Origin: Halonotius pteroides | Lineage (GTDB): Archaea; Halobacteriota; Halobacteria; Halobacteriales; Haloferacaceae | Assembly: GCF_003605635.1 (NCBI RefSeq) | Contig: NZ_QMDW01000002.1 | Span: forward strand, 1-64,000 | DNA: 64,000 bases | Direction: 5' to 3' | Shown: positions 1 through 64,000 of the stretch, in pieces | How the letters are laid out: the number at the start of each line of letters is the position of its first letter | How positions within the stretch are numbered: the stretch's first letter is position 1 | Translations under genes and position numbers: made by a program | The notes under the pieces: model-generated | Database searches by the model: none | What the model saw: only the letters and a program-made list of their open reading frames with translations | Told to the model about the DNA's origin: nothing

Positions 1-23
1 GCATATTTGTCTCTGCTACCGAG

Positions 24-305
24 CTAATGGGCTGTCTGGAGCTTAGGCGATAACGGGTGCAATCGAACGGTCTGTACTGAGAACGAAGAATACGTCGTGA
101 ACGACCCACAGGCACCAGTGCCAATCAAGAGGGCAGCCTCCTTTGGAAGACCAGCAAACGCCACCAACGCAAGAACAAAACTTCCGATTACGTTCACGCC
201 AAGCGTCCCAACTGGGAATCGGTCGTGTTGGAGTCGCATGCCAACGTAGTGTCGGAAGACAGCACCGATGGCACCACCTGTTCCAACGAGATGGGCTGGC
301 TCCAT
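24..305 (-). CDS. crcB: CrcB/Fluc fluoride channel subunit, C-terminally truncated
   Basis: Member of the CrcB/Fluc family, whose dimers export fluoride through the membrane. Visible are TM1 with the GGAIGAVFRHYVG motif (residues 9-21), TM2 with PVGTLGVNVIGSF (about 32-44) and TM3 with the GSFTTYSSFSVQTV pore motif (about 67-80). The protein ends 12 residues later with a non-hydrophobic tail and a stop at 24-26, so TM4 is absent. It is 93 residues against about 120-135 for the family and for its upstream partner. Its ATG overlaps the partner stop codon by one base (TGATG), so translation is coupled. It may be a decaying gene or one half of a heterodimer with altered topology. Confidence 0.8.
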   Translation of the reverse strand: MEPAHLVGTGGAIGAVFRHYVGMRLQHDRFPVGTLGVNVIGSFVLALVAFAGLPKEAALLIGTGACGSFTTYSSFSVQTVRLHPLSPKLQTAH

Positions 306-715
306 CAGTCACCCACCTCCAGTGACAGTTGGGTACCTGTCATCACTCTGCGAGCACTTTCACGACCAGCAACAACTGCTGAGAATCCGAGCGCATAACT
401 CGTACCGATGTACCCGATAGCCACCAGCGGTGTCGTGGTAATCGCATCGATAATGAACGTGCTATAGGTGGTAAATGAGGAAATAAACCCAGTTGCCATG
501 ATAGACCGTCCAGACTCAGATATCGTGTCACCGAGAATATTCTCATAAAAGAGGAACCCGAGAGCCATCGACCCGAGAACGTTGACAGTCAAAGTCGCCG
601 CCAATGAGGAAGGCAGCGTCAACTCAACGAAATAGCGGAGGTTTGATCCGGCGAAGCCACCGACGGCGATGATTAGAATCGTTTCGACGTGTTCGAGCAA
701 CTGTGTCTGTCTCAT
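305..715 (-). CDS. crcB: CrcB/Fluc fluoride channel subunit, full length
   Basis: A 136-residue, four-TM CrcB-type fluoride channel subunit. The family signatures are visible: GGFAGSNLRYFVE in TM1, TVNVLGSMALGF in TM2 and SSFTTYSTFIIDA in TM3, followed by a complete TM4 (about residues 98-118). Haloarchaea and many bacteria carry two crcB genes in tandem, and Fluc channels work as dual-topology dimers. The gene is first in a two-gene operon with the truncated crcB. It is preceded at once by a sequence matching the fluoride riboswitch, so it is expected to be induced by fluoride. There is no Shine-Dalgarno motif; only AATA separates the aptamer P1 stem from the ATG. Confidence 0.93.
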   Translation of the reverse strand: MRQTQLLEHVETILIIAVGGFAGSNLRYFVELTLPSSLAATLTVNVLGSMALGFLFYENILGDTISESGRSIMATGFISSFTTYSTFIIDAITTTPLVAIGYIGTSYALGFSAVVAGRESARRVMTGTQLSLEVGD

Positions 716-719
716 TATT

Positions 720-777
720 GGGCGAGATAGGAGTCATCAGCCGTGTCGGCGGTTGGGGCAGGCGGACTCCATCGCCC
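720..777 (-). ncRNA. Fluoride riboswitch (crcB motif RNA)
   Basis: Read on the minus strand, this segment begins GGGCGATGGAGTCCGCC, continues through CAACCGCC and GGCTGATGACTCCTA, and ends TCTCGCCC. These blocks match the conserved pieces of the crcB-motif fluoride aptamer: GGCGATGG.GT.CGCC, AAC.GCC, GGCT.ATGAC.CCTA. The outer strands GGGCGA and TCGCCC pair as a perfect 6-bp P1. It lies directly upstream of a crcB gene, which is the natural target. The P1 3' strand ends 4 nt before the ATG, which suggests control of translation initiation rather than a terminator. Confidence 0.92.
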
Positions 778-925
778 GAATCAACCCACAGGGGGATGCT
801 GATTGCTTCCGACGACAACCCTATGAGAATTACGATACGATATGCAACCTCTTTATCTTGCACAGCCCGATCTCCCAGATTTGAGACAGATTTCGTTGTT
901 TCACTACTCTCGGTAAGAACCAACG

Positions 926-2485
926 CTATGTATTCCCGCAGTCGTGTTCGATCAATGTCTGCCGGGTCGGCTCGTCATACGTCCCGTCGACCGGGCTGGG
1001 CTGAATCATCCGGTAGAGCGTGATCGACTCCGTCGGTTGGCCGTAGCGACTAGTCGCCTCTCGGCAGGCCCACTCGGCGTACCCCCGTCCGATCGCGCCG
1101 TCGGTGTCGCCGCTCACCGCGGACATGAACTTCCGTTCGCGGAACGAATCGTAGGTTGTCGCCGCATCCGGCGGGCGGTCGAATGAGGGGCTATCCCGGA
1201 CGGCCGCCACCGTCGAACCGTTGTCGAGGGTAGCGTTGGTAATAAACCAGCTGTAGGAATCGGTCGGATTCGGCGCGTACAACCCCCACGACTGATCGAG
1301 GATCGCCGTCGCCTCCGCCTCGTACGGTGGCTCGTACTCGGCGACGTGGCCAACACCATACAACAGCACAAAGACGAGGGCAAAGACGCCGAGAATCGTT
1401 ACCAAGGATCCCGCATAGGCTCGACCGAAGGCAACGAGGTCGCCGCGGCCCCGCCAAGCTGCCGTCTCAGCGAGTCGGCGTTCGATCGGCTCCCCACCGA
1501 ACCACCAGCCGAGGCGGCCCGCTGGCGGCGGTGTCGTCACCGCATCCGGCAGCACGCGGACGACGGCGTTCCAGAACGGTGGCGTCAGATACGGGAGCAC
1601 CGAGGCCGTCAACACGAAGGGGAACAGCCCGACCATCAGCGTCGGTACCATCCCGAGGAACGCCCCGATGTAGACAAGCGCGGCCGCCGCTCGGAGCCGT
1701 CCGGCGGTCAGAAAGAGGAAGCCGATCGAGCCGGCCAGTAGCGTCACCCAGCCATAGTTGAGGAGTTCCAATAGCGTCGGATAGGAACCCAGGTAGTTGC
1801 CCAGCAGCACCGTCATCTCGTCGTTGCCGAAGGCGATCTGGAGAGCCTCGCCGGCATACCACGTCTCACCCTGATGTTTGAGCACCGCGTTCTGCGTGAA
1901 GACAACCAGCGGCTGGGCGAGCACGGCGGTCGTCGCCGCGTTCATCACCGTCTCACGAGACGATCCACGACGAACAGCGTCGATCGACCACCGCTCGCCC
2001 AGCGGCGTCAACAGTGCGAGCGGCAGCAGCGTCCGCAAGAGGATATCGCCGCCGTTGAGCACCGCCGGGTTGCGGGCGTGCAACGAAACCAAGAGGACGA
2101 ACGAACAGACGCCGACAAGCCGCGTTCGGTAGCCGACAACGAAGGCAAGCGCGAACAGCCCGGCCAGCACGAACAGCAGCGATTGAAACCACAGCGACCC
2201 GGAGAATGCGTGGATCGATAGCCCGGCAAACTGCGTGTAGGTCGCCTCGTGGACGGCCAGCGGGTAGACGCCGCTGTCGGTGTAGTATTTTTGAATCCCG
2301 GGCGCGCGGTGGGCAAGATCGATGAGCAGAGTCGTCCCCAGTAGAATCCGCATCGCGGCCAGCGCGCGGGTGTCGACGCGGAGTCGACGACGAGCCGCAG
2401 CGACAGCCGGCGCGAACGGCCCACCCGAGCCGAACAGCCGGGTCGCCGACGCGCGGAGCCGAGCGAATGGCGAGGCGTCAGTCAT
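926..2485 (-). CDS. HTTM-domain membrane protein
   Basis: A 519-residue polytopic membrane protein of the HTTM family (horizontally transferred transmembrane domain, related to vitamin K-dependent gamma-carboxylase). The N-terminal half has the typical hydrophobic pattern: ALAAMRILLGTTLLIDL near residue 42, then repeated membrane spans to about residue 300, with another span near residues 360-380. The C-terminal ~140 residues are soluble and unique. Only the fold-level family is recognised; the substrate is unknown. The gene is divergent from a DUF2071/DCC gene pair, and HTTM and DCC proteins are frequent neighbours in haloarchaea, which suggests a shared process. It is separated by about 210 bp from the crcB operon. 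Confidence 0.8.
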   Translation of the reverse strand: MTDASPFARLRASATRLFGSGGPFAPAVAAARRRLRVDTRALAAMRILLGTTLLIDLAHRAPGIQKYYTDSGVYPLAVHEATYTQFAGLSIHAFSGSLWFQSLLFVLAGLFALAFVVGYRTRLVGVCSFVLLVSLHARNPAVLNGGDILLRTLLPLALLTPLGERWSIDAVRRGSSRETVMNAATTAVLAQPLVVFTQNAVLKHQGETWYAGEALQIAFGNDEMTVLLGNYLGSYPTLLELLNYGWVTLLAGSIGFLFLTAGRLRAAAALVYIGAFLGMVPTLMVGLFPFVLTASVLPYLTPPFWNAVVRVLPDAVTTPPPAGRLGWWFGGEPIERRLAETAAWRGRGDLVAFGRAYAGSLVTILGVFALVFVLLYGVGHVAEYEPPYEAEATAILDQSWGLYAPNPTDSYSWFITNATLDNGSTVAAVRDSPSFDRPPDAATTYDSFRERKFMSAVSGDTDGAIGRGYAEWACREATSRYGQPTESITLYRMIQPSPVDGTYDEPTRQTLIEHDCGNT

Positions 2486-2749
2486 ACGTTCAAGCGAGGG
2501 CTCAGCGATCGTGCTGACAGCACTACTGGCAGATGCTTCGAGCCACGGGAAACTGGCTGCAACGACATACTCGGGGCTACGATGGGCGGCTGATAGGTTT
2601 TGTGTGTCAGCGATCGCGCATACGGCAGCGGTTCCAACAGCATAATTGCTGTATCGATGCTGACAGCAGACACTGCCGGTGATTCCACTGCTTGCGGTCG
2701 GTTATCGCGTGAGCGAACCCCCTATGTTGCTACAGTCATAAACAGTCGT

Positions 2750-3454
2750 ATGGGCATTCAGCTGGCGATGGGGTGGCGACACCTGCTGTTCGAGAACTGG
2801 CGGGTTGATCCGGATGTGATCGCCGAACGGCTTCCCGAGGCGCTCACCGTCGACACCTACGACGGCTCGGGCTGGCTTTCGGTCGTGCCGTACACCAACG
2901 TCGCCGTCCGACCACAAGGGTTGCCGGCCACGGTCGGCCAGCCGCTGCCGGAGCTCAACCTCCGCACCTACGTCACCTGCGATGGCGAGCCGGGGATCTA
3001 CTTTTTCAGCCTCGATGCACAGGGGGTGGCCGGCGTCCTCGGCGCACGGGTGACCCAGCACCTGCCGTACTACTATGCCCGGATTAGTCTCGACGGCGAC
3101 GGCGAGCGGATCCGGTTCGACAGTCAGCGTCGGCATCCTGGTGCGCGACCGGCACACTACACCGCGACCTACGGGCCAAGCGGTGAGTCCTTTGCGTCGA
3201 GCGACGACCCGCTGGCCGGATTTCTCACCGAACGCTACCGATTTTACACCGAAGGGTCAGACGGCGCGCTTCGCTACACCGATGTCGACCACGAGCCATG
3301 GAGGCTGTATCCGGCCGAGGCCGAAACCGAGACGAATACGCTGTTCCGCGCCGACGGGTTCGAACACCCGGACGGTGAACCGGTTCGATACTACAGCCCA
3401 GGGGTTGATGTGACCACCGGCACAAGCAGTCGCTGGACTGGAGGCACCCAATGA
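2750..3454 (+). CDS. DUF2071 (YqjF-like) family protein
   Basis: A 234-residue soluble protein of the DUF2071 family. Family features include the start MGWRHLLFENWRVDPDVIAERLPEAL, the central WLSVVPYTNVAVRPQGLP block and ELNLRTYVT...GIYFFSLDA. The function is not established. I chose the ATG at 2750 because the family similarity begins there; the reading frame stays open upstream to 2600 but lacks family signal. The stop overlaps the next start by 4 bp (ATGA), so it is translationally coupled to the DCC thiol protein downstream and divergent from the HTTM gene. Confidence 0.82.
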   Translation: MGIQLAMGWRHLLFENWRVDPDVIAERLPEALTVDTYDGSGWLSVVPYTNVAVRPQGLPATVGQPLPELNLRTYVTCDGEPGIYFFSLDAQGVAGVLGARVTQHLPYYYARISLDGDGERIRFDSQRRHPGARPAHYTATYGPSGESFASSDDPLAGFLTERYRFYTEGSDGALRYTDVDHEPWRLYPAEAETETNTLFRADGFEHPDGEPVRYYSPGVDVTTGTSSRWTGGTQ

Positions 3455-3906
3455 GCGACCAGCCACCTACCCAGCCGGCAACGGCCGACGATCCACTGGC
3501 CGAGCTTGGCGGCCGGCCGGTGTTGCTGTTCGATGGCGTCTGTAACCTCTGCAATCGAAGCGTCCAGGAGATCATCCCACGAGATCCGACCGGCAAAATC
3601 GCGTTTGCGCCGCTGCAGTCGGCGATCGGCCGCGCCCTCCAGAAGCGACACGGCTTCGACACCGATACCCTCGACACCGTCATTCTCGTTGAGGGCAACT
3701 CGGTGCAGACGAAATCCGACGCGGCGATCCGGGTCGCCGAACTGCTGGGCTGGCCCTACGCCGCGCTTGTCCTTGCTCGATTAGTACCGCGGAGCATCCG
3801 CAACGAGATGTATGATTTCGTCGCCGACAACCGCTATGACTGGTTTGGGCGGAAAGATCGGTGTATGGTGCCTGATGAGGAGGTAAGCGATCGATTTCTG
3901 GGGTAA
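3451..3906 (+). CDS. DCC family thiol-disulfide oxidoreductase (DUF393)
   Basis: A 151-residue thioredoxin-like protein of the DCC family. The signature DGVCNLCN (DxxCxxC) sits at about residues 30-37 behind the beta strand VLLFDG, and the C-terminal YDFVADNRYDWFGR block is also typical. It probably performs thiol-disulfide exchange; the partner is unknown. The gene overlaps the DUF2071 gene by 4 bp and has a GGAGG ribosome-binding site inside that gene. Proximity to an HTTM gene repeats an association seen in other haloarchaea. Confidence 0.87.
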   Translation: MSDQPPTQPATADDPLAELGGRPVLLFDGVCNLCNRSVQEIIPRDPTGKIAFAPLQSAIGRALQKRHGFDTDTLDTVILVEGNSVQTKSDAAIRVAELLGWPYAALVLARLVPRSIRNEMYDFVADNRYDWFGRKDRCMVPDEEVSDRFLG

Positions 3907-3923
3907 CGCGGCGACGACACCGC

Positions 3924-4346
3924 ATGCAGATAGCTGATCGGTCGGTGTCGGCGCTGTGGCTTTTGATCGTCGTGCTTGCAGTCGCCATTCTCGTTGCCTC
4001 CGTGGTTCCGGTTCCGGCAGCGACGCCACAGACTGATCCGACTGGCAGCGTCGACACCACGACACTACTGCATATCGTCGGCTACGCGACGCTTACAGCG
4101 GGTGGTGTCATCGCCGTCGCACGCGAGGGGTGGTCAGGGCGTCGTCAGCAACGCCGCGGTGTCGGTAGCGTCGGCACCGTCGCTGTCATCATCGCGCTGG
4201 TCGCTCTGTTCGGCGTTGGCACCGAACTGCTGCAGGCGACGATCCCGTGGCGCACATTCTCGGTCGCCGAGATCGGACTCAACGCCGCGAGCGCGGCAGC
4301 CGGCGGCCTGCTCGCAACGATGTGGTTTTACCGCCCAGCCGAGTAA
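3924..4346 (+). CDS. VanZ-like membrane protein
   Basis: A 140-residue membrane protein with about four TM segments. The VanZ-family pattern is visible in DTTTLLHIVGYATLTAGGV (about residues 42-60) and in the GTELLQATIPWRTFSVAEIGLN...AAGG block (about 99-127), where E, Q, R and N are the conserved polar positions. VanZ-type proteins are linked to envelope or glycolipid properties, but the role here is unknown. It starts 17 bp after the DCC gene and ends 8 bp before RaSEA, so it is likely part of the same transcript. Confidence 0.78.
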   Translation: MQIADRSVSALWLLIVVLAVAILVASVVPVPAATPQTDPTGSVDTTTLLHIVGYATLTAGGVIAVAREGWSGRRQQRRGVGSVGTVAVIIALVALFGVGTELLQATIPWRTFSVAEIGLNAASAAAGGLLATMWFYRPAE

Positions 4347-4354
4347 GGTTGGCA

Positions 4355-5431
4355 ATGAGTAAGCCGAGTCCGGAGGTCTACGAGGAAGACCGCGGGATGG
4401 ACGCCCACAACTCAGTCATGCGGGATATCCGTGGGCTGAAGGACAAACACTACGACCCCCACGAGCCGACCCGCGTCTGGCTCGACGAGGATAACACGCC
4501 GGGCGGCGTCTACGACTCGTTGACGATCATCCTCAACACCGGTGGCTGTCGGTGGGCCCGCGCCGGCGGCTGTACGATGTGTGGCTACGTCGCCGAAAGC
4601 GTCGAGGGCGGCAGCGTCGCCCACGAGGCACTGATGGATCAGATCGAGATCTGTCTCGACCACGAGTCCAGCAACGCCGACGAGCCGGCCGAGCTGATCA
4701 AGATCTACACCTCGGGCTCCTTTCTCGACGAACGGGAGGTCGGCGCGGAAACCCGGCAGGCTATCGCGGAGACGTTCAGCGACCGTGAGCGGATCGTTGT
4801 CGAATCGTTGCCCGATTTCGTCGACAGCGAGAAGATCGCCGACTTCACCGACCAGGGCCTCGCCGTCGACATCGCCGTCGGCCTCGAAACCGCGACCGAC
4901 CGGGTGCGGCATGACTGCGTCAACAAGTACTTCGATTTCGCCGATTTCGAGGCCGCCTGTGCGACCGCACAGGACGCTGGCGCGGGGATCAAGGCCTACC
5001 TGCTGATGAAACCGCCCTTCCTCTCGGAGGCTGAAGCACGCGACGACATGGTTGAGTCGGTGCGCCGCTGTGCCGCCGTCGATGGCTGTCACACGGTGTC
5101 GATGAACCCCTGTAACGTCCAAGAGTACACGATGGTCAACGAACTGTTTCGGGCAGGCGGGTATCGCCCGCCGTGGCTCTGGTCGGTCGCCGACGTGCTG
5201 GAGCGGACGGTCGATGTCGACGCCATCGTCGTCTCCGACCCGGTCGGCCACGGCTCGGATCGCGGCGCGCACAACTGCGGGGAGTGCGACGACCGCGTTC
5301 AGAAGGCGATCAAGGACTTCGACCTGCGGCAGGATCCTACCGTTTTCGAGCAGGTGAGTTGCGACTGCGAGCGAACGTGGGAGCTTGTGATCGAGGAAGA
5401 GACGAGCTACGCGATGCCGTTGGCGCGGTAG
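4355..5431 (+). CDS. Archaeosine biosynthesis radical SAM protein RaSEA
   Basis: A 358-residue radical SAM enzyme. The cluster motif is GCRWARAGGCTMCGY (CX7CX2C) near residue 58, the arrangement typical of the TIGR01210/RaSEA family. RaSEA acts with ArcS on lysine-modified preQ0 in tRNA to form archaeosine at G15. Further conserved segments are IYTSGSFLDEREV, VESLPDF and a C-terminal CGECDDRVQKAI...CDCE cysteine-rich part. The ATG at 4355 is chosen because it lies just downstream of the VanZ stop and is close to the family start. ArcS is not in the window. Confidence 0.88.
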   Translation: MSKPSPEVYEEDRGMDAHNSVMRDIRGLKDKHYDPHEPTRVWLDEDNTPGGVYDSLTIILNTGGCRWARAGGCTMCGYVAESVEGGSVAHEALMDQIEICLDHESSNADEPAELIKIYTSGSFLDEREVGAETRQAIAETFSDRERIVVESLPDFVDSEKIADFTDQGLAVDIAVGLETATDRVRHDCVNKYFDFADFEAACATAQDAGAGIKAYLLMKPPFLSEAEARDDMVESVRRCAAVDGCHTVSMNPCNVQEYTMVNELFRAGGYRPPWLWSVADVLERTVDVDAIVVSDPVGHGSDRGAHNCGECDDRVQKAIKDFDLRQDPTVFEQVSCDCERTWELVIEEETSYAMPLAR

Positions 5432-5443
5432 CGGACGACGAAT

Positions 5444-5716
5444 CTACTCCTCATCAAGGATTTCGTCGCGGCTGAACGTCTCGCTGTCGCCCGTTCGGCG
5501 GGCGTACTCGACGGCGGCGATCTCCTTCCAGCTTTCGCGTGTCAACCCCGGATGTTTGACTGTATCCCGGAGCGCGTCGCGGATGAACTCGCTGCGGCTG
5601 TTGTACCCTTCCTCCTGCCACGTCGCGTCGATGTCTTCGAGGAACGACTCCGTTAGTCGGATGTTGATGTTCGTTTTCGCCGGCTCGCCGTCATCAGATG
5701 TATCTGTACTCGACAT
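5444..5716 (-). CDS. Ribbon-helix-helix DNA-binding protein
   Basis: A 90-residue protein with a CopG/NikR-type ribbon-helix-helix domain: strand KTNINIRLTESFLEDID (about residues 14-30), then helix-turn-helix YNSRSEFIRDALRDTV (about 38-53). The acidic C-terminus is about 35 residues long. It could be a stand-alone regulator or an antitoxin, but there is no toxin-like gene beside it. It is convergent with RaSEA, with a 12-bp gap, and lies downstream of purQ in the same direction. Confidence 0.8.
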   Translation of the reverse strand: MSSTDTSDDGEPAKTNINIRLTESFLEDIDATWQEEGYNSRSEFIRDALRDTVKHPGLTRESWKEIAAVEYARRTGDSETFSRDEILDEE

Positions 5717-5769
5717 ACAGGCGAGTTACACGCCATCACTCAAGAGGGTATGGCAGGCACAACGAGGGA

Positions 5770-6447
5770 TCAGGCCCGGAAACCGGTCAGAATATTCTCG
5801 CCGTCGGTGCCGCCAACATCAGGCAGCGTCGCCCGTTCTGGATGCGGCATCAACACGGCGACCGACTCGCGCTCGCCGAGAATGCCAGCGACGTTGTGCG
5901 TCGAGCCGTTCGGGTTCGCCTCGTCGGTGACGTTGCCGTCGGCGTCACAGTAGCGGAACAGCACGCGGTCGTCGGCGACGAGTTCCTCGTATCGCTTTTC
6001 GGTGATCTCGAACCGCCCTTCGCCGTGGGCGATGGGGATTTCAATTATGTCGCCCTCGTCGAACTGCTCGGTCCACGGTGTATCAGCGCGTTCGACCCGC
6101 AGATGGACGTGTTCACACTGGAATCGCGCGCGCTCGTTCGTCGTGAACGCACCGTCTGTAAGCCCTGACTCACACCCGATCTGCGCACCGTTGCAGACGC
6201 CGAGGACAGGCGTACCGTCGGCGGCCGCATCTCTAATGTCGTCCATGATCGGCGAGCGGGCGGCCATCGCGCCGGCCCGGAGGTAATCGCCATACGAAAA
6301 CCCGCCCGGAACGACGACGCCGGTGGTTTCGGCAGGCAGACCATCCTCGTGCCAGACGCGTTCGGCATCGATATCGAGATACTCCAGTGCGCGAACTGCG
6401 TCGCGGTCGCAGTTCGAGCCGCCGAACTGGACGACAGCGACCGTCAT
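5770..6447 (-). CDS. purQ: Phosphoribosylformylglycinamidine synthase I (glutaminase)
   Basis: A 225-residue class I glutamine amidotransferase subunit of FGAM synthase, which supplies ammonia for the fourth step of purine synthesis. The N-terminus VAVVQFGGSNCDRDAV, the nucleophile elbow GVCNGAQI (catalytic Cys near residue 89) and the C-terminal MPHPERA with catalytic His are all present. The start overlaps the purS stop by 4 bp (ATGA). The large subunit purL is not in the window, as expected for the PurS/PurQ/PurL type enzyme. Confidence 0.95.
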   Translation of the reverse strand: MTVAVVQFGGSNCDRDAVRALEYLDIDAERVWHEDGLPAETTGVVVPGGFSYGDYLRAGAMAARSPIMDDIRDAAADGTPVLGVCNGAQIGCESGLTDGAFTTNERARFQCEHVHLRVERADTPWTEQFDEGDIIEIPIAHGEGRFEITEKRYEELVADDRVLFRYCDADGNVTDEANPNGSTHNVAGILGERESVAVLMPHPERATLPDVGGTDGENILTGFRA

Positions 6448-6707
6448 GTCGACTCCGCGGCGGGAGCCGCCGACACCTCGTAGTCATGGATCGTCGGGTT
6501 CGCCAACAGGCGTTCGGCCATCGACTCGGCGCGCTGTTCGGCCTCAGCGGCGTCGTCGGCCTCAAGATCGATCTCGAAGCGGTCGGCCGAGCGGAGCTCC
6601 GAGAGTTCGAACCCGAGCCGTTCGAGGTTCTGTTTTGTCGTCTCGGCCTCCGGATCAAGGACGCCGTGTTTCAGGCGGACAGTGACGGTCGCGGTGTAGG
6701 CGGTCAT
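6444..6707 (-). CDS. purS: Phosphoribosylformylglycinamidine synthase subunit PurS
   Basis: An 87-residue PurS that bridges PurQ and PurL. Family features are YTATVTVRLKHGVLDPEAETT and RLGFELSELRSADRFEIDLEAD. It is the upstream member of a purS-purQ pair overlapping by 4 bp. A TATA-like CAAAAGAG lies about 33 nt upstream on the minus strand, so the pair probably has its own promoter separate from the desulfurase gene 72 bp upstream. Confidence 0.95.
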   Translation of the reverse strand: MTAYTATVTVRLKHGVLDPEAETTKQNLERLGFELSELRSADRFEIDLEADDAAEAEQRAESMAERLLANPTIHDYEVSAAPAAEST

Positions 6708-6779
6708 TACCGTCGACTGAGTGAGGGGCGCGAAAAACTCTTTTGAACGGCGGTTCGAAGCGAGTTGGCGTCGTAGCGA

Positions 6780-8057
6780 TTAGGCAAACAGCTGTCGGGC
6801 GTCGTCGACAGCCTCGACGAGTGCGTCGATCTCCTCGCGGGTGTTGTAGACGTAGAAGGACGCCCGAGCAGAGGCGGCCGCTCCAAGCGTGTCGTGAAGC
6901 GGCTGGGTGCAGTGATCGCCAGCGCGGATCGCTACGGCGAAATCGTTGAGGATGCTGGACAGATCGTGGGCGTGAACGCCGTCGACGTTGAAGCCGACCA
7001 GGCCGCCGCGATCGTCGCCCGACGGGCCGTAGATCGTCACGTCGTCGTAGCGGTTCAACTGCTCGTATGCGTACTCCGCCAGCAGCTCCTCGTGGGCCTG
7101 GATGTTCTCCATGCCGATATCCTCGATGTAGTCGATCGCCGCGTCGAAGGCGACCGCCTGTGCGATAGAGGGCGTGCCGGCCTCGAACTTCCACGGCAGC
7201 TCCTCCCACGTCGAGTCCTCGTAGGTCACCTTCCGGATCATATCGCCGCCGTAGAGATACGGCTGCATCGAGTCGAGAATGTGTTCCTTGCCGTACAGCA
7301 CGCCGATGCCTGTTGGGCCGAGCATCTTGTGGGCCGAAAACGACAGGAAATCGGCATCCATCTCGCCGACATCGACCGGCCGCGTCGGCACCGATTGGGC
7401 ACCGTCGACAAAGGAGTAGGCGTCAACCTCGTGGGCCATCCGAGTGATCTCCTCGACGGGGTTGATCGTCCCAAGGGCGTTTGAGATATGCACGAGCGAG
7501 ACCATCTCCGTGGAGTCGTCGATCAACTCGGCGGCGTGCTCCATATCGAGGCGACCATCCTCGGTGATATCGATAAACCGGAGTTCCGCGCCCGTCCGCT
7601 TGCAGACCTGCTGCCAGGTCACCAGCGAGGCGTGGTGTTCCATCTGTGTCAACACGACAGAGTCGCCCTCACCGAGTTCGGCCAGCCCCCATGCGTAGGC
7701 GACAAGATTCATCGACTCGGTTGTGTTCTTCGTAAAGATGATCTCCTCGCGGCCGTCAGCCCCGATGAAGTCGGCGACGTTGTCGTGGGCCTCCTCGTAG
7801 ACGACGGAGGCTTCCTGGCTCAGTTGGTGGATGCCGCGGTGGACATTGGCGTTGTAGCTGTAGTAGTAGTCAGCGATGCTCTCGACGACTGGTTTCGGTG
7901 TCTGGCTGGTTGCGGCGTTGTCAAGATACACCAGCGGCTCAGTGTCGTCGTCGCTTTCACCGGGGGTGGTCACGTCGCCGCCGACGTTGCGGTCGAGCAC
8001 CGGGAAATCAGCCCGGATCGCCTCGACATCGATCGGATAGGCGTCTTGTGTACTCAT
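6780..8057 (-). CDS. sufS: SufS-type cysteine desulfurase
   Basis: A 425-residue PLP-dependent cysteine desulfurase of the SufS/CsdA group, which delivers sulfur for Fe-S cluster assembly. YLDNAATSQTPKPV lies near residue 43, NANVHRGIHQLS follows, the PLP lysine is in SFSAHKMLGPTG, and the catalytic cysteine is in RAGDHCTQPLH near the C-terminus. The ATG at 8057 is chosen because the protein family starts there; the open frame upstream overlaps DUF424. The rest of the suf genes are not in the window. An inverted repeat lies in the promoter. Confidence 0.92.
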   Translation of the reverse strand: MSTQDAYPIDVEAIRADFPVLDRNVGGDVTTPGESDDDTEPLVYLDNAATSQTPKPVVESIADYYYSYNANVHRGIHQLSQEASVVYEEAHDNVADFIGADGREEIIFTKNTTESMNLVAYAWGLAELGEGDSVVLTQMEHHASLVTWQQVCKRTGAELRFIDITEDGRLDMEHAAELIDDSTEMVSLVHISNALGTINPVEEITRMAHEVDAYSFVDGAQSVPTRPVDVGEMDADFLSFSAHKMLGPTGIGVLYGKEHILDSMQPYLYGGDMIRKVTYEDSTWEELPWKFEAGTPSIAQAVAFDAAIDYIEDIGMENIQAHEELLAEYAYEQLNRYDDVTIYGPSGDDRGGLVGFNVDGVHAHDLSSILNDFAVAIRAGDHCTQPLHDTLGAAASARASFYVYNTREEIDALVEAVDDARQLFA

Positions 8058-8091
8058 TACATCCCTATAGGATCCGCGGGGGTAACACGTC

Positions 8092-8105
8092 TTCGGTTCA
8101 CCGAA
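8092..8105 (-). promoter_or_regulatory. Inverted repeat in sufS promoter, possible operator
   Basis: TTCGGT-TC-ACCGAA is a perfect 6+2+6 inverted repeat. On the minus strand it abuts the TATA-like CATATTTTT (8104-8112), placing it between the TATA box and the predicted transcription start of the desulfurase gene. That is a common repressor position in archaea. The half-site resembles the TTAGG/CCTAA half of DtxR/IdeR-type metal regulator sites; this comparison is inference. Confidence 0.45.
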
Positions 8106-8148
8106 AAATATGCAATGAGCAACGGTTTCGTTGCGTCGAACACACAAA

Positions 8149-8448
8149 CTAAATCCACAACAGTTGGGCGTGTGCGGTGCCGTCAACGTCCAGCACCCGC
8201 TCCTCGTCGATGAGGCCGGCGTCGACGGCGACGCTGACCGATTCCGCGCCGACAAGGTTGCCGACGGTCGCCCCCTGCAGGGCGTCGATAACGGTCTCAG
8301 GATCGGCGTTGATCGCCTCCTCGCCGGCATAAAACTCCTCGGTCACCGCTAAGGAAATGTCGCCGTCCTCGTAGGTTTCGCCGAGACAGTCCTCATCGCA
8401 GACGGAGACAAGCACACCTTTGGCTGTATCCCGCTCCCGCAGCAACAT
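8149..8448 (-). CDS. DUF424 family protein
   Basis: A 99-residue conserved archaeal protein of the DUF424 family. Typical segments are MLLRERDTAKGVLVSVCDEDCLGET, the FYAGE motif (about residue 39) and VDALQGATVGNLVGAESV. The function is unknown. Its ATG shares one base with the stop of the TPR gene upstream (TAATG), so the two are translationally coupled. The desulfurase gene lies 91 bp further downstream with its own promoter. Confidence 0.85.
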   Translation of the reverse strand: MLLRERDTAKGVLVSVCDEDCLGETYEDGDISLAVTEEFYAGEEAINADPETVIDALQGATVGNLVGAESVSVAVDAGLIDEERVLDVDGTAHAQLLWI

Positions 8449-9191
8449 TAGAACTCCTCGGCTAACTCTTCCTCGGCGTCGGCGCGGATCTCCTCGGCCT
8501 GCTCGATTGCCTCCTGGGCTTCCTCCTCACGGCCGAGCTCGTCGAGGGCCTGGGCTTTCTCTTCGAGGATATCGGCGTTGCGCATCCCCAGCCGGATCGC
8601 GTTATCAAAGGCGTTGAGCGCGTCCTCGGTCAGCCCGCGTTCGCTCAGGAAGAAACCGCGGTTGTACCACGCCTGCGGGAACCGGGGATCGATCTCGACG
8701 GCGCGTTCGGCGTGTTCCAGCGCCTCCTCGGTGCGGCCGAACTCCCACAGCGCGTAGGCGAGATTGGTTTCGGCGGTCGCCGCGTGTTCGGACTCGTCGT
8801 CGATACGAAGCGCCTCCTCGTAGGCCCCGATCGCCTGATCGAACTCCTCTAGTTGGCCGTGGGCGACACCCTTGTTGACCCAGGCCTCTTGGGCCTCGAT
8901 TGAGTCCTCCTCAGCAAAGTTGGCGGCACGTTCGAAGGCGGCGGTGGCCTCCTCAAAGCGGTTGATCTCCATATACGAGAGCCCAACATCAACAAGCTCC
9001 GGGACGTCGACCTGCTCGGCTGAAACGTTGTGCTCGTCGAGCACATCGGTCAACACCCGGGAGTCAACTGGGTCGACCTGATCGGGATCGACACCCAGCT
9101 CCGTCGGATCGAGGGTAAACTCCTCGTAGCCCTCGTCGACGCCTTGTCCCTCCGAAAAGGCATGTGAGCGATCGTCGGCATCGTCTGTCAT
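8448..9191 (-). CDS. Tetratricopeptide repeat protein
   Basis: A 247-residue soluble, very acidic protein with about four to five TPR units between residues 80 and 235. Clear repeat cores include LSYMEINRFEEATAAFERAA, KGVAHGQLEEFDQAIGAYEEAL and YNRGFFLSERGLTEDALNAFD. The first ~70 residues are an acidic non-repeat segment. TPRs are protein interaction scaffolds; the partner is unknown. It is coupled to DUF424 by a 1-bp overlap. The ATG at 9191 is preferred, since the upstream extension overlaps the divergent phosphoesterase promoter. Confidence 0.88.
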   Translation of the reverse strand: MTDDADDRSHAFSEGQGVDEGYEEFTLDPTELGVDPDQVDPVDSRVLTDVLDEHNVSAEQVDVPELVDVGLSYMEINRFEEATAAFERAANFAEEDSIEAQEAWVNKGVAHGQLEEFDQAIGAYEEALRIDDESEHAATAETNLAYALWEFGRTEEALEHAERAVEIDPRFPQAWYNRGFFLSERGLTEDALNAFDNAIRLGMRNADILEEKAQALDELGREEEAQEAIEQAEEIRADAEEELAEEF

Positions 9192-9279
9192 ACACGAAGG
9201 TTCGATGTCGTGTCGGGTAAGGGTTGCGTCAGACTCCGGTCGCCCCAACGCATTTTCCGCATCGCCGCAAACAGCCGGT

Positions 9280-9969
9280 ATGCGATACGGCGTTGTGGCT
9301 GACATCCACGGCAATCTCCCCGCCTTCGAAGCCGTAATCGACGCGATGCCAGCGGTCGACCGGTGGCTCTGTGCCGGCGATATCGTCGGCTACAACCCCT
9401 GGCCAGCCGACTGTCTCGCCCAGGTTCGAGACCTCAACGCCGCGACCGTCATGGGCAACCACGATCGGGCGGTCGCCAGCGACACCGGCTTTCGGTTCAA
9501 TTCAATGGCCGCCGCTGGGGTGACCTACGCCCGCGACGAACTCAACGAGGATGCCCTCACGTGGCTCGATTCGCTCCCGAATCGTCGAACCATCGAGGGC
9601 GGCGATATTCTGCTTGTCCACGGCCATCCCGAGAATCCGGATCGCTACACCTACCCCGATGAGTTCAGCCCGGCGATGTTGGAGAATAACGCCCGCGTGA
9701 CGATCACCGGCCATACGCACGTCCAAGGTGTCCGGGAGTTCGAGGAGGGCGTCGTGATGAACCCCGGCAGCGTCGGCCAGCCACGCGATGGCGACCCGGC
9801 GGCCGCGTTCGCGGTGCTCGATATCGGCGATGGCGACGATGCAGGTGGTATCTCCGAGATCACTGTCGAAACCCACCGCGTCAGCTACGATATCGACCGC
9901 GTGATCGACGCTGTCGAGGACGCAGGCCTCCCGGAAAAGATCGGAACGCGGCTGCGTAGCGGGCGGTAG
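9280..9969 (+). CDS. Metallophosphoesterase (YfcE-like)
   Basis: A 229-residue calcineurin-like phosphoesterase. Metal-binding motifs appear in order: VVADIHGN (D and H, residues 5-12), CAGDIVGYNPWP, MGNHDRAV, LVHGHPENPDRY and ITGHTHV, with the family end block MNPGSVGQPRDGDPAA. The substrate is not predictable; relatives act on phosphodiesters. It starts leaderless: CATTTTCC lies about 26 nt upstream of the ATG. It is divergent from the TPR gene and convergent with lysC. Confidence 0.9.
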   Translation: MRYGVVADIHGNLPAFEAVIDAMPAVDRWLCAGDIVGYNPWPADCLAQVRDLNAATVMGNHDRAVASDTGFRFNSMAAAGVTYARDELNEDALTWLDSLPNRRTIEGGDILLVHGHPENPDRYTYPDEFSPAMLENNARVTITGHTHVQGVREFEEGVVMNPGSVGQPRDGDPAAAFAVLDIGDGDDAGGISEITVETHRVSYDIDRVIDAVEDAGLPEKIGTRLRSGR

Positions 9970-9990
9970 CCAACCGCCGGCTGTCGCCGC

Positions 9991-11169
9991 CTACACCTCG
10001 CGTTGGACGATCTCTAGAGTTTCTTCGCGATCGTCCCAAGCGACGAACAACGCGACCGAGGTCGCACTCGTGATCACGTCATGGAGGTTGATGCCGGCGT
10101 CGGCGATCGGCGTCAGGACGCTTTGGATGACGCCGGGGCGGTTCGGCAGCTCGCCGCCGGTGACCCGGATGACGGCGATATCGTCTTCGACGGTGACACT
10201 TGAGAGCGTGTTGCCGCTGACGACCTGCTCGTGGAGGACGGGTTCGGCCTCGTCGGCCAGCTTGCTATCGACGTAGAACGTGATCGAATCCATCCCGCTG
10301 GCGACGGCGTCGATGTTGATCTCGGCGTTCCGCAGCGCGTCGGAAAGCTCCGCCAGAATGCCGGGGCTGTTGCGGATCGACCGCCCGGCGACGGTCAGGC
10401 AAGCGAGTTTCTGTTCCTGCATATCGATGAGGTTCTGGAACTCGCCTTCGATCTGGGTGCCGCCGGTCAGCAGATCGCCGTGTTGGTAGTGGACGACCCG
10501 CACATCGAGGTGTTCGTGTTTGTACGACAACGCGCTTGGGGCGACGACTTCCGCCCCACGGAACGAGAGGTTTCGGAGTTCATCAACGGAGATGCGACCA
10601 ACATTGCGCGCGCCTTCGACGACGCGGGGATCGCCGGTCATGACGCCTTCAACATCGGTGACGATGACGACCTCGTCGGCGTTCATGTAGTTGCCGAGCA
10701 TGACCGCGGTCGTATCTGAGCCGCCACGGCCCAATGTTGTGATATCGCCGCCCTCGTTTTGGGCGAGAAAGCCGGTGATAACCGGGACGACGCCGTCGAG
10801 TTGGTCGGCGAGTGCGGTCGCACGGCCCTTTGTCGCTTCCACCGCAACCTCGCCGACATCGTTGGTGATGATCGGCCACTGGTCGCTGCCGGGCTCTAAA
10901 AAGAGCGCCTCAACGTCCCGTGCGGCGAGAGCGGCCTTGAGCATCCGGACGCTGGTGCGTTCGCCCATCGAGACGATCTCGGCGCGATCCTCGTCGGAGA
11001 CATCAAACTCGATGTCGTCCAGCAGCTCGTCGGTTGTCGATCCCATCGCGCTGGCGACGACGGCGATCTGGTGGCCGGCCTCAACGGCAGCGGCGATCGA
11101 ATCCGCCGCGCGGTTGATCCGCTGGCCGGTGCCAAGACTCGTCCCACCGAACTTGGCGACAACCCGCAT
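9991..11169 (-). CDS. lysC: Aspartate kinase
   Basis: A 392-residue aspartate kinase, the first step of the threonine, methionine and lysine pathways from aspartate. The kinase start VAKFGGTSLG, the GRGGSDTTAVMLG block (about residues 146-158) and two C-terminal ACT domains (about 250-390) for allosteric control are visible. The start at 11169 is decided by a perfect GGAGGTG ribosome-binding site at 11175-11181, 5 nt away; a GTG lies 6 bp upstream. A 19-codon mini-ORF ends on this start codon. thrC in the same window belongs to the pathway but is not linked. Confidence 0.95.
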   Translation of the reverse strand: MRVVAKFGGTSLGTGQRINRAADSIAAAVEAGHQIAVVASAMGSTTDELLDDIEFDVSDEDRAEIVSMGERTSVRMLKAALAARDVEALFLEPGSDQWPIITNDVGEVAVEATKGRATALADQLDGVVPVITGFLAQNEGGDITTLGRGGSDTTAVMLGNYMNADEVVIVTDVEGVMTGDPRVVEGARNVGRISVDELRNLSFRGAEVVAPSALSYKHEHLDVRVVHYQHGDLLTGGTQIEGEFQNLIDMQEQKLACLTVAGRSIRNSPGILAELSDALRNAEINIDAVASGMDSITFYVDSKLADEAEPVLHEQVVSGNTLSSVTVEDDIAVIRVTGGELPNRPGVIQSVLTPIADAGINLHDVITSATSVALFVAWDDREETLEIVQREV

Positions 11170-11228
11170 CACCACACCTCCCGTGACGCCGTAGTCAGCA
11201 CAGTGCTCCCAGTGTCATAACAACGCAT
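11169..11228 (-). CDS. Candidate leader peptide of lysC (uORF, 19 aa)
   Basis: Reading on the minus strand from 11228 gives MRCYDTGSTVLTTASREVW and a TGA whose last base is the A of the lysC ATG. Four of 19 residues are threonine, an end product of the aspartate pathway. The lysC Shine-Dalgarno GGAGGTG lies inside the mini-ORF. A TATA-like ACGTTATGCA sits about 27 nt before its ATG, so the mini-ORF could be the leaderless first cistron. Whether it is translated is unproven. Confidence 0.4.
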   Translation of the reverse strand: MRCYDTGSTVLTTASREVW

Positions 11229-11352
11229 GCCCGCCCGTTACGTGGGGATCTGCATAACGTTGTTCACTCCGTGTCGCCGGGGCGTCGCCGTCGGCACGGT
11301 CTCTACGCCGGAGTCGGCTGGCTTTTTATCGGCCGGCTATCGAGAGACAGGT

Positions 11353-12261
11353 ATGCAAACGCTGACCGAAAAGCGGGTTTTCGGCGCGAAAACCGGTGTC
11401 ACCGATATCTTCGTCAGCACCGACAGCGGGGTCGCCGCTGTCACCGTGTCGGCCGACCAGATCGGGGCGTTCGGCCTTGCCCGTCGGGCGTCAGCAACCG
11501 CAGTTGTGGCGACGGCCGACCGGCTTGTCGTCGGCACCGATCAAGGGGTGCTCGCGGCTGAGATCGATGCCGCCGACCGGAGTGCCGACGTGGCTGATCC
11601 GGCGTTCGACGCTATTAGTGACGACACGATCGGCGCGGTATCGGCTATCGATCTCACACCCGAGGGACTGATCGTCGCCGACAGCGACGGCGTCGTCTAC
11701 AGCGGCGAGCACGCCGGCGCGGTAACTGAGCCGCCGGCCTGGCAACGGCTTGGGGCGACCGAGGAAGTTCGTGCGGTCGATGCCGGCTTGCTCGCGGCAG
11801 CCGACGGCGTCTACCGCATCGATGATGACGGGTTGACCAACACCGGTCTCACCGATGTCCGGGCGGTGACCGGCGTCGGCCAGCCGTTGGCGGCGACCGC
11901 CGATGGCCTGTTTCGGCTGGCCAACGGCTGGCAGCCGATCGCCGATGGCGCGTTCCGGGCGGTCGCCGCCGACGGCCACGGTCACGCCCACGCGGTTTGC
12001 GAAGCGGGCCTGCTCGTTCGCTCGGCCGACGACGGCGCGTGGACGACGACAACCCCACCGGTCGAGGCACCGATCGTCGATCTCACAGCCGACCGCGGGA
12101 TCGTCGCGGCGGTTACCGACGACGGGACGCTGTGTGTCACCGCCGGCGATGGGTGGCGACATCAGCGGCTTGGTCTGCCCGGAGCCCGCGGCGTCGCCGT
12201 CGGTGGCGGCGCGGATGGCTCGTCGGCGACCCACACCGAAACCCCGTTTAGGGGTGGCTGA
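11353..12261 (+). CDS. Beta-propeller protein, HVO_0234 family
   Basis: A 302-residue haloarchaeal protein made of repeated blades of the form VSTDSGVAAVTVS, VVATADRLVVGTDQGVLAAE, IDLTPEGLIVADSDGVVYSG, QPLAATADGLFRLANGWQPIADG and GIVAAVTDDGTLCVTAGDGW. This matches the HVO_0234-type beta-propeller family found beside prs in other haloarchaea. No catalytic motif is seen and the function is unknown. It starts leaderless about 28 nt after CTTTTTATC. prs follows after 12 bp, so they are likely cotranscribed. Confidence 0.78.
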   Translation: MQTLTEKRVFGAKTGVTDIFVSTDSGVAAVTVSADQIGAFGLARRASATAVVATADRLVVGTDQGVLAAEIDAADRSADVADPAFDAISDDTIGAVSAIDLTPEGLIVADSDGVVYSGEHAGAVTEPPAWQRLGATEEVRAVDAGLLAAADGVYRIDDDGLTNTGLTDVRAVTGVGQPLAATADGLFRLANGWQPIADGAFRAVAADGHGHAHAVCEAGLLVRSADDGAWTTTTPPVEAPIVDLTADRGIVAAVTDDGTLCVTAGDGWRHQRLGLPGARGVAVGGGADGSSATHTETPFRGG

Positions 12262-12273
12262 ACTAGGGCTCGT

Positions 12274-13131
12274 ATGGTTACGATCGTACCCGCCCCGAGC
12301 TCCCAGTCGGTGGCGGCCGCGCTTGCGGCGACCGGTGTCGGCACGCTGACAACCCCGGCCTATGAGTGGTTCACCGATGATGAAACGCTGCTTTCGGTGC
12401 CCGAGTTCGACGACGACACGGCGATCGTCGTCGGCTCGACGGCGACCAACGATGCCCACGTCGAGTTGCTCCAACTCCAGGATGCAGTCCGGGAGGCTGG
12501 CGCGACCGACATCACGACGGTCATCCCGTATCTCGGCTACGCCCGGCAGGATCAGGCGTTCAAACCCGGCCAGCCGGTTTCGGCCCGCGCGATGGCGAAG
12601 GCGGCCTCGACCGGCACCGATCGGGTGCTCGTTGTCAACCCCCACGAACCCGACGTGACCGATTTCTTCACCGTGCCGACCGAGGCGGTCGATGCGGCCG
12701 CCGCCCTCGCCGACCCGCTTGACGACCTCTCGAAGCCGTTGTTTGTCGCCCCCGACGAGGGCGCGACATCGCTGGCAACGACGACGCGGGACGCCTACGG
12801 TCGCGGCGATGTGGACTACTTCCAGAAGGAACGCGACTACGACACCGGTGAGGTCGAGGTGACGCCGAGTGACGCGACCGTCGAGGGACGGGATGTGGTA
12901 CTCGTCGATGATATTATCGCCACCGGCGGAACGATGAGCGGCGCGATCGACGCCCTCCACGACCACGACGTCGGCCGCGTCTACGCCTGCTGTGTCCATC
13001 CCGTGTTGGCCGGCGCGGCGCGAACAAAACTCGCCGCCGCCGGCGTCGAAGCCATCATCGGTACCGACACCATCGAGCGGGCGGTTAGCGACGTAAGCGT
13101 CGCCCCCGCTATCGCGGACGCGCTTCGGTGA
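12274..13131 (+). CDS. prs: Ribose-phosphate pyrophosphokinase
   Basis: A 285-residue PRPP synthetase of the short archaeal class. It makes PRPP from ribose 5-phosphate and ATP for purine, pyrimidine, histidine and tryptophan synthesis. The ATP/metal loop region YLGYARQDQAFKPGQP (about residues 86-101) and the PRPP-binding loop VVLVDDIIATGGTMSGA (about 208-224) are intact. It lies 12 bp after the beta-propeller gene and ends 60 bp before the HIT gene. Confidence 0.95.
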   Translation: MVTIVPAPSSQSVAAALAATGVGTLTTPAYEWFTDDETLLSVPEFDDDTAIVVGSTATNDAHVELLQLQDAVREAGATDITTVIPYLGYARQDQAFKPGQPVSARAMAKAASTGTDRVLVVNPHEPDVTDFFTVPTEAVDAAAALADPLDDLSKPLFVAPDEGATSLATTTRDAYGRGDVDYFQKERDYDTGEVEVTPSDATVEGRDVVLVDDIIATGGTMSGAIDALHDHDVGRVYACCVHPVLAGAARTKLAAAGVEAIIGTDTIERAVSDVSVAPAIADALR

Positions 13132-13191
13132 TGAGCTCCGCGGCCGGGAGCGCCACCAACGTTCATATCGCCGCCGGTCAAAAGAGCACCT

Positions 13192-13608
13192 ATGCCCACG
13201 ATCTTCGAGCAGATCGTCGACGGCGAGATCCCAGCGCGTATCGTCCATGAAACCGACACGACGCTCGCGTTTCTCGATGCCAATCCGTTAGCCCGCGGCC
13301 ACACGCTCGTCATCCCAAAGGACCCCTACGAGCAGCTCGATGACCTCCCGGCCGAGATTGCCAGCGACGTGTTCAGCGTTGTCCACGAGTTGACGCCGAC
13401 CATCGAGGAGGCGGTCGACGCCGACGCAACAACGATCGGGATCAACAACGGCGAGGCTGCCAGCCAAGAGATCCCCCACGCGCATGTCCACATCGTCCCG
13501 CGGTTCGAGGGCGACGGCGGCGGCCCGATTCATGCGATCTCGCCGACCAACCCGGAGCCCACCGAGGACGAACTCGACGCCATCGAAGACGCGATCAGCG
13601 AGGCCTAA
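13192..13608 (+). CDS. HIT family hydrolase
   Basis: A 138-residue histidine triad protein. The start IFEQIVDGEIPARIVHETDT and the active-site triad PHAHVHIVPRF (HxHxH, about residues 95-105) are canonical for the HINT/AP4A branch of nucleotide hydrolases. The physiological substrate is not known. It has a TATA-like run in GTCAAAAGAGCACC about 25 nt upstream and may be transcribed independently of prs. Confidence 0.92.
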   Translation: MPTIFEQIVDGEIPARIVHETDTTLAFLDANPLARGHTLVIPKDPYEQLDDLPAEIASDVFSVVHELTPTIEEAVDADATTIGINNGEAASQEIPHAHVHIVPRFEGDGGGPIHAISPTNPEPTEDELDAIEDAISEA

Positions 13609-13736
13609 GCGGCCGCCAACCGGGCTCACAAGCCCATGCCGTGGTCGCGGCATCGGATAAAAAACGTCTACAATCCCACACACTTGTTACGTATCTAACT
13701 AATATACCGATCGGTGTGAATACTGGGTGGTACAGT

Positions 13737-14612
13737 ATGGCTTCAACACAGCCCCGCTGTCCGGACTGCGACGGGCAGTTGCGAACCGAGGCTGAGGAAA
13801 CGGTCTGCAGCGACTGCGGGCTTGTCGTCGATACCGACCGCATCGACCACGGCCCCGAGTGGCGATCGTTTGACGACAGCCGAACCAACCCCAAACGAAC
13901 CGGCGCGCCGCTGACGGAGGCCCGCCACGACAGAGGATTGTCGACCGAAATCGGCTACGACCGAGACCTCAGTGAGCATCGTCGCCGGAAGTTCATCCGG
14001 CTGCGACGCCAGCACAACCGTGCCCGGATCGGACGCAAACGCGACCGCAATCAGTTCTATGCGTTCCAAGAGATTCGACGGCTGATCAGCTCGGAATCGC
14101 TGCCGATACCGGTGCGCGATCAGGCCTGTTCGCTGTTCCGTACTGCCCAGAACGAAAGCCTGCTTCGAGGCCGCTCACTGGAAGGGTTTGCGGCGGCCTG
14201 CGTGTACGCCGCCTGTCGGATCAACACGGTGTCCCGAACGATCGAGGAAACAGTCGCCACAGCAAAGGCTGACCGCGCGGAGTTCCAGGCCGCCTACGAC
14301 GCGCTCAACCGCGAGCTCGGGTTGCCCATCGAGCCGACCAGTCCCGCCGAGTACCTTCCACGGTATGCAAGCGAGTTAGCACTCTCAAGTGCTGTCGAAC
14401 GCCGCGCACGAGACCTGGTCGACCGCACGAAAAAAGAGGGGATCGCCAACGGACGCAATCCGAGCGGGGTCGCCGCAGCCTGCCTGTACACCGCCGCCAA
14501 GGAGTTAGACGCCGAAGTGACCCAGCGTGAGATCGCTGAGGTCGCGTCAGTAACGCCGGTGACGGTACGGAATACGTTTCAGGCACTGGCGGCCGAGCCG
14601 CCAACCCAGTAG
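13737..14612 (+). CDS. tfb: Transcription initiation factor TFB
   Basis: A 291-residue TFB (TFIIB homologue). The N-terminal zinc ribbon CPDC-X16-CSDC (residues 8-31) is followed by the B-finger/linker region RFDDSRTNPKRTGAPLT-like (about 41-60) and two cyclin-fold repeats (about 110-195 and 205-288), the second with a helix-turn-helix TQREIAEVASVTPVTVRN. It is slightly shorter and more divergent than the usual main TFB, as expected for one of the multiple TFB paralogues of haloarchaea. A TATA box, TAATATACC at about 13700, lies about 33 nt upstream. Confidence 0.93.
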   Translation: MASTQPRCPDCDGQLRTEAEETVCSDCGLVVDTDRIDHGPEWRSFDDSRTNPKRTGAPLTEARHDRGLSTEIGYDRDLSEHRRRKFIRLRRQHNRARIGRKRDRNQFYAFQEIRRLISSESLPIPVRDQACSLFRTAQNESLLRGRSLEGFAAACVYAACRINTVSRTIEETVATAKADRAEFQAAYDALNRELGLPIEPTSPAEYLPRYASELALSSAVERRARDLVDRTKKEGIANGRNPSGVAAACLYTAAKELDAEVTQREIAEVASVTPVTVRNTFQALAAEPPTQ

Positions 14613-14683
14613 TCACTGCTGTGGTGCAACCCGTCAGGTCGCCTCACAGCCGTACGCCGGCGCAGAAACCACGCCGCCGTCTC

Positions 14684-15796
14684 TCACTCCGACTTGGGGA
14701 GGATATACACGTCGCTACCGTCTTTCACGACTGGCACGGTCTCGGCGTCAGGATCAACGAAATCGGGGCGAGCAACGGTTTTCGCCTCGTAGGTCTCGGG
14801 GTCAAGCAGCTGGATCGAGTGTTCGTCCTCGACGGCGACGACGGTCGTCGCAACAGCGTCCCGTCGATGGCCGATCGGTTCGACGGTGGGGAGCCCATCG
14901 CCATCGCCGCTTGCCTCGTAGGGATCGCCGGTCGTGAGCCGTCGGCCTGTCAGATTGTTGTGCGCGCTCCGTACCACTACTGGCCCGTCGCCGTCCTCGG
15001 GATCAACCACGTCGCCAGCGGTGTATTTCGGCAGGCGGGCGACGAAGGTGACCCGATAAACCTCGTTGCCGTCGCTGTCCTCGGTCACCAGGGTTGGGTG
15101 GTCGTCGACGGTGCCGCCGAAGCGGTCGGTAACCCGGTTGGCGACGGCCTGTCCGAGTTTGTTCGTTGAGAGCTTGATCGTCGGGCCGGCGTCGTCGTCG
15201 GTATCGATCTCGGTGATAAACGCCTCCCTGTCGCCGTCGGCTTCCTTGCCGGCGACGTAGCTCTCGGCGATTTCGATAGCCTCGGCGGCCTCCTCGTCGG
15301 TTGGCTCTCGACCGTCGGCGCGCACCTGGACGATGCTGGCGTAGTAGCCGCCGGCGATCCGGCCACAGCGATCACAGACCTCCGTGGCGATCCGAACGGG
15401 GACGATCAGCTCCTCCTCAAGCAGGGTCTCACGGACAACCCCCGAAAAGGTGCAGTGCATCCGGATCGTCGTCTCGTCGACCTGTTCGGGCTCGACGCCC
15501 CACTCAACGTTGGTGGCGTCAATGTGGACGGACAGCGACTCGCTGACGGCGTCGATGGCGATATCGGTGTAATCAACGGCCCCAACATCGACCCAGCGGT
15601 TGCCGCGGTGTACCGCGCCACAGCGACCACAGACCGAGACCTGCACGCGCTCGGGCGCGTCAATAAAATCAAATGCATCGAAATAGCAGCTATCACAGAG
15701 CGCGTCGCTGTCGGCTCGCGGCGCGCCGGGCCGCGGTTCGGCCCGCTCGGCGACCGTCTCACCGCACTCCGGACAGAAGCCGCGTGACTCAGTCAT
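14684..15796 (-). CDS. NMD3 family ribosome-associated protein
   Basis: A 370-residue homologue of eukaryotic NMD3, the 60S ribosome export and maturation factor. It has the N-terminal zinc cysteines FCPECGETV and LCDSCYFD, a second pair VSVCGRCGAVHRG and a third in EVCDRCGRIAGGYY (about residue 140). Later domains carry KLSTNKLGQAVANRVTDRFGG, typical of the NMD3 core. In archaea a role in large-subunit biogenesis is inferred. It is convergent with tfb and divergent from the Hsp70 gene. Confidence 0.87.
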   Translation of the reverse strand: MTESRGFCPECGETVAERAEPRPGAPRADSDALCDSCYFDAFDFIDAPERVQVSVCGRCGAVHRGNRWVDVGAVDYTDIAIDAVSESLSVHIDATNVEWGVEPEQVDETTIRMHCTFSGVVRETLLEEELIVPVRIATEVCDRCGRIAGGYYASIVQVRADGREPTDEEAAEAIEIAESYVAGKEADGDREAFITEIDTDDDAGPTIKLSTNKLGQAVANRVTDRFGGTVDDHPTLVTEDSDGNEVYRVTFVARLPKYTAGDVVDPEDGDGPVVVRSAHNNLTGRRLTTGDPYEASGDGDGLPTVEPIGHRRDAVATTVVAVEDEHSIQLLDPETYEAKTVARPDFVDPDAETVPVVKDGSDVYILPKSE

Positions 15797-15896
15797 GATC
15801 GGCTGGTAAGCGTGGCGGCTGGTTAAGCGGCGCGAATCGGCTGCCGTCGCCGCCGCGACCTCACCGCTTATGTGTGGAGAACCCGACGCTGTCAGT

Positions 15897-17447
15897 ATGG
15901 GTTCAGGCTACACCGTTGGGATCGATCTGGGGACGACACGCAGCGCGGTCGCCTACGTCGCCGGCGGCGATCCGGAGGTGATCACGACCGGCAACAGCGG
16001 CGAATCGGTCATCCCCTCGGTGGTGCAGTTCACCGAGGACGGCGAGGTCAACGTCGGCCAGACGGCCGCCAATCTCGCCGTCCAACACCCAGAACGGACG
16101 GTCACCGAGATCAAACGCGAGATGGGAAGCGAGGCACCGATCTCGGTTGCCGGCGAGGAGTACCTCCCCGAACAGATTTCCAGCCTGATTCTCGAACACA
16201 TCATCGATGAGGCCGAGGGAAGCATCGGCCGCGACGTTGCGGGCGCGGTGATCACGGTGCCAGCGTACTTCGACGATCCGAAACGCACCGCGACCGAGAC
16301 CGCCGGCGAGATCGCCGGGCTCAACGTCGAACGTCTGCTGCCGGAACCAAGTGCGGCCTGTCTCGCCTACGGCCTTCACGAGTCGAAACTCGGCTCCGGC
16401 GAGGCCGAACTCGCCTTCGTCTACGACCTCGGCGGCGGCACCTTCGATGCGACGCTCGTCGAGATCGATTACGAGATCAACAGCGTCGAAACCCTGCATA
16501 CCGCCGGCGACAACGAGCTTGGCGGGGGTGACTGGACCGAGCGGATCTGTGAGTGGGTGATCGAACAGATCCACGCCGACACCGGGGTCGACATCGCGGA
16601 CAACCCCGAACAGGTAGCGCGGATCCGCCAGGAAGCCAAAAGCGCGAAACACCGGCTGTCGGATCTCCCCTCGACGGATGTGAGCGTCCCCTTCGTCGTT
16701 CCCGAACAGTCCTACACGTTTGCGGAGACGCTGCGCCGCGAGCAGTTCGAGGAGCTCACCGCCGATCTCGCCGCCGCGACAACCGAGCCGCTGGACGACC
16801 TCTTTTCGCGGGCCGACTACGCGCCCGAAGACGTCGACAAGGTGCTTCTCGTCGGGGGCTCGGTTCGGATGCCTCACATCCAGGAGCTTGTCGGCGACTA
16901 CTTCGGCCAGGAGGCCTCAAATGAGATCAACCCCGAGGAGGCCGTCGCTCTCGGTGCGGCGATCCAAGCCGAAATTATCGATGACAGCGGCGCGGACGCC
17001 TCGGCGATGTTGCCCGGCGAGACCGACGACATCGTGTTGATCGATGTGGTACCGCAGTCACTCGGGGTTCGGCTCTCGGATGGGCGTATTGACCACATCA
17101 TCGAACAGGACGAACAGATCCCGACCTCGACACGAAAGGAGAGCTACGGCACCGTCGAGGAGGGCCAGACCTCGGTACAGATCCGCGTCTATCAGGGCGA
17201 CGGCGACACAGCGGCGGAAACCACCAAGATCGGCACCGCCGTCCTGCGGGACATCCCGCCGCGACCGCCGGGTGAGCCATCGCTGGCCGTCGAGTTTCGG
17301 ATCACAACCGACGGCCAACTTGCGGTGACCGGCGAGGATCTCAAAACCGGCAAGCAGGTTGAAACCGCGATCGAATCGGCGCTCAGACACTCCCCCGAGG
17401 AGATCGACGACCTTGGCGAGGAGCTGCCGGCACTGCGTGAGCCCTAA
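15897..17447 (+). CDS. Hsp70 family protein lacking the C-terminal lid
   Basis: A 516-residue Hsp70. The nucleotide-binding domain shows GIDLGTTRSAVAYV (residues 6-19), VITVPAYFDDPKRTAT, the phosphate loop VYDLGGGTFDATLVEID (about 177-193) and LLVGGSVRMPHIQELV. A short beta substrate-binding domain follows (PQSLGVRLSDGRIDHII to about residue 490). The alpha-helical lid of DnaK (about 100 residues) is missing; DnaK is about 630 residues. The next gene begins on the base after the stop and encodes a J-domain protein, so this is a dedicated pair distinct from a grpE-dnaK-dnaJ operon. Confidence 0.9.
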   Translation: MGSGYTVGIDLGTTRSAVAYVAGGDPEVITTGNSGESVIPSVVQFTEDGEVNVGQTAANLAVQHPERTVTEIKREMGSEAPISVAGEEYLPEQISSLILEHIIDEAEGSIGRDVAGAVITVPAYFDDPKRTATETAGEIAGLNVERLLPEPSAACLAYGLHESKLGSGEAELAFVYDLGGGTFDATLVEIDYEINSVETLHTAGDNELGGGDWTERICEWVIEQIHADTGVDIADNPEQVARIRQEAKSAKHRLSDLPSTDVSVPFVVPEQSYTFAETLRREQFEELTADLAAATTEPLDDLFSRADYAPEDVDKVLLVGGSVRMPHIQELVGDYFGQEASNEINPEEAVALGAAIQAEIIDDSGADASAMLPGETDDIVLIDVVPQSLGVRLSDGRIDHIIEQDEQIPTSTRKESYGTVEEGQTSVQIRVYQGDGDTAAETTKIGTAVLRDIPPRPPGEPSLAVEFRITTDGQLAVTGEDLKTGKQVETAIESALRHSPEEIDDLGEELPALREP

Positions 17448-18560
17448 ATGCCCGATAGCTACGGAGGAACGCCGTCGGCCGACTCCTACTACGAGCGACT
17501 CGGCGTCGGCTCCGATGCCAACAAGGAGACGGTCGAGCGAGCAAGTAAATTCGCTAAGCGCTCGATTCACCCCGATAACAACGATAGCGAGCGGGCGACC
17601 GCCGAACGCGAGTTCGACCGGGTGACCGATGCCGCCGACGCCCTGACCGACAGCGAGTCGCGGGCCGCCTACGACACGTTCATCAGCGATCAAGGGCCGG
17701 CCGCCGGCACTGATCGCTATGAGGAGTGGGACGCGGCCGGCCGACCAAAATCGCCGACAGCGTGGCTCTCTGAGCCGCGATCGGGCGGGTCGTCGTCGAC
17801 AACGAGTGGGTCGACAGCGCGCACCGCAACCACAAGCGCGTCGACAGAGGACACGTCTTCGCGCACACGCACGAACACAAGCCAGCAGCCGAACACGGAT
17901 CGCCGACCAAACGGCCGCCGACAACCAACCGAACAGACAGCAGCGTCGACAGCGACCACCGAAACAGCCGGGACGACGGCGAACGGCAACACCACCACGG
18001 CCGCAAGCACCGCAGAGACAGAAACGGGGGAAACAGCCGAGAAAACGTCACCGACGCCGACCGGGCGGCCAAACGCCAAGCGCGCGCCGGAAAGCGTACT
18101 GAGTGAGGATCCAGAGAACCTCTACAGCAAGTACGTGCTTGACTCCGATGCGGCGTGGGGGCCAGACGATGCCGAAGCGGGGCGGGGTGGAGGCGATAGC
18201 GGCACCGCAGACGTAGCACCTTCTGTGGCGGGGGCTATTGTATCGCAGTTTGTTTCGGCGGAGGTCGCCGCCGATATCGATCGGATCGCCGCTGTCCCAA
18301 AACCATGGTGGCTCCGTGGAGGCCTCGCCGTCGTCCTGTTGGCTCTCGCAGTGCTAGTCGGCCCGATCGCCGAACGCGTCGCGTTGCTCCCGTTTGTCGC
18401 GCTGCCGCGGATCGGGCTGTGGCTGTATCCGACGCTTGTAGCCGCGGTGACACTCGTCCCGAAGCTGGTTCCACTCGAAACGTCGGTTGGCTGGCTGGCG
18501 GCCTACGCCGGGCTGTCGATCAGCTATCTCCTGGTTGGTCGGTGGCTCCGGCTGTCATGA
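17448..18560 (+). CDS. Membrane-anchored J-domain protein
   Basis: A 370-residue protein with an N-terminal J domain (about residues 12-70: SYYERLGVGSDANKETVERA, the HPD motif in SIHPDNND, AYDTFISD). A 140-residue low-complexity linker rich in Thr, Ser, Ala and Glu follows. Three or more hydrophobic segments fill the last ~85 residues (PWWLRGGLAVVLLALAVLVG; VALLPFVALPRIGLWLYP; VGWLAAYAGLSISYLLVG). The J domain should stimulate the adjoining Hsp70 ATPase and tether it at the membrane. The stop-start junction is TAAATG with no gap. Confidence 0.87.
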   Translation: MPDSYGGTPSADSYYERLGVGSDANKETVERASKFAKRSIHPDNNDSERATAEREFDRVTDAADALTDSESRAAYDTFISDQGPAAGTDRYEEWDAAGRPKSPTAWLSEPRSGGSSSTTSGSTARTATTSASTEDTSSRTRTNTSQQPNTDRRPNGRRQPTEQTAASTATTETAGTTANGNTTTAASTAETETGETAEKTSPTPTGRPNAKRAPESVLSEDPENLYSKYVLDSDAAWGPDDAEAGRGGGDSGTADVAPSVAGAIVSQFVSAEVAADIDRIAAVPKPWWLRGGLAVVLLALAVLVGPIAERVALLPFVALPRIGLWLYPTLVAAVTLVPKLVPLETSVGWLAAYAGLSISYLLVGRWLRLS

Positions 18561-18627
18561 CAGGCGAGGGGCTGTCGATCCTGTCCGGGTCGGTAGTGTT
18601 TAGCCCGTTGAACAACAACCTGTAGGT

Positions 18628-19497
18628 ATGCAATGGAAGACAGATTGGGGACTCCGTGGACGAATGGTGTTCACGATGTTCTTGCTATTCGCCCTCTACA
18701 TTGTGTTTATCGGCGTGCTGGCACAGGTCGGTGTCGGCCTTCTGGGGATCGTTGTCGTGATGGGGCTGTTCTCGATCGGCCAGCTCTTCTTCAGCGACAA
18801 GATGGCCCTCTACAGCATGGGCGCCCACGTTGTCGACGAAAACGAGGCACCTGAGCTCCACCGCACGACCGAGCGGCTGGCCCAGCAGGCCGATCTGCCG
18901 AAGCCGCAGATCGCGGTTGCCGACACTCGCGTGCCAAATGCGTTTGCGACAGGTCGCAACCAACAAAACGCGACCGTCGCGGTCACCCAAGGCCTGTTGA
19001 ACACGCTGAATCAAGAGGAGCTTGAGGGTGTCATCGCCCACGAGCTCGCCCACGTCAAAAACCGCGATGTGATGGTGATGACGATCGCCTCGTTCCTCTC
19101 GACGCTGGCGTTTATCGTCGTCCGCTGGGGCTGGCTGTTCAGCGGTGACGGAGAGAATCAGGCCCCGGTGTACGTGGCGATCATCGCCTCGCTGCTCGTG
19201 TGGGTCGTGTCGTTCTTCCTGATCCGCGCGCTGAGCCGCTACCGCGAGTACGCGGCCGACCGTGGGGCGGCATCGATCACGGGCAACCCCTCGGCGTTGG
19301 CCTCCGCGCTGATGAGCATCGACGGCCGGATGGATCGGGTGCCGGACGATGATCTCCGCGATCAAGCCGAGATGAACGCCTTCTTTATTATCCCGATCCG
19401 CTCGGGCTTTATCGGCAAACTCGCCAGCAGCCACCCGCCGACCGAAGAACGGATCGAGAAGCTCCGCGAGCTGGAGCGCGAGCAGGAAACGGCCTGA
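18628..19497 (+). CDS. htpX: HtpX-family membrane zinc metalloprotease
   Basis: A 289-residue M48 protease. Two N-terminal TM spans (about residues 10-50) precede the zinc motif VIAHELAHVKNRD (HEXXH, about residue 131). Two further spans follow, then the third ligand region SRYREYAADRGAA (E near 208). The C-terminus SSHPPTEERIEKLREL is typical of HtpX. It degrades damaged membrane proteins. It sits 67 bp after the J-protein gene and upstream of pspAB, the usual haloarchaeal htpX-pspAB neighbourhood. Confidence 0.94.
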   Translation: MQWKTDWGLRGRMVFTMFLLFALYIVFIGVLAQVGVGLLGIVVVMGLFSIGQLFFSDKMALYSMGAHVVDENEAPELHRTTERLAQQADLPKPQIAVADTRVPNAFATGRNQQNATVAVTQGLLNTLNQEELEGVIAHELAHVKNRDVMVMTIASFLSTLAFIVVRWGWLFSGDGENQAPVYVAIIASLLVWVVSFFLIRALSRYREYAADRGAASITGNPSALASALMSIDGRMDRVPDDDLRDQAEMNAFFIIPIRSGFIGKLASSHPPTEERIEKLRELEREQETA

Positions 19498-19544
19498 TTT
19501 AAGCCACGGTAACTGGTTTGTGTGAGTCCGGTGATCGGTTCCGG

Positions 19545-19940
19545 ATGACCGAGTGGTCATCGTGGATTCAAACGCACCCGCTGCAGACTGCTGGGCTTAG
19601 GCTCATCGCCGGTACCGCTGGACTCTGTGGGCTTGCTGTACTGTTGACACCGATCTTCATGATCGCGTCGGCGAACCCGGTGTTCGGGCTGCTCGCCGTG
19701 AGCGTCGTGGCGATAGCTGGCTACGCCAGCGTCCGGCACCGTTACGATGGTACCGCAGCGGCACAATCACCCGATCCGGTGACCAAGCTGGAGCATCAGT
19801 ACGTCAACAGCGACATCACCGAGACAGAGTTTGAACGCCGCCTCAACACGCTTCTTGAAACCGATGCCGCTGTCGGTCAGCTAGCAGCAAACGACACAAC
19901 CGAGGGACAACAGACCGAATACGAGGTCGACACCACATAG
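19545..19940 (+). CDS. Small membrane protein with SHOCT-like tail
   Basis: A 131-residue protein with two TM segments (about residues 16-40 and 43-62). A C-terminal cytoplasmic part has KLEHQYVNSDITETEFERRLNTLL (about 83-105), which fits the SHOCT/short C-terminal domain pattern (YxxGxITxxEFExxL). SHOCT domains are often oligomerisation tags. I chose the ATG at 19545; a TTG in frame lies 27 bp upstream. It stands between htpX and pspAB, so it may belong to the envelope-stress group. Confidence 0.72.
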   Translation: MTEWSSWIQTHPLQTAGLRLIAGTAGLCGLAVLLTPIFMIASANPVFGLLAVSVVAIAGYASVRHRYDGTAAAQSPDPVTKLEHQYVNSDITETEFERRLNTLLETDAAVGQLAANDTTEGQQTEYEVDTT

Positions 19941-19992
19941 TCAGCACGACGGCGACGACGACCCTTTTAGGAGCGGCCACCAACAGCTAGAT

Positions 19993-20601
19993 ATGGGTTT
20001 GATGGATACCGTTCGGTCGATCTTTGGCGTTTCCGCCGAAGCTGATGCAACCCGTGCTGCCGACCCCGAGGATCTCTTCGGGATGTCAACAGCCTACATC
20101 ACAATGGAGGCTGACCTTGGCTACGAAAACGCCGGCAAGGCTGCCCTTTGCTTTTCATCGGTCGATAGCACGGATTTCAGCGACACGGTCGATGAGGTCA
20201 AATCGATTCTGGAGGCCGGCGAGTCCGACACGGGAACGACGTTTGACACCCACAGCGACGATCACGGCTACAGCTGGGTCGTTCTCAACGACACCGACCC
20301 CGAGGATCTGCTGACGACGATCCACTTTGCGGCCGATACGTTCATCGAACAGGGGTACGGCTCACGGCTCCTGGCAGCCGTCTTCGCCTTCGATACAACC
20401 GGCACCGACCACGCCTATTGGATCTACTCGTTCCGCCGTGGGGCGTACTACCCCTTTGTGCCCGAGGGCGACCACGAACGAGACAGCCAAGCCGAATTCA
20501 AGCTGCAGTCGGTGCTGGACGGCGAACTCGACATCGAAGGCGACGAGAGCTATTGGTATCCGTTGTGGCCTGACCGCCCCGGCGGCTATCCGTGGCAATA
20601 G
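19993..20601 (+). CDS. pspAB: PspA-associated protein PspAB
   Basis: A 202-residue acidic soluble protein resembling the haloarchaeal PspAB family. Typical parts are the start MGLMDTVRSIFGVSAE, the block FGMSTAYITMEADLGYENAGKAALCFSS split over residues 30-57, and the end YWYPLWPDRPGGYPWQ. The name comes from linkage to htpX and the Psp stress response in actinobacteria and archaea; the biochemical role is unknown. A CCCTTTTAG box about 28 nt before the ATG suggests a leaderless mRNA with its own promoter. Confidence 0.8.
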   Translation: MGLMDTVRSIFGVSAEADATRAADPEDLFGMSTAYITMEADLGYENAGKAALCFSSVDSTDFSDTVDEVKSILEAGESDTGTTFDTHSDDHGYSWVVLNDTDPEDLLTTIHFAADTFIEQGYGSRLLAAVFAFDTTGTDHAYWIYSFRRGAYYPFVPEGDHERDSQAEFKLQSVLDGELDIEGDESYWYPLWPDRPGGYPWQ

Positions 20602-20716
20602 TGATGTCGGCGTAGTCGGCCACGCTATTGTTGTTGCCGCCGAAAGGTGTCGAATTACCGGCTGATAGTGGTGCTTTGTCTGGCTCGTTTTACTTTCACT
20701 GTGCTGTTAACAAGGC

Positions 20717-20725
20717 TTTATATGC
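20717..20725 (+). promoter_or_regulatory. TATA box of radA
   Basis: CTTTATATG lies about 28 nt before the radA ATG in an AT-richer gap and predicts an essentially leaderless mRNA. I see no other gene in 20602-20749. Confidence 0.6.
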
Positions 20726-20749
20726 GAAAGCGAGCAACGTCAGGGTACA

Positions 20750-21781
20750 ATGGCCGAGGATGAACTCGAAGCGCTGCCCGGTGTCGGACCGGCAACCGCG
20801 GACAAACTCGTCGACGCAGGGTACGACAACTACCAGAGCATCGCCGTCGCCTCCCCGGGCGAGCTCTCGAACCAAGCTGATATCGGTGACAGCACAGCCA
20901 GCGATATCATCAACGCCGCCCGCGATGCCGCCGATGTCGGCGGCTTTGAGACCGGCGAGATGATCCTCGAACGCCGCCAGGAGATCGGCAAGCTCTCCTG
21001 GCAGATCGATGAGGTCGACGACCTCCTCGGTGGCGGGATGGAAACCCAGTCGATCACCGAGGTCTACGGTGAGTTCGGCGCGGGCAAATCCCAGGTCACC
21101 CACCAGATGGCCGTCAACGTCCAACTGCCACCCGAACAGGGCGGTCTCCGTGGCTCGGCGATCTTCGTCGACACCGAGGACACGTTCCGTCCCGAGCGGA
21201 TCGACGACATGGTGCGCGGCCTCGACGATGAGATCCTCCAGGCGACGCTTGACGACCGCGAGATGGAGGGCTCGATCGACGACGAGGAGACGATGGAAGC
21301 CCTCGTCGCCGACTTCCTTGATCGGATCCACGTCGCCAAGGCGTTCAACTCCGACCACCAGATCCTGCTGGCCGAGAAAGCCAAGGAGCTCGCCGGCGAA
21401 CACGAGGACAGCGAGTGGCCCGTCCGGATGGTCTGTGTCGACTCCCTAACAGCGCATTTCCGGGCGGAGTACGTCGGCCGCGGCGAGCTCGCCGAACGCC
21501 AACAGAAGCTGAACAAACATCTTCACGACCTGATGCGGATCGGCGATCTCTATAACACCTCAATTCTCGTCACCAACCAGGTCGCCTCCAACCCCGATTC
21601 CTACTTCGGCGATCCAACCCAACCGATCGGCGGCAACATTCTTGGCCACACCTCGACGTTCCGGATCTACCTCCGCAAATCAAAGGGTGACAAGCGGATC
21701 GTCCGGCTGGTCGACGCGCCGAATCTCGCTGACGGTGAAGGCGTAATGCGCGTTCAGAACGAGGGGTTGAAACCGGAGTAA
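20750..21781 (+). CDS. radA: DNA repair and recombination protein RadA
   Basis: A 343-residue archaeal RecA/Rad51 recombinase that forms filaments on single-stranded DNA for strand exchange. The N-terminal helix-hairpin-helix domain [22 protein letters not shown] (residues 7-28 region), Walker [10 protein letters not shown] (about 105-113), Walker B region [20 protein letters not shown] and the C-terminal core [21 protein letters not shown] part are all in place. It is followed by a T6 run. No intein is present at Walker A. Confidence 0.97.
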
Positions 21782-21834
21782 GGTCGGCGGGAAACTCGTC
21801 GTCGGCATCAATCGCCTACGTGATCGCTATCGTG

Positions 21835-21840
21835 TTTTTT
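21835..21840 (+). terminator. Oligo-T terminator downstream of radA
   Basis: A T6 run 54 bp after the radA stop, with no gene between, fits the U-rich termination signal used by archaeal RNA polymerase. Confidence 0.5.
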
Positions 21841-22017
21841 ATCAGTTGCTCGTCACCCCGGACAGAGACAACGCTGATCGACGCCCACCCGTGGCGGTGT
21901 CGCGTGCCCAGAGAGCCGGAGGAGAGATGATCTCCAGCTGAAACAATCGTCGCTGTCAGGTCAACATTCGTTTCATTCCACGGCAAAAATTGTATCTCCC
22001 ACCGACCGTCCGAGACC

Positions 22018-22106
22018 TTATATGCATATTATTTGATCCAATATTTGACGCTCGTATATAATTTAGGTGTTATATTCCGAATTGTCAACGGATACCATTA
22101 TATATG
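22018..22106 (+). promoter_or_regulatory. Multiple TATA-like boxes upstream of amt
   Basis: The gene-free stretch 21782-22213 is AT-rich in its second half and holds several TATA-like elements: TTATATGCATATT at 22018, GTATATAATTT near 22054, and ATTATATATGT near 22097. The last one predicts a start near 22130 and a leader of about 80 nt. GTGATCAC at 22153-22160 is an 8-bp palindrome inside that leader. The array suggests several promoters or closely spaced regulator sites, which is plausible for a nitrogen-responsive gene. Confidence 0.45.
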
Positions 22107-22169
22107 TCCGCTCCATGAGCTACAACCGTGACTCAGAGCACAAACACGCGGCGTGATCACAAAATAATC

Positions 22170-22217
22170 ATGGATCGTAAACCAAGCACACACGGTTCAA
22201 CGGAGCAACAACTATGA
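22170..22217 (+). CDS. Candidate upstream mini-ORF of amt (15 aa)
   Basis: ATG at 22170 opens a 15-codon frame encoding [15 protein letters not shown]. Its TGA overlaps the amt start as ATGA. A GGAG element at 22202-22205 inside it could serve the amt start. No TATA box is placed for leaderless translation of this ORF. Translation is unproven. Confidence 0.3.
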
Positions 22218-23941
22218 CAACAGTAGAAGCGGTTGCCGCATCGGTCAATCAGACGTGGATCCTGACAGTATCGTTCCTGATCTTCTTTATGCACGCGGGC
22301 TTCGCCATGCTCGAAGCAGGGCAGGTTCGCTCGAAGAACGTCGCCAACCAACTCACGAAGAACATGCTGACGTGGGCGATCGGGGTCAGCGTGTTCTTCC
22401 TGATCGGTACCGGATTTAGCAGCCTGATGAGCGGCGGTGGCTTCGCGCCGGCTGCCGGGAACGCCAGTGGTTCCCTCGGATACGTTGGCTGGTTCTACGG
22501 GGCCGTCTTCGCAATGACCGCCGCGACAATCGTCTCAGGGGCCGTTGCCGGGCGCGCAAAACTCCGCGCGTACGTCACCTACACCTTCCTGCTGGCTGCG
22601 GTGATCTACCCGATGGTTCTTGCAATGACGTGGGGAGCCGGTGAGGCAGGAACCATTACCGAGGTGCTCGGCTTTGCCCCGTTCGCTGATTTCGCCGGTG
22701 GTGTGATTGTTCACGGCATGGGTGGGGTCGCCGGCCTCACCGCGGCGGCGATCCTCGGTCCGCGGATGGATCGCTACGGCGAGAACGGCTCAGTCAACGT
22801 CATCCCGGGTCACTCGATGACGTTTGCCGTCCTCGGGACGCTGCTGTTGTGTTTCGGCTGGTACGGGTTCAATGTCGGCACCGGTGCTGCAACCGCACAA
22901 GGAACCGGCCCCGGTTCGCTGAGTCTGATTACACTAACCACGACGATGGCCATGGCCTTCGGTGCCATCGGCGCGGCCGGCGTCGCCTACATCAGATCCG
23001 GTAAGGTGGATACGCTGTACACCGCCAACGGGATGCTCGCCGGGCTGGCCGGCATCACCGCGATTCCGAACACGACCACATGGTGGGGTGCCATCCTCGT
23101 CGGCATCCTCGCCGGTGCACAGCTGCCGCTGGTCTTCGAGTTCGTCTCGGAGAAGCTCAAGATCGACGATGTCTGTGCGGTCTTCCCCGTCCACGGCAGT
23201 GCTGGCATCCTCGGCGCGCTACTGATGCCGTTCGTTGCCGTGCCAGGCGTAGTGGACGATGTCGTCGGGCAGTTCATCGCCCAGGTCGTCGGCGTCGTCA
23301 TCATCTGTGGGTGGACGCTCACCGCGACCGCGATCATCTGGTACGCGTTCAAGGCGATGGGTGAGGCACGCGTCACCCCCGACCACGAGCAGGACGGCCT
23401 CGATATCGCCGAACACGGCGTCGAGACCTACCCCGAGTTCGGTGGCGACCGCGTTGCCACCGATGGCTTCGGCCCAACCGACGACGACGAGATCCGCACC
23501 GACGGTGGGAGCGAACGCGAAGAGATCCGCACTGACGGCGGTGTCGACCGCGAACGGTCGGCTGCTGACCACGAACTCCGTACCGATGGCGGCGACCCGG
23601 ATCTGAAGATGGTCTTTTCGGTCATCCGTCCGGAGAAACTCGGTGATGTAAAGAAGGCTCTCGCCGAGGTTGGCGCGCCGTCGCTGACCGTCACAAACGT
23701 CTCCGGGCGCGGCAGCCAGCCCGCAAAGAAGGGCAGTTGGCGCGGCGAGGAGTACACCGTTGATCTCCACCAGAAGGTCAAAATCGAATGTGTGGTTGCG
23801 GATGTCGACGCCGACGAGGTGGCCACCGCGATCAAGGAGGCAGCCAACACCGGCGAGCCGGGCGATGGTAAGATCTTCATTCTCGACGTCGAGGACGCGA
23901 TTCAGGTTCGAACCGGCAAGGAGGGCACCGACGCGGTCTGA
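22214..23941 (+). CDS. amt: Ammonium transporter fused to a PII signalling domain
   Basis: A 575-residue fusion. Residues 1 to about 405 are an Amt/Mep/Rh channel with 11 expected TM segments, including [36 protein letters not shown] (conserved His of the pore) and [17 protein letters not shown]. An acidic linker with three IRTDGG/LRTDGG repeats follows (about 425-458). The last ~110 residues form a GlnB/GlnK domain: [19 protein letters not shown], a T-loop region NVSGRGSQP...WRGEEYTVD, and [22 protein letters not shown] normally blocks Amt in trans; here it is covalently attached. Confidence 0.93.
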
Positions 23942-24132
23942 CTGACGATCACCGAGCCACTGTTGCCGTTCCAAGCGAAAGATTTGCACACTTCGACGGC
24001 CACTCAGCCGTCGTCTGACTGTCGCTCTTTTCAGCGATCACAACGCCGCCAGCGGCTGCACCGCTTTGGGGGCCACCGATGGTCGCCTCCCCTGGTCGAT
24101 ACCCACAAGTTCGGGGAACGAAAACGAACTGT

Positions 24133-25470
24133 ATGAACTACGAGCGGTCACGCGAGCTGTACGGCCGAGCCCTCTCAGTGCTGGCCGGCGGTGTCAACTC
24201 CTCGGTGCGAGCAACCAAGCCGTATCCGTTCTTCATCGAGCGCGGGGATGGCGCGCATGTCATCGACGCCGACGGCAACAAGTATCTCGACTATGTGATG
24301 GGGTATGGCCCACTGCTGTACGGCCATGATCTGCCGGAACCGGTCGCCGCGGCGATCCAATCTCACGCCGCCGATGGCCCGATGTACGGCGCGCCAACAG
24401 AGGTTGAGGTCGAGCTTGCCGAGTTCGTCGCCCGCCATGTTCCGAGCGTTGAGATGATGCGATTCGTCAACTCCGGCACCGAGGCAACCGTCTCGGCGGT
24501 GAGGCTCGCCCGCGGCCACACCGGCCGCGACAAGATCGTCGTCATGCAGGGCGGCTACCACGGGGCCCAGGAGTCGACACTCGTCGAGGGCGACGCTGAC
24601 AATCCCCAGCCGTCGACGAAAGGGATTCCCGAGGAGTTCGCGCAACATACCCTCCCGGTGCCGTTCAACGATCCAGCCGCCGCCGAAGCGGTCTTTGCGG
24701 AACACGGCGACGATATCGCGGCCGTTCTCACCGAACCGATTCTTGGCAACATGGGGATCGTCATGCCCGTCGGTGGCTACCACGAGACCCTTCGGGAGCT
24801 CTGTGACGATCACGGGTCGCTGCTCATCTTCGATGAGGTCATCACCGGGTTCCGGGTCGGCGGCCTCCAGTGCGCCCAGGGTAAGTTTGGCGTGACACCG
24901 GACATAACCACGTTCGGCAAGATCGTCGGTGGCGGCTTCCCGGTTGGGGCGATCGGTGGCCGCGCTGAGCTTATCGAGCAGTTCGCACCCTCCGGCGAGG
25001 TGTTCCAGTCGGGAACGTTCTCCGGGCATCCGGTGACGATGGCGGCCGGACTGGCAAATCTCGAGTATGCCGCCGAGAACGATGTCTACGACCACGTCAA
25101 CAGTCTCGGTGAACAGCTCCGTGGTGGCCTCCGAGACATCCTCGCCGACCAAGCACCGGAGTACACCGTTGTCGGCACCGATAGCATGTTCAAGGTGATC
25201 TTTACCCGTGATGGCGCGGCCGACCGGGGGCAACAGTGTGGTGCTGGCTGTCGACAGGATTCGAACTGTCCGCACTACGATCACTGCCCGAAAACCGGCG
25301 CGGACGTTGCCGACGCCGACACCGAGCGGTGGGAACGGCTGTTCTGGCAGTCGATGAAAGATCAGAGGATCTTCCTGACGGCCAACCAGTATGAATCCCA
25401 GTTTATTTCCTATGCTCACACCGAGGCCGACATCGAGGAAACGCTTGCCGCCTACGCCGAGGCCCTGTAG
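24133..25470 (+). CDS. hemL: Glutamate-1-semialdehyde 2,1-aminomutase
   Basis: A 445-residue PLP enzyme converting glutamate-1-semialdehyde to 5-aminolevulinate, the precursor of tetrapyrroles. The N-terminus [21 protein letters not shown], the [20 protein letters not shown] loop, [11 protein letters not shown] and the PLP lysine in [17 protein letters not shown] are present. A cysteine-rich insertion [19 protein letters not shown] near residue 375 has four to five Cys and is not part of the bacterial enzyme. The gene begins a cluster with hemC, cobA and hemD. Confidence 0.94.
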
Positions 25471-25521
25471 GTCGCTGCCGGAACTGATGGCCTTTTAGAC
25501 GGTGAGCCCAGAGAAAGCTGT

Positions 25522-26685
25522 ATGTCAGCAACCACGACCGTCAGACTCGCAACGCGGGGCTCAGAACTCGCCCGCCGGCAGGCGACGACGGTCAAATCCA
25601 CGCTCGACTCCCGTCGCCGGGAGGTGACGCTCACCGAGGTCGACACCCGGGGCGACCAGATCCGCGATGAGCTGATCCACCGTCTCGGGAAGACCGGCGC
25701 GTTCGTCCGTGCGCTCGACGAGAAAGTTCTCAACGGTGATCTCGATGCGGCTGTCCACTCCCTGAAGGACATGCCGACCGAGATGCCAGCCGAGCTTGTC
25801 GTCGCCGCCGTCCCCGAACGCGCGCCGTCCGGCGATGTACTCGTCACACCCGATGGCGGCGATATTGACGACCTCCCGGAGGGCGCGGTCGTCGGCACAA
25901 GCTCACTCCGCCGGAAGGCCCAACTGCTGGCCGCCCGCCCGGATCTGGAGATCGTCGCCCTCCGCGGCAACGTCGACACCCGCCTCGAAAAGCTGCTCGC
26001 ACCGTCGCTGCAGCGGGAACACCAGGCGCGACTCGAAGCGGTCGGCAAACTCGACGAGATCGTCGGCGACGCGGCCGCGGTCGACAACGACAACGCTGAC
26101 AGCGACACCGATAATGATGCGGACTACGACCGCTCACCCGAGGAGTGGTTCAACGATCGCAGCGAGCTCGAACGCGACGCGATGGGCCGGACGGTCGACA
26201 CCGAGATGGATGCGATCGTCCTTGCGGAAGCCGGTCTGCAGCGCAGCGACCTGCTTGAGACTGTCCCAACCCACCGACTGCCCAGAGAGCAGTTCGTCCC
26301 CGCGCCTGGCCAAGGCGCGATCGCGGTGACCGCCGTCGATGACGACGTCGTCAACCAGCTTCGAGAGGTCGTCGATCACCCTCGCAGCCGGATCGAAACA
26401 ACAGTCGAGCGGACGGTGCTGGCTGAACTCGGCGGGGGCTGTATCGCACCGATCGGCGTGAGCGCGATCGTACAGGGCGAATATGTTCACACACGCGCGC
26501 AGGTGCGTGGCCCCGACGGCGAGGAGACCGTGGAGGCGACCCGCGATCTGCCGGTCACCGATCACGCCGCGGCCGCCGCCGACTTCGCCGCCGACCTCCG
26601 GGGACGTGGTGCCGCCGAGCTCATCGAGGCCGCCGAAACCGCGGCGACCGCAAACGCGACAGGGACTCGGGAGGACAATGGCTGA
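25522..26685 (+). CDS. hemC: Hydroxymethylbilane synthase (porphobilinogen deaminase)
   Basis: A 387-residue enzyme that polymerises four porphobilinogens. It shows VRLATRGSELARRQA, ALDEKVLNGDLDAAVHSLKDMP, VVGTSSLRRKAQLLAARPDLE and the dipyrromethane cofactor cysteine in GGGCIAPIG (about residue 314). The usual length is about 310. The excess is largely an acidic insert (about residues 185-225, rich in D and N) between the RLEKLL region and DAIVLAEAGLQR. A CCTTTTAG box about 30 nt upstream predicts a leaderless mRNA. It overlaps cobA by 8 bp. Confidence 0.94.
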   Translation: MSATTTVRLATRGSELARRQATTVKSTLDSRRREVTLTEVDTRGDQIRDELIHRLGKTGAFVRALDEKVLNGDLDAAVHSLKDMPTEMPAELVVAAVPERAPSGDVLVTPDGGDIDDLPEGAVVGTSSLRRKAQLLAARPDLEIVALRGNVDTRLEKLLAPSLQREHQARLEAVGKLDEIVGDAAAVDNDNADSDTDNDADYDRSPEEWFNDRSELERDAMGRTVDTEMDAIVLAEAGLQRSDLLETVPTHRLPREQFVPAPGQGAIAVTAVDDDVVNQLREVVDHPRSRIETTVERTVLAELGGGCIAPIGVSAIVQGEYVHTRAQVRGPDGEETVEATRDLPVTDHAAAAADFAADLRGRGAAELIEAAETAATANATGTREDNG

Positions 26686-27472
26686 CGCCCCGGCGACGGT
26701 CTATCTTATCGGGAGTGGCCCGGGCGATCCGGAGCTACTGACAGTGAAGGCCAAACGCTTGCTGTCGACAGCGGATGTCGTCCTCCACGACAAACTCCCT
26801 GGCCCGGAGATCCTCGAAGAGATCCCCGAAGACAAGCGTGAGGATGTGGGCAAACGTGCCGACGGTGAGTGGACACCACAGGAGTACACCAACCGCCGGC
26901 TCGTCGAACTCGCCGAGGCCGGGCAGACAGTCATCCGGCTGAAAGGCGGCGACCCCTTTGTGTTCGGTCGCGGCGGCGAGGAGATGGAACATCTCGCTGC
27001 CAACGATATCCCCTTTGAGGTCGTTCCCGGGATCACCTCCGCGACCGCCGCCCCTGGTGTCGCCGGGATTCCGCTGACCCACCGGGATCACGTCTCAAGC
27101 GTCTCCTTTGTCACCGGCCACGAGGATCCAACGAAAGACGAATCGGCCGTCGACTGGGAGGCACTGGCCGACACCGGCGGGACGCTCGTTGTGTTGATGG
27201 GGGTTGGAAAACTCCCGCTGTACACACAGGCGCTGCGAGACGCTGGGGTGGCTCCGAAAACACCGGTCGCGCTCGTCGAACGGGCGACCTGGGCGGAGAT
27301 GACCGTCGCCACCGGCACGCTCGATTCGATTGTCGAGGTCCGCGACGAGGTGGGGATCGAACCGCCGGCGATCACGGTTATCGGCGACGTGGCAGCGACC
27401 CGAGAGGCCGTTGTGGACTTTCTGTTGAATCGAAGCGACGACGAGCCCCACCAGGGCGGGGGGGAGCCATGA
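26678..27472 (+). CDS. cobA: Uroporphyrinogen-III C-methyltransferase
   Basis: A 264-residue SAM-dependent methyltransferase (SUMT) that makes precorrin-2 from uroporphyrinogen III for siroheme, cobalamin and the alternative heme route. Motifs are VYLIGSGPGDPELLTVKA (P-loop-like, residues 8-25), VIRLKGGDPFVFGRGGEE, VVPGITSATAAPGVAGIPLTHR and PVALVERAT. The start at 26678 is chosen because the family begins there and GGGAGGA lies just before it, within hemC. It overlaps hemC by 8 bp and hemD by 4 bp. Confidence 0.95.
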   Translation: MADAPATVYLIGSGPGDPELLTVKAKRLLSTADVVLHDKLPGPEILEEIPEDKREDVGKRADGEWTPQEYTNRRLVELAEAGQTVIRLKGGDPFVFGRGGEEMEHLAANDIPFEVVPGITSATAAPGVAGIPLTHRDHVSSVSFVTGHEDPTKDESAVDWEALADTGGTLVVLMGVGKLPLYTQALRDAGVAPKTPVALVERATWAEMTVATGTLDSIVEVRDEVGIEPPAITVIGDVAATREAVVDFLLNRSDDEPHQGGGEP

Positions 27473-28215
27473 GCAGCGAGGTGCGCGTGGCCGTCTTCCG
27501 ACCTGACGACGACCGGTTGACCGACGCCGTCGAGCTTCTCGATTCGCTGGGGGCGACACCGATCGCCGATCCGATGCTCGAAGTTGAGCCGACCGATGCG
27601 GTGCCGCAATCGGACGCTGACTACGTTGTTTTCACGAGCAAAACCGGGATTGAACTCGCCGCCGAGGCGGGCTGGCACCCCGGTGACACAACCCTTGTCA
27701 GTATCGGCTCTGGAACGACCGCCGCCGCAGCCGGGGCTGGCTGGACGGTCGACCGCGAACCCGAGACGTACAGTTCTGCCGGCCTCGTCGAGTTGCTGGC
27801 TGAGGAGGTTGCCGATAGCCACGTCAACGTCGCCCGCAGCAACCACGGTAGTCAGGTGTTGCTGGACGGTCTCGCCGACGCTGGGGCCGACGTGAGTGAA
27901 ACCGTTCTCTATCGCTTGGTTCGCCCGGCCGATGCCGGCGACAGCACCGAGTTGGCGGCCAACGGCGAGCTTGCGGCGGTCGCGTTCACCTCCTCGTTGA
28001 CGGTCGAACACTTCCTCGATGCGGCCGCCGACCGCGGGCTGCGGGATACTGTCATCAACGAGCTTGATGGGGCCGTTGTCGGCGCGATCGGCGAGCCGAC
28101 CCGGGCAACCGCCGTCGATCACGGGATCGATGTCGACATCGTCCCCGAGGAGGCAACCTTTGACGCGTTGGCAACCCGGGTTGTTGAAGCCGCAGCACCA
28201 AGCTACACGGAGTGA
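27469..28215 (+). CDS. hemD: Uroporphyrinogen-III synthase
   Basis: A 248-residue HemD that cyclises hydroxymethylbilane. The family is poorly conserved but shows VAVFRPDDDRLTDAVELLDSLG, DADYVVFTSKTGIELAAEAG, VSIGSGTTAAAAGAGWTV and the C-terminal VAFTSSLTVEHFLDAA plus AIGEPTRATAVDHGIDVD. Its position as the last gene in the overlapping hemC-cobA-hemD series supports the call. Confidence 0.92.
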   Translation: MSSEVRVAVFRPDDDRLTDAVELLDSLGATPIADPMLEVEPTDAVPQSDADYVVFTSKTGIELAAEAGWHPGDTTLVSIGSGTTAAAAGAGWTVDREPETYSSAGLVELLAEEVADSHVNVARSNHGSQVLLDGLADAGADVSETVLYRLVRPADAGDSTELAANGELAAVAFTSSLTVEHFLDAAADRGLRDTVINELDGAVVGAIGEPTRATAVDHGIDVDIVPEEATFDALATRVVEAAAPSYTE

Positions 28216-28277
28216 TCGGATCCCGACGGCGGACGAGAGCCGGAGGCTTATATCCGATACCGCACAACCCACAGTCG

Positions 28278-29777
28278 ATGGCTTCGAGTCTCCCGGTTCC
28301 CGAACTTGCCGAGCCAGCCGCCGCCTGCGCCGAGCGGTTGTTGACGGCCGACAGCGTGATACTGGCCTCACATATCGACGCCGACGGGCTGACAAGTGCT
28401 ACCATCGCGGCGACCGCACTCGAACGTGCAGGGATTCGGTTTGAGACTGTCTTTGCCAAGCAGCTCGGCGACGAGGAGATCGCTGGGATCGCCGCAACCG
28501 ATCACGATACCGCGTTGTTCACCGATTTTGGTAGCGGCCAGCTCGATATCATCGCCGACCACGAAGCCGCCGGCGAGTTTACCCCGGTGATCGCCGACCA
28601 CCACCAGCCGGCCGACACAACCACCGAGTACCATCTCAATCCGCTGCTGTATGGGCTCGACGGCGCGACCGAACTCTCGGGAGCTGGTGCAACGTATGTC
28701 CTCGCACGCGCGTTAGGAACGACCAAGTCGGCAACAGACGACGCGACCCGCTCGGCGACAGACGGCGGCGTGACCGCCGACGCGGCAGCGACCGATGAGC
28801 CGGCCCGAGACAACCGCGATCTCGCGGGCCTCGCCGTCGTCGGCGCGGTCGGCGACCGACAGGCCGGCGTCGACGGCCTCACCGGCGCCAATGAGGCGAT
28901 CGTCGAGGAGGGGGTCGCCGCCGGTGTCGTCGAGGCCGGCACCGATATCACCCTCTACGGCAAGCAAACCCGTCCGCTGCCGAAGCTACTGGAGTATGCG
29001 ACCGAAGCCCGGATCCCGGGGATCTCAAACGATACTGCGGGCGCGATCGACTTTCTCACCGATCTCGACTTAGAGCTCGAAACCGACGACGGCTGGCGGT
29101 GTTGGGTCGATCTGACCGATACGGAACGGCAGACGCTGCTCAGCGAGTTGATTCAACGCGCGGTTGCCAGCGGCGTCCCGGCCGATCGGATCGACAATCT
29201 CGTCGGGACGAGCTACCAGCTCGTTCACGAGGAGCCCGGCACCGTCCTGCGGGATGCCAGTGAGTTCTCAACACTGTTGAACGCGACTGCCCGCTACGAG
29301 CGCGCGGATGTCGGGTTGGCGGTCTGTCTCGGCGACCGCGCGGCTGCCTTCGAGCAGGCCCGAACCCTGCTTCGAACCCACCGCAAAAACCTCTCACAGG
29401 GCGTCGACTGGGTGACAAGCGAGGGCGTCACCACCGAGGACAACGTCCAGTGGTTCGACGCCGGCAACGAGATCCGGGCGACGATCCTCGGCATCATCGC
29501 CGGCATGGCCATCGGCGAATCAGGGATCCGCCGGGAGCTGCCGATCATCGGGTTCGCCGAGAAATCCACCGAGGAGATCAAGGTCTCCGCACGCGGGAAC
29601 CACACACTCACCGCCAAGGGGCTGGATCTCTCAGTGGTGATGCGAGATGCCGCCCGCGCGGTCGACGGCGACGGCGGCGGTCATGACGTGGCAGCCGGGG
29701 CGACGATCCCAGCCGGCAAACAGTCAGCGTTCGTCGCTGTTGCTGACGAGCTTGTTGGTGAACAACTGTCGTCGTAA
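28278..29777 (+). CDS. DHH-family phosphoesterase/exonuclease (RecJ-like)
   Basis: A 499-residue archaeal RecJ-like nuclease of the DHH superfamily. Motif I ASHIDADGLTSATIA (about residues 35-49), motif II LFTDFGSG, motif III VIADHHQPAD (DHH), motif IV VVGAVGDRQ and a C-terminal DHHA1 domain ending in GGGHDVAAGATIP are visible. Relatives are single-strand exonucleases linked to the replisome or to repair. A low-complexity linker (about 150-180) separates motifs III and IV. A leaderless start is likely, with a TATATCC-like element about 28 nt upstream. Confidence 0.88.
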   Translation: MASSLPVPELAEPAAACAERLLTADSVILASHIDADGLTSATIAATALERAGIRFETVFAKQLGDEEIAGIAATDHDTALFTDFGSGQLDIIADHEAAGEFTPVIADHHQPADTTTEYHLNPLLYGLDGATELSGAGATYVLARALGTTKSATDDATRSATDGGVTADAAATDEPARDNRDLAGLAVVGAVGDRQAGVDGLTGANEAIVEEGVAAGVVEAGTDITLYGKQTRPLPKLLEYATEARIPGISNDTAGAIDFLTDLDLELETDDGWRCWVDLTDTERQTLLSELIQRAVASGVPADRIDNLVGTSYQLVHEEPGTVLRDASEFSTLLNATARYERADVGLAVCLGDRAAAFEQARTLLRTHRKNLSQGVDWVTSEGVTTEDNVQWFDAGNEIRATILGIIAGMAIGESGIRRELPIIGFAEKSTEEIKVSARGNHTLTAKGLDLSVVMRDAARAVDGDGGGHDVAAGATIPAGKQSAFVAVADELVGEQLSS

Positions 29778-29782
29778 GGAAC

Positions 29783-30379
29783 TTACTGACCGCCGATATC
29801 TCGGAACATCACGCGGTAGTCATCGGCTGATAGCGTGTCGGCGAGATCAAGTAGCTCGTCATCGAGGGCTTCGAGGCGATCGAGTAGCTCGTCGTACTCG
29901 TCGCTGGCGTCAAGTTCGGAATCGGATTTCTGCGATTCGAGCAGCGCGCGCTTCGAGGCCATCGACGCCGCCTCCTGTAGCAGGTCGCCGTACTCCGACC
30001 GGGTGAAGAGTGTGTCGACGGCCTCCATCAGTTCATCCCGTGTGACGGGTTTGAGGATATAGAGATCGAAGCCCATATCGATGATATCGAAGTCGGGCTC
30101 AACACCGGTGACCATCGCCACACGGCACTCCATCTCCTCCGCTTCGATCACGTCAAGCACGACTTCTCCGGGGTCGTCCGGGAGTCGCCGATCCAAGAGG
30201 ACGGCATCGATCGAGTCCGGGAGTTCCTCGCCGTCCGGAGCGGCCTCGCCGTGAAGCACATCGATCGCTTCCGCAGCGGTCGTCGTCGTGACGACGGTGT
30301 ACTCCGGTTCGAGGAACTTGTTGTAGAGATGGGTAACGGTCGGATCGTCCTCAACGACAAGAATAGTCTCGTCGCTCAT
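29783..30379 (-). CDS. Response regulator with HalX domain
   Basis: A 198-residue receiver protein. The acidic pocket is in VVEDDPTVTHLY (residues 7-18), the phospho-acceptor Asp in DAVLLDRRLPDD (about 61-72) and the conserved Lys in ILKPVTRDEL. A C-terminal helical HalX domain follows (about 130-198), predicted coiled coil around YDELLDRLEALDDELLDLAD. HalX regulators are haloarchaeal and have no DNA-binding domain. It is convergent with the DHH gene (5-bp gap) and divergent from a KaiC-like ATPase. No histidine kinase is nearby. Confidence 0.87.
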   Translation of the reverse strand: MSDETILVVEDDPTVTHLYNKFLEPEYTVVTTTTAAEAIDVLHGEAAPDGEELPDSIDAVLLDRRLPDDPGEVVLDVIEAEEMECRVAMVTGVEPDFDIIDMGFDLYILKPVTRDELMEAVDTLFTRSEYGDLLQEAASMASKRALLESQKSDSELDASDEYDELLDRLEALDDELLDLADTLSADDYRVMFRDIGGQ

Positions 30380-30484
30380 CGACGGCCCACCCGCGATTGT
30401 AACCCGGTGTGTTCGACCGGTCGGACGCTAGCCACCCGCATATGTGTTATTGGGGTCATGACGCAGCATAAATCCGTGTCAGAC

Positions 30485-30499
30485 GGCCGTCGGACGGCC
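30485..30499. promoter_or_regulatory. Perfect inverted repeat upstream of kaiC-like gene
   Basis: GGCCGTC-G-GACGGCC is a 7+1+7 perfect inverted repeat. It lies about 30 bp upstream of the TATA-like AATAAAGC (about 30526) in the 222-bp divergent region between the HalX gene and the KaiC-like gene. An activator site is possible. A second palindrome, CGACCGGTCG, lies at about 30414-30423. Confidence 0.35.
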
Positions 30500-30601
30500 T
30501 TGGATAACAATGCACGTTTGAGAGAAATAAAGCTATGCATGCGGGGGCCACAGCCCGCCGGAGCCGGTGGGCTCATTTACGGGGCGGTCATACGACCCTG
30601 C

Positions 30602-31345
30602 ATGCCAGAGACAGTGCAGACCGGCGTCGACGGCCTTGATTCGATTCTCGGCGGTGGGATCGTCAACAACGCGACCGTCCTCGTCAGTGGGAACCCCGGG
30701 ACGGGAAAGAGTCTCTTCGGGATTAACTATCTGTATTCGGGGGTTATCGATCATGGCGAACGCGGGATCTACATCTCCTTTGAGGAAAACGCGGCGGATA
30801 TCAGGATGGCCGCCGAGTCGATCGGCTTCGATCGCTTCGGTGAGCTTGTCGACGACGATGAGATCAAGATCTACGACAAGCGTGAGATGCTCCAAGACGG
30901 CAACTTCACCGAAACGATGGATCGACTGCTGGAGGTGTTTACCGAATCGGAGTACGATCGGCTCGTCTTGGATTCGCTGACCATGTTCCAGCTGTTTTTC
31001 GAGGACGAACGCGAGAAGCGAACCTATCTGCTGAAGTTCTCAGATATCCTCAAACAACACGGGCTGACCTCGTTGTTGATCAACGAGCAGGGCGCGGTGT
31101 TCCCGGACACCGAGGTCGGCCTTGAGAACTTCCTCACCGACGGCAACATCTACTTCATCCAGACGCCGACCGACTCCGGGGTGAATCGGTACATCTGGGT
31201 CGCCAAGATGCGAAAACAGGATATCAACACCGACATTTTCCCGATGGAGATCAGCGACGGGGGGATCACCGTTTACGAGAAAGCCAGCGGCTTCTCGATG
31301 ATGGCTGGGGAATCTGGCCCCGGCGGCGATGGGCCATCATTCTGA
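30602..31345 (+). CDS. KaiC-domain RecA-superfamily ATPase
   Basis: A 247-residue single-domain KaiC-like ATPase. The start VQTGVDGLDSILGGGIVNNATVLVSG leads into Walker A GNPGTGKSLFG (about residues 29-39), followed by YISFEENAADIRMAAESIG and Walker B YDRLVLDSLTMFQLFF. Proteins of this type are implicated in haloarchaeal signalling and resemble ArlH, but there is no autokinase tandem as in clock KaiC. Its neighbours are a HalX regulator and a winged-helix regulator, and it borders the archaellin cluster, so a motility-signalling role is plausible but inferred. Confidence 0.85.
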   Translation: MPETVQTGVDGLDSILGGGIVNNATVLVSGNPGTGKSLFGINYLYSGVIDHGERGIYISFEENAADIRMAAESIGFDRFGELVDDDEIKIYDKREMLQDGNFTETMDRLLEVFTESEYDRLVLDSLTMFQLFFEDEREKRTYLLKFSDILKQHGLTSLLINEQGAVFPDTEVGLENFLTDGNIYFIQTPTDSGVNRYIWVAKMRKQDINTDIFPMEISDGGITVYEKASGFSMMAGESGPGGDGPSF

Positions 31346-31354
31346 CACCCCCCG

Positions 31355-31687
31355 TCAGTTTGACATCGTCCGCCAGACATCGTCAAGTTTGTTTTTGACC
31401 GCCGAGCGTTCGGCGATATCGATGGAGACACCGCCCTCGAAGCTGACCTCAACTTTGTCAACGTTTCGGCGATAAACCTTGATCCGGCGGTGTTCATCCG
31501 ACAACGGCCGGTCGTGCAACGTCAGCAGATCGGCGTCGGTGAGTTCATCGATCCGCCGATAACAGGTGGCGATCGGCACGTCGAGTTCGTCGCTGAGGTC
31601 TTGAGCTGACTTCGGCTCCGTCGTCGCCGACAGGATATCCGTGTTGTACTTGTTGCCAAGCACCTCGATAAGCTCCTCCGATGCCAT
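31355..31687 (-). CDS. Winged helix-turn-helix regulator (ArsR-like)
   Basis: A 110-residue DNA-binding protein. The winged HTH spans about residues 5-65: LIEVLGNKYNTDILSATTEPKSAQ, recognition segment VPIATCYRRIDELTDADLL, then a wing HDRPLSDEHRRIKVY. A C-terminal strand-rich piece VEVSFEGGVSIDIAE may dimerise. It is convergent with the KaiC-like gene (9-bp gap). On the other side it is divergent from the first archaellin gene, with 387 bp between. Position suggests a candidate regulator of archaellins. Confidence 0.82.
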   Translation of the reverse strand: MASEELIEVLGNKYNTDILSATTEPKSAQDLSDELDVPIATCYRRIDELTDADLLTLHDRPLSDEHRRIKVYRRNVDKVEVSFEGGVSIDIAERSAVKNKLDDVWRTMSN

Positions 31688-31739
31688 TCTGTGATAGCTA
31701 CCAACGACTGGGCAAAAAGCGTATCGGTGGGGGGTTTGC

Positions 31740-31990
31740 TTCGTTTACGCAGCCGCAAGTATCAACACTAATATCGAAGTATCCGAGCATCGGTCAAGGC
31801 GTCGTTGATTAGTTTGTCGACGGCAATGGGTGAGAGGGAAGGCGGCGTGTTGGTAGCGTGTCGATCAGCGTGTAATAGCACGTCACGCAGTGAGCCGCAG
31901 GAATGACAGAGCAGTTGAGAGCCGAAGAGACATGATCTCGGCGGAGAGCCGGCGTCTATAGAGGCTGTGGTTGGAGTGCCGTGAAACAAC
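31740..31990. other. GC-rich non-coding or relic segment in the HTH/archaellin gap
   Basis: The 387-bp gap between the HTH gene and the first archaellin contains about 250 bp that is GC-richer than the flanking AT-rich promoter DNA. A minus-strand frame stays open for about 80 codons here (contains CLFGSQLLCHSCGSLRDVL and ends DARILRY) but has no convincing start, and its upstream part runs through the archaellin promoter. It could be the end of a lost insertion sequence or an RNA. I cannot identify it. Confidence 0.3.
31760..31774 (+). promoter_or_regulatory. TATCAACACTAATAT motif upstream of HTH gene
   Basis: This 15-mer recurs with one change (TATCAACACTGATAT) at 40147-40161 upstream of the arlCE operon, where it is also part of an inverted repeat. 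Here it lies 73 bp upstream of the winged-HTH gene start. It is a possible shared regulator site. Confidence 0.35.
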
Positions 31991-32036
31991 GCGGCGTTAG
32001 ATTTAAGACAATATATCCATAACATATTGACATCAG

Positions 32037-32060
32037 ACTGGAGTGCGGTCGGTATCCAGT
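32037..32060 (+). promoter_or_regulatory. Leader hairpin of archaellin gene 1
   Basis: ACTGGA (32037-32042) and TCCAGT (32055-32060) form a perfect 6-bp stem with a 12-nt loop, ending 14 nt before the ATG. The TATA-like CAATATATCC about 25 nt upstream predicts transcription starting at the hairpin. The other four intact archaellins have a hairpin in the same place with a different sequence. Confidence 0.5.
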
Positions 32061-32074
32061 TGGGGGAACACACC

Positions 32075-32680
32075 ATGTTCAGCACAGCAAGCCGGGGTCA
32101 AGTGGGGATCGGTACCCTCATCGTGTTCATCGCGATGGTTTTAGTGGCAGCTATCGCTGCTGGGGTGCTCATCAACACTGCTGGCCTCCTACAGGCGCAA
32201 GCACAGTCCACAGGTGAAGAAACGACGGCACAGGTTAGTGATCGCTTGGCAGTTACGCAGGTCGTTGGTCTCACTGAAGGTAATCAAAATATTACCAGAG
32301 TCAATTTGAGCGTCGGCCTCGCGGCAGGTGCAGATCCAATAAATGTGAGCCAGGCTAGCTATACAATTGAAACATCAGGAAATGCAACCGTAATAAGTGG
32401 AAATAACGCCTCAGCGGGTTCCGTCGTTAACCTCACTCAGCTCCAGGGATTCAACGGTGGGCAATCAAGCCCAACGATAATAGCAGATCAACAAGATATA
32501 ATGATTGTTTCTATTGATCTTGGGGCCCTGGGTGGCAAGGAGGGCAATCCCGACAAATATGTGCTTGAATCTGGTGACGATATGACTGTCATTGCACAAG
32601 CTCCGGCAGGTGGTAGCACCTTCTCGCAGCTCCGCGCTCCAAGGCGTATAAATAAGGGAGATTCATACATTCTATCATAA
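32075..32680 (+). CDS. arlA: Archaellin (archaellum filament protein)
   Basis: A 201-residue major filament subunit. The class III signal peptide MFSTASRGQ is followed by [28 protein letters not shown]; cleavage by archaeal prepilin peptidase is expected between Gln and Val. The hydrophobic helix forms the filament core. The variable outer domain holds several N-glycosylation sequons (for example NIT, NLS, NVS, NAT, NAS). The C-terminus has the shared [18 protein letters not shown]. Codons are AT-richer than in the housekeeping genes. It starts at the conserved MF of this family. The promoterless remnant follows 20 bp downstream. Confidence 0.95.
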
Positions 32681-32806
32681 ACTGTTTGTTCCCCTCAACT
32701 GTGGTGCTTATCAACACTGCTGGCCTTCTACAAGCGCAAGCACAGTCCACTGGAGAAGAGACGACATCACAGGTTAGTGATCGGGTTGCAGTCGGCGAAG
32801 CAGTCG

Positions 32807-32814
32807 GGTTTGAT
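32807..32814 (+). repeat. Target site duplication, left copy
   Basis: GGTTTGAT directly before the left IS end, identical to 33758-33765 directly after the right end. An exact 8-bp duplication marks a recent transposition and fits ISH1-like IS5-family elements. Confidence 0.93.
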
Positions 32815-33757
32815 GGCCGTGTTTAATCACTAGACTGCGTCGGGTTAGGTCACCAGAATAACGGCGTTGAAGCGAGAGACTGCGTAATGTGCCCACGCTA
32901 ATCTCTCGCTTCACTGAACGAGTTACCTTCGCAGTCAAAAGAGTTGCCGATGATTGGAACGAACCTGCCGCCCCGGAACGGGGCGGCGGGTTCACTGATG
33001 CAGCGATGATATCCCTCCACTGTCTCCGGATTTACCTCAACACGACATACCGGATGACGATTGACCTGCTGACGGAGATGCAGCAAATATGTCGGGAGAT
33101 CGGCCTTGAACCGGCCGATCTCCCTGATCATTCGACGTTATGTCTCGCATTCGATAGAATCGAGATGGAGGTCTGCCGGACGCTCTTGGAACAATCAGCA
33201 CAGCTGCACAACACCGGCCCAATTGGAGCGATCGATGCGACATACTTCGAGCGCTCGCCTGCGAGCCGCTCGTACTGCAATAATACAAAGTACGACGTAC
33301 AAGATCTCAAAGCGACGAAACTCGTTGATACAGAGACGAACGTTATCCTCGATTTGCACTGCACAACCACCAGAGAGGGGAGTGATGCCGACATCTGCAA
33401 GCAACTCGCCCGCAAGCACGCGGGCGAGTTGCAGGCTCTTACCGCCGACAAAGGCTACGACTGCACGTGGTTACGCGAATACCTCCGAGACGACCTCGGC
33501 GTACGGCCACTGATCAAGCACTGCATCAACAAGCCATACGATCACGCCCACGACGCCCGAATTGACGACGATCTCTACCACCAACGCTCCATGTCAGAGA
33601 GTGTCTTTTCATCGGTCAAGCGCTCGCTGGGCGTTGCCCTGCGAGCGCGGATCTGGTATCGAGAATTCCGTGAACTCGCGCTGATGTGTGCAGTTTATAA
33701 CATCAAGAAGGCCGCAGAACAGGAGATTCCAATCCCTTCAGGCGATTAAACACGGCC
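32815..33757 (+). mobile_element. IS5-family insertion sequence (ISH1-like), 943 bp
   Basis: A complete element with 14-bp perfect terminal inverted repeats GGCCGTGTTTAATC at 32815-32828 and the reverse complement at 33744-33757. Similarity continues weakly for a few bases. It is flanked by an exact 8-bp duplication. One transposase gene fills most of it, its TAA stop lying inside the right repeat. It disrupts the archaellin remnant in the same orientation as that gene. No second copy is visible in the window. Confidence 0.92.
32889..33749 (+). CDS. IS5-family transposase
   Basis: A 286-residue DDE transposase. The first catalytic Asp is in GAIDATYFER (about residue 118), the second in ALTADKGYDCTW (about 187) and the Glu in RSMSESVFSSVKRSLG (about 239), all intact. 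The start is taken as GTG at 32889, giving MPTLISRFTE, the usual beginning of this haloarchaeal group. The catalytic set and the exact terminal repeats suggest the element may still be active. Confidence 0.9.
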   Translation: MPTLISRFTERVTFAVKRVADDWNEPAAPERGGGFTDAAMISLHCLRIYLNTTYRMTIDLLTEMQQICREIGLEPADLPDHSTLCLAFDRIEMEVCRTLLEQSAQLHNTGPIGAIDATYFERSPASRSYCNNTKYDVQDLKATKLVDTETNVILDLHCTTTREGSDADICKQLARKHAGELQALTADKGYDCTWLREYLRDDLGVRPLIKHCINKPYDHAHDARIDDDLYHQRSMSESVFSSVKRSLGVALRARIWYREFRELALMCAVYNIKKAAEQEIPIPSGD

Positions 33758-33765
33758 GGTTTGAT
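33758..33765 (+). repeat. Target site duplication, right copy
   Basis: GGTTTGAT, identical to 32807-32814. The archaellin reading frame continues directly from its end. Confidence 0.93.
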
Positions 33766-34359
33766 ACGAATGGATCAACAAGAGTTGATAGTATAAACGT
33801 CTCAATGCGGCTGGCGGCTGGTGCTGATCCGATAAATCTCAGTAAAGCATCCTATACGATCGAAACTGATGGAACTGCGAGAGTAATTAACGGTAAAAAT
33901 GACACTGATGGGCCAGTAGAATTCCATCAGTTGCAGGGACTCGATAAAAAACCGTTGATCCTGTCAAACCAGCAGGATTTAATGCTTGTTGAATTTACCC
34001 TCGTCAGCACAACCGATAATAACGCTAATGGAATAGATGGAATCAGTACCATTGAAGACGGTGATGAGATTACATTCATCGTGCAAGCTCCGGCAGGCGG
34101 AAGCACATTCGCCACATTAAGAGCGCCTGGACGGATCGATGCTGATGGATCTTACATCCTCTCATAACCCTTGTTCCTCCCACTGGGCCTTTCTAAACGC
34201 GGTTCGTTTCTTAATCTAGCTGCGATCTGTTTTCATGTCCTTGCGCGATAGCCAGCGAACTTACTCCAATGATATGGGGTGGTGAGTCGACCCCTCTAGT
34301 AGCCCTCCGTGAGAGAGATAAAACCCCACACCAGTGTCAAGGTCGGTCAACCACACTCG

Positions 34360-34731
34360 TTACTTTACACCAACCTCGTGTGCGTCGTCTATCTCATCTA
34401 TTAGCTCCTGGGAGTCAAACGGTTTCGTAATATACCCATCAGCTCCGTGGCGGGCTGCTTTTCTCATCTTCTCTTTTTGTGAAACACTCGTTAGCATTAC
34501 TATCGTGGCGTTTGGAGATATTTCTTTGATAACTCGTAACGCCTTGATCCCGTTCATTTCCGGCATCATGATATCCATTGTAACGAGATCTGGTTTATGT
34601 GATTCGTACTGTTCTACTGCTTCAATTCCGTTCTCAGCAGTCCCGATAACATCAACCCAGCTCGCAAGTGTTTCACAGATCATACTGCGTTGAAATGACG
34701 AATCATCTACTACTAAGACATTCAGGGTCAT
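34360..34731 (-). CDS. CheY-like response regulator
   Basis: A 123-residue single receiver domain. VLVVDDSSFQRSMI (acidic pair at residues 9-10), LVTMDIMMPEMNG (phospho-acceptor Asp about 54), VMLTSVSQKEKMRKAARHGADGYITKPF (Thr about 81, Lys about 103) are intact. It is similar to the CheY at 38055 in the SVxQEEKMK helix region, suggesting paralogues. It is divergent from archaellin 34913, with AT-rich promoters between, and is transcribed opposite to the rest of the motility island. Confidence 0.88.
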   Translation of the reverse strand: MTLNVLVVDDSSFQRSMICETLASWVDVIGTAENGIEAVEQYESHKPDLVTMDIMMPEMNGIKALRVIKEISPNATIVMLTSVSQKEKMRKAARHGADGYITKPFDSQELIDEIDDAHEVGVK

Positions 34732-34878
34732 TATACGTTAAGTATCTATGCTGTCGAATAATACTTCTGGATGTGTCAGTTATGATACCGCATACCGGTA
34801 GGTTAGAATGAGGAATCTGTCGCACTTCTCTCTCACCGGTATATTTATTATTCAGGAACAGTAACAGGACTGTAACGT

Positions 34879-34898
34879 CTAACCCTCCGTGGGTTCAG
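34879..34898 (+). promoter_or_regulatory. Leader hairpin of archaellin gene 2
   Basis: CTAACCC and GGGTT(c)AG pair over 7 bp with one bulged C and a TCCGT loop. The stem ends 14 nt before the ATG at 34913. TATATTTATTA about 25-30 nt upstream is the likely TATA box. Confidence 0.5.
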
Positions 34899-34912
34899 GC
34901 GGGGTCAAAACC

Positions 34913-35509
34913 ATGTTCAGCACAGAACGCCGCGGCCAGGTAGGGATAGGTACACTTATCGTGTTTATCGCGATGGTGCTTGTCGCAGCGATAGCTGCGG
35001 GTGTACTTATCAATACCGCTGGCCTCCTGCAAGCACAGGCACAACAGACAGGCGAAGAGACGACCGCCGAGGTCAGTAATCTTATTCAGGTCGGCGAGAT
35101 TGTTGGTGAGGCTCCTAGTGGTAATGATAAGATCAAAAATATCAATCTGACTGTCCGTCTCGCATCAGGCTCCGATCCGATCAATATTACCAAGGCATCG
35201 TACACGGTGTCTACAAACGGCAATGCAACGGTGGTAAACGGCGATCCACAGAGTAGTGCTGTGGTAACTAAACTCGTAGGAAAACAGGGGACAGTCAAAG
35301 GCGAAGAAAGACCTGGTAGCGGTGATATGATCCTTTCGGAGCAGCAGGATTTTGTAATTGTCCAAATGAGCTTAGATAAGGGTGGTCTCGAACCACTTGA
35401 GAGCGACGGAGAGCTCCAGATTATCGTACAAGCTCCTGCAGGTGGGAATACGTATGTATCAGTCACAGCACCACGGCAGATCAACGGGGGTGAGTCCTAC
35501 ATTCTCTAA
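34913..35509 (+). CDS. arlA: Archaellin
   Basis: A 198-residue filament subunit with the class III signal [15 protein letters not shown] and the conserved hydrophobic core helix to about residue 45. The outer domain contains several N-x-S/T sequons (NLT, NIT, NAT). The C-terminus is [18 protein letters not shown]. Its first ~150 bases are closer, codon by codon, to the distant archaellin at 54290 than to its neighbour at 35841. It has its own promoter and leader hairpin. It is followed by a 331-bp gene-free stretch. Confidence 0.95.
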
Positions 35510-35840
35510 CAGTGGGTGAGTCTATCGACTACTACGTGTAGAGTAAAACGCCTTGCTGCAACTGGGTTGGCGGCCCCTGTCGAGTGCTGCATGAGTTTTT
35601 GTGCCTCCCTTAGACAGTTATCTGTTGCTTTTTATGCATTATTCCGAAACGTTTGCTCATAAATATAGCGGCGCGTTTGTGAGATGCGGTAGTCAACTGC
35701 GTGGTTCACCTCAGTGCAGAAGAGATTCCGTTCTAACTACACTGTTATCAATTCAGATAATTTGACAACCAGTCTTATTACCACCGATTGTCACATATCA
35801 AATACCGTCTGGCCCAATACGGGCTCAGGCGTACCAAACC
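35510..35840 (+). promoter_or_regulatory. Intergenic region with archaellin 3 promoter
   Basis: This 331-bp region has no convincing gene. It is AT-rich, with TTTTTATGC-like and CTTATTA elements. CTTATTA (about 35774-35780) fits a TATA box about 30 nt before the hairpin of the next archaellin. Confidence 0.4.
35809..35828 (+). promoter_or_regulatory. Leader hairpin of archaellin gene 3
   Basis: CTGGCCC and GGGC(t)CAG pair over 7 bp with one bulged T and an AATAC loop. The motif CAGGCGTAC follows, and the ATG is 12 nt further. Compared with gene 2, AA/TT pairs are replaced by GG/CC-type pairs, which keeps the stem. Confidence 0.5.
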
Positions 35841-36434
35841 ATGTTCAACACAGACGACCGAGGTCAGGTGGGGATTGGAACCCTCATCGTGTTCATCGCG
35901 ATGGTGCTGGTCGCAGCGATTGCGGCTGGTGTTCTGATCAACACCGCAGGCCTCCTACAAGCACAGGCACAACAAACTGGTGAAGAGACAACCGCTGAGG
36001 TGAGTGATCTTGTCACCATCAGTGAGGTTGTTGGATCTGATAATAATAGCAAATCGACCATTGACGAGCTTAATGTGTCGATGCGACTCGCATCCGGATC
36101 CGACCCGATCAATATGAGTCGTGCATCCTACACCATCTCAAGCCCACGCGGTGAAGCTGGTGTTATCAACGGGAATGAAGATAGCAGCAGTTCACCTGTC
36201 TCATACGATCAGAAACAGGGGTTCGATGATCAGACTAGTGACGAATACATTCTGACTGAACAGAAGGATGTGATCATTGCTACTATCGATCTCACCGATA
36301 CAGACGCAATATCACCACTCAATGAGTCAGAGCGTACGAAACTTGTCGTGCAGTCACCTGCCGGTGGGCAGTCATTCAAGGAGTTCCAAGCACCGCGTAA
36401 TATCAATCAAGATGCAAGTTATATCCTGAGCTAG
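35841..36434 (+). CDS. arlA: Archaellin
   Basis: A 197-residue filament subunit with signal [15 protein letters not shown] and the conserved core helix. The outer domain shares [12 protein letters not shown] with the archaellins at 54290 and 55053. The C-terminus is [18 protein letters not shown]. The 5' core codons resemble 55053 more than the adjacent 34913. It has its own promoter and leader hairpin and a T-rich terminator downstream. Confidence 0.95.
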
Positions 36435-36439
36435 CTGAT

Positions 36440-36459
36440 TTACTTTCTTTTTATATTTG
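36440..36459 (+). terminator. T-rich terminator after archaellin 3
   Basis: A pyrimidine/T-rich run (TTACTTTCTTTTTATATTTG) starts 6 bp after the archaellin stop, consistent with archaeal U-rich termination. Confidence 0.45.
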
Positions 36460-36611
36460 TGTGAAGTTTCTACACGATCGATACCTCTGATGCGTTGTGT
36501 GTGGTCCAAGACAACAGTCGTTATTCGTGTACAGAGTAAGTGGATCAAAATCGCTGAGAGAGCCGATGATCCAAGGCAACAATTATTACTGTTGTACTAG
36601 TTGGACGCCGT

Positions 36612-37073
36612 ATGGACAGACGGCGACTCTTGATGGCCGGTGGCACAGCGATGTCGGTTGGGCTAGCTGGCTGTAGCGGCTTGCTCGGCGGGGGGAGTGA
36701 GGAGGAGGGCCCAACAGAGCCGGAGATCGCTCGCATTGGGATCGAAACCAACGCCGGCGAAGGGCAGGTTACCGGGCAGATCACAAATCCGACCGACGAA
36801 GAGGTCAGTCGAAGCGTGTATGCCCGCATCTATTCGCAAGCGCAAGAGGTGAGTGCCCTGCGTGACCAGAGTCCTGAGGAGACGCTCTCACAGATATATA
36901 ACGGGATTCCACCGGGAGGTGCCGGCGGAGCGATTCTGCTCCCGATCCCCGGTGTGTATACGATCAGCAGCCTCAGTGACAATATTGAAGCCGCGCTCAT
37001 TATGCCGAGTGAGAGCCCTTCAGAATCGGATTACCAGTGGTATGGCCCCGGTGCTGAGACGCTCAACGCATAG
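36612..37073 (+). CDS. Tat-exported lipoprotein, unknown function
   Basis: A 153-residue secreted protein. The N-terminus MDRRRLLMAGGTAMSVGLAGC combines a twin-arginine motif with a lipobox (LAGC, Cys about residue 21) and a glycine-rich spacer, split by no gap. The mature part has an Ig-like beta pattern GQVTGQITNPTDEEVSRSVYARIYS reminiscent of FxLYD-type domains. The family is not identified with certainty. It lies between the archaellins and the che genes, so a role at the cell surface near the archaellum is possible. Confidence 0.78.
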   Translation: MDRRRLLMAGGTAMSVGLAGCSGLLGGGSEEEGPTEPEIARIGIETNAGEGQVTGQITNPTDEEVSRSVYARIYSQAQEVSALRDQSPEETLSQIYNGIPPGGAGGAILLPIPGVYTISSLSDNIEAALIMPSESPSESDYQWYGPGAETLNA

Positions 37074-37194
37074 TCACACACAGTAGGTTGGCAGTGGTAG
37101 TGCTGGTGTGTCACTGTAGTGTGTGGCCTCTACAGTAGGAACGCCCGTCTACCCGAGGACAACACTCTTTATCGCAACGACAGAAGCTACGCTT

Positions 37195-37926
37195 ATGAGT
37201 TCGGATGATCCTGAGGACGACCCACAAGAAAAGGGGATCCTTGCGCCCGATGAGCTCGATATCACCGATCATCCGAAAGTCGAATCACTCTCGGAGGGTC
37301 GGTATGTTGTGTCACCCGACGACACACCCGTCGATCCGGAGCCCGGACGCCAAGACAGACCACGTTCGACCGAGTCACAACTCCCTGCCAGCGATGAAAC
37401 ATCGGACGACACGGACGACGAGAGTGAGGGAGATGCTGATGAGGATACCAAGCAGGAGCCACGCGGAAGCGGTGGTGGGGGTTCCAGTGACACCCCAACC
37501 GAAGGAGAGCAACCAGCCGACGGAAACGAGGACACAGCCGAGCCGCCAGCCGTCGAGTTGACCCAACAGACTGTCAGCCAGTTTCTCGCTGAATCGCTCA
37601 CCGCAACCGAGACAGCCTACGGGTTCGACGCGACAGTCAACATCGAGGGCAGCGTCAAGCGCGGGCGGATGAGCTCTGACGATGTCACCGAAACCTTAGA
37701 GGGGTTGTTGCGGTGGTACGCCTCACAGACGACCGACGAGATGGATCCGGAAGCCACACTTGGGATCATCCTCGCCGGCAGCACACTCGAAGTCGAGTAC
37801 CCGGTACAGAGCGTCTACGCCATGCTCAAGCGATATGAGCTCCAACCAGAGGATTCGATCGGCGATCTGTTGTCGGCCATCCGCGAGGAGGGGTCGTTCA
37901 CCGTGCCACCGTCAGATGATCACTGA
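37195..37926 (+). CDS. Conserved haloarchaeal protein of the motility locus (DUF7500-like)
   Basis: A 243-residue acidic soluble protein. The N-terminal motif GILAPDELDITDH...VESLSEGRYVVSPDD is followed by about 90 residues of disordered acidic, Ser/Gly-rich sequence. A folded C-terminal domain (about 125-238) contains FLAESLTATETAYGFDATVNIEGSV and EGLLRWYASQT. The layout resembles a haloarchaeal family I know as DUF7500, found with che/arl genes; the match is from memory. A CTCTTTATC box about 28 nt before the ATG suggests a leaderless mRNA. Confidence 0.65.
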   Translation: MSSDDPEDDPQEKGILAPDELDITDHPKVESLSEGRYVVSPDDTPVDPEPGRQDRPRSTESQLPASDETSDDTDDESEGDADEDTKQEPRGSGGGGSSDTPTEGEQPADGNEDTAEPPAVELTQQTVSQFLAESLTATETAYGFDATVNIEGSVKRGRMSSDDVTETLEGLLRWYASQTTDEMDPEATLGIILAGSTLEVEYPVQSVYAMLKRYELQPEDSIGDLLSAIREEGSFTVPPSDDH

Positions 37927-38019
37927 TCGGCGTGTTACCGACAGCCAATCCGTGGATATCCCGGGTAGCCACCCGGTGATAGGCCGTCACGCCTCTCAAG
38001 GCTGATAGCTATAGGGGAG

Positions 38020-38031
38020 TGTTTATATTAC
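38020..38031 (+). promoter_or_regulatory. TATA box of cheY-cheC-cheD operon
   Basis: GTTTATATTACC lies about 30 nt upstream of the cheY ATG at 38055, in the 128-bp gap after the previous gene. Confidence 0.5.
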
Positions 38032-38054
38032 CTCGGGTGTCCTATGTTCGATAT

Positions 38055-38417
38055 ATGGCAAAGCGTGTGATGATCGCTGACGACTCGGAGTTCATGCGGA
38101 ACCTGCTCCGAGAGATACTCGAAGACGACTTCGAAATCGTTGGGGAAGCTGAAAACGGTGTCGAGGCGGTCAACCTCTACGAGGAGGCGAACCCCGACAT
38201 CGCCATGATGGATATCGTCATGCCGATCCGCAGTGGGATCGAGGCGACAAACGAGATCACGAACAATGATCCCGATGCGAAGGTGATCATGTGTACCAGT
38301 GTCGGCCAAGAGGAAAAGATGAAACAGGCGATCAAGGCCGGCGCGTCAGGATACATTACGAAACCGTTCCAGAAGCCAAACGTCCTCAACGAGATCAACG
38401 ACGTCATCCCGGCCTAG
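38055..38417 (+). CDS. cheY: Chemotaxis response regulator CheY
   Basis: A 120-residue receiver domain. VMIADDSEFMRNLL (acidic pair at residues 9-10), IAMMDIVMPIRSG (phospho-acceptor about 54), VIMCTSVGQEEKMKQAIKAGASGYITKPF (Thr and Lys) are intact. In haloarchaea phospho-CheY reaches the archaellum motor through CheF and ArlCE. It is the first gene of cheY-cheC-cheD and is separated from cheC by one base, directly upstream of the arl operon. Confidence 0.93.
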   Translation: MAKRVMIADDSEFMRNLLREILEDDFEIVGEAENGVEAVNLYEEANPDIAMMDIVMPIRSGIEATNEITNNDPDAKVIMCTSVGQEEKMKQAIKAGASGYITKPFQKPNVLNEINDVIPA

Positions 38418-38418
38418 T

Positions 38419-39609
38419 ATGAAAGTCGATATCCGGGAGCTGGGGCAGTTCAACCATCTCGCCTCCGAAGGGGCCAAACAGGCCGCCAAATCGTTGTCGA
38501 CACTGGCAGGTATCGAGATGGATGTCGCTGTTACCGACGTAAGCCTCGTTACAGAGTCCGTTCTCGCGGAGACGTTCGCCGAGCGCTCGTTTGTCGGCGT
38601 CGAGCTCGGCTTACAGGGGGGGTTGGAGGGTGAAACGGTGTTGGCGCTCGAACGGGAGCGCGCACTCATTCTCCAAGAACTCCTGTTGGATGCGACCGAC
38701 ACCGACTACTCCTCGGAAGGGAGTACGTTGGCGAAAAGTAGCGTGACCGAGCTTGGCAACATCATGATCGGCGGCTTCATCGATGGCTGGGCGAACCACC
38801 TCGATACAGCGATCAACATGACGCCGCCGCGGTACACCGAGGCCAACGGGCCGCGCATCCTGCCGAATCAAGCCATCGAGGCCGCCAAAAACCATGGTGT
38901 GTTCCTCTTTGAGAGCAAGCTGTCGGGGATGGATGTTGATCTCGATTTCTCGCTGTACATGCTGCCGGAGTATCGGCAGTTTGTCCAGCTGTTGTCGGGC
39001 AACGACCAGGGCAACCAGATCCCGGTCAACCGACTCAGCACCTTCGAGGAGTTGGCCAAGGAGGGGGCGGGCAACGCCGCCGGCCAGATCGGCATGATGA
39101 CCGGCCTCGACACCAACGTCGACGTGAGTCGGCTACGGTTTGTCCCACTATCTGGCGTCCCAAAACAGGTCGGCAACGACCAGTTTGTCGGCGTCGTCTT
39201 CGAGTTGACAGGGCTGCCAAGCGGGTATCTCGTCGTGTTATTTGACGAGAAATCCGCCATCACGATCGCCAACGCGATGATGCCCGGCGATTCGACGGAG
39301 GATGAGATCGGCTCGATGACCGAGGGCGCGATCAAAGAGCTCGGCAACATCATGACCAGCGGCTTTATCGACGGTTGGGCGAACGTGCTCCAGACGAGCA
39401 TCGAACACTCCCCGCCAAACTTCGTCCACGACATGGGCGAGTCGATCATGAGCCCGGTCGTCGGCAAGCTCGGCCAACAGCAGGATTACGCTTTTGTCAT
39501 CGATTCAACGATCGAGATCGATGGCAACGAGGGGCAGTGTGACATCTACGCGCTGCCCAACGAGCGAGAACTAGCCCGGGCGCTGTCGGCACTGCCGGCA
39601 CAGGACTAA
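38419..39609 (+). CDS. cheC: Two-domain CheC phosphatase
   Basis: A 396-residue tandem CheC. Each half (about 1-195 and 205-396) contains an intact second helix motif: TELGNIMIGGFIDGWANHLDTAINMTPP and KELGNIMTSGFIDGWANVLQTSIEHSPP, with the E-x2-N pair used to dephosphorylate CheY. The first helix of each half is degenerate: NHLASEGAKQAAKS and EELAKEGAGNAAG lack the ExxN pattern. So probably one functional site remains per domain. The usual length is about 200, which shows an internal duplication. It is coupled to cheY and followed by cheD. Confidence 0.9.
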   Translation: MKVDIRELGQFNHLASEGAKQAAKSLSTLAGIEMDVAVTDVSLVTESVLAETFAERSFVGVELGLQGGLEGETVLALERERALILQELLLDATDTDYSSEGSTLAKSSVTELGNIMIGGFIDGWANHLDTAINMTPPRYTEANGPRILPNQAIEAAKNHGVFLFESKLSGMDVDLDFSLYMLPEYRQFVQLLSGNDQGNQIPVNRLSTFEELAKEGAGNAAGQIGMMTGLDTNVDVSRLRFVPLSGVPKQVGNDQFVGVVFELTGLPSGYLVVLFDEKSAITIANAMMPGDSTEDEIGSMTEGAIKELGNIMTSGFIDGWANVLQTSIEHSPPNFVHDMGESIMSPVVGKLGQQQDYAFVIDSTIEIDGNEGQCDIYALPNERELARALSALPAQD

Positions 39610-39625
39610 TCGTCGGGAGGCGCTC

Positions 39626-40132
39626 GTGACACGGGATCGGCAGCGCAGAAGTAGCGCGCAACTGAAGCAGGTCGGTATCGCGGAGTACGCTGTAGTGACT
39701 GATGAGACGGTGCTGTCGACCAGCGGGGTTGGCTCGTGTCTCGGAATCGTCCTTCGAGACTCGTTCAACGATGTCTCGGGGTTGATTCACGTGATGCTCC
39801 CAACGGCAGAAGAGAGCCGCGATGGCAACCCTGCGAAGTTCGTCGACACCGGGCTCCCGCTGTTGATCGAGGAGATGGTTGAGGCAGGGGCGAGCAAACG
39901 ACGATTGGAGGGCTGGGTTGTCGGTGGCAGCGAGATGCTGTCGTTTTCCTCGGATGGCGACAGCATCGGCGGTCGTAACATCGCCGCCGCGAAACAGGGC
40001 TTCAAACAGTACGGAATCGACGTTGCCGGCACCGATGTCGGCGGCAGCCACGGCCGGTCGATCCGCTTCGATCCGGCAAGCGAATCGGTGTCGATTCAGA
40101 CAGCAGCGGATAACACAACGCAGACGATCTAA
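39626..40132 (+). CDS. cheD: Chemoreceptor glutamine deamidase CheD
   Basis: A 168-residue deamidase of chemoreceptor glutamines and partner of CheC. The catalytic cysteine is in STSGVGSCLGIVLRD (about residue 37) and the His in GLIHVMLP (about 54); VVGGSEM and GRNIAAAKQGFKQYGIDV complete the family pattern. The start is GTG at 39626, supported by GGGAGG 6-7 nt upstream; no ATG is suitable. It follows cheC by 16 bp. Confidence 0.92.
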   Translation: MTRDRQRRSSAQLKQVGIAEYAVVTDETVLSTSGVGSCLGIVLRDSFNDVSGLIHVMLPTAEESRDGNPAKFVDTGLPLLIEEMVEAGASKRRLEGWVVGGSEMLSFSSDGDSIGGRNIAAAKQGFKQYGIDVAGTDVGGSHGRSIRFDPASESVSIQTAADNTTQTI

Positions 40133-40148
40133 CGTCTGACGGGAACTA

Positions 40149-40188
40149 TCAACACTGATATGTGTCTGACGCTAGATATCAGTGTTGA
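40149..40188. promoter_or_regulatory. 13-bp inverted repeat between cheD and arlCE
   Basis: TCAACACTGATAT (40149-40161) and ATATCAGTGTTGA (40176-40188) are perfect inverted copies around a 14-nt spacer. The element sits 16 bp after the cheD stop and 48 bp before the arlCE ATG. It could be a hairpin ending the che transcript or an operator for the arl operon. A near-identical half site occurs at 31760. Confidence 0.6.
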
Positions 40189-40236
40189 GAGTTGGATGGG
40201 TGGTTTCAAGTGGATAGGTAGTCATAAACCGTTACA

Positions 40237-42315
40237 ATGGGTCTCGGCATCGCACTCCTCGTCGCAGTGCCCACCCTAAAGATCGGTGCCCAGCTTGGGG
40301 GCGATCTCTCGGCGTGGGTCGTGACGACCGCAACCATCGGCTTGGTCGGGGCAAGTATCATCGACCGGATTCTCGAAGGCGAGGAGGACGCTGGCGGTGG
40401 TGGCGGCGACGGGGGTATGGACGGCGACCTTGGTGGGGGTATGGACGATGATCTCGGCGGGGGGATGAACGATGACCTTGGCGGGGGTATGAACGATGAC
40501 CTTGGCGGAGGCATGGATGACGACCTTGGTGGGATGGACGACGGCTTCGGTGACGGCGGGATGGATGATGACTTCGGCGGGATGGACGATGACTTCGGTG
40601 GTGGCGGTGGTGGCGACTTCGGCGGTGGTGGTGGTGGCGGCGGCAACACCGACGAGCTTGCTCACCAGATCGAAGAGCTAGAGACCGAGGTTTCCGATCT
40701 CTCTTCAACGGTCGGAACCATCCGCGAGGAAAACACCGAGATCAGCGAACGCGTCGAGGAGGTCGAAGAGGACGTCCGCAACCTGCTTGACATCTACGAG
40801 ATGGTGACCCGCGGCATCAACCCCTTCGTCGACGATGGCGGTGGTGGCGGCGGTGCCGGCGGCGGCTTCGGCGGTGGCGGCGGCGACGGTGGCGGCCTCG
40901 GCCTGTTCGACGATGACGAGGAGGAGGCCGAGGATGTCGACGACTCGGTGATGGACGCCGACGCTGACGGCTTCTTCGACGACGAGCTGACCGAAGAAGA
41001 GATCGAACCCGCAGACGACGGCGGCGACGATGCCGGCGGCATGGACGAGAGCTTAGATGAGATGGGCGACGGTGAGTTCGCCGACGATCTCGATGCCGAG
41101 GATGATGACTTCGCCGACGACCTCGACGGCGGCGACGAGTTCACCGACGAGCTCGACGGCGGCGATGCTGAGAGCTTCGAAGACGGTGCTGAGGGGTTCG
41201 AGGATGACCTTGGCGGCGAAGATGACTTTGGTGACGACCTCGAAGATGATGCAAGTGATCAAGATATGTCCGGCGAAAAATCATTCAGCGAACTGAAAAA
41301 CGAGTACGACTCCGGGGATGCCGAATGGGCCGACGAAGACGACCTCGACGACGGCGAGGATGATCTCGATGCCGAGATCGAGGATGAGTCTCCGTCCGAC
41401 TCGTTCGATGAGGGCTTCGATGACGGCGGTGATGCCTTCGATGAGGGCTTCGACGAAGATGACGGCCTAGATGACGGCGGTGATGCCTTCGATGAGGGCT
41501 TCGACGAAGATGACGGCCTAGATGACGGCGGTGATGCCTTCGATGACAGCGAAGACGCCTTTGATGAGGGCAGCGACGCCTTTGAGAACGACGAGGCCTT
41601 CGATGACGGCGAGGATGCCTTTGATGAGGGCAGCGACGGCTTTGACGACGGCTTCGAGGAGGAACCCGAACCCGCCGACGCCGCCGGGACACCGGAGCCA
41701 GAGCCCGAACCTGACCCTGATCCTGCCGGAAGAGCCCAACAGGATGCCGGACAACAACAGGCCGACGGCCAGCCAGCCGGCGGTCGCCAACAGACCCAAC
41801 AACGGGCACAACAACAGCAGGCGGGCAGCCAGCAGGCTGGTGGCCAAGCTCGGAGCCAACGCGGCGGCAACGAGGAGGCCGGCGGCTCACGGCCGCTGTC
41901 GCCGATCCGGGAGCGCGGTGCGGGTGACTTCGAATACGTCACCTCTGATCACCTCTCGACGGCCCGTGAAAAGCCCTACCTCACGACACTGCCGAGTGAT
42001 TACCTCGGTGATCTTGTGATCATGGAGTGGCTGGAGTTCCTTGTTGATGAGTCGACCGTCACCGACGCCGCGCGCGCGGTCAACTACTACGAGCGCATCG
42101 AGTGGGTCGACCCCGCCGTCGCCGACCACCTTCGATCGTTCCTCTCCGGGTTTGGTAACGTCGATCGCAACAAGATCGACCGCCCAGGCACAGAGTATCT
42201 GACGCGTGAGCACCATATCCATAGTCTGAAATACATTATGCAGCTCAACGGTACCACCGCCACATCGGTCATTATCGACCGCTGGGACAGCTTTACTCCC
42301 GACGATGGGTTTTAG
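40237..42315 (+). CDS. arlCE: Archaellum motor adaptor ArlCE (FlaC/D/E fusion) with acidic repeats
   Basis: A 692-residue protein. A hydrophobic N-terminus (about 1-45) leads into GGGMDDDL-type repeats (about 60-130). An ArlC-like segment follows: a coiled coil (HQIEELETEVSDL, REENTEISERVEEVEEDV) and LLDIYEMVTRGINPF (about residues 184-198). Then comes about 350 residues of Asp/Glu/Gly/Phe-rich low complexity with 17-residue repeats, and a Gln/Ala-rich linker. The C-terminal ArlD/E domain (about 560-692) contains YLTTLPSDYLGDLVIMEWLEFLV and ALNYYERIEWVDPAV-like sequence. It couples CheY signals to the motor. It is first in the arl operon. Confidence 0.87.
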   Translation: MGLGIALLVAVPTLKIGAQLGGDLSAWVVTTATIGLVGASIIDRILEGEEDAGGGGGDGGMDGDLGGGMDDDLGGGMNDDLGGGMNDDLGGGMDDDLGGMDDGFGDGGMDDDFGGMDDDFGGGGGGDFGGGGGGGGNTDELAHQIEELETEVSDLSSTVGTIREENTEISERVEEVEEDVRNLLDIYEMVTRGINPFVDDGGGGGGAGGGFGGGGGDGGGLGLFDDDEEEAEDVDDSVMDADADGFFDDELTEEEIEPADDGGDDAGGMDESLDEMGDGEFADDLDAEDDDFADDLDGGDEFTDELDGGDAESFEDGAEGFEDDLGGEDDFGDDLEDDASDQDMSGEKSFSELKNEYDSGDAEWADEDDLDDGEDDLDAEIEDESPSDSFDEGFDDGGDAFDEGFDEDDGLDDGGDAFDEGFDEDDGLDDGGDAFDDSEDAFDEGSDAFENDEAFDDGEDAFDEGSDGFDDGFEEEPEPADAAGTPEPEPEPDPDPAGRAQQDAGQQQADGQPAGGRQQTQQRAQQQQAGSQQAGGQARSQRGGNEEAGGSRPLSPIRERGAGDFEYVTSDHLSTAREKPYLTTLPSDYLGDLVIMEWLEFLVDESTVTDAARAVNYYERIEWVDPAVADHLRSFLSGFGNVDRNKIDRPGTEYLTREHHIHSLKYIMQLNGTTATSVIIDRWDSFTPDDGF
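40414..40620 (+). repeat. 24-bp tandem repeats in arlCE
   Basis: About five imperfect 24-bp units encode GGM(D/N)DDLG, followed by shorter GGMDDDFGG variants and a polyglycine run. The units at about 40462-40510 differ by only a few bases. Confidence 0.85.
41419..41546 (+). repeat. 51-bp perfect tandem repeat in arlCE
   Basis: 41419-41469 and 41470-41520 are identical 51-bp units, encoding DDGGDAFDEGFDEDDGL. A third partial copy follows from 41521 and stays identical for about 26 bases. Perfect identity at DNA level points to recent expansion by slippage or recombination and possible length variation. Confidence 0.93.
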
Positions 42316-42724
42316 CGTCAGTGCCTCAACCGCGCTCATCTTCGCCGCACTGTTTTTAGCCCTCGGCATCTTCTACCCGGCAATGGCGAACAGCTACGAG
42401 CGCGTGCAAGCGGCTGATGCCGACCAAGCCGATCGCGCGCTCGATCAAGCCGACAGCGACATCCAGATCGACTCGACGGCGAGCGGGGAGGTCGATGTCA
42501 CCAACAACGGCTCGACAGCACTTCCGGTCAACGAGACGGATCTGCTGCTTGACGGCGAGTACCAACCACGGAGCACTGTCACAACTGATGTGGGTGGCAA
42601 CACAGCCACCGACCTCTGGCTGCCGGGTGAAACGCTAACGCTCGATCCGGATGCGGGCCTCAACGGTGTCGGTCAGGTACGGGTTGTCACCGAGCATGGT
42701 GTGAGTGCGTCAGCGGTGATCTAA
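42305..42724 (+). CDS. arlF: Archaellum stator-type protein ArlF
   Basis: A 139-residue protein with an N-terminal hydrophobic helix (SASTALIFAALFLALGIFYPAMAN, residues 5-28) and an extracellular beta-sandwich (about 55-139: VDVTNNGSTALPVNETDLLLDGE). ArlF binds the S-layer and works with ArlG as stator. It overlaps arlCE by 11 bp and arlG starts one base after its stop. Confidence 0.92.
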   Translation: MGFSVSASTALIFAALFLALGIFYPAMANSYERVQAADADQADRALDQADSDIQIDSTASGEVDVTNNGSTALPVNETDLLLDGEYQPRSTVTTDVGGNTATDLWLPGETLTLDPDAGLNGVGQVRVVTEHGVSASAVI

Positions 42725-42725
42725 C

Positions 42726-43184
42726 ATGGCGAGTGTCTCAGTCTCTCACCTGATCATCTTCATCGCCAGCCTCGTCGTCGCCGCCGGCGTCGCTGGGACG
42801 CTCACGACCGGCGTCGAACGCGTCAGCAACGCGGTTGAGGACGGCAGTCTCGATGTCAGCCAACAGGTGCGGACGGACATCGATATCGTGAGCGATCCCG
42901 CAAACCCGACCATCGACGGGACAACCGGCAATCTGACCGTTCACGTCCGCAACACCGGCTCACAGGCGATCTTCATACGTCCAGACGCCGTCGATATGGT
43001 GCTGAATGGCCAGTTCGTGACAAACAGTGATTTCACCATCACCGACGCCAACGGCGGGAAGACGGTGGCCCGCACCGGCGATGTGATGGCCATCGAGATC
43101 GACAGCAGTCTCGTTCAGTCCGGTGACAACAGATTATTCCTAACAATCAATAGCGATGAGGAAGTATATGCGTTTAGGAACTGA
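42726..43184 (+). CDS. arlG: Archaellum stator-type protein ArlG
   Basis: A 152-residue protein with an N-terminal hydrophobic helix (VSHLIIFIASLVVAAGVAGTL, about 6-26) and a beta-sandwich with LTVHVRNTGSQAIFIRPDAVDMVLNGQ (about 73-98). ArlG forms filaments capped by ArlF in the pseudoperiplasm. It is tightly packed between arlF and arlH. Confidence 0.92.
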   Translation: MASVSVSHLIIFIASLVVAAGVAGTLTTGVERVSNAVEDGSLDVSQQVRTDIDIVSDPANPTIDGTTGNLTVHVRNTGSQAIFIRPDAVDMVLNGQFVTNSDFTITDANGGKTVARTGDVMAIEIDSSLVQSGDNRLFLTINSDEEVYAFRN

Positions 43185-43187
43185 CCA

Positions 43188-43946
43188 ATGAGCACAGCAC
43201 GTCGTGATATCCTGTCGATCGGGCTCGAAGGCCATGACCAGTTGAACGCCGAGCTCGGCGGCGGGTTCCCACCCGGCAGTATCGTTCTCATGGAGGGCGA
43301 CTACGGGGCGGGGAAAAGCGCGCTGAGCCAGCGGTTTAGCTACGGGTTTACGCAGGAAAACACGACGGTAACCTATCTCTCGACGGAGCTGACTGTCAGC
43401 GGATTTATTGATCAAATGCACTCGCTGTCCTACGATGTCACCTCCGAACTGTTGGAGGAACAGCTCCTGTTTTTGAGTGCTGACTTCGACAGCGGTGGCG
43501 CGCTGCGTGGCAACGACGATAAAGAACGGAAAGAACTGCTCAAACGGCTGATGGACGCCGAGGCGATGTGGGAGCCGGATGTTATCATCATCGACACCTT
43601 CGATGCGATCCTCCGTAACGATCCCAAGTTCGAATCCCTCGTGCGCAACGACGAAGGACGGCAAGCCGCCCTTGAGATCATCTCGTATTTCCGTGATATG
43701 ATCTCGATGGGGAAGCTGATCATCATCACCGTCGACCCCTCGACAGTCGACGACGATACGATCGATCCGTTCCGGTCGATCGCCGACGTCTTTATTGAGC
43801 TAGAGATGGCAGAGGTTGGCAGCGAAACCCGGCGATCGATCTCGGTGAAACGGTTTGCTGGGATGGGCGAACAGGTCGGTGACAGCATCGGGTTCTCGGT
43901 GCGCTCCGGCACCGGGATCGTCATCGAGAGCCGGAGTGTGGCCTAA
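43188..43946 (+). CDS. arlH: Archaellum motor ATPase-like protein ArlH
   Basis: A 252-residue RecA-fold protein related to KaiC. It has Walker A GDYGAGKSALSQRF (about residues 34-47), the STELTVSGFIDQM segment and Walker B DVIIIDTFDAILR (about 128-140). ArlH forms a ring with ArlI at the base of the archaellum; nucleotide binding controls assembly. Position and length match other euryarchaeal ArlH. Confidence 0.94.
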   Translation: MSTARRDILSIGLEGHDQLNAELGGGFPPGSIVLMEGDYGAGKSALSQRFSYGFTQENTTVTYLSTELTVSGFIDQMHSLSYDVTSELLEEQLLFLSADFDSGGALRGNDDKERKELLKRLMDAEAMWEPDVIIIDTFDAILRNDPKFESLVRNDEGRQAALEIISYFRDMISMGKLIIITVDPSTVDDDTIDPFRSIADVFIELEMAEVGSETRRSISVKRFAGMGEQVGDSIGFSVRSGTGIVIESRSVA

Positions 43947-43948
43947 CG

Positions 43949-45625
43949 ATGACCGATCAAGGGACGCCAACGCCATCAGACGAGCTCAGACAGGTCGCCA
44001 ACCGGCGGCCCCACCTGCGGGAACACCTCCAGAAGTTCAAACAGATCGCCGGCGAGTTCCCGATGTTGGTTGAGGATCCCGAGGATTACGAAACCCGGCG
44101 ACCAAACGTCATCTACCCGGTCGGCGGTGCGGTCTACTGTCACGTCTACGGTGACCTTGGCCAGAAGACGAAGTATTACACCATCGAGCCGTCGCTATCG
44201 GAGGATGAGACAGTCACCCTCCAGAAGGTCAAACGAAAGCTGCTGTCGACAAGCGGCCACAAGGAGTCACCGGATGATGATGCCGGCTACGACGACCTGA
44301 TCGAGGAGTTACTCGATCAGACGACCTACGTCACCGACGGTGACATGTCGTTTTACGACCGGGTCAAACAGCTTTGGAACTTCGGGAAGGTGAAAGTCGA
44401 CCAGAACACCTACGACAGCATCCGCTACCGGCTCAACCGCGATATCGTCGGGTTCGGGCCGCTGGAGCCGATTATGCGGGATGATCAAAACGAGGATATT
44501 CACGTTATCGGCCCCCATGAGACCCACGTCGATCATGCTACCTTCGGGATGCTGCCGACGACGGTCGACTTCGGCACCCCAAGTGAGTTCGACAACTGGC
44601 TGAAAAACATGGGCGAGCGGATGGGCGACCCGATCTCGGACTCAAATCCGATCGTCGACTCGACGATGCCCGATGGCTCCCGTATCAACATTATCTACTC
44701 CGACGACGTATCGCTAAAGGGGCCGTCGTTGACGATCCGGCAAGGTACCGAGGTGCCGTTGTCGATGATGCAGATCACCAACTGGGGGACGCTGTCGCCG
44801 ATGATGGCGGCATACCTCTGGATCTGCCTCGAAAACGAACAGACGGTCTTCGTTGTCGGCGAAACAGCATCCGGAAAGACGACGACACTCAACGCCTCCT
44901 TCTCGTTTATTCCCCGGGATTCGAAGATTTACACCGCCGAGGATACCGCCGAGGTCATCCCACCCCACGACACCTGGCAGCAACTGCTGACCCGTGAGGG
45001 GATGGGCGACGAGGACGCCGAGGTCGACATGTTCGACCTTGTGGCGGCCGCCCTGCGGTCGCGGCCTGACTACATCATCGTCGGCGAGGTTCGTGGAGCC
45101 GAGGGGCGGATGGCGTTCCAGGCCGCCCAGACCGGCCACCCGGTCATGCTGACGTTCCACGCCTCGGATATCGTCACCATGATCCAGCGGTTTACCTCCG
45201 AGCCGATCAATGTCCCCGAGACGTTCATGGGGATCGCCGATGTCGCGCTGTTCCAAAACCGTGTCAAACAGGGCGAAGATGTGTTGCGACGTATCACAAG
45301 TGTCCAGGAGATCGAGGGCTACTCCTCGGAGATGGGCGGCGTCGTGACCCGGCAGGTCTTCGAGTGGGATCCCGTTGAGGACGAACACACGTTCAAGGGG
45401 ATGAACAACTCCTACGTCTTAGAGGAACAGATCGCCCCCCTGCTTGGCTACGCCGATACCCGCCAGATTTATGAAACACTCAATCATCGTAAAGAGGTTG
45501 TCGACCGAATGATCCAAGAGGGGATTCTTGGCTACCACGAGGTCAACGATGCAATCGAATCGTTCCAACAAGACGGCGTCGAAGGGCTCCCGTTCACGAT
45601 GAGTGCGGCGCCGGACATCAAGTAG
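43949..45625 (+). CDS. arlI: Archaellum assembly and rotation ATPase ArlI
   Basis: A 558-residue secretion-superfamily ATPase (GspE/PilT type) that drives both filament assembly and rotation. The ATP-binding core has Walker A VVGETASGKTTTLN (about residue 303), the Asp box YTAEDTAEVIPP, Walker B YIIVGEVRGAEG (about 373) and the His box GHPVMLTFHASD. An N-terminal domain of about 200 residues precedes it. It is two bases after arlH and followed by arlJ after 6 bp. Confidence 0.96.
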   Translation: MTDQGTPTPSDELRQVANRRPHLREHLQKFKQIAGEFPMLVEDPEDYETRRPNVIYPVGGAVYCHVYGDLGQKTKYYTIEPSLSEDETVTLQKVKRKLLSTSGHKESPDDDAGYDDLIEELLDQTTYVTDGDMSFYDRVKQLWNFGKVKVDQNTYDSIRYRLNRDIVGFGPLEPIMRDDQNEDIHVIGPHETHVDHATFGMLPTTVDFGTPSEFDNWLKNMGERMGDPISDSNPIVDSTMPDGSRINIIYSDDVSLKGPSLTIRQGTEVPLSMMQITNWGTLSPMMAAYLWICLENEQTVFVVGETASGKTTTLNASFSFIPRDSKIYTAEDTAEVIPPHDTWQQLLTREGMGDEDAEVDMFDLVAAALRSRPDYIIVGEVRGAEGRMAFQAAQTGHPVMLTFHASDIVTMIQRFTSEPINVPETFMGIADVALFQNRVKQGEDVLRRITSVQEIEGYSSEMGGVVTRQVFEWDPVEDEHTFKGMNNSYVLEEQIAPLLGYADTRQIYETLNHRKEVVDRMIQEGILGYHEVNDAIESFQQDGVEGLPFTMSAAPDIK

Positions 45626-45631
45626 TGGCTT

Positions 45632-47377
45632 ATGGCGACACAAGAGGGCTCCGGCGACCGGCTGAACTCGCTGTTGGCGTTCGTCTCCGATGTCTTGGCC
45701 TCCTACAGCCGGCTGGATATGTCGCGGCGGCGGTATATGCTGCTCATCTTTCTGCCGACATTCAGCGTGTTTCTGTTGTCGATCGCGGCGGCGATCGTAC
45801 TCCAGATCCCGGTGACCGCAAAGATCCCGATCCCCCTGCTTGGGTTGTTGGTATGGGTGACTGGCCTGTTGTATCCAAAGCTCTACATCACCCAGAAGCG
45901 AACCGAGATCGAGGATAAGTTCCATCTGGCGATGACACATCTGACGGTGTTGTCAACCACAAATATTGATCGCGTCGAGGTGTTTCGGCGGCTGGCGGCC
46001 GAAGACGAGTATGGAGCCCTCGCCGACGAGTTGGGTCAGATTGTCGGGCTTGTCGACACCTGGAATCAGAGTATCGATGACGCCTGTCGCCGGCGGGCCA
46101 AGGAGGTGCCAAGCGATGTGATGTCGGATCTCTACGAGCGGCTGGCATTTACCCTTGAGGCCGGCGAGGAGCTCAAGGAGTTCATGCTCGATGAGCAGGA
46201 TTTTATCATCGAGAACTACGAGACAATCTACGAGGGCCAACTGGCCAACCTCGAGGTAATGGAGGATCTCTACATCTCGATGATCCTCTCGATGACCTTC
46301 GGGCTCGTCTTCGCGATCGTTCTCCCGATCCTGACGGGCGTCAACCCGACGGTGACCGTCTCGGCAGTCATCGGGTTGTTCTTTCTTGTCCAGGTGGCGT
46401 TCTTTTTCGTCATCCGGAACATCGCGCCCTACGATCCGGTGTGGTACTTTCCGGAGCCGCGGTTTGTCGAGGACAAGGAGCTGTGGGCGGCGATCTTTAT
46501 CGGTAGCCTCGGCTCGCTGTCGATCATCTTCTTTATGGGGCTTGGCTTTCTCGGCATCGGCCCCGGGATCGACGGCGTGCTCTTCTTCCTTGATACCGTC
46601 CCGCTGCCGCTGTATGTCTCGATCCCCGTGACGCCGTTGTTGATTACGGGAATTGTCATGCGAATGGAGGAAGAGCGGATCAAGGAGCGCGACGAGCAGT
46701 ATCCGAACTTTATTCGATCGTTGGGGACAGCCGAAACCGCCCAACAGGCGACGACCGTCGAGGTGTTGAAAACGCTTCGGCAGAAGGACTTCGGTGGGCT
46801 CACGCCGGTCATCAACCGGCTCTACCGACGGCTCAGTATGCGGCTCAGCCCGGAGAACGCGTGGGGGGATTTCTCACTGGAGGCCAAATCCTATCTGATG
46901 CAGAAGTACAGCGAGATGTATCTCGTCGGTCGCCAGATGGGTGGGACGCCACAGGTGCTTGGTGAGCTCATTAGCCAGAACATGAACACGATCAATCAGC
47001 TCCGCGAGCAACGCCGTCAAGAGACGGTGACGCTGATCGGGCTGCTGTATGGGATCTCGGCGGCGGCCGTCTTTGCGTTCTTCATCGGCCTTGAGGTCGC
47101 CAACATCCTCGGAGAGTTCTCCGGGGCGTTGACGCTGGATCAAGCGGAGTTTGGCCAGCTCATCTACACCCAGGCGTACAACGTTCCCGTCATCGAGTAT
47201 CTGCTGTTGTTGGTTGTGTTGTTCAACGCCGCGCTGTCGTCGCTGATGATTCGGACGATCGACGGCGGCAACAAGGCAACCGCCTACGTCCACTTCGTGT
47301 TGTTGACCTGGCTCGGGGCGGGCGTGGCAATCTTCACCCGACAGGTCGTCAGCAGCCTCCTGCAGATCCAGATCTGA
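45632..47377 (+). CDS. arlJ: Archaellum platform protein ArlJ
   Basis: A 581-residue polytopic protein with two TadC/GspF-like cytoplasmic regions and about nine TM segments. Clear spans are MLLIFLPTFSVFLLSIAAAIVLQI, LYISMILSMTFGLVFAIVLPIL, VIGLFFLVQVAFFFVI and the C-terminal group (LIGLLYGISAAAVFAFFIGL, YLLLLVVLFNAALSSLMI). Charged loops such as RFIRSLGTAE-like PNFIRSLGTAETAQQATTVE contact ArlI. It is the last gene of the arl operon. Confidence 0.95.
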   Translation: MATQEGSGDRLNSLLAFVSDVLASYSRLDMSRRRYMLLIFLPTFSVFLLSIAAAIVLQIPVTAKIPIPLLGLLVWVTGLLYPKLYITQKRTEIEDKFHLAMTHLTVLSTTNIDRVEVFRRLAAEDEYGALADELGQIVGLVDTWNQSIDDACRRRAKEVPSDVMSDLYERLAFTLEAGEELKEFMLDEQDFIIENYETIYEGQLANLEVMEDLYISMILSMTFGLVFAIVLPILTGVNPTVTVSAVIGLFFLVQVAFFFVIRNIAPYDPVWYFPEPRFVEDKELWAAIFIGSLGSLSIIFFMGLGFLGIGPGIDGVLFFLDTVPLPLYVSIPVTPLLITGIVMRMEEERIKERDEQYPNFIRSLGTAETAQQATTVEVLKTLRQKDFGGLTPVINRLYRRLSMRLSPENAWGDFSLEAKSYLMQKYSEMYLVGRQMGGTPQVLGELISQNMNTINQLREQRRQETVTLIGLLYGISAAAVFAFFIGLEVANILGEFSGALTLDQAEFGQLIYTQAYNVPVIEYLLLLVVLFNAALSSLMIRTIDGGNKATAYVHFVLLTWLGAGVAIFTRQVVSSLLQIQI

Positions 47378-47428
47378 GCTGATCGGCCGACCGACGTGTT
47401 TTATCAGCCGGCCGTCGAAGCCGAGGAT

Positions 47429-48166
47429 ATGTCTGAGGCGTTTCCGGAGTTCGAGGTGATCCCGGCGGTCGATGTACAGGACGGCGAGGTCGTCCAACTC
47501 GTTGCCGGCGAGCGCGGCACAGAAACCCGGTACGGCGATCCTGTCGATGCCGCCGAGGGGTGGGTCGATCGCGGCGCGTCAACGCTGCATCTTGTTGATC
47601 TCGATGGGGCATTTGACGGCGAGCGTGTCAACGCCGATGCCTTCGGATCGATCATCGAGACCGCGTCGGTCGATCTCCAGATCGGCGGGGGGATCCGCAC
47701 CGTCGACGACGCCGTCGACCTGCTCGATCTTGGTGTCGACCGCGTCATTCTGGGTACCGCCGCGGTCGAAACGCCCGAGATCGTCGCCGATATTTCGGAT
47801 CATGAGTCGGGATCAGTCATGGTCAGTCTCGACGCAAAAGGCGGCGAGGTCGTCGTCTCGGGGTGGACAGAGGCCACCGGGCTCGATCCGGCCGCGGCGG
47901 CCGGTCGCTACGAGGAGTTGGGCGCGGGCGCGATCTTGCTCACCGATGTCGACGTTGAGGGACAGCTCGCCGGCGTCAACACTGATCTCGTCGAGGGCGT
48001 CTGTGCGGCCGTCGAGATCCCGGTCGTCGCCAGCGGTGGGGTGGCGACCATCGAGGATATCCGCGCACTCCGCGAGGCGGGTGCAGCCGCGGTCGTCGTC
48101 GGCACCGCACTCTACGAGGGCGAGTTCACGCTCAAAGATGCGATGGACGCGGTTGGTTCTGACTGA
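47429..48166 (+). CDS. hisA: ProFAR isomerase (histidine biosynthesis)
   Basis: A 245-residue TIM barrel for the fourth step of histidine synthesis. It shows FEVIPAVDVQDGEVVQLVAGE with the first catalytic Asp, LHLVDLDGAFDG, IGGGIRTVDDAVDLLDLGVDRVILGT, ILLTDVDVEGQL and VVASGGVATIEDI, with duplicated half-barrel phosphate motifs. The ATG at 47429 gives the typical N-terminus. GTTTTATC lies about 29 nt upstream. Confidence 0.95.
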   Translation: MSEAFPEFEVIPAVDVQDGEVVQLVAGERGTETRYGDPVDAAEGWVDRGASTLHLVDLDGAFDGERVNADAFGSIIETASVDLQIGGGIRTVDDAVDLLDLGVDRVILGTAAVETPEIVADISDHESGSVMVSLDAKGGEVVVSGWTEATGLDPAAAAGRYEELGAGAILLTDVDVEGQLAGVNTDLVEGVCAAVEIPVVASGGVATIEDIRALREAGAAAVVVGTALYEGEFTLKDAMDAVGSD

Positions 48167-48217
48167 CGGGCGTCGCCGAGGGAAACCACCATAGGCCCCC
48201 ACGCTCTGAACACACCT

Positions 48218-48829
48218 ATGAGCGATTCCTCAGCGAGCGATGCGGGCACCCGCGCGGCGGCCGTCAGCCGCGAAACCGGCGAGACGACGATCGATCTCAC
48301 CCTCGACCTCGACGGCAACGGCGACAGCGAAGTCGACACCGGGATCGGATTTTTCGATCACATGCTGACCGCGTTGGCGACTCACGGCCTCGTCGATCTC
48401 ACGGTGCAGTGTGACGGCGACCTCGCGGTCGACGACCACCACACCGTCGAAGATGTGGCGATTACCCTCGGAGAGGCGCTCGACGAAGCCCTCGGCGACA
48501 AACGCGGGATCGTTCGGTACGCTGATCGTCGGGTGCCGCTTGACGAAGCCCTCGCCTCGGTCGTTGTCGACATCAGCGGGCGACCGTACTTCGTCTTCGA
48601 CGGCGAGTTTTCTCAGGCCGCGATCGGCGACTTTACCAGCGACATGGCGCGACATTTCGTCGAGTCGGTGGCGATGAACGCCGGGCTGACCGTCCACGCG
48701 AGCGTCGACGGCGACAACGCCCACCACGAGGTCGAAGCCCTGTTCAAAGCCTTCGCGCGCGCACTCGACGACGCAACTCGGATCGACGACCGGCGGAGTG
48801 ACGCGCCAAGTACGAAGGGATCGCTGTAG
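48218..48829 (+). CDS. hisB: Imidazoleglycerol-phosphate dehydratase
   Basis: A 203-residue single-function HisB. The two metal-binding His repeats are [16 protein letters not shown] and [14 protein letters not shown] in the first half, and [37 protein letters not shown] in parts of the second half; each is split here for reference. It ends with the family tail STKGSL. It follows hisA by 51 bp and is probably cotranscribed with the ACT regulator 9 bp downstream. Confidence 0.95.
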
Positions 48830-48838
48830 GGGCGCGCC

Positions 48839-49339
48839 ATGTTCGACGAAATCATGGGGAAGTTTGAGGGCAGCCCGAGCCAGCAGGCGGTGATCCGGCT
48901 GCTGCTTGAACGCGGCTTCTCGGTCAATGAGGCGGGCCGGGTCGTCTCCGGCGGCATCGAGATCCCGTTTACCGAGATCGCCCGCGAGATCGATGTCGAC
49001 CGCCGGGTCGTCGACTCAACGACCGACGCGATACGGGACGACCCCGAACTCCAGCGCATCTTCGCAAACATCGACGCGATTCCAAGCTTGCGGGATCTTG
49101 CGCCCGTGTTAGATCTAACCGTGCTGACGGTCGAAGTCGCCGCCGCCAACGAGTCCGGCATTGTCGCCACGGTCACCGACCGGATCGCCGAGGCTGACAT
49201 CTCGATCCGGCAGGTCATCAGCGAAGATCCGGAGTTCACCGACGAGCCGAAGCTGTATATCATCACCGACGAGTCGATCCCCGGCGACGTGCTGGTGTCG
49301 ATCCGCGACCTCCCGTTCGTCCGGCGGGTCGAGTTCTGA
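48839..49339 (+). CDS. HTH and ACT domain regulator of amino acid metabolism
   Basis: A 166-residue protein with an N-terminal helical DNA-binding-like region (about 12-70: AVIRLLLERGFSVNEAGRVV, IPFTEIAREIDVDRRVVDSTTDAI) and a C-terminal ACT domain (about 95-166: LTVLTVEVAAANESGIVATVTDRIAEADISI split). Such archaeal proteins are predicted amino-acid-responsive regulators. The location right after hisB suggests control of his or related genes by a bound amino acid. Confidence 0.82.
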   Translation: MFDEIMGKFEGSPSQQAVIRLLLERGFSVNEAGRVVSGGIEIPFTEIAREIDVDRRVVDSTTDAIRDDPELQRIFANIDAIPSLRDLAPVLDLTVLTVEVAAANESGIVATVTDRIAEADISIRQVISEDPEFTDEPKLYIITDESIPGDVLVSIRDLPFVRRVEF

Positions 49340-49340
49340 G

Positions 49341-49778
49341 ATGGAACGCGTCGAGCGAGCCGTCCGGATCGTCGCGGTACAGGCCGCGTTGCTGACGGCC
49401 GCGCTGCACCTGCTGTGGGCGATCCCACGGCTGTCACCGCCGATGCTTGCCGACTCGGTCGCCGACAGCCGGCCGTTTCTCTTTGTGCCCGCCGCCGTCC
49501 TCCTAATCGCGGTTGCGGTCGCCGTCTTTCGCGGCTATCGCTACCGCCGGCTCAGCTCACTCGGTGGCGGTACCCTCGCCGTCTTGCTCGTCGGCTATCC
49601 GCTGTGTCACGGCGGGAACGCGGCCGACGCGTTGTTGACCGAGCCGCTGGCGGTGGCAGCGGTTGCGGTCGAAGTCGTCGGCGTCGTTGCGTTCACCGGC
49701 CTCTATCACGTCCATCATCCTGATCGATTGGGATCAACCGCAGCCGCTGCTGACAACAATGACGCCCGCAACAACTGA
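49341..49778 (+). CDS. Small membrane protein, unknown
   Basis: A 145-residue protein with four hydrophobic segments (about residues 10-30, 46-65, 75-90, 101-122) and a hydrophilic Asn/Asp-rich tail. I do not recognise a family with certainty. Its ATG follows the ACT gene stop by one base, so it is cotranscribed and probably translationally coupled. Confidence 0.7.
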   Translation: MERVERAVRIVAVQAALLTAALHLLWAIPRLSPPMLADSVADSRPFLFVPAAVLLIAVAVAVFRGYRYRRLSSLGGGTLAVLLVGYPLCHGGNAADALLTEPLAVAAVAVEVVGVVAFTGLYHVHHPDRLGSTAAAADNNDARNN

Positions 49779-49817
49779 CCAGTATCGCTTAAGCCGTCCG
49801 CCGGCCAACCGCTTCGT

Positions 49818-50450
49818 GTGCCCGAGTCCTTTTCGACAGTCGCCGAGCGCGCGGAGGCCAACTTTGAGGTCAGCGGCTCGGAGTTCATCGGCTACGTCGC
49901 ACCTGTCGAGACGGTTGCGGCTGCCGAGGCGGTCATCGAGGAAGTCGAAGCCGACCACCCAGAGGCGACACACGTCGTGCCCGCCTATCGTGTGCCGGCT
50001 GGGACTGCTTCGGCGGGTCAACCGGGGTCGGTGATGCTGCGGGAGTGGGCCAGCGACGACGGCGAGCCCAGCGGCTCCGCTGGTGATCCTGCGCTCAACG
50101 TCCTCGCTCAACAAGAGATCCGTAACGTCGTCGCCGCGGTCGTCCGATACTACGGCGGGACGAACCTCGGTGTCGGCGGGTTGGCGCGAGCGTATTCGCG
50201 AGGGGTTAAACAAGCCGTTGCGGCGGCTGGGATCGTCGAAGAGGTTCCGCATGAGCGGTTCGAAGCGACGGTTGCGTACGGCGATTCGGGAACAGTACGC
50301 GGGATTCTGGAATCCGAAGACGTCGAGTTCGATGCCAGCTACGAAGCAGCGGTTGAGTTCGTCGTTCGGGTACCCGTTGCGGAGGCTGGCGACCTGCGGG
50401 AACGACTGCGCAACGCGACGAGTGGGCGAGTCAGTATCGATGACTCCTGA
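49818..50450 (+). CDS. IMPACT/YigZ family protein
   Basis: A 210-residue YigZ/IMPACT-type protein. The N-terminal domain shows SEFIGYVAPVETVAAAEAVIEE, the family core EWASDDGEPSGSAGDPALNVL (about 76-96) and VAAVVRYYGGTNLGVGGLARAYS. A C-terminal DUF1949-like domain is present. The start is GTG at 49818, as no ATG lies in the right region. Function is uncertain; relatives affect translation control. Confidence 0.9.
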   Translation: MPESFSTVAERAEANFEVSGSEFIGYVAPVETVAAAEAVIEEVEADHPEATHVVPAYRVPAGTASAGQPGSVMLREWASDDGEPSGSAGDPALNVLAQQEIRNVVAAVVRYYGGTNLGVGGLARAYSRGVKQAVAAAGIVEEVPHERFEATVAYGDSGTVRGILESEDVEFDASYEAAVEFVVRVPVAEAGDLRERLRNATSGRVSIDDS

Positions 50451-50459
50451 GCAGACGAC

Positions 50460-51137
50460 TTACACTGTCCCAAATGCCCGATCCCCAGCGTCGCCCAACC
50501 CCGGCACGATGAAGCCATCATCATCGAGTCTGTCGTCGATAGCGACCGTTAATACGTCAGCATCGGGGACGCTTTCGCTGACCCGCAGGACGCCCTCCGG
50601 AGCCGACACCGCTGATAGTGCGATCAGATCCTCGAAGCCAGCGGCGGCGTCAACAACATGATCGAGGACGGCACACATCGTCGACCCCGTCGCCAACATT
50701 GGGTCGGCGACGATGACGGTGTCGTCGGCCGTGATCTCTGGGAGTTTGAGGTAGCCGACCGTAATCGGGAACTCCCCGTCGTCGTTCATCCCCGCTTCCT
50801 CATCGCGGCTGGCGGAGATAACGCCCTGTCTGGCCTGCGGGAACGCCTTCATCAACCCCTCGACAAACGGTGTGGCTGCCCGGAGGACGGTGACGATGAC
50901 AACGTCGTCGAGCCCGGTGACACGTTCGCCGGTGGTGTCGGCCAGCGGCGTCTGGAGCGGAACGAACTCCGTCTCCATCGCGCCGTCGATGATCTCATAG
51001 CCACAGACCCGCCCGAGTTCGATCAACCCCTCTCGGAAGGCGACCTGCTCGGTGTCGATCGATCGCAGCGTCGACAGCGTATCCTTCGCCAAGGCGTGGG
51101 TGATCAGGTATGCGTCCTCGCGCTGTTCAATTGGCAT
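50460..51137 (-). CDS. upp: Uracil phosphoribosyltransferase
   Basis: A 225-residue salvage enzyme making UMP from uracil and PRPP. The N-terminus [41 protein letters not shown], the PRPP loop [19 protein letters not shown] and the uracil-binding end [18 protein letters not shown] are all present. It is convergent with the IMPACT gene (9-bp gap). The ATG at 51137 is the family start. Confidence 0.95.
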
Positions 51138-51235
51138 ATGTGAGCAGGAGACAGCGATGGTAAAAACAGCCCCGATGGCGCGGCGGGCGGTAGCGACGTT
51201 TATGTGTCGGGACAGCACTAGAAACCGATAGCAGA

Positions 51236-51943
51236 ATGGAGGAGAGCATCTCGGGGTTCAAGATCGACGGCGCGTGGGACGATGTGGTCGAACACGGCGA
51301 GCGCATCACCCAAGCCCTTCGAGACGAAGATATCGAGGATGCCGACGAGGAGGTTCGATCAGCCTTTAGGGAGTGGGACGAGTGGCGACCCAAAGCCCAC
51401 GAACAGCTCAACACGGATGTCAACGAGAAAACAGCCGAGCAGGCCAGCGTTGCCGAAGGCAAGGGCGAAAAGGCGGGCAAGGCCGCAAGCGACGATGTGA
51501 AAAAGGCCGGCGAGAAGCTCTCGGAGTCCTACAAACGGATGGAAAACGGTGACGACGAAGGGGCTGTCGAGAACTGGCAGGACTCTATCGGCTACGTCAC
51601 CAGAGCAGCCGACTCGGTCGGCCGAAAGGCGATTCGCACCGTCGAAAACACCGTCTACCAGAACGTGATGACACAGCTGTCGCCGTACTACTTCGACAAC
51701 GAGCTCGTCAGCGCGAACATCAAACAACAGGGCCGCGGTGGCGACGACGAACAGTTCGTCTTCGAGGTCAACATCAACGACGACGAGTTGAAATCGGCAG
51801 TCTCCGAACGCCTTGGCGAGTACGAGGACACGATCGACCGCTGGCATGTCACAACTGAGAAGGAAACCGATATCGCCGAGGCCGCAGAGGGGGTTGAGGC
51901 CCCGGAGCCCGCAAGCGACGATACACAGTCGACGACAAACTGA
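51236..51943 (+). CDS. Haloarchaeal helical protein (DUF5828-like)
   Basis: A 235-residue acidic, helix-rich soluble protein. Lys/Glu/Ala-rich helices (about 60-120: [40 protein letters not shown]) look like coiled coil. A second region (about 125-205) contains [15 protein letters not shown] and [13 protein letters not shown]-like strands. It resembles a haloarchaeal family named DUF5828, from memory. There are no TM segments. TTTATGTG lies about 30 nt upstream. Confidence 0.65.
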
Positions 51944-51974
51944 GCGACCCCTAACGCACCGATTCCACAAACGC

Positions 51975-52226
51975 ATGGACACAACACGCACCATCGAAGC
52001 CGGCGAGCTATCGGCCGACGAGATCATCAACGCGCTACGGGGCGGTCAGCGGCTGCAAGTAAGCGTCGAACTACTCGACCAACAGCATCAGATCACCCTT
52101 CGGTATGACGGCGAGACATACTACTGTGAAACCCCGACACGGTTGCACAGACACAGTGATGAGGCAGCGATGCGCGCCTGTATCAAGGAACGTGGCTACG
52201 CCGCAGTCCCCGAGGAGTCGGCGTAG
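51975..52226 (+). CDS. Small haloarchaeal hypothetical protein
   Basis: An 83-residue protein beginning MDTTRTIEAGELSADEIINAL, with a strand-rich middle (QVSVELLDQQHQITLRYDGETYYCET) and a C-terminal helix. The family is not recognised. It is 31 bp after the previous gene and 30 bp before an HTH gene, in the same direction. Confidence 0.65.
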   Translation: MDTTRTIEAGELSADEIINALRGGQRLQVSVELLDQQHQITLRYDGETYYCETPTRLHRHSDEAAMRACIKERGYAAVPEESA

Positions 52227-52256
52227 TTTTACGGGACGAACGCGGATAATAACCGT

Positions 52257-52634
52257 ATGGGCTCCGCATCGACACCCGAGGCTCTCGCCGAGGACAGCGA
52301 TCTTGATTTTACCCACCTGTTGTCCTGTGTGTTCGGGATCCGGGATCACGAACGCCGAACCTACCTCACGTTACACAACCACGCTGGCAGCACCGTCGAG
52401 GAGTTAGCGGCTGTCCTTGATCGGGATCGAAGCAATGTCAACCGGTCGCTGTCGACACTCCATCAGAAAGGGCTCGTCGAACGGGAACGACGCCTGCTAG
52501 ATTCGGGTGGCTACGTCTATCAGTACACCGCCGTCGATATCGACGCCGCCAGAGAGATGCTGCATGCAGGACTCGACGAGTGGGTGGATGCCGTCCACGA
52601 CGAGATCGATCAGTTTGGAACCGACGAGTCGTAA
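52257..52634 (+). CDS. Winged helix-turn-helix regulator
   Basis: A 125-residue TrmB/MarR-like regulator. The HTH is STVEELAAVLDRDRSNVNRSLSTLHQKG (about residues 44-71), followed by a wing ERERRLLDSGGYVYQYTAVD. A C-terminal helix (AREMLHAGLDEWVDAVHDEID) probably dimerises. The target is unknown; thrC is 39 bp downstream with its own TTTTTACC box. Confidence 0.82.
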   Translation: MGSASTPEALAEDSDLDFTHLLSCVFGIRDHERRTYLTLHNHAGSTVEELAAVLDRDRSNVNRSLSTLHQKGLVERERRLLDSGGYVYQYTAVDIDAAREMLHAGLDEWVDAVHDEIDQFGTDES

Positions 52635-52673
52635 CCGACCGGCTTTTTACCGCGCCGCGACCATACGCAGATA

Positions 52674-54068
52674 ATGAGTCTTGAGCTGTCCGCGCCGCCA
52701 CAGTCGGAGCCGGCGTGTGCCGACGACGGGGTCTGGTTGGAATGTATCGACTGCGGCGAGCAGTTTGCGCCCTTCGAGGAGATCCACTACACCTGTGCCG
52801 ACTGCGATGGGCTCCTCGAAGTCCGGTACGCCGACCCGCCGACCTTCGAGGCGTTCGAGGGAAGCGGCGTCTGGCGGTACAACGCGGCCCTTCCGTTCAA
52901 GCGAGGCGTCACGCTCCCGGAGGGCGATACCCCGCTGCATGAGGTGCCACGGCTTCGCGAGGAGATCGGCGTCGACAGCCTCCGAATCAAACACGAGGGG
53001 ATGAACCCAACCGGCGCGTTCAAGGATCGTGGGATGACCGTCGGCGTCGCCGTTGCCAAGGAACTCGGCGTCGGTCGGCTGGCCTGTGCCTCGACCGGTA
53101 ATACCAGCGCGGCACTGGCTGCCTACGGGGCCCGTGGCGACATGGAGACGCTCGTGTTGCTCCCAAAGGGTAAGGTTGCCGCCGGTAAGATCGCCCAAGC
53201 TAGCCTCCATGACGCGCGTATTCTTGAGGTTGACGGCAACTTCGATAGCTGTCTCGATATCGTCCAAGAGCTTGCTGGCCGCGGTGAGGTCTACCTGCTC
53301 AACTCACTGAATCCATTCCGGCTTGAGGGCCAGAAAACCATCGGCTTTGAGATCCTCGAAGAGCATTATGAGGAGTACGGCGAGTATCCGGACCGGATCG
53401 TGCTGCCGGTCGGCAACGCCGGCAACACCGCGGCCCTCTACAAGGCGTTCCGCGAACTCGTTGCGAGTGGCGCTCTCGAGGAAAGCGAGGTGCCGACACT
53501 CACCGGTGTCCAAGCGGAGGGGGCGGCACCGATGGTTGAGGCCGTCAGAAACAATCGTGACGAGATCCAGCGGTGGGATGACGTGGAGACACGCGCAACG
53601 GCAATCCGTATCGGCAACCCCGTCAACGCGCCGAAGGCCCTGCCGGGGATCTACAACACCGGCGGTACCGCTGTCGCCGTTAGTGACGACGAGATCACCG
53701 CCGCGCAGCGACAACTCGCTGAGACGGGGGTCGGCGTCGAACCCGCCTCCGCGGCGTCGGTCGCTGGGCTGCGCAAGCTTCGGGCGAGTGGCGAAATCAG
53801 TGCCGACGAATCGGTTGTCTGTCTGACGACCGGTCATCTGTTGAAAGACCCAGACGAGGCCTTCAATGCTGGCGGTGATCCCGAGCCGGTGCCGAACGAC
53901 ACTGATGCCGTGTTGGAACATATCAACGATAGCAATGAGACGGTGGCTGGACGTGTGGCACAGCAGTTCTCGAAGGTAGCCGACTCCTCGGCGGTGCCGG
54001 CTATCATTGGTGGCGGGCTTGGACTCGCCTATCTTGGCTATCGAGTGCTGCGATCAGACGACGCCTGA
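52674..54068 (+). CDS. thrC: Threonine synthase with C-terminal hydrophobic tail
   Basis: A 464-residue PLP enzyme converting O-phosphohomoserine to threonine. An N-terminal zinc-ribbon-like segment LECIDCGEQF...YTCADCDG is followed by the PLP lysine in NPTGAFKDRGM (about residue 117), the STGNTSAALAAYGARG loop and VGNAGNTAAL. The catalytic part ends near residue 412. About 50 further residues follow, including VPAIIGGGLGLAYLGYRVL, which could span the membrane; this tail is unusual for the family. The archaellin pair lies downstream. Confidence 0.93.
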   Translation: MSLELSAPPQSEPACADDGVWLECIDCGEQFAPFEEIHYTCADCDGLLEVRYADPPTFEAFEGSGVWRYNAALPFKRGVTLPEGDTPLHEVPRLREEIGVDSLRIKHEGMNPTGAFKDRGMTVGVAVAKELGVGRLACASTGNTSAALAAYGARGDMETLVLLPKGKVAAGKIAQASLHDARILEVDGNFDSCLDIVQELAGRGEVYLLNSLNPFRLEGQKTIGFEILEEHYEEYGEYPDRIVLPVGNAGNTAALYKAFRELVASGALEESEVPTLTGVQAEGAAPMVEAVRNNRDEIQRWDDVETRATAIRIGNPVNAPKALPGIYNTGGTAVAVSDDEITAAQRQLAETGVGVEPASAASVAGLRKLRASGEISADESVVCLTTGHLLKDPDEAFNAGGDPEPVPNDTDAVLEHINDSNETVAGRVAQQFSKVADSSAVPAIIGGGLGLAYLGYRVLRSDDA

Positions 54069-54289
54069 CGGGAACCGCACCGTCCTGTCGGTTCCGATGA
54101 CCTGAGCTGGTTTTGTTGCAAATTTTAACTTTTGAGGTTGAGGCGTCGCACTCACCGTTTCACTGATGCGTTACCATTGGTCTCTATTCGTTTGAGTATC
54201 AATCCTGAAAACTTGCGGGGTAGATATATACCCATCCTCTACGTTTATCCGATAGCGTCTGACCTATTCCGGGCAGGCGTACTACTCCC
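54069..54289 (+). promoter_or_regulatory. Promoter region of archaellin 4
   Basis: A 221-bp AT-rich gap. TAGATATATA at 54221-54230 is a clear TATA box about 60 nt before the ATG, predicting a leader of about 35 nt that starts at the hairpin described below. Confidence 0.6.
54259..54276 (+). promoter_or_regulatory. Leader hairpin of archaellin gene 4
   Basis: CTG(a)CC can pair with GG(g)CAG over 5 bp with an internal A/G mismatch or bulge. The stem is followed by GCGTAC and the ATG 13 nt after it. It is the weakest of the five leader stems. Confidence 0.4.
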
Positions 54290-54886
54290 ATGTTCGACAC
54301 TGACGATCGAGGTCAGGTAGGGATAGGTACACTCATCGTGTTCATCGCGATGGTGCTCGTCGCAGCGATCGCGGCGGGTGTGCTTATCAATACCGCTGGC
54401 CTCCTGCAAGCACAGGCACAGCAAACAGGTGAAGAGACGACTGCTGAAGTGAGTGATGTTGTTCAGATTACTGAGGTTATAGGAACAGACTCACTAGACG
54501 GTGATAGCGATGGAAAGCTAGATCTAATCAACGCCTCGGTTCGGCTAGCATCTGGATCCGATCCGGTGAATGTGAGTCAAGCATCGTACACCATCTCAAG
54601 TCCACGAGGCAACGCTACTGTAATAAGTGGAAATAACAACGATAATGGTGCAATTAGTCATACCCGAATTCAAGGTATGGATAGTAGCGATGGCTCAGTC
54701 CTTAAAGATCAAGAAGATCTGCTAGCGGTAGAGATTGACCTAGAGAAGGAAAATGGGATTGAACCGCTTGGAGAGTCACAGAGTGTCAAACTTATACTTC
54801 AAGCACCCGCTGGCGGACAGACATTCAAGGAACTGAAGACACCGCGGAATATTGAGGACAGCGAGTCAGACAGCTACATCCTCTAA
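54290..54886 (+). CDS. arlA: Archaellin (second locus)
   Basis: A 198-residue filament subunit with signal [15 protein letters not shown] and the conserved core helix. The outer domain shares [15 protein letters not shown] and [14 protein letters not shown] patterns with 55053. The C-terminus is [18 protein letters not shown]. Its 5' ~130 bases (including CAGGTAGGGATAGGTACACT) match the archaellin at 34913 much better than 55053. It is 18 kb from the main cluster, with its own promoter. Confidence 0.95.
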
Positions 54887-54898
54887 GCTGACCGCTGC

Positions 54899-54906
54899 TT
54901 TCTTTT
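54899..54906 (+). terminator. T-rich terminator after archaellin 4
   Basis: A T-rich run (TTTCTTTT) about 13 bp after the stop codon. Confidence 0.35.
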
Positions 54907-55021
54907 GAAATACATTTATTACCTCCGTTGGTTCTGTGTATATAGAAGAATCTTTGATTATCAGTATTAATAAGCGAAGGATGAGACATATATGAATCCG
55001 CGTTCATAGATTGAATATCGT

Positions 55022-55039
55022 CTGACCCGTTCCGGGCAG
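55022..55039 (+). promoter_or_regulatory. Leader hairpin of archaellin gene 5
   Basis: CTG(a)CCCG and CGGGCAG pair over 7 bp with one bulged A and a TTC loop. GCGTAC follows and the ATG is 13 nt after the stem. A TATA-like ACATATATG near 54988 predicts a start close to the hairpin. Confidence 0.55.
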
Positions 55040-55052
55040 GCGTACGAATACC

Positions 55053-55664
55053 ATGTTCGACACAGACGATCGAGGTCAGGTGGGAATCGGGACGCTCATC
55101 GTGTTCATCGCGATGGTTTTAGTCGCAGCGATTGCGGCAGGTGTCCTGATCAACACTGCAGGCCTTCTACAAGCACAGGCACAACAAACAGGTGAAGAAA
55201 CAACCGCCGAAGTCAGTGACGTCATACAAGTCGGTGAAGTGGTCGGGTTTGAAGCAAACGTTAAGCAGGATCCCAGTACTAATTCTGCTGAGAATAAAAC
55301 AATCACACACGTAAACGCATCCCTTCGGCTTGCCTCAGGTTCCGATCCAATCAATGTGAGCCAGGCCTCGTACACCATCTCAAGCCCACGAGGAGAAGCA
55401 ACTGTATTGAGTGGTAATAACCGCACGAATGATGCAATTGAATATTTCCAAGTCCAAGGAATGGACGGTGACGACGGTACCGTTCTGAAAGATCAAGAGG
55501 ATCTGCTTACGGCTGAGATAAACCTAACTAGCCAGAGTGGGATCTCTGGGCTCGAGTCATCAGAGTCAATAAAGCTCATCATCCAAGCACCTGCAGGTGG
55601 ACAGACGTTCAAGGAACTGAAGACACCGCGGAACATCGAAGAGAACTCCAGCTTCATCCTCTAA
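55053..55664 (+). CDS. arlA: Archaellin (second locus)
   Basis: A 203-residue filament subunit with signal [15 protein letters not shown]. The outer domain has NKT-, NAS-, NVS- and NRT-type sequons. The C-terminal half is close to 54290 ([27 protein letters not shown]) while its 5' core codons resemble 35841. It has its own promoter and hairpin and is followed by a strong T-rich terminator. It is convergent with serA. Confidence 0.95.
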
Positions 55665-55675
55665 GTCGAGCGTAG

Positions 55676-55691
55676 TTTTTCTACCGTTTTT
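55676..55691 (+). terminator. Double oligo-T terminator after archaellin 5
   Basis: TTTTTCTACCGTTTTT, two T5 runs starting 12 bp after the stop codon, fits archaeal termination and separates this gene from convergent serA. Confidence 0.6.
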
Positions 55692-55788
55692 ATCGGGTGA
55701 AGTCGTCTGCCACGGCGAACGATAATATTGCGACAATAATTTTCATGATAGAAAAGTTGCAAATGGCGACTATCGCTGCTAAATGCAG

Positions 55789-57375
55789 CTATTCTTGATC
55801 AAGCGTAATCGACGTGATATCGGTGATCCGCTCGTCGGCAAGCAGTTGCTCGACAACCGCATCCGGCACATCGACATCCAGATTGTAGACCGTGAGTGCT
55901 TCGCCGCCGATCGTCTCGCGAGCGTTGAACATCCCGGCGATGTTGATGTCGTTATCGCCGAGGACGCCACCGATGAAGCCGATGACACCGGGCGCATCCT
56001 TGTTGCGCGCAACAACCATATGCCCCGACGGAATGGCATCGACGCGATAGCCATCGATACGGACGATCCGTGGATCATCGCCCGCAAACAGCGTCCCCGA
56101 GACGGTCAGTTCCGTCTCGCCGTCGTCGACGGTGACGCTGACGAGACTCTGGAAATCGTCTGTCTGTCGCGTTTTCGACTCGATGACATCGATCCCACGA
56201 TCCTCCGCGAGCTGTGGGGCGTTGACCGAGTTGACCTGCCATTCAAGCGGCGTGAAGACGCCTTTCAGCGCGCTGGCGGTGACGAGATCAATGTCTTCCT
56301 CAGCGATATCGCCCTCGTAGCTGACCTCGACTGATTCGATGCGCTCGCCAAGCAGGGTGGCGGCGATCTTGCCGGCGGTTTCGGTGAGTCCAAGATACGG
56401 CTCAATCCGCGGGAAGGCGGTCTCATCGACCGATGGTGCGTTCAGGGCGTTGAGCACCGGCTCCTCGTTGAACGCGGCGATCACCTGGTCGGCGGTGTCG
56501 ACGGCGACGTTCTCTTGGGCGGCCTCGGTCGACGCGCCGAGATGCGGCGTGACGACGATCTCGTCGACATCCAACAGCGGTGAGTCCTCACTAAGCGGTT
56601 CCTCGGCAAACACGTCGAGTGCCGCGCCGGCCATCGGGCCGTCCTCGACGGCCGCAGCGAGGGCAGCCTCGTCGACGATCCCGCCACGGGCACAGTTGAT
56701 GAGGAATCCGTCGTCCAGCAGTTCGAGTTCGTCGCTGCTGATCATGTTTTCTGTCTCCGGGAGCAGCGGCGTGTGGATCGTCACGAAGTCAGCGAGCTCG
56801 AGGCACTCATCGAGGTCGTCGATAAGCTCTGCGCCAAACTGGTCGGCGCGCTCCTGAGAGATGTAGGGATCGAAGACGACAAGATCCATTCCAAGGCTGT
56901 CAAGCCGTTTGGCGACCTCCTGGCCGACACGGCCGAGCCCGACGATGCCCAGTGTCTTGTTGTTGACCTCGTAGCCGAGATACTCAGATTTCGCCCACTC
57001 GCCGTCTTTCAGGCGGGTATGGGACTGCGGGATCCAGCGGGCGGCGGCAAAGGCCATCGCTACCGTATGTTCGGCGGCGGCGCGGACGTTGCCCTGCGGC
57101 GCGTTGGCGACGATGACGCCGTGGTCGGTGGCGGCTTCGATGTCGATGTTGTCGACGCCGATGCCGGCCCGTCCGACGATGACGAGGTCGTCGGCCGCCG
57201 CAAAGACCGCCTCGCTCACGTCGGTTCCCGAGCGGACGATCAGGGCGTTGGCATCGGCGACCGCATCCAGTAGTGCGTCGCCATCGATTTCATACTCGGT
57301 CTGCACCTCGTGGCCGGCTTCACGCAACCGATCGAGTCCTGTGTCATCGATCGGATCCGTGACGAGTACCTTCAT
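55789..57375 (-). CDS. serA: D-3-phosphoglycerate dehydrogenase
   Basis: A 528-residue enzyme for the first step of serine synthesis. It has VLVTDPIDDTGLDRL, the Rossmann motif GIVGLGRVGQEVAKR (about residues 142-156), INCARGGIVDEAAL, and catalytic His in VVTPHLGAST (about 279-288). An intervening ASB domain and a C-terminal ACT domain with DAPGVIGFIGGVLGDNDINIA (about 450-470) give the long SerA type. The ATG at 57375 starts the family. A TATA-like ACAATAAAAG lies about 60 nt upstream; no Shine-Dalgarno is seen. Confidence 0.96.
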   Translation of the reverse strand: MKVLVTDPIDDTGLDRLREAGHEVQTEYEIDGDALLDAVADANALIVRSGTDVSEAVFAAADDLVIVGRAGIGVDNIDIEAATDHGVIVANAPQGNVRAAAEHTVAMAFAAARWIPQSHTRLKDGEWAKSEYLGYEVNNKTLGIVGLGRVGQEVAKRLDSLGMDLVVFDPYISQERADQFGAELIDDLDECLELADFVTIHTPLLPETENMISSDELELLDDGFLINCARGGIVDEAALAAAVEDGPMAGAALDVFAEEPLSEDSPLLDVDEIVVTPHLGASTEAAQENVAVDTADQVIAAFNEEPVLNALNAPSVDETAFPRIEPYLGLTETAGKIAATLLGERIESVEVSYEGDIAEEDIDLVTASALKGVFTPLEWQVNSVNAPQLAEDRGIDVIESKTRQTDDFQSLVSVTVDDGETELTVSGTLFAGDDPRIVRIDGYRVDAIPSGHMVVARNKDAPGVIGFIGGVLGDNDINIAGMFNARETIGGEALTVYNLDVDVPDAVVEQLLADERITDITSITLDQE

Positions 57376-57504
57376 ACCGAATCGATCCCGGGCAGCGGGG
57401 TAAAGCGTTTCCACTTCGGGTAGCGATTCGATCTCTTTTATTGTCACAGCAAAACACGCGGCTGCCAGCAGCAAGGTGTGTGCGATTGTGGCTGCAACTG
57501 CGCC

Positions 57505-57780
57505 CTACAGCGGTGGCTCGTCGGTAGCCTCGATCAACCTCTCTTTTTCGCTTCGGCGGAGCTGTTTGATCTCATACTCACGGCTCATCGCGGTGGATTT
57601 CGAGTCGAACGCGGCGAGATAGACACACGTGACCGGTGTTCGGCCACGGGTGTATTTTGCGCCGTCGCCGGCGTTGTGCTCGGTAAGTCGGCGTTCGGGA
57701 TCGGTTGTGTAGCCGGCGTAGTAGCTCTCGTCGGCACAGCGGAGGATGTAGACGTAGTGATCGGCGTCGAGTGTGGTCAT
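57505..57780 (-). CDS. GIY-YIG domain nuclease family protein
   Basis: A 91-residue UPF0213/YhbQ-type GIY-YIG protein. The motif is [17 protein letters not shown] (GIY as VYI, YIG as YAG, residues 9-25), followed by [21 protein letters not shown] and the Glu-containing [18 protein letters not shown]. It may process branched or damaged DNA. It is upstream of serA in the same direction with a 129-bp gap. Confidence 0.88.
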
Positions 57781-57999
57781 ATCGTGACGGTAGCTGTGAG
57801 TGCCGAAAGGGAGGTAAGTCGTTGGTTTCGACCGGCGGCCGTCAGCAGCGTCGCGATCGCGCCGTATATAAACCCACCGTCTCCGGAGATCAATGAGGTG
57901 GCGATTCGGTGCACACAGCACTCAAGCCGACCGGATCGGCGGGCGAGCGTGTCGGGACATGGTAATCCTTATTATGGAGGCTGGGGTACGAGGCACTGC

Positions 58000-58167
58000 A
58001 TGGCAGATCTTATCGTCAAAGCAGCGGTCAAAGAGGCCCTGAGCGACAAGAACGTAGCTTCTGATTTCTACGACGCACTCGATGCGGAAGTCGAGGAGCT
58101 ACTCGAAGACGCAGCCCGACGTGCCGAGGATAACGATCGGAAGACGGTGCAGCCGCGCGACCTCTAA
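58000..58167 (+). CDS. DUF1931 histone-fold protein
   Basis: A 55-residue protein beginning MADLIVKAAVKEALSDKNVAS and ending RRAEDNDRKTVQPRDL. It matches the archaeal DUF1931 family, which has a histone-fold-like helix pattern, and it is short here. It may bind DNA as a dimer. A TTATTATG box lies about 30 nt upstream, and a T6 run follows about 22 bp after the stop. It is divergent from the GIY-YIG gene and convergent with rpiA. Confidence 0.88.
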   Translation: MADLIVKAAVKEALSDKNVASDFYDALDAEVEELLEDAARRAEDNDRKTVQPRDL

Positions 58168-58188
58168 GTCGGCACTCGTTGTTCCTGC

Positions 58189-58194
58189 TTTTTT
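58189..58194 (+). terminator. Oligo-T terminator after DUF1931 gene
   Basis: T6 about 22 bp after the DUF1931 stop codon. Confidence 0.5.
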
Positions 58195-58226
58195 GACACC
58201 GCCGAGTGATATCGCTCGCCGAGGCG

Positions 58227-58919
58227 TTAGTACGTCGTCGTCGAGACGCCGTCAGCCGTGCCGACCGAAACGGTTGTTGCACACTCAATGAACAATCCAT
58301 GTTCAACGACGCCCGTCACCGCCGAGAGTTGTGTCGCCAGCGATTCGGGATCGGCAATCGTTCCAAAGTCGACATCGCAGACGAGGTTTCCGTTGTCGGT
58401 GACGACCGGGCCGTCCTTGTTGGCCGCATCACGGAGCATCGGCTCCCCGCCGAGTGAACGGACGGCATCGGCGACAACCGTGTGGGCGTCCGGCAGCACT
58501 TCGAGTGCCACCGGGTGATCGAGAGCGTCGGTGAGCTTTGTCTCATCGACGACGAGATGGACGGCGTCGGCCGCAGTGGCGACAAGCTTCTCCCGGCTGT
58601 GGGCCGCGCCGCCGCCTTTGAGACAGCTACCAGTGTCACGGACGAACTGATCGGCTCCGTCGATAGCGATGTCGACCCCGTCGACCGAATCGAGGCTACG
58701 GAGCGGAATTCCACAGTCGAGGGCGCGTTGGCGAGCCCCGAAGGAGGTCGGGACGCCGACAATATCGAGGCCATCGTCGACAGCGTCACCTAGTGCCTCG
58801 ATGGCGTAGGCTGCGGTACTCCCGGTGCCGAGGCCGACGACCATCCCCGGCTCAACGGTGTCGGCTGCGGCCTCGCCGGCGCGTCGTTTCGCGGCGTCGC
58901 TGCCACCAGTCGATTTCAT
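58227..58919 (-). CDS. rpiA: Ribose-5-phosphate isomerase A
   Basis: A 230-residue isomerase linking ribulose and ribose 5-phosphate. VVGLGTGSTAAYAIEAL (about 27-43), GVPTSFGARQRAL, the active-site DGVDIAIDGADQF and CLKGGGAAHSREK are conserved. The ATG at 58919 is taken as start; an in-frame ATG 27 bp upstream (MSFRETPSG) is an alternative. It is 91 bp downstream of orc in the same direction. Confidence 0.95.
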   Translation of the reverse strand: MKSTGGSDAAKRRAGEAAADTVEPGMVVGLGTGSTAAYAIEALGDAVDDGLDIVGVPTSFGARQRALDCGIPLRSLDSVDGVDIAIDGADQFVRDTGSCLKGGGAAHSREKLVATAADAVHLVVDETKLTDALDHPVALEVLPDAHTVVADAVRSLGGEPMLRDAANKDGPVVTDNGNLVCDVDFGTIADPESLATQLSAVTGVVEHGLFIECATTVSVGTADGVSTTTY

Positions 58920-59010
58920 ACCTGAGGGTGTCTCACGGAAAGACATACAGCTATCGGAGGCGACTGCCCCGGCTGCCAGATGCATACACGCCGCCGACTT
59001 CTCACGGTCG

Positions 59011-60135
59011 TTACTCAAGCCGGTCGACAATGGCCGATTGCTCGTACGCAAGGCTGAGCTCCCGGGAGCGACCCCGCCCGTCGACATCGGCGTACGTGGC
59101 GGTGATCAGCCCAAGCTGGTCGAGTTTGTTGACCAGTTCGGAGTAGCGGGTGTACCCCAGCCCGGTCTCCTCGCTGAAGACCGCATAGACCTCACCGGCC
59201 TGTTTGCCGTCGTGATCAAGCAGCACCTCGATCAGGGCGCGTTCGGACTCCGAGAGCCCCTCCAGAGACCGCGAGAGGTGGACGTGTTTCGATTTCTCGT
59301 AGGCGGCTTCGATATCCTCGTCGGTGATGGTACGGGAGGCTCGCATCTCGGCCTGAAGGCCGGCCCGACGGAGTAGGTCGATACCGACCCGAAGGTCGCC
59401 GCTGTCGGCGGTGTACTCCGTGACCGTATCGAGCTCCGGGCTCCCGATGACCCCGTCATGGAAGCCACGTTTGACCCGTTCTCGGAGGATCGAAGCGATC
59501 TCCTCGGTCGAATAGCGTGGAAAGTAGATCTCCTCGGGACGGAAGACGCTCTGTACCCGGCCGTCGAGGTCGTCGATAACATCAAGCGAGAGATCCGAGG
59601 AGACGACGATGACGCCGATCTTCGCGCCCGAATGCACCTCGTGGGCCCGCAGCAGCGAGTACAGCGTGTCGCCGGCCTCGTTTTCGTAAAACAGGTAGTT
59701 GATATCGTCTAAGGCGACAACGAGGACGGTCTCCGCTTCGACAAGGCGGTCGGTCAGTTGGCCGAAGAGCTTCTTAAACGAGATGCCGGAGGCCGGCGGC
59801 TCATACTCAAAGACACCCTCGAAGAGCCGCGAGAAAACGGCGTACCGCGTCGAATCGACCTGGCAGTTGACCTGGACGACCTCGATGTCGCTTTTGCCGC
59901 CGAGCTCCCCGAAGAGCTTCTGGACGGCGGTCGTTTTCCCGGTGCCGGGCGGTCCACGGATCATCGTGTTGAGCGGCCGCGACCCTCTGACCGCGGGGCG
60001 GAGAGCGTATTTCAGGCTCTCCAGTTGGCTCTCGCGGTGATGGAAGGTCTCAGGGAGGTAGTCGATCTCGAAGACGTGTTCGTTGCGGAACACGGATTCG
60101 TCCCACGACAACATCTCCTCCGAATCGTCAGCCAT
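59011..60135 (-). CDS. orc: Orc1/Cdc6 family replication initiation protein
   Basis: A 374-residue AAA+ ATPase. It has Walker A IRGPPGTGKTTAVQ (about 59-72), Walker B VLVVALDDINYLFY (DD, about 142-155), sensor 1 VIVVSSDLSLDVID, sensor 2 SGDLRVGIDLLRRAG and a C-terminal winged helix (about 295-374). Haloarchaea have many Orc paralogues. No origin-like repeats are visible in the 145-bp upstream gap, so this one need not mark an origin. Confidence 0.93.
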   Translation of the reverse strand: MADDSEEMLSWDESVFRNEHVFEIDYLPETFHHRESQLESLKYALRPAVRGSRPLNTMIRGPPGTGKTTAVQKLFGELGGKSDIEVVQVNCQVDSTRYAVFSRLFEGVFEYEPPASGISFKKLFGQLTDRLVEAETVLVVALDDINYLFYENEAGDTLYSLLRAHEVHSGAKIGVIVVSSDLSLDVIDDLDGRVQSVFRPEEIYFPRYSTEEIASILRERVKRGFHDGVIGSPELDTVTEYTADSGDLRVGIDLLRRAGLQAEMRASRTITDEDIEAAYEKSKHVHLSRSLEGLSESERALIEVLLDHDGKQAGEVYAVFSEETGLGYTRYSELVNKLDQLGLITATYADVDGRGRSRELSLAYEQSAIVDRLE

Positions 60136-60214
60136 CTGGCTACCACCACCGCGGCCGTCCACTTAATCATTCCCCGGCAGGCCCCTCGACGCCGGTCTGT
60201 GGCCGGATGGACAC

Positions 60215-60221
60215 CCTTTTG
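60215..60221 (+). promoter_or_regulatory. TATA-like box upstream of purU mini-ORF
   Basis: CCTTTTG lies about 28 nt before the ATG at 60246, the spacing seen for the leaderless genes pspAB and hemC here. It therefore points to the mini-ORF rather than purU as the first start codon. Confidence 0.4.
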
Positions 60222-60245
60222 CCTGGCGGTAGCGTTCGCCCGGGC

Positions 60246-60284
60246 ATGACCCACGACGACGGCGAGACGGAGGTGTGGCGATGA
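60246..60284 (+). CDS. Candidate upstream mini-ORF of purU (12 aa)
   Basis: ATG at 60246 encodes MTHDDGETEVWR and its TGA overlaps the purU start as ATGA. The purU ribosome-binding site GGAGGTG (60269-60275) is inside it. The -28 box suggests it could be read leaderless, with purU reached by reinitiation. Translation is unproven. Confidence 0.4.
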   Translation: MTHDDGETEVWR

Positions 60285-61249
60285 CAACCGAACTCACCGA
60301 GATCACCGTGATCGGCGGCGATAAGACCGGGCTGATCGCCCGGGTCACCACCCTCCTGTTCGAGCGCGAGATCAACATCGAGGATCTCGATCAGGCGGTG
60401 CGTGATGGCCTATTCCGGATGTCGATGCGTGTCGATACCGGCGAGATGAGCTGTGAGCGCGATGAGCTCCGCGAGGCCCTCTCAGAGCTGGGCCGTGAGC
60501 TCGGCGTCGAGATCCAGGTGCGGTTCCCCAGCGACCGAGAGACCCGGCGGATCGCTGTCTGTGTCACCAAGGAATCCCACTGCCTCGAAGCCCTCATCGA
60601 CGCCGCTGAGAGCGGCGAGCTTGACGTCGAGATCTCAGCGGTCATCAGCAACCGCGGGACGCTACGGGACGTGGTCGAGCCGACCGATATCCCGTTCTAC
60701 GATATCGGCGACGGCAAGGGCTCACCCGACGAGGATCGGATGCTCGACATCTTGGCCGAACACGACGTAGATCTGATCGTCCTTGCGCGATACATGCGCA
60801 TCCTCGGCCCGAAGATCGTCTTCCGATATGAGGATCGGATCATCAACATCCACCCGAGTCTGCTGCCCTCCTTCCCCGGGGCGGCCGCCTACCGACAGGC
60901 CAAGGAGGAAGGCGTCCGCATCGCCGGCGTCACCGCCCACTACGTGACAACCGATCTTGATCAGGGGCCAATTATCACCCAACGCGCCTTCGATGTGCCG
61001 GGCGACGCGCTCATCGATGAGATCAAAGCCCGCGGCCAGCCGCTTGAAGCCGAGGCACTGCTAGAAGCGGTCGAACTCCATCTCGACGACGCGGTCGCCG
61101 TCCACCGCGGTCGGACGAGTCTGCGTGATGGAGCCGACCCCGACGACTACCAACTCGGGCTGTCGGCGACAGCACAGGACGCCAACCCGACCGAACCGAT
61201 CGACGACAAACTCGATCTCAGCGAGACGCCGGGGATCGCCGACGACTGA
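60281..61249 (+). CDS. purU: Formyltetrahydrofolate deformylase
   Basis: A 322-residue enzyme releasing formate from 10-formyl-THF. An N-terminal ACT domain (about 5-80: ITVIGGDKTGLIARVTTLLFE) precedes the formyltransferase fold. Catalytic elements are INIHPSLLPSFPG (Asn-x-His), GVTAHYVTTDLDQGPII (His, Asp) and QRAFDVP. About 45 extra residues form an acidic tail after the family end. The start at 60281 is fixed by GGAGGTG 5 nt upstream; a GTG lies 6 bp before it. Confidence 0.93.
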   Translation: MTTELTEITVIGGDKTGLIARVTTLLFEREINIEDLDQAVRDGLFRMSMRVDTGEMSCERDELREALSELGRELGVEIQVRFPSDRETRRIAVCVTKESHCLEALIDAAESGELDVEISAVISNRGTLRDVVEPTDIPFYDIGDGKGSPDEDRMLDILAEHDVDLIVLARYMRILGPKIVFRYEDRIINIHPSLLPSFPGAAAYRQAKEEGVRIAGVTAHYVTTDLDQGPIITQRAFDVPGDALIDEIKARGQPLEAEALLEAVELHLDDAVAVHRGRTSLRDGADPDDYQLGLSATAQDANPTEPIDDKLDLSETPGIADD

Positions 61250-61277
61250 GAGGTCGGCGAGGCGAAAGGACTGTGCC

Positions 61278-61730
61278 GTGTCGGCGAGAAACGGTGGTGT
61301 GGTTCCGTGGCCGATCCGGACAGTTATTATCCCATCGCCGATCCGTACGTCCATCGAGAGCCACGTTGCAACCCACCATCCGGATGAGGCCGGCGGCTTT
61401 CTCGGCTGTCGGCGGCGCGGGCGTCACCTCCGGGTGACCCGCCATATTCCGATCCCAAACGAGTCGTCGATCCCGAAACGCCGGTTTGAGACGACCGTTG
61501 ATGAACGCGTGCCACCCCCGCCACGCGTGTTTTATCACTCCCATACCAGCTCGGAGTCGATCTCGGGGCTCACACAGATCGACAAACGCTCGATTCCGGA
61601 ACCGTTCGCCCTCGTCATCTTCGCCCCGCATGGAAACACGTTGAGCTACCGTGGCTTCAAACACGGCTTGCTTGAGTGGCGGGAGCTCCGGGTCGAAACA
61701 GAATCGAGCACCCGGTTAGCCCGTCTTTAA
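61278..61730 (+). CDS. JAMM (JAB1/MPN) metalloprotease-like protein
   Basis: A protein of about 150 residues with a JAMM pattern: the N-terminal Glu in HPDEAGGFLGC (about residue 40), then FYHSHTSSESISGLTQID, where HSH and the final Asp supply zinc ligands (about 86-102). The Ser before the Asp is Thr here, and the residue after HSH is Thr rather than the common Pro. LVIFAPHGN follows. JAMM proteins in haloarchaea remove SAMP ubiquitin-like modifiers; which branch this is cannot be told. The start is uncertain: GTG 61278 or GTG 61299; no ATG is suitable. Confidence 0.72.
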   Translation: MSARNGGVVPWPIRTVIIPSPIRTSIESHVATHHPDEAGGFLGCRRRGRHLRVTRHIPIPNESSIPKRRFETTVDERVPPPPRVFYHSHTSSESISGLTQIDKRSIPEPFALVIFAPHGNTLSYRGFKHGLLEWRELRVETESSTRLARL

Positions 61731-61824
61731 TCGCACAGATCACCGCGACAGACGGATCTGACAACGACGATCGTGGATGATTCACGGCCTATTTGTTCGC
61801 TAACGGCACCAGAGGCACTTCTCA

Positions 61825-61860
61825 ACTGTACAAACTGTATATATGTACTGGTACAAGCTG
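61825..61860. promoter_or_regulatory. Direct repeat flanking a TATA element upstream of SSS transporter
   Basis: ACTGTACAAACTG (61825-61837) and ACTGGTACAAGCTG (61847-61860) are near-identical direct repeats around TATATATG. The 306-bp gap 61731-62036 also contains CTTTTTATC at 61918, closer to the gene. The paired sites look like a regulator-binding region. Confidence 0.4.
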
Positions 61861-61956
61861 GCGTAATCCATGCGTACACCCGCGGTACACAAGTAAATAT
61901 ACAAATACAGGCCAGAGCTTTTTATCTATGACCGAATCTTCATCTTTGTCGATAAT

Positions 61957-62040
61957 ATGTACGCGAAAGAACGCCGCTCGGACGGAAGAATAGACAAACA
62001 TGTATCATTGACTGCTGATGTGGGGGTGGGCATCCGATGA
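61957..62040 (+). CDS. Candidate small protein or leader ORF upstream of SSS transporter (27 aa)
   Basis: ATG at 61957 opens 27 codons beginning MYAKERRSDGRIDKHV, with the TGA overlapping the transporter start (ATGA). CTTTTTATC ends about 31 nt upstream, a fitting TATA box. The basic sequence has no TM. It could be a leader ORF coupling translation to the transporter, or chance. Confidence 0.4.
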   Translation: MYAKERRSDGRIDKHVSLTADVGVGIR

Positions 62041-63605
62041 GCGTCATCCTCTATGGGATCGTCGGCATTATCGTCACGATGCTGGCGATCGGCTTCTATG
62101 TCGCCCGGAAGGTGAAAGGCGACAGCGTCAACTACATTGTCGCCGGCCGGGGGCTGATCCTCCCGCTGGCGGCGGCGACGCTGATGGCCCAATCGTTAGA
62201 CTCGAATGCGACGTTAGGAAATACGGATCTCGTCGCCTCCTTCGGCTTCTGGGCCGGGGCGGCACTACCGGTTGGGCTGGCAACCTGTCTGTTTCTGACA
62301 GGGCTGTTTTTCGCCAAGCCGATGAACCGGATGAATCTCACGACACTGCCGGATTTCTATCGACGGAAGTACGGCCGAACGGCCGAGATCCTTGCCAGCG
62401 TCATCATGTCGGTGGCGTACGCGTTCCTCCTGGCAGGGAACCTCGTCGCCGGCGGCTTCCTCTTTGAGATTTTCGTTGGCACAAGTTTCCAGGTCGGCGT
62501 CTTCATCATCGCCGGTCTCGTGTTGACCTACACGGTCGCCGGGGGCCTGTTCTCGGTTGCGTACACCGATTTCCTGCAGGCCGGTGTCGCTTTGGTCGGC
62601 TCGATCGCACTCATTATCTTCGTGACGACACAGTACGGTATCACGATCCCCTCGGGAATGGGCCCGACCAACCTCGGACAGCTAACCGATCCAAGTCAGG
62701 GGGCGTACATCAACCTCGCCACCATCGTCGCCCTCGGGCTTGGTGACATCGTCGCTATCGACTTCATGGAACGGGTATTTGCGGCCGATAGCCCCGAAAC
62801 CGCTCGGAAGGCCTGCTTTATCGGTGCAGCCGGCACGCTGATTATCGGTGTTCCGTTCTCGATTGTCGCGCTGTCTGCGAACCCGATCCTCGCGTCACTC
62901 GGCGTTGAAACCGGTGGCCAAGCCGTCCTCTACACGCTGTTGCAGAACGCGGTGCCACCATGGCTCGGCGCGCTTGTCATCGCCGGCATTCTCGCGGCAT
63001 CCTTCTCAACGAGCGATGGGGCGATCCTCGGCACCTCGGCGGTCATCGCCCGCAACATCGGCAACATCCGCGTTGACGAAAGCGAAGCGGTCGCCACCGA
63101 TGGCGGCACGAACGACGACGGAAGCGACGGCGGGCTGCTTGGCACCGACAGCGACAAGCTGCTGTCGGTCACCCGGCTGATGTCGGTTCCGATCACGCTG
63201 CTTGGCATTTTCTTTGCGATCCGGGTCTCGGCGACCGGGATGTTGCTTGTGCTGGCATTCGACATCATGCTGGCAGGCGCGTTCGTCCCGCTGGTGATGG
63301 GGCTCTACTGGTCAGATATGGCGACCACGCCGGCCGCCTTGGCCTCGATGGTTGGCGGCTCGCTGACGCGGCTCGTCCTATTCGTCTTGGTTCCAACCAC
63401 CTACGCCTACGAGAACACGCTGCTGTACATCGAAAACGACATTTTCACCGCTTCCTTCGACGGCTTACCAACGTTTATCGCCGCAGGGGTCAGCCTCGTT
63501 GTCTTCGTTGCCGTCGCCTACGCCACAAAGGACAGTTACGGCGTCCGCACCCTCAACCGTGATGGCCGGCGCACTATCGTCGCTGGTGGCGAAGACGAGG
63601 ACTAA
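62037..63605 (+). CDS. Sodium:solute symporter (SSS family)
   Basis: A 522-residue transporter with about 13 TM segments in a LeuT-like fold. Recognisable segments are DSVNYIVAGRGLILPLAAATLMAQ (split near residue 40), LPDFYRRKYGRTAE (about 103-116), AGGLFSVAYTDFLQAGVALVGS (about 167-188) and IAGILAASFSTSDGAILGTSAVIARN (about 318-343). An acidic loop (about 350-375) is typical of haloarchaea. The substrate is unknown. GGGGGTGG about 10 nt upstream may be the ribosome-binding site. Confidence 0.92.
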   Translation: MSVILYGIVGIIVTMLAIGFYVARKVKGDSVNYIVAGRGLILPLAAATLMAQSLDSNATLGNTDLVASFGFWAGAALPVGLATCLFLTGLFFAKPMNRMNLTTLPDFYRRKYGRTAEILASVIMSVAYAFLLAGNLVAGGFLFEIFVGTSFQVGVFIIAGLVLTYTVAGGLFSVAYTDFLQAGVALVGSIALIIFVTTQYGITIPSGMGPTNLGQLTDPSQGAYINLATIVALGLGDIVAIDFMERVFAADSPETARKACFIGAAGTLIIGVPFSIVALSANPILASLGVETGGQAVLYTLLQNAVPPWLGALVIAGILAASFSTSDGAILGTSAVIARNIGNIRVDESEAVATDGGTNDDGSDGGLLGTDSDKLLSVTRLMSVPITLLGIFFAIRVSATGMLLVLAFDIMLAGAFVPLVMGLYWSDMATTPAALASMVGGSLTRLVLFVLVPTTYAYENTLLYIENDIFTASFDGLPTFIAAGVSLVVFVAVAYATKDSYGVRTLNRDGRRTIVAGGEDED

Positions 63606-63692
63606 TAATCGCTGCGTTGCTATCGCGGCGCAATTTTTGAACCGAGTACCTATACACTTATACAACATAAGTACGATTGCTTTTTTACCAAT

Positions 63693-63731
63693 ATGGTTTG
63701 GCATACGCAATTTCTGAGGGAGCATCGATGA
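63693..63731 (+). CDS. Candidate upstream mini-ORF of phoU-like gene (12 aa)
   Basis: ATG at 63693 encodes MVWHTQFLREHR and its TGA overlaps the next start as ATGA. The GAGGGAG ribosome-binding site of the main gene (63716-63722) lies inside. A TATAC element about 30 nt upstream suits leaderless translation. Unproven. Confidence 0.38.
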   Translation: MVWHTQFLREHR

Positions 63732-64000
63732 AAGGTGACGACCAGCAGATCCGCCGGAAAGCCCAGCAGTTGGGGTCGTCGACACTCGCGGTAACGGTGC
63801 CGGCCGAGTGGGCGCATCGTCATGAGCTGATGAAAGGTGACGAACTGATCGTCCAGCGCGACGAAAACGGGAACTCGCTGCTTGTGACGCCAGCCCAACC
63901 CGCCTTGACCGAGACGGAAACGACGATCTCCGCCGATACGATGAGTGCCGACGCGCTCTCACGGGCGGTCGTTACCCAGTATGTGCTCGGTCGCGGGTTC
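63728..64000 (+). CDS. AbrB-PhoU domain regulator (partial, runs off the window)
   Basis: The first 91 codons of a gene cut by the window end. An N-terminal AbrB/SpoVT-type swapped-hairpin domain is visible: IRRKAQQLGSSTLAVTVPAEWAHRHELMKGDELIV split over residues 8-42. In haloarchaea this layout is followed by a PhoU domain; the start of a helical region (MSADALSRAVVTQYVLGRGF) fits. Such proteins are phosphate-uptake-type regulators. GAGGGAG 5 nt before the ATG supports the start. Confidence 0.8.
   Translation, partial: MKGDDQQIRRKAQQLGSSTLAVTVPAEWAHRHELMKGDELIVQRDENGNSLLVTPAQPALTETETTISADTMSADALSRAVVTQYVLGRGF

Follow-up and report, generated by a model that had tools for sequence, protein, structure and literature searches.

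The fluoride riboswitch, also known as the crcB motif RNA (RF01734), occurs in bacteria and archaea (Weinberg 2010, PMC2864571). In the transcriptional switch of Bacillus cereus the aptamer is built from P1, P3 and a pseudoknot, names that we adopt here, a downstream strand competes with the aptamer and excludes it, and an intrinsic terminator is present (PMC11077080). The Halonotius pteroides locus analyzed here has the same aptamer, and a similarly competing downstream strand is proposed below, but it has no terminator. An archaeal fluoride riboswitch, that of Thermococcus kodakarensis, was reportedly studied by Speed in 2018. Translational control of fluoride export is presumed for it where PMC8241225 and PMC9855744 touch on it. 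The T. kodakarensis riboswitch transcript has been described (PMC4247193); there the RNA precedes TK0513, whereas the one studied here precedes crcB. In haloarchaea, structured translational leaders are termed untypical and 72% of the protein-coding messages of Haloferax volcanii are leaderless (PMC4983044). A synthetic theophylline switch has already been used in this group (PMC8241225).

We analyzed a stretch of 64,000 nucleotides (64 kb) of H. pteroides DNA, referred to as the window (contig NZ_QMDW01000002.1, positions 1 to 64,000). Its riboswitch matches the described class (PMC2864571) in the whole aptamer, the pseudoknot and the crcB context and differs from it in lacking a terminator and a Shine-Dalgarno site and in a start codon placed 14 nt downstream of the aptamer. 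The RNA class is known already, and the more interesting lead is a candidate family-wide platform beside the AUG. About 80 natural riboswitches at a fixed short distance from an AUG without Shine-Dalgarno site would offer a direct test of leadered, Shine-Dalgarno-free initiation control, and the haloarchaeal fluoride riboswitches might serve in haloarchaea as inducible switches of natural origin.

The aptamer and its locus in H. pteroides

Within the window, RF01734 (Fluoride) is the sole Rfam match at gathering score: cmscan places it on the minus strand at 785..721 with E 9e-12 and 52.8 bits, the gathering score being 34. A scan of the 3.0 Mb genome returned no second copy of the aptamer. 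The match covers model positions 1-64 of 64. A first-pass annotation had read a fluoride riboswitch with all conserved blocks on this strand and had named the covariance-model search as its check; the search bore this out. The consensus alignment places the conserved joining nucleotides AACCGCC and GGCUGAUGA as well as the P3 hairpin in the window aptamer, and the loop of the P1 hairpin pairs with a 3' strand to form the pseudoknot. The minus strand reads GTTGATTC GGGCGATGGAGTCCGCCTGCCCCAACCGCCGACACGGCTGATGACTCCTATCTCGCCCAATA ATG. This RNA is a sound member of RF01734. It lies in the 5' region of a fluoride-export gene, crcB1, whose ATG (715-713) is 14 nt downstream of the aptamer, and the earlier assignment of this gene to crcB holds since the 136-aa ORF matches PF02537 (Table 1).

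Table 1. Features of the crcB locus in the window
Feature	Position	Strand	Basis
Insertion sequence end, splits crcB2	1-68 (IS part 1-59)		terminal CTTAGGCGATAACGGGTG and 9-bp target duplication CAATCGAAC
crcB2, 5' part only, 93-aa ORF, insertion-interrupted	24..305	-	PF02537, E 2.4e-21, profile positions 2-76 of 103
crcB1, fluoride channel subunit, 136 aa	305..715	-	PF02537 (CRCB), E 1.3e-18
Linker from aptamer to ATG, 14 nt, TATCTCGCCCAATA; contains TCGCCC (725-720)	716..729	-	sequence
Fluoride riboswitch aptamer, full-length RF01734 match	721..785	-	cmscan
Pseudoknot 3' strand GACUCC, partner GGAGUC (770-765)	730..735	-	U-A to C-G compensatory change in relatives
P3 hairpin GCC/GGC (750-748 with 742-740)	740..750	-	covariance model; invariant in 15 sequences
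P1 hairpin GGGCG (777-773) / CGCCU (764-760)	760..777	-	covariance model and relatives
Pseudoknot 5' strand GGAGUC, inside P1 loop	770-765	-	covariance model
Candidate small 5' hairpin CCC..GGG, directly upstream of aptamer	785..795	-	sequence comparison
Candidate promoter block CATATCGTATCGTAATTCTCATA	822..844	-	identical in Halosimplex aquaticum (L137), same spacing to aptamer

The secondary structure was compared with 15 related sequences in a gap-free alignment. P1, P3 and the pseudoknot were 99.0% paired in these relatives, compared with 36-52% for slid registers, and two compensatory pairs were present, one in P1 (C-G to U-A) and one in the pseudoknot (U-A to C-G). The first-pass annotation had taken another helix, GGGCGA/TCGCCC, for P1. 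Its two segments are indeed there (777-772 and 725-720), and the second ends 4 nt before the ATG, but they do not form P1: in the covariance model GGCG has its partner in the nearby CGCC, and this pairing takes up the same 5' nucleotides. Because the 5' strand is common to both, this helix and the true P1 are mutually exclusive. In the 15 relatives 51% of its cells were paired, which is the level of slid registers; no covariation was found for it in this set, and 152 of 500 shuffles reached its covariation score.

The candidate promoter block upstream of the aptamer is shared with H. aquaticum, and the spacer between block and aptamer has diverged between the two. Judging from this block, the aptamer region is probably transcribed, with a predicted start about 20-25 nt upstream of the aptamer. 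In the relatives, an A/T-rich block lies at -34 to -30 from GGCG (A/T up to 77% against a background of about 40%), which would fit a TATA box if transcription began some 25-30 nt further on, at the 5' edge of the aptamer. In the closest crcB lineage (the window together with loci L002, L137, L138, L148 and L151) the promoter is shifted upstream by about 17 nt relative to other haloarchaea, and a conserved CCC-N4-6-GGG element, for example CCCYYTGTGGG, lies directly 5' of the aptamer, possibly an extra hairpin.

A shortened crcB2 overlaps the end of crcB1. Positions 1-59 of the window repeat at other contig ends of the genome. The remainder of crcB2 was found at the end of contig C82 beside the same terminal sequence CTTAGGCGATAACGGGTG, and a 9-bp repeat (CAATCGAAC/GTTCGATTG) flanks the break on both sides. 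The shared end and the repeat indicate that crcB2 was broken by an insertion sequence with target duplication; a plasmid BLAST gave no match that would name the element. No crcB besides the window pair was found in the genome. Two-gene crcB loci often suggest a CrcB1/CrcB2 heterodimer channel, and if the channel is of this kind, the strain may be impaired in exporting fluoride. The upstream neighbor on the same strand (926-2485) codes for a membrane protein of 519 aa that contains an HTTM domain (PF05090, E 1.2e-8).

Spacing and pre-start segments in haloarchaeal relatives

Of 391 Halobacteria genomes, 67 have an RF01734 match; the counts are 18 of 170 for the family of the window and 11 of 146 for that of genome G212. 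The two weakest, partial matches, namely that in G289 and the second one in G201, were dropped as chance. The haloarchaeal set comprises 84 riboswitches from 39 genera, 77 loci of which entered the first comparison. In 71 of these 77 loci the distance from the aptamer (pseudoknot) to the ATG is 12-20 nt. The short spacing, which the first-pass annotation had singled out as a compact expression platform worth testing, is therefore a trait of the class in haloarchaea. GGRGG was absent from the 12 nt before the ATG in all 77 loci and present in 5.6% of the 196 control starts, which are mechanically called first ATGs of long ORFs from the same genomes, some of them wrong.

Two peculiarities were seen in the set. 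Many f4 loci (e.g. L043, L045, L057-L063) have a P3 enlarged by long variable insertions, with matches of up to 114 nt. Their RF01734 scores fall below the gathering cut-off because of these insertions, and the standard threshold appears to overlook genuine riboswitches here. At L031 and L032 (G297 and G359) two RF01734 aptamers lie about 400 bp apart on the same strand of one locus, one preceding crcB and the other an ORF of 68-72 codons.

The nucleotides directly before the start codon carry a signal of their own. CAGC[C/T] lies within the last 12 nt before the start codon of 49% of the crcB genes that have a riboswitch and of 1% of the 196 other starts, and CAGCC stands directly before the ATG in 42% of riboswitch loci. 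A general haloarchaeal start context was rejected since none of the 196 controls ends in CAGCC, and an ancestral crcB feature was rejected as well, the motif being absent from 12 of 12 placeable riboswitch-free crcB starts. A further locus from the riboswitch-free set (G257) proved to contain what looks like a degenerate aptamer; the segment before its ATG ends in GAGCC. CAGCC is complementary to the aptamer GGCUG, made up of the P3 3' strand and joining nucleotides. Alternative segments before the ATG are CAUCAGCC (8 bp to GGCUGAUG), the type of Haladaptatus halobius and Halorarius halobius, GUCAUC (to GAUGAC) and GAGUCAU (to AUGACUC).

The longest complementary run between linker and aptamer 3' part exceeded that of composition-preserving shuffled linkers in 34 of 39 genera, with a mean excess of 1.53 bases and a Wilcoxon p of 7e-9, a value that overstates independence because the genera share ancestry. 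Complementarity to the aptamer 5' part, which is a fair internal control, showed zero excess (17 of 39 genera, p 0.93). Genus g5 has a matched change from GAUGAC/GUCAUC to GACGAC/GUCGUC, one candidate covariation arising from a single event; in the 15-row alignment no compensatory change was found for the 3'-half helix. By ensemble folding, the start region was paired at 0.53 compared with 0.50 with random linkers, and in the window it was less paired than with random linkers (0.37 against 0.50). Occlusion of the start codon by free-energy folding was rejected for want of an overall excess over random linkers, and the complementarity signal thus has no backing from folding energy.

In ensemble folding, pairing of the start region reaches 94-95% at loci of G359 and G297. 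At the loci L004 (G359) and L006 (G297) an apparent 11-bp hairpin joins the linker and a pseudoknot strand (AUGACU..CUGUC / GACAG..AGUCAU). It takes in the AU of the start codon, contains a G-U pair in the G297 version and is, by eye, the clearest start-occluding platform.

Most relatives show linker complementarity of the anti-P3 type, with runs of 7-8 to the aptamer 3' part in Halorarius, Haladaptatus, G482, G212 and G418. It is lost in the window, where the complementarity of the linker to GGCUGAUGAC (anti-P3, CAGCC-type) amounts to a run of 3 (p 0.78). H. aquaticum (L137, NZ_CP118158.1) likewise has no segment against the aptamer 3' half. Its CrcB is the closest to that of the window (85% for crcB1), followed by that of a Halorarius halobius plasmid (64%) and by those of a Halostagnicola larsenii plasmid (G057 locus) and G212 (60-62%). 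The window and H. aquaticum also share the promoter block, the 5' hairpin and the aptamer, and their linkers are equally long; H. aquaticum differs in its intact crcB2 and in its linker sequence, TACCATGCCCTACA. The crcB of the congener G402 belongs to a type further removed from that of the window (74% at the DNA level over 205 bases). This pattern of relatedness and the several plasmid copies point to horizontal transfer in the history of the window crcB.

Models for the control of crcB

We consider it likely that the RNA is a true fluoride riboswitch that turns crcB on, most probably at translation initiation, through release of the linker and AUG. The first-pass annotation had noted that no Shine-Dalgarno site precedes the crcB1 ATG, which is the rule across the haloarchaeal loci too, and that there is no terminator; the 14-nt linker indeed contains no terminator-like U-run before the ATG. 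For these two reasons translation initiation, the level it had proposed, would be the likeliest. Fluoride would stabilize the pseudoknotted aptamer (P1 GGGCG/CGCCU, P3, GGAGUC/GACUCC), and the 14-nt linker and the AUG would thereby be left open to the ribosome. Without fluoride, aptamer strands would pair with the linker beside the AUG and hinder initiation. The competitor in most haloarchaeal relatives would be the aptamer 3' half (GGCUGAUG) with CAGCC or CAUCAGCC before the AUG, and the complementarity seen in 34 of 39 genera suggests that the haloarchaeal set shares an ON switch of this translational, Shine-Dalgarno-free kind. More specifically, the 5-8 nt touching the AUG may serve as an anti-aptamer strand for the 3' half (P3 3' strand, joining and pseudoknot nucleotides) and may have been lost or replaced by an anti-P1 segment in the lineage of the window; to this platform we give an even chance of being right.

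In the window, where the anti-3'-half segment is missing, GGGCGA with UCGCCC would be the only strong competitor left. It may be a lineage-specific OFF helix, in which case an anti-P1 segment would have been swapped in for the ancestral anti-P3 segment. Without fluoride the helix would then replace P1, tie up the linker 4 nt from the AUG and hold the pseudoknot strands paired in a rod, to be released by fluoride. When a transcript begins directly with the aptamer, its minimum-energy fold does contain this helix, nested outside the pseudoknot strands (pair probability 0.77-1.0), and H. aquaticum, whose linker differs from that of the window at 5 of 14 positions, keeps GCCC, so that GGGCG could pair with UGCCC (one G-U). 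With a 25-nt leader and 30 nt of coding sequence, however, the probability of the helix drops to 0.12-0.15 while that of the true P1 rises to about 0.8, and the helix falls to 0 once 60 nt of coding sequence are included; a leader of this kind is what the probable promoter position leads us to expect. Nor does the helix stand out in strength (duplex energy p 0.11 against control starts). Among the 196 unrelated haloarchaeal starts, 4.6% show six-base complementarity between the pre-ATG segment and the aptamer 5' part and 9.2% show it to the whole aptamer; for shuffles of the window linker the figure for the whole aptamer is 6.9%. As the OFF helix also rests on two sequences, we regard it as doubtful.

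Control of transcription by premature termination, or of mRNA stability, in place of initiation would agree with the many bacterial fluoride riboswitches that overlap terminators (PMC2864571, PMC11077080). It is improbable here, as a 14-nt linker without U-run is too small for a terminator and the spacing to the ATG is uniformly 12-20 nt. A decaying switch, in which the aptamer is a relic, would account for the insertion in crcB2, the lost anti-aptamer segment and the chance-level complementarity of the linker to the aptamer 3' part. Against such decay, which we judge improbable too, the aptamer has all conserved blocks intact and scores 52.8 bits, and H. aquaticum lacks the segment as well, yet its crcB2 is intact.

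The original model, in which GGGCGA/TCGCCC closes the aptamer as P1 and the bound aptamer abuts the AUG, has the perfect complementarity of the segments 4 nt from the ATG in its favor but is hardly credible, since the covariance model, the pairing in relatives and the comparison with slid registers rule the helix out as P1, one 5' strand cannot serve two pairings and the congener G402 lacks the 3' strand. Inside a bound aptamer the helix would moreover crowd the start codon, opposite to the ON logic expected for crcB. The idea that the 5' flank and the linker generally join in a closing helix was also rejected, as such a helix reached p <= 0.05 at only 2.6% of loci. The two segments could at most form a competing OFF helix.
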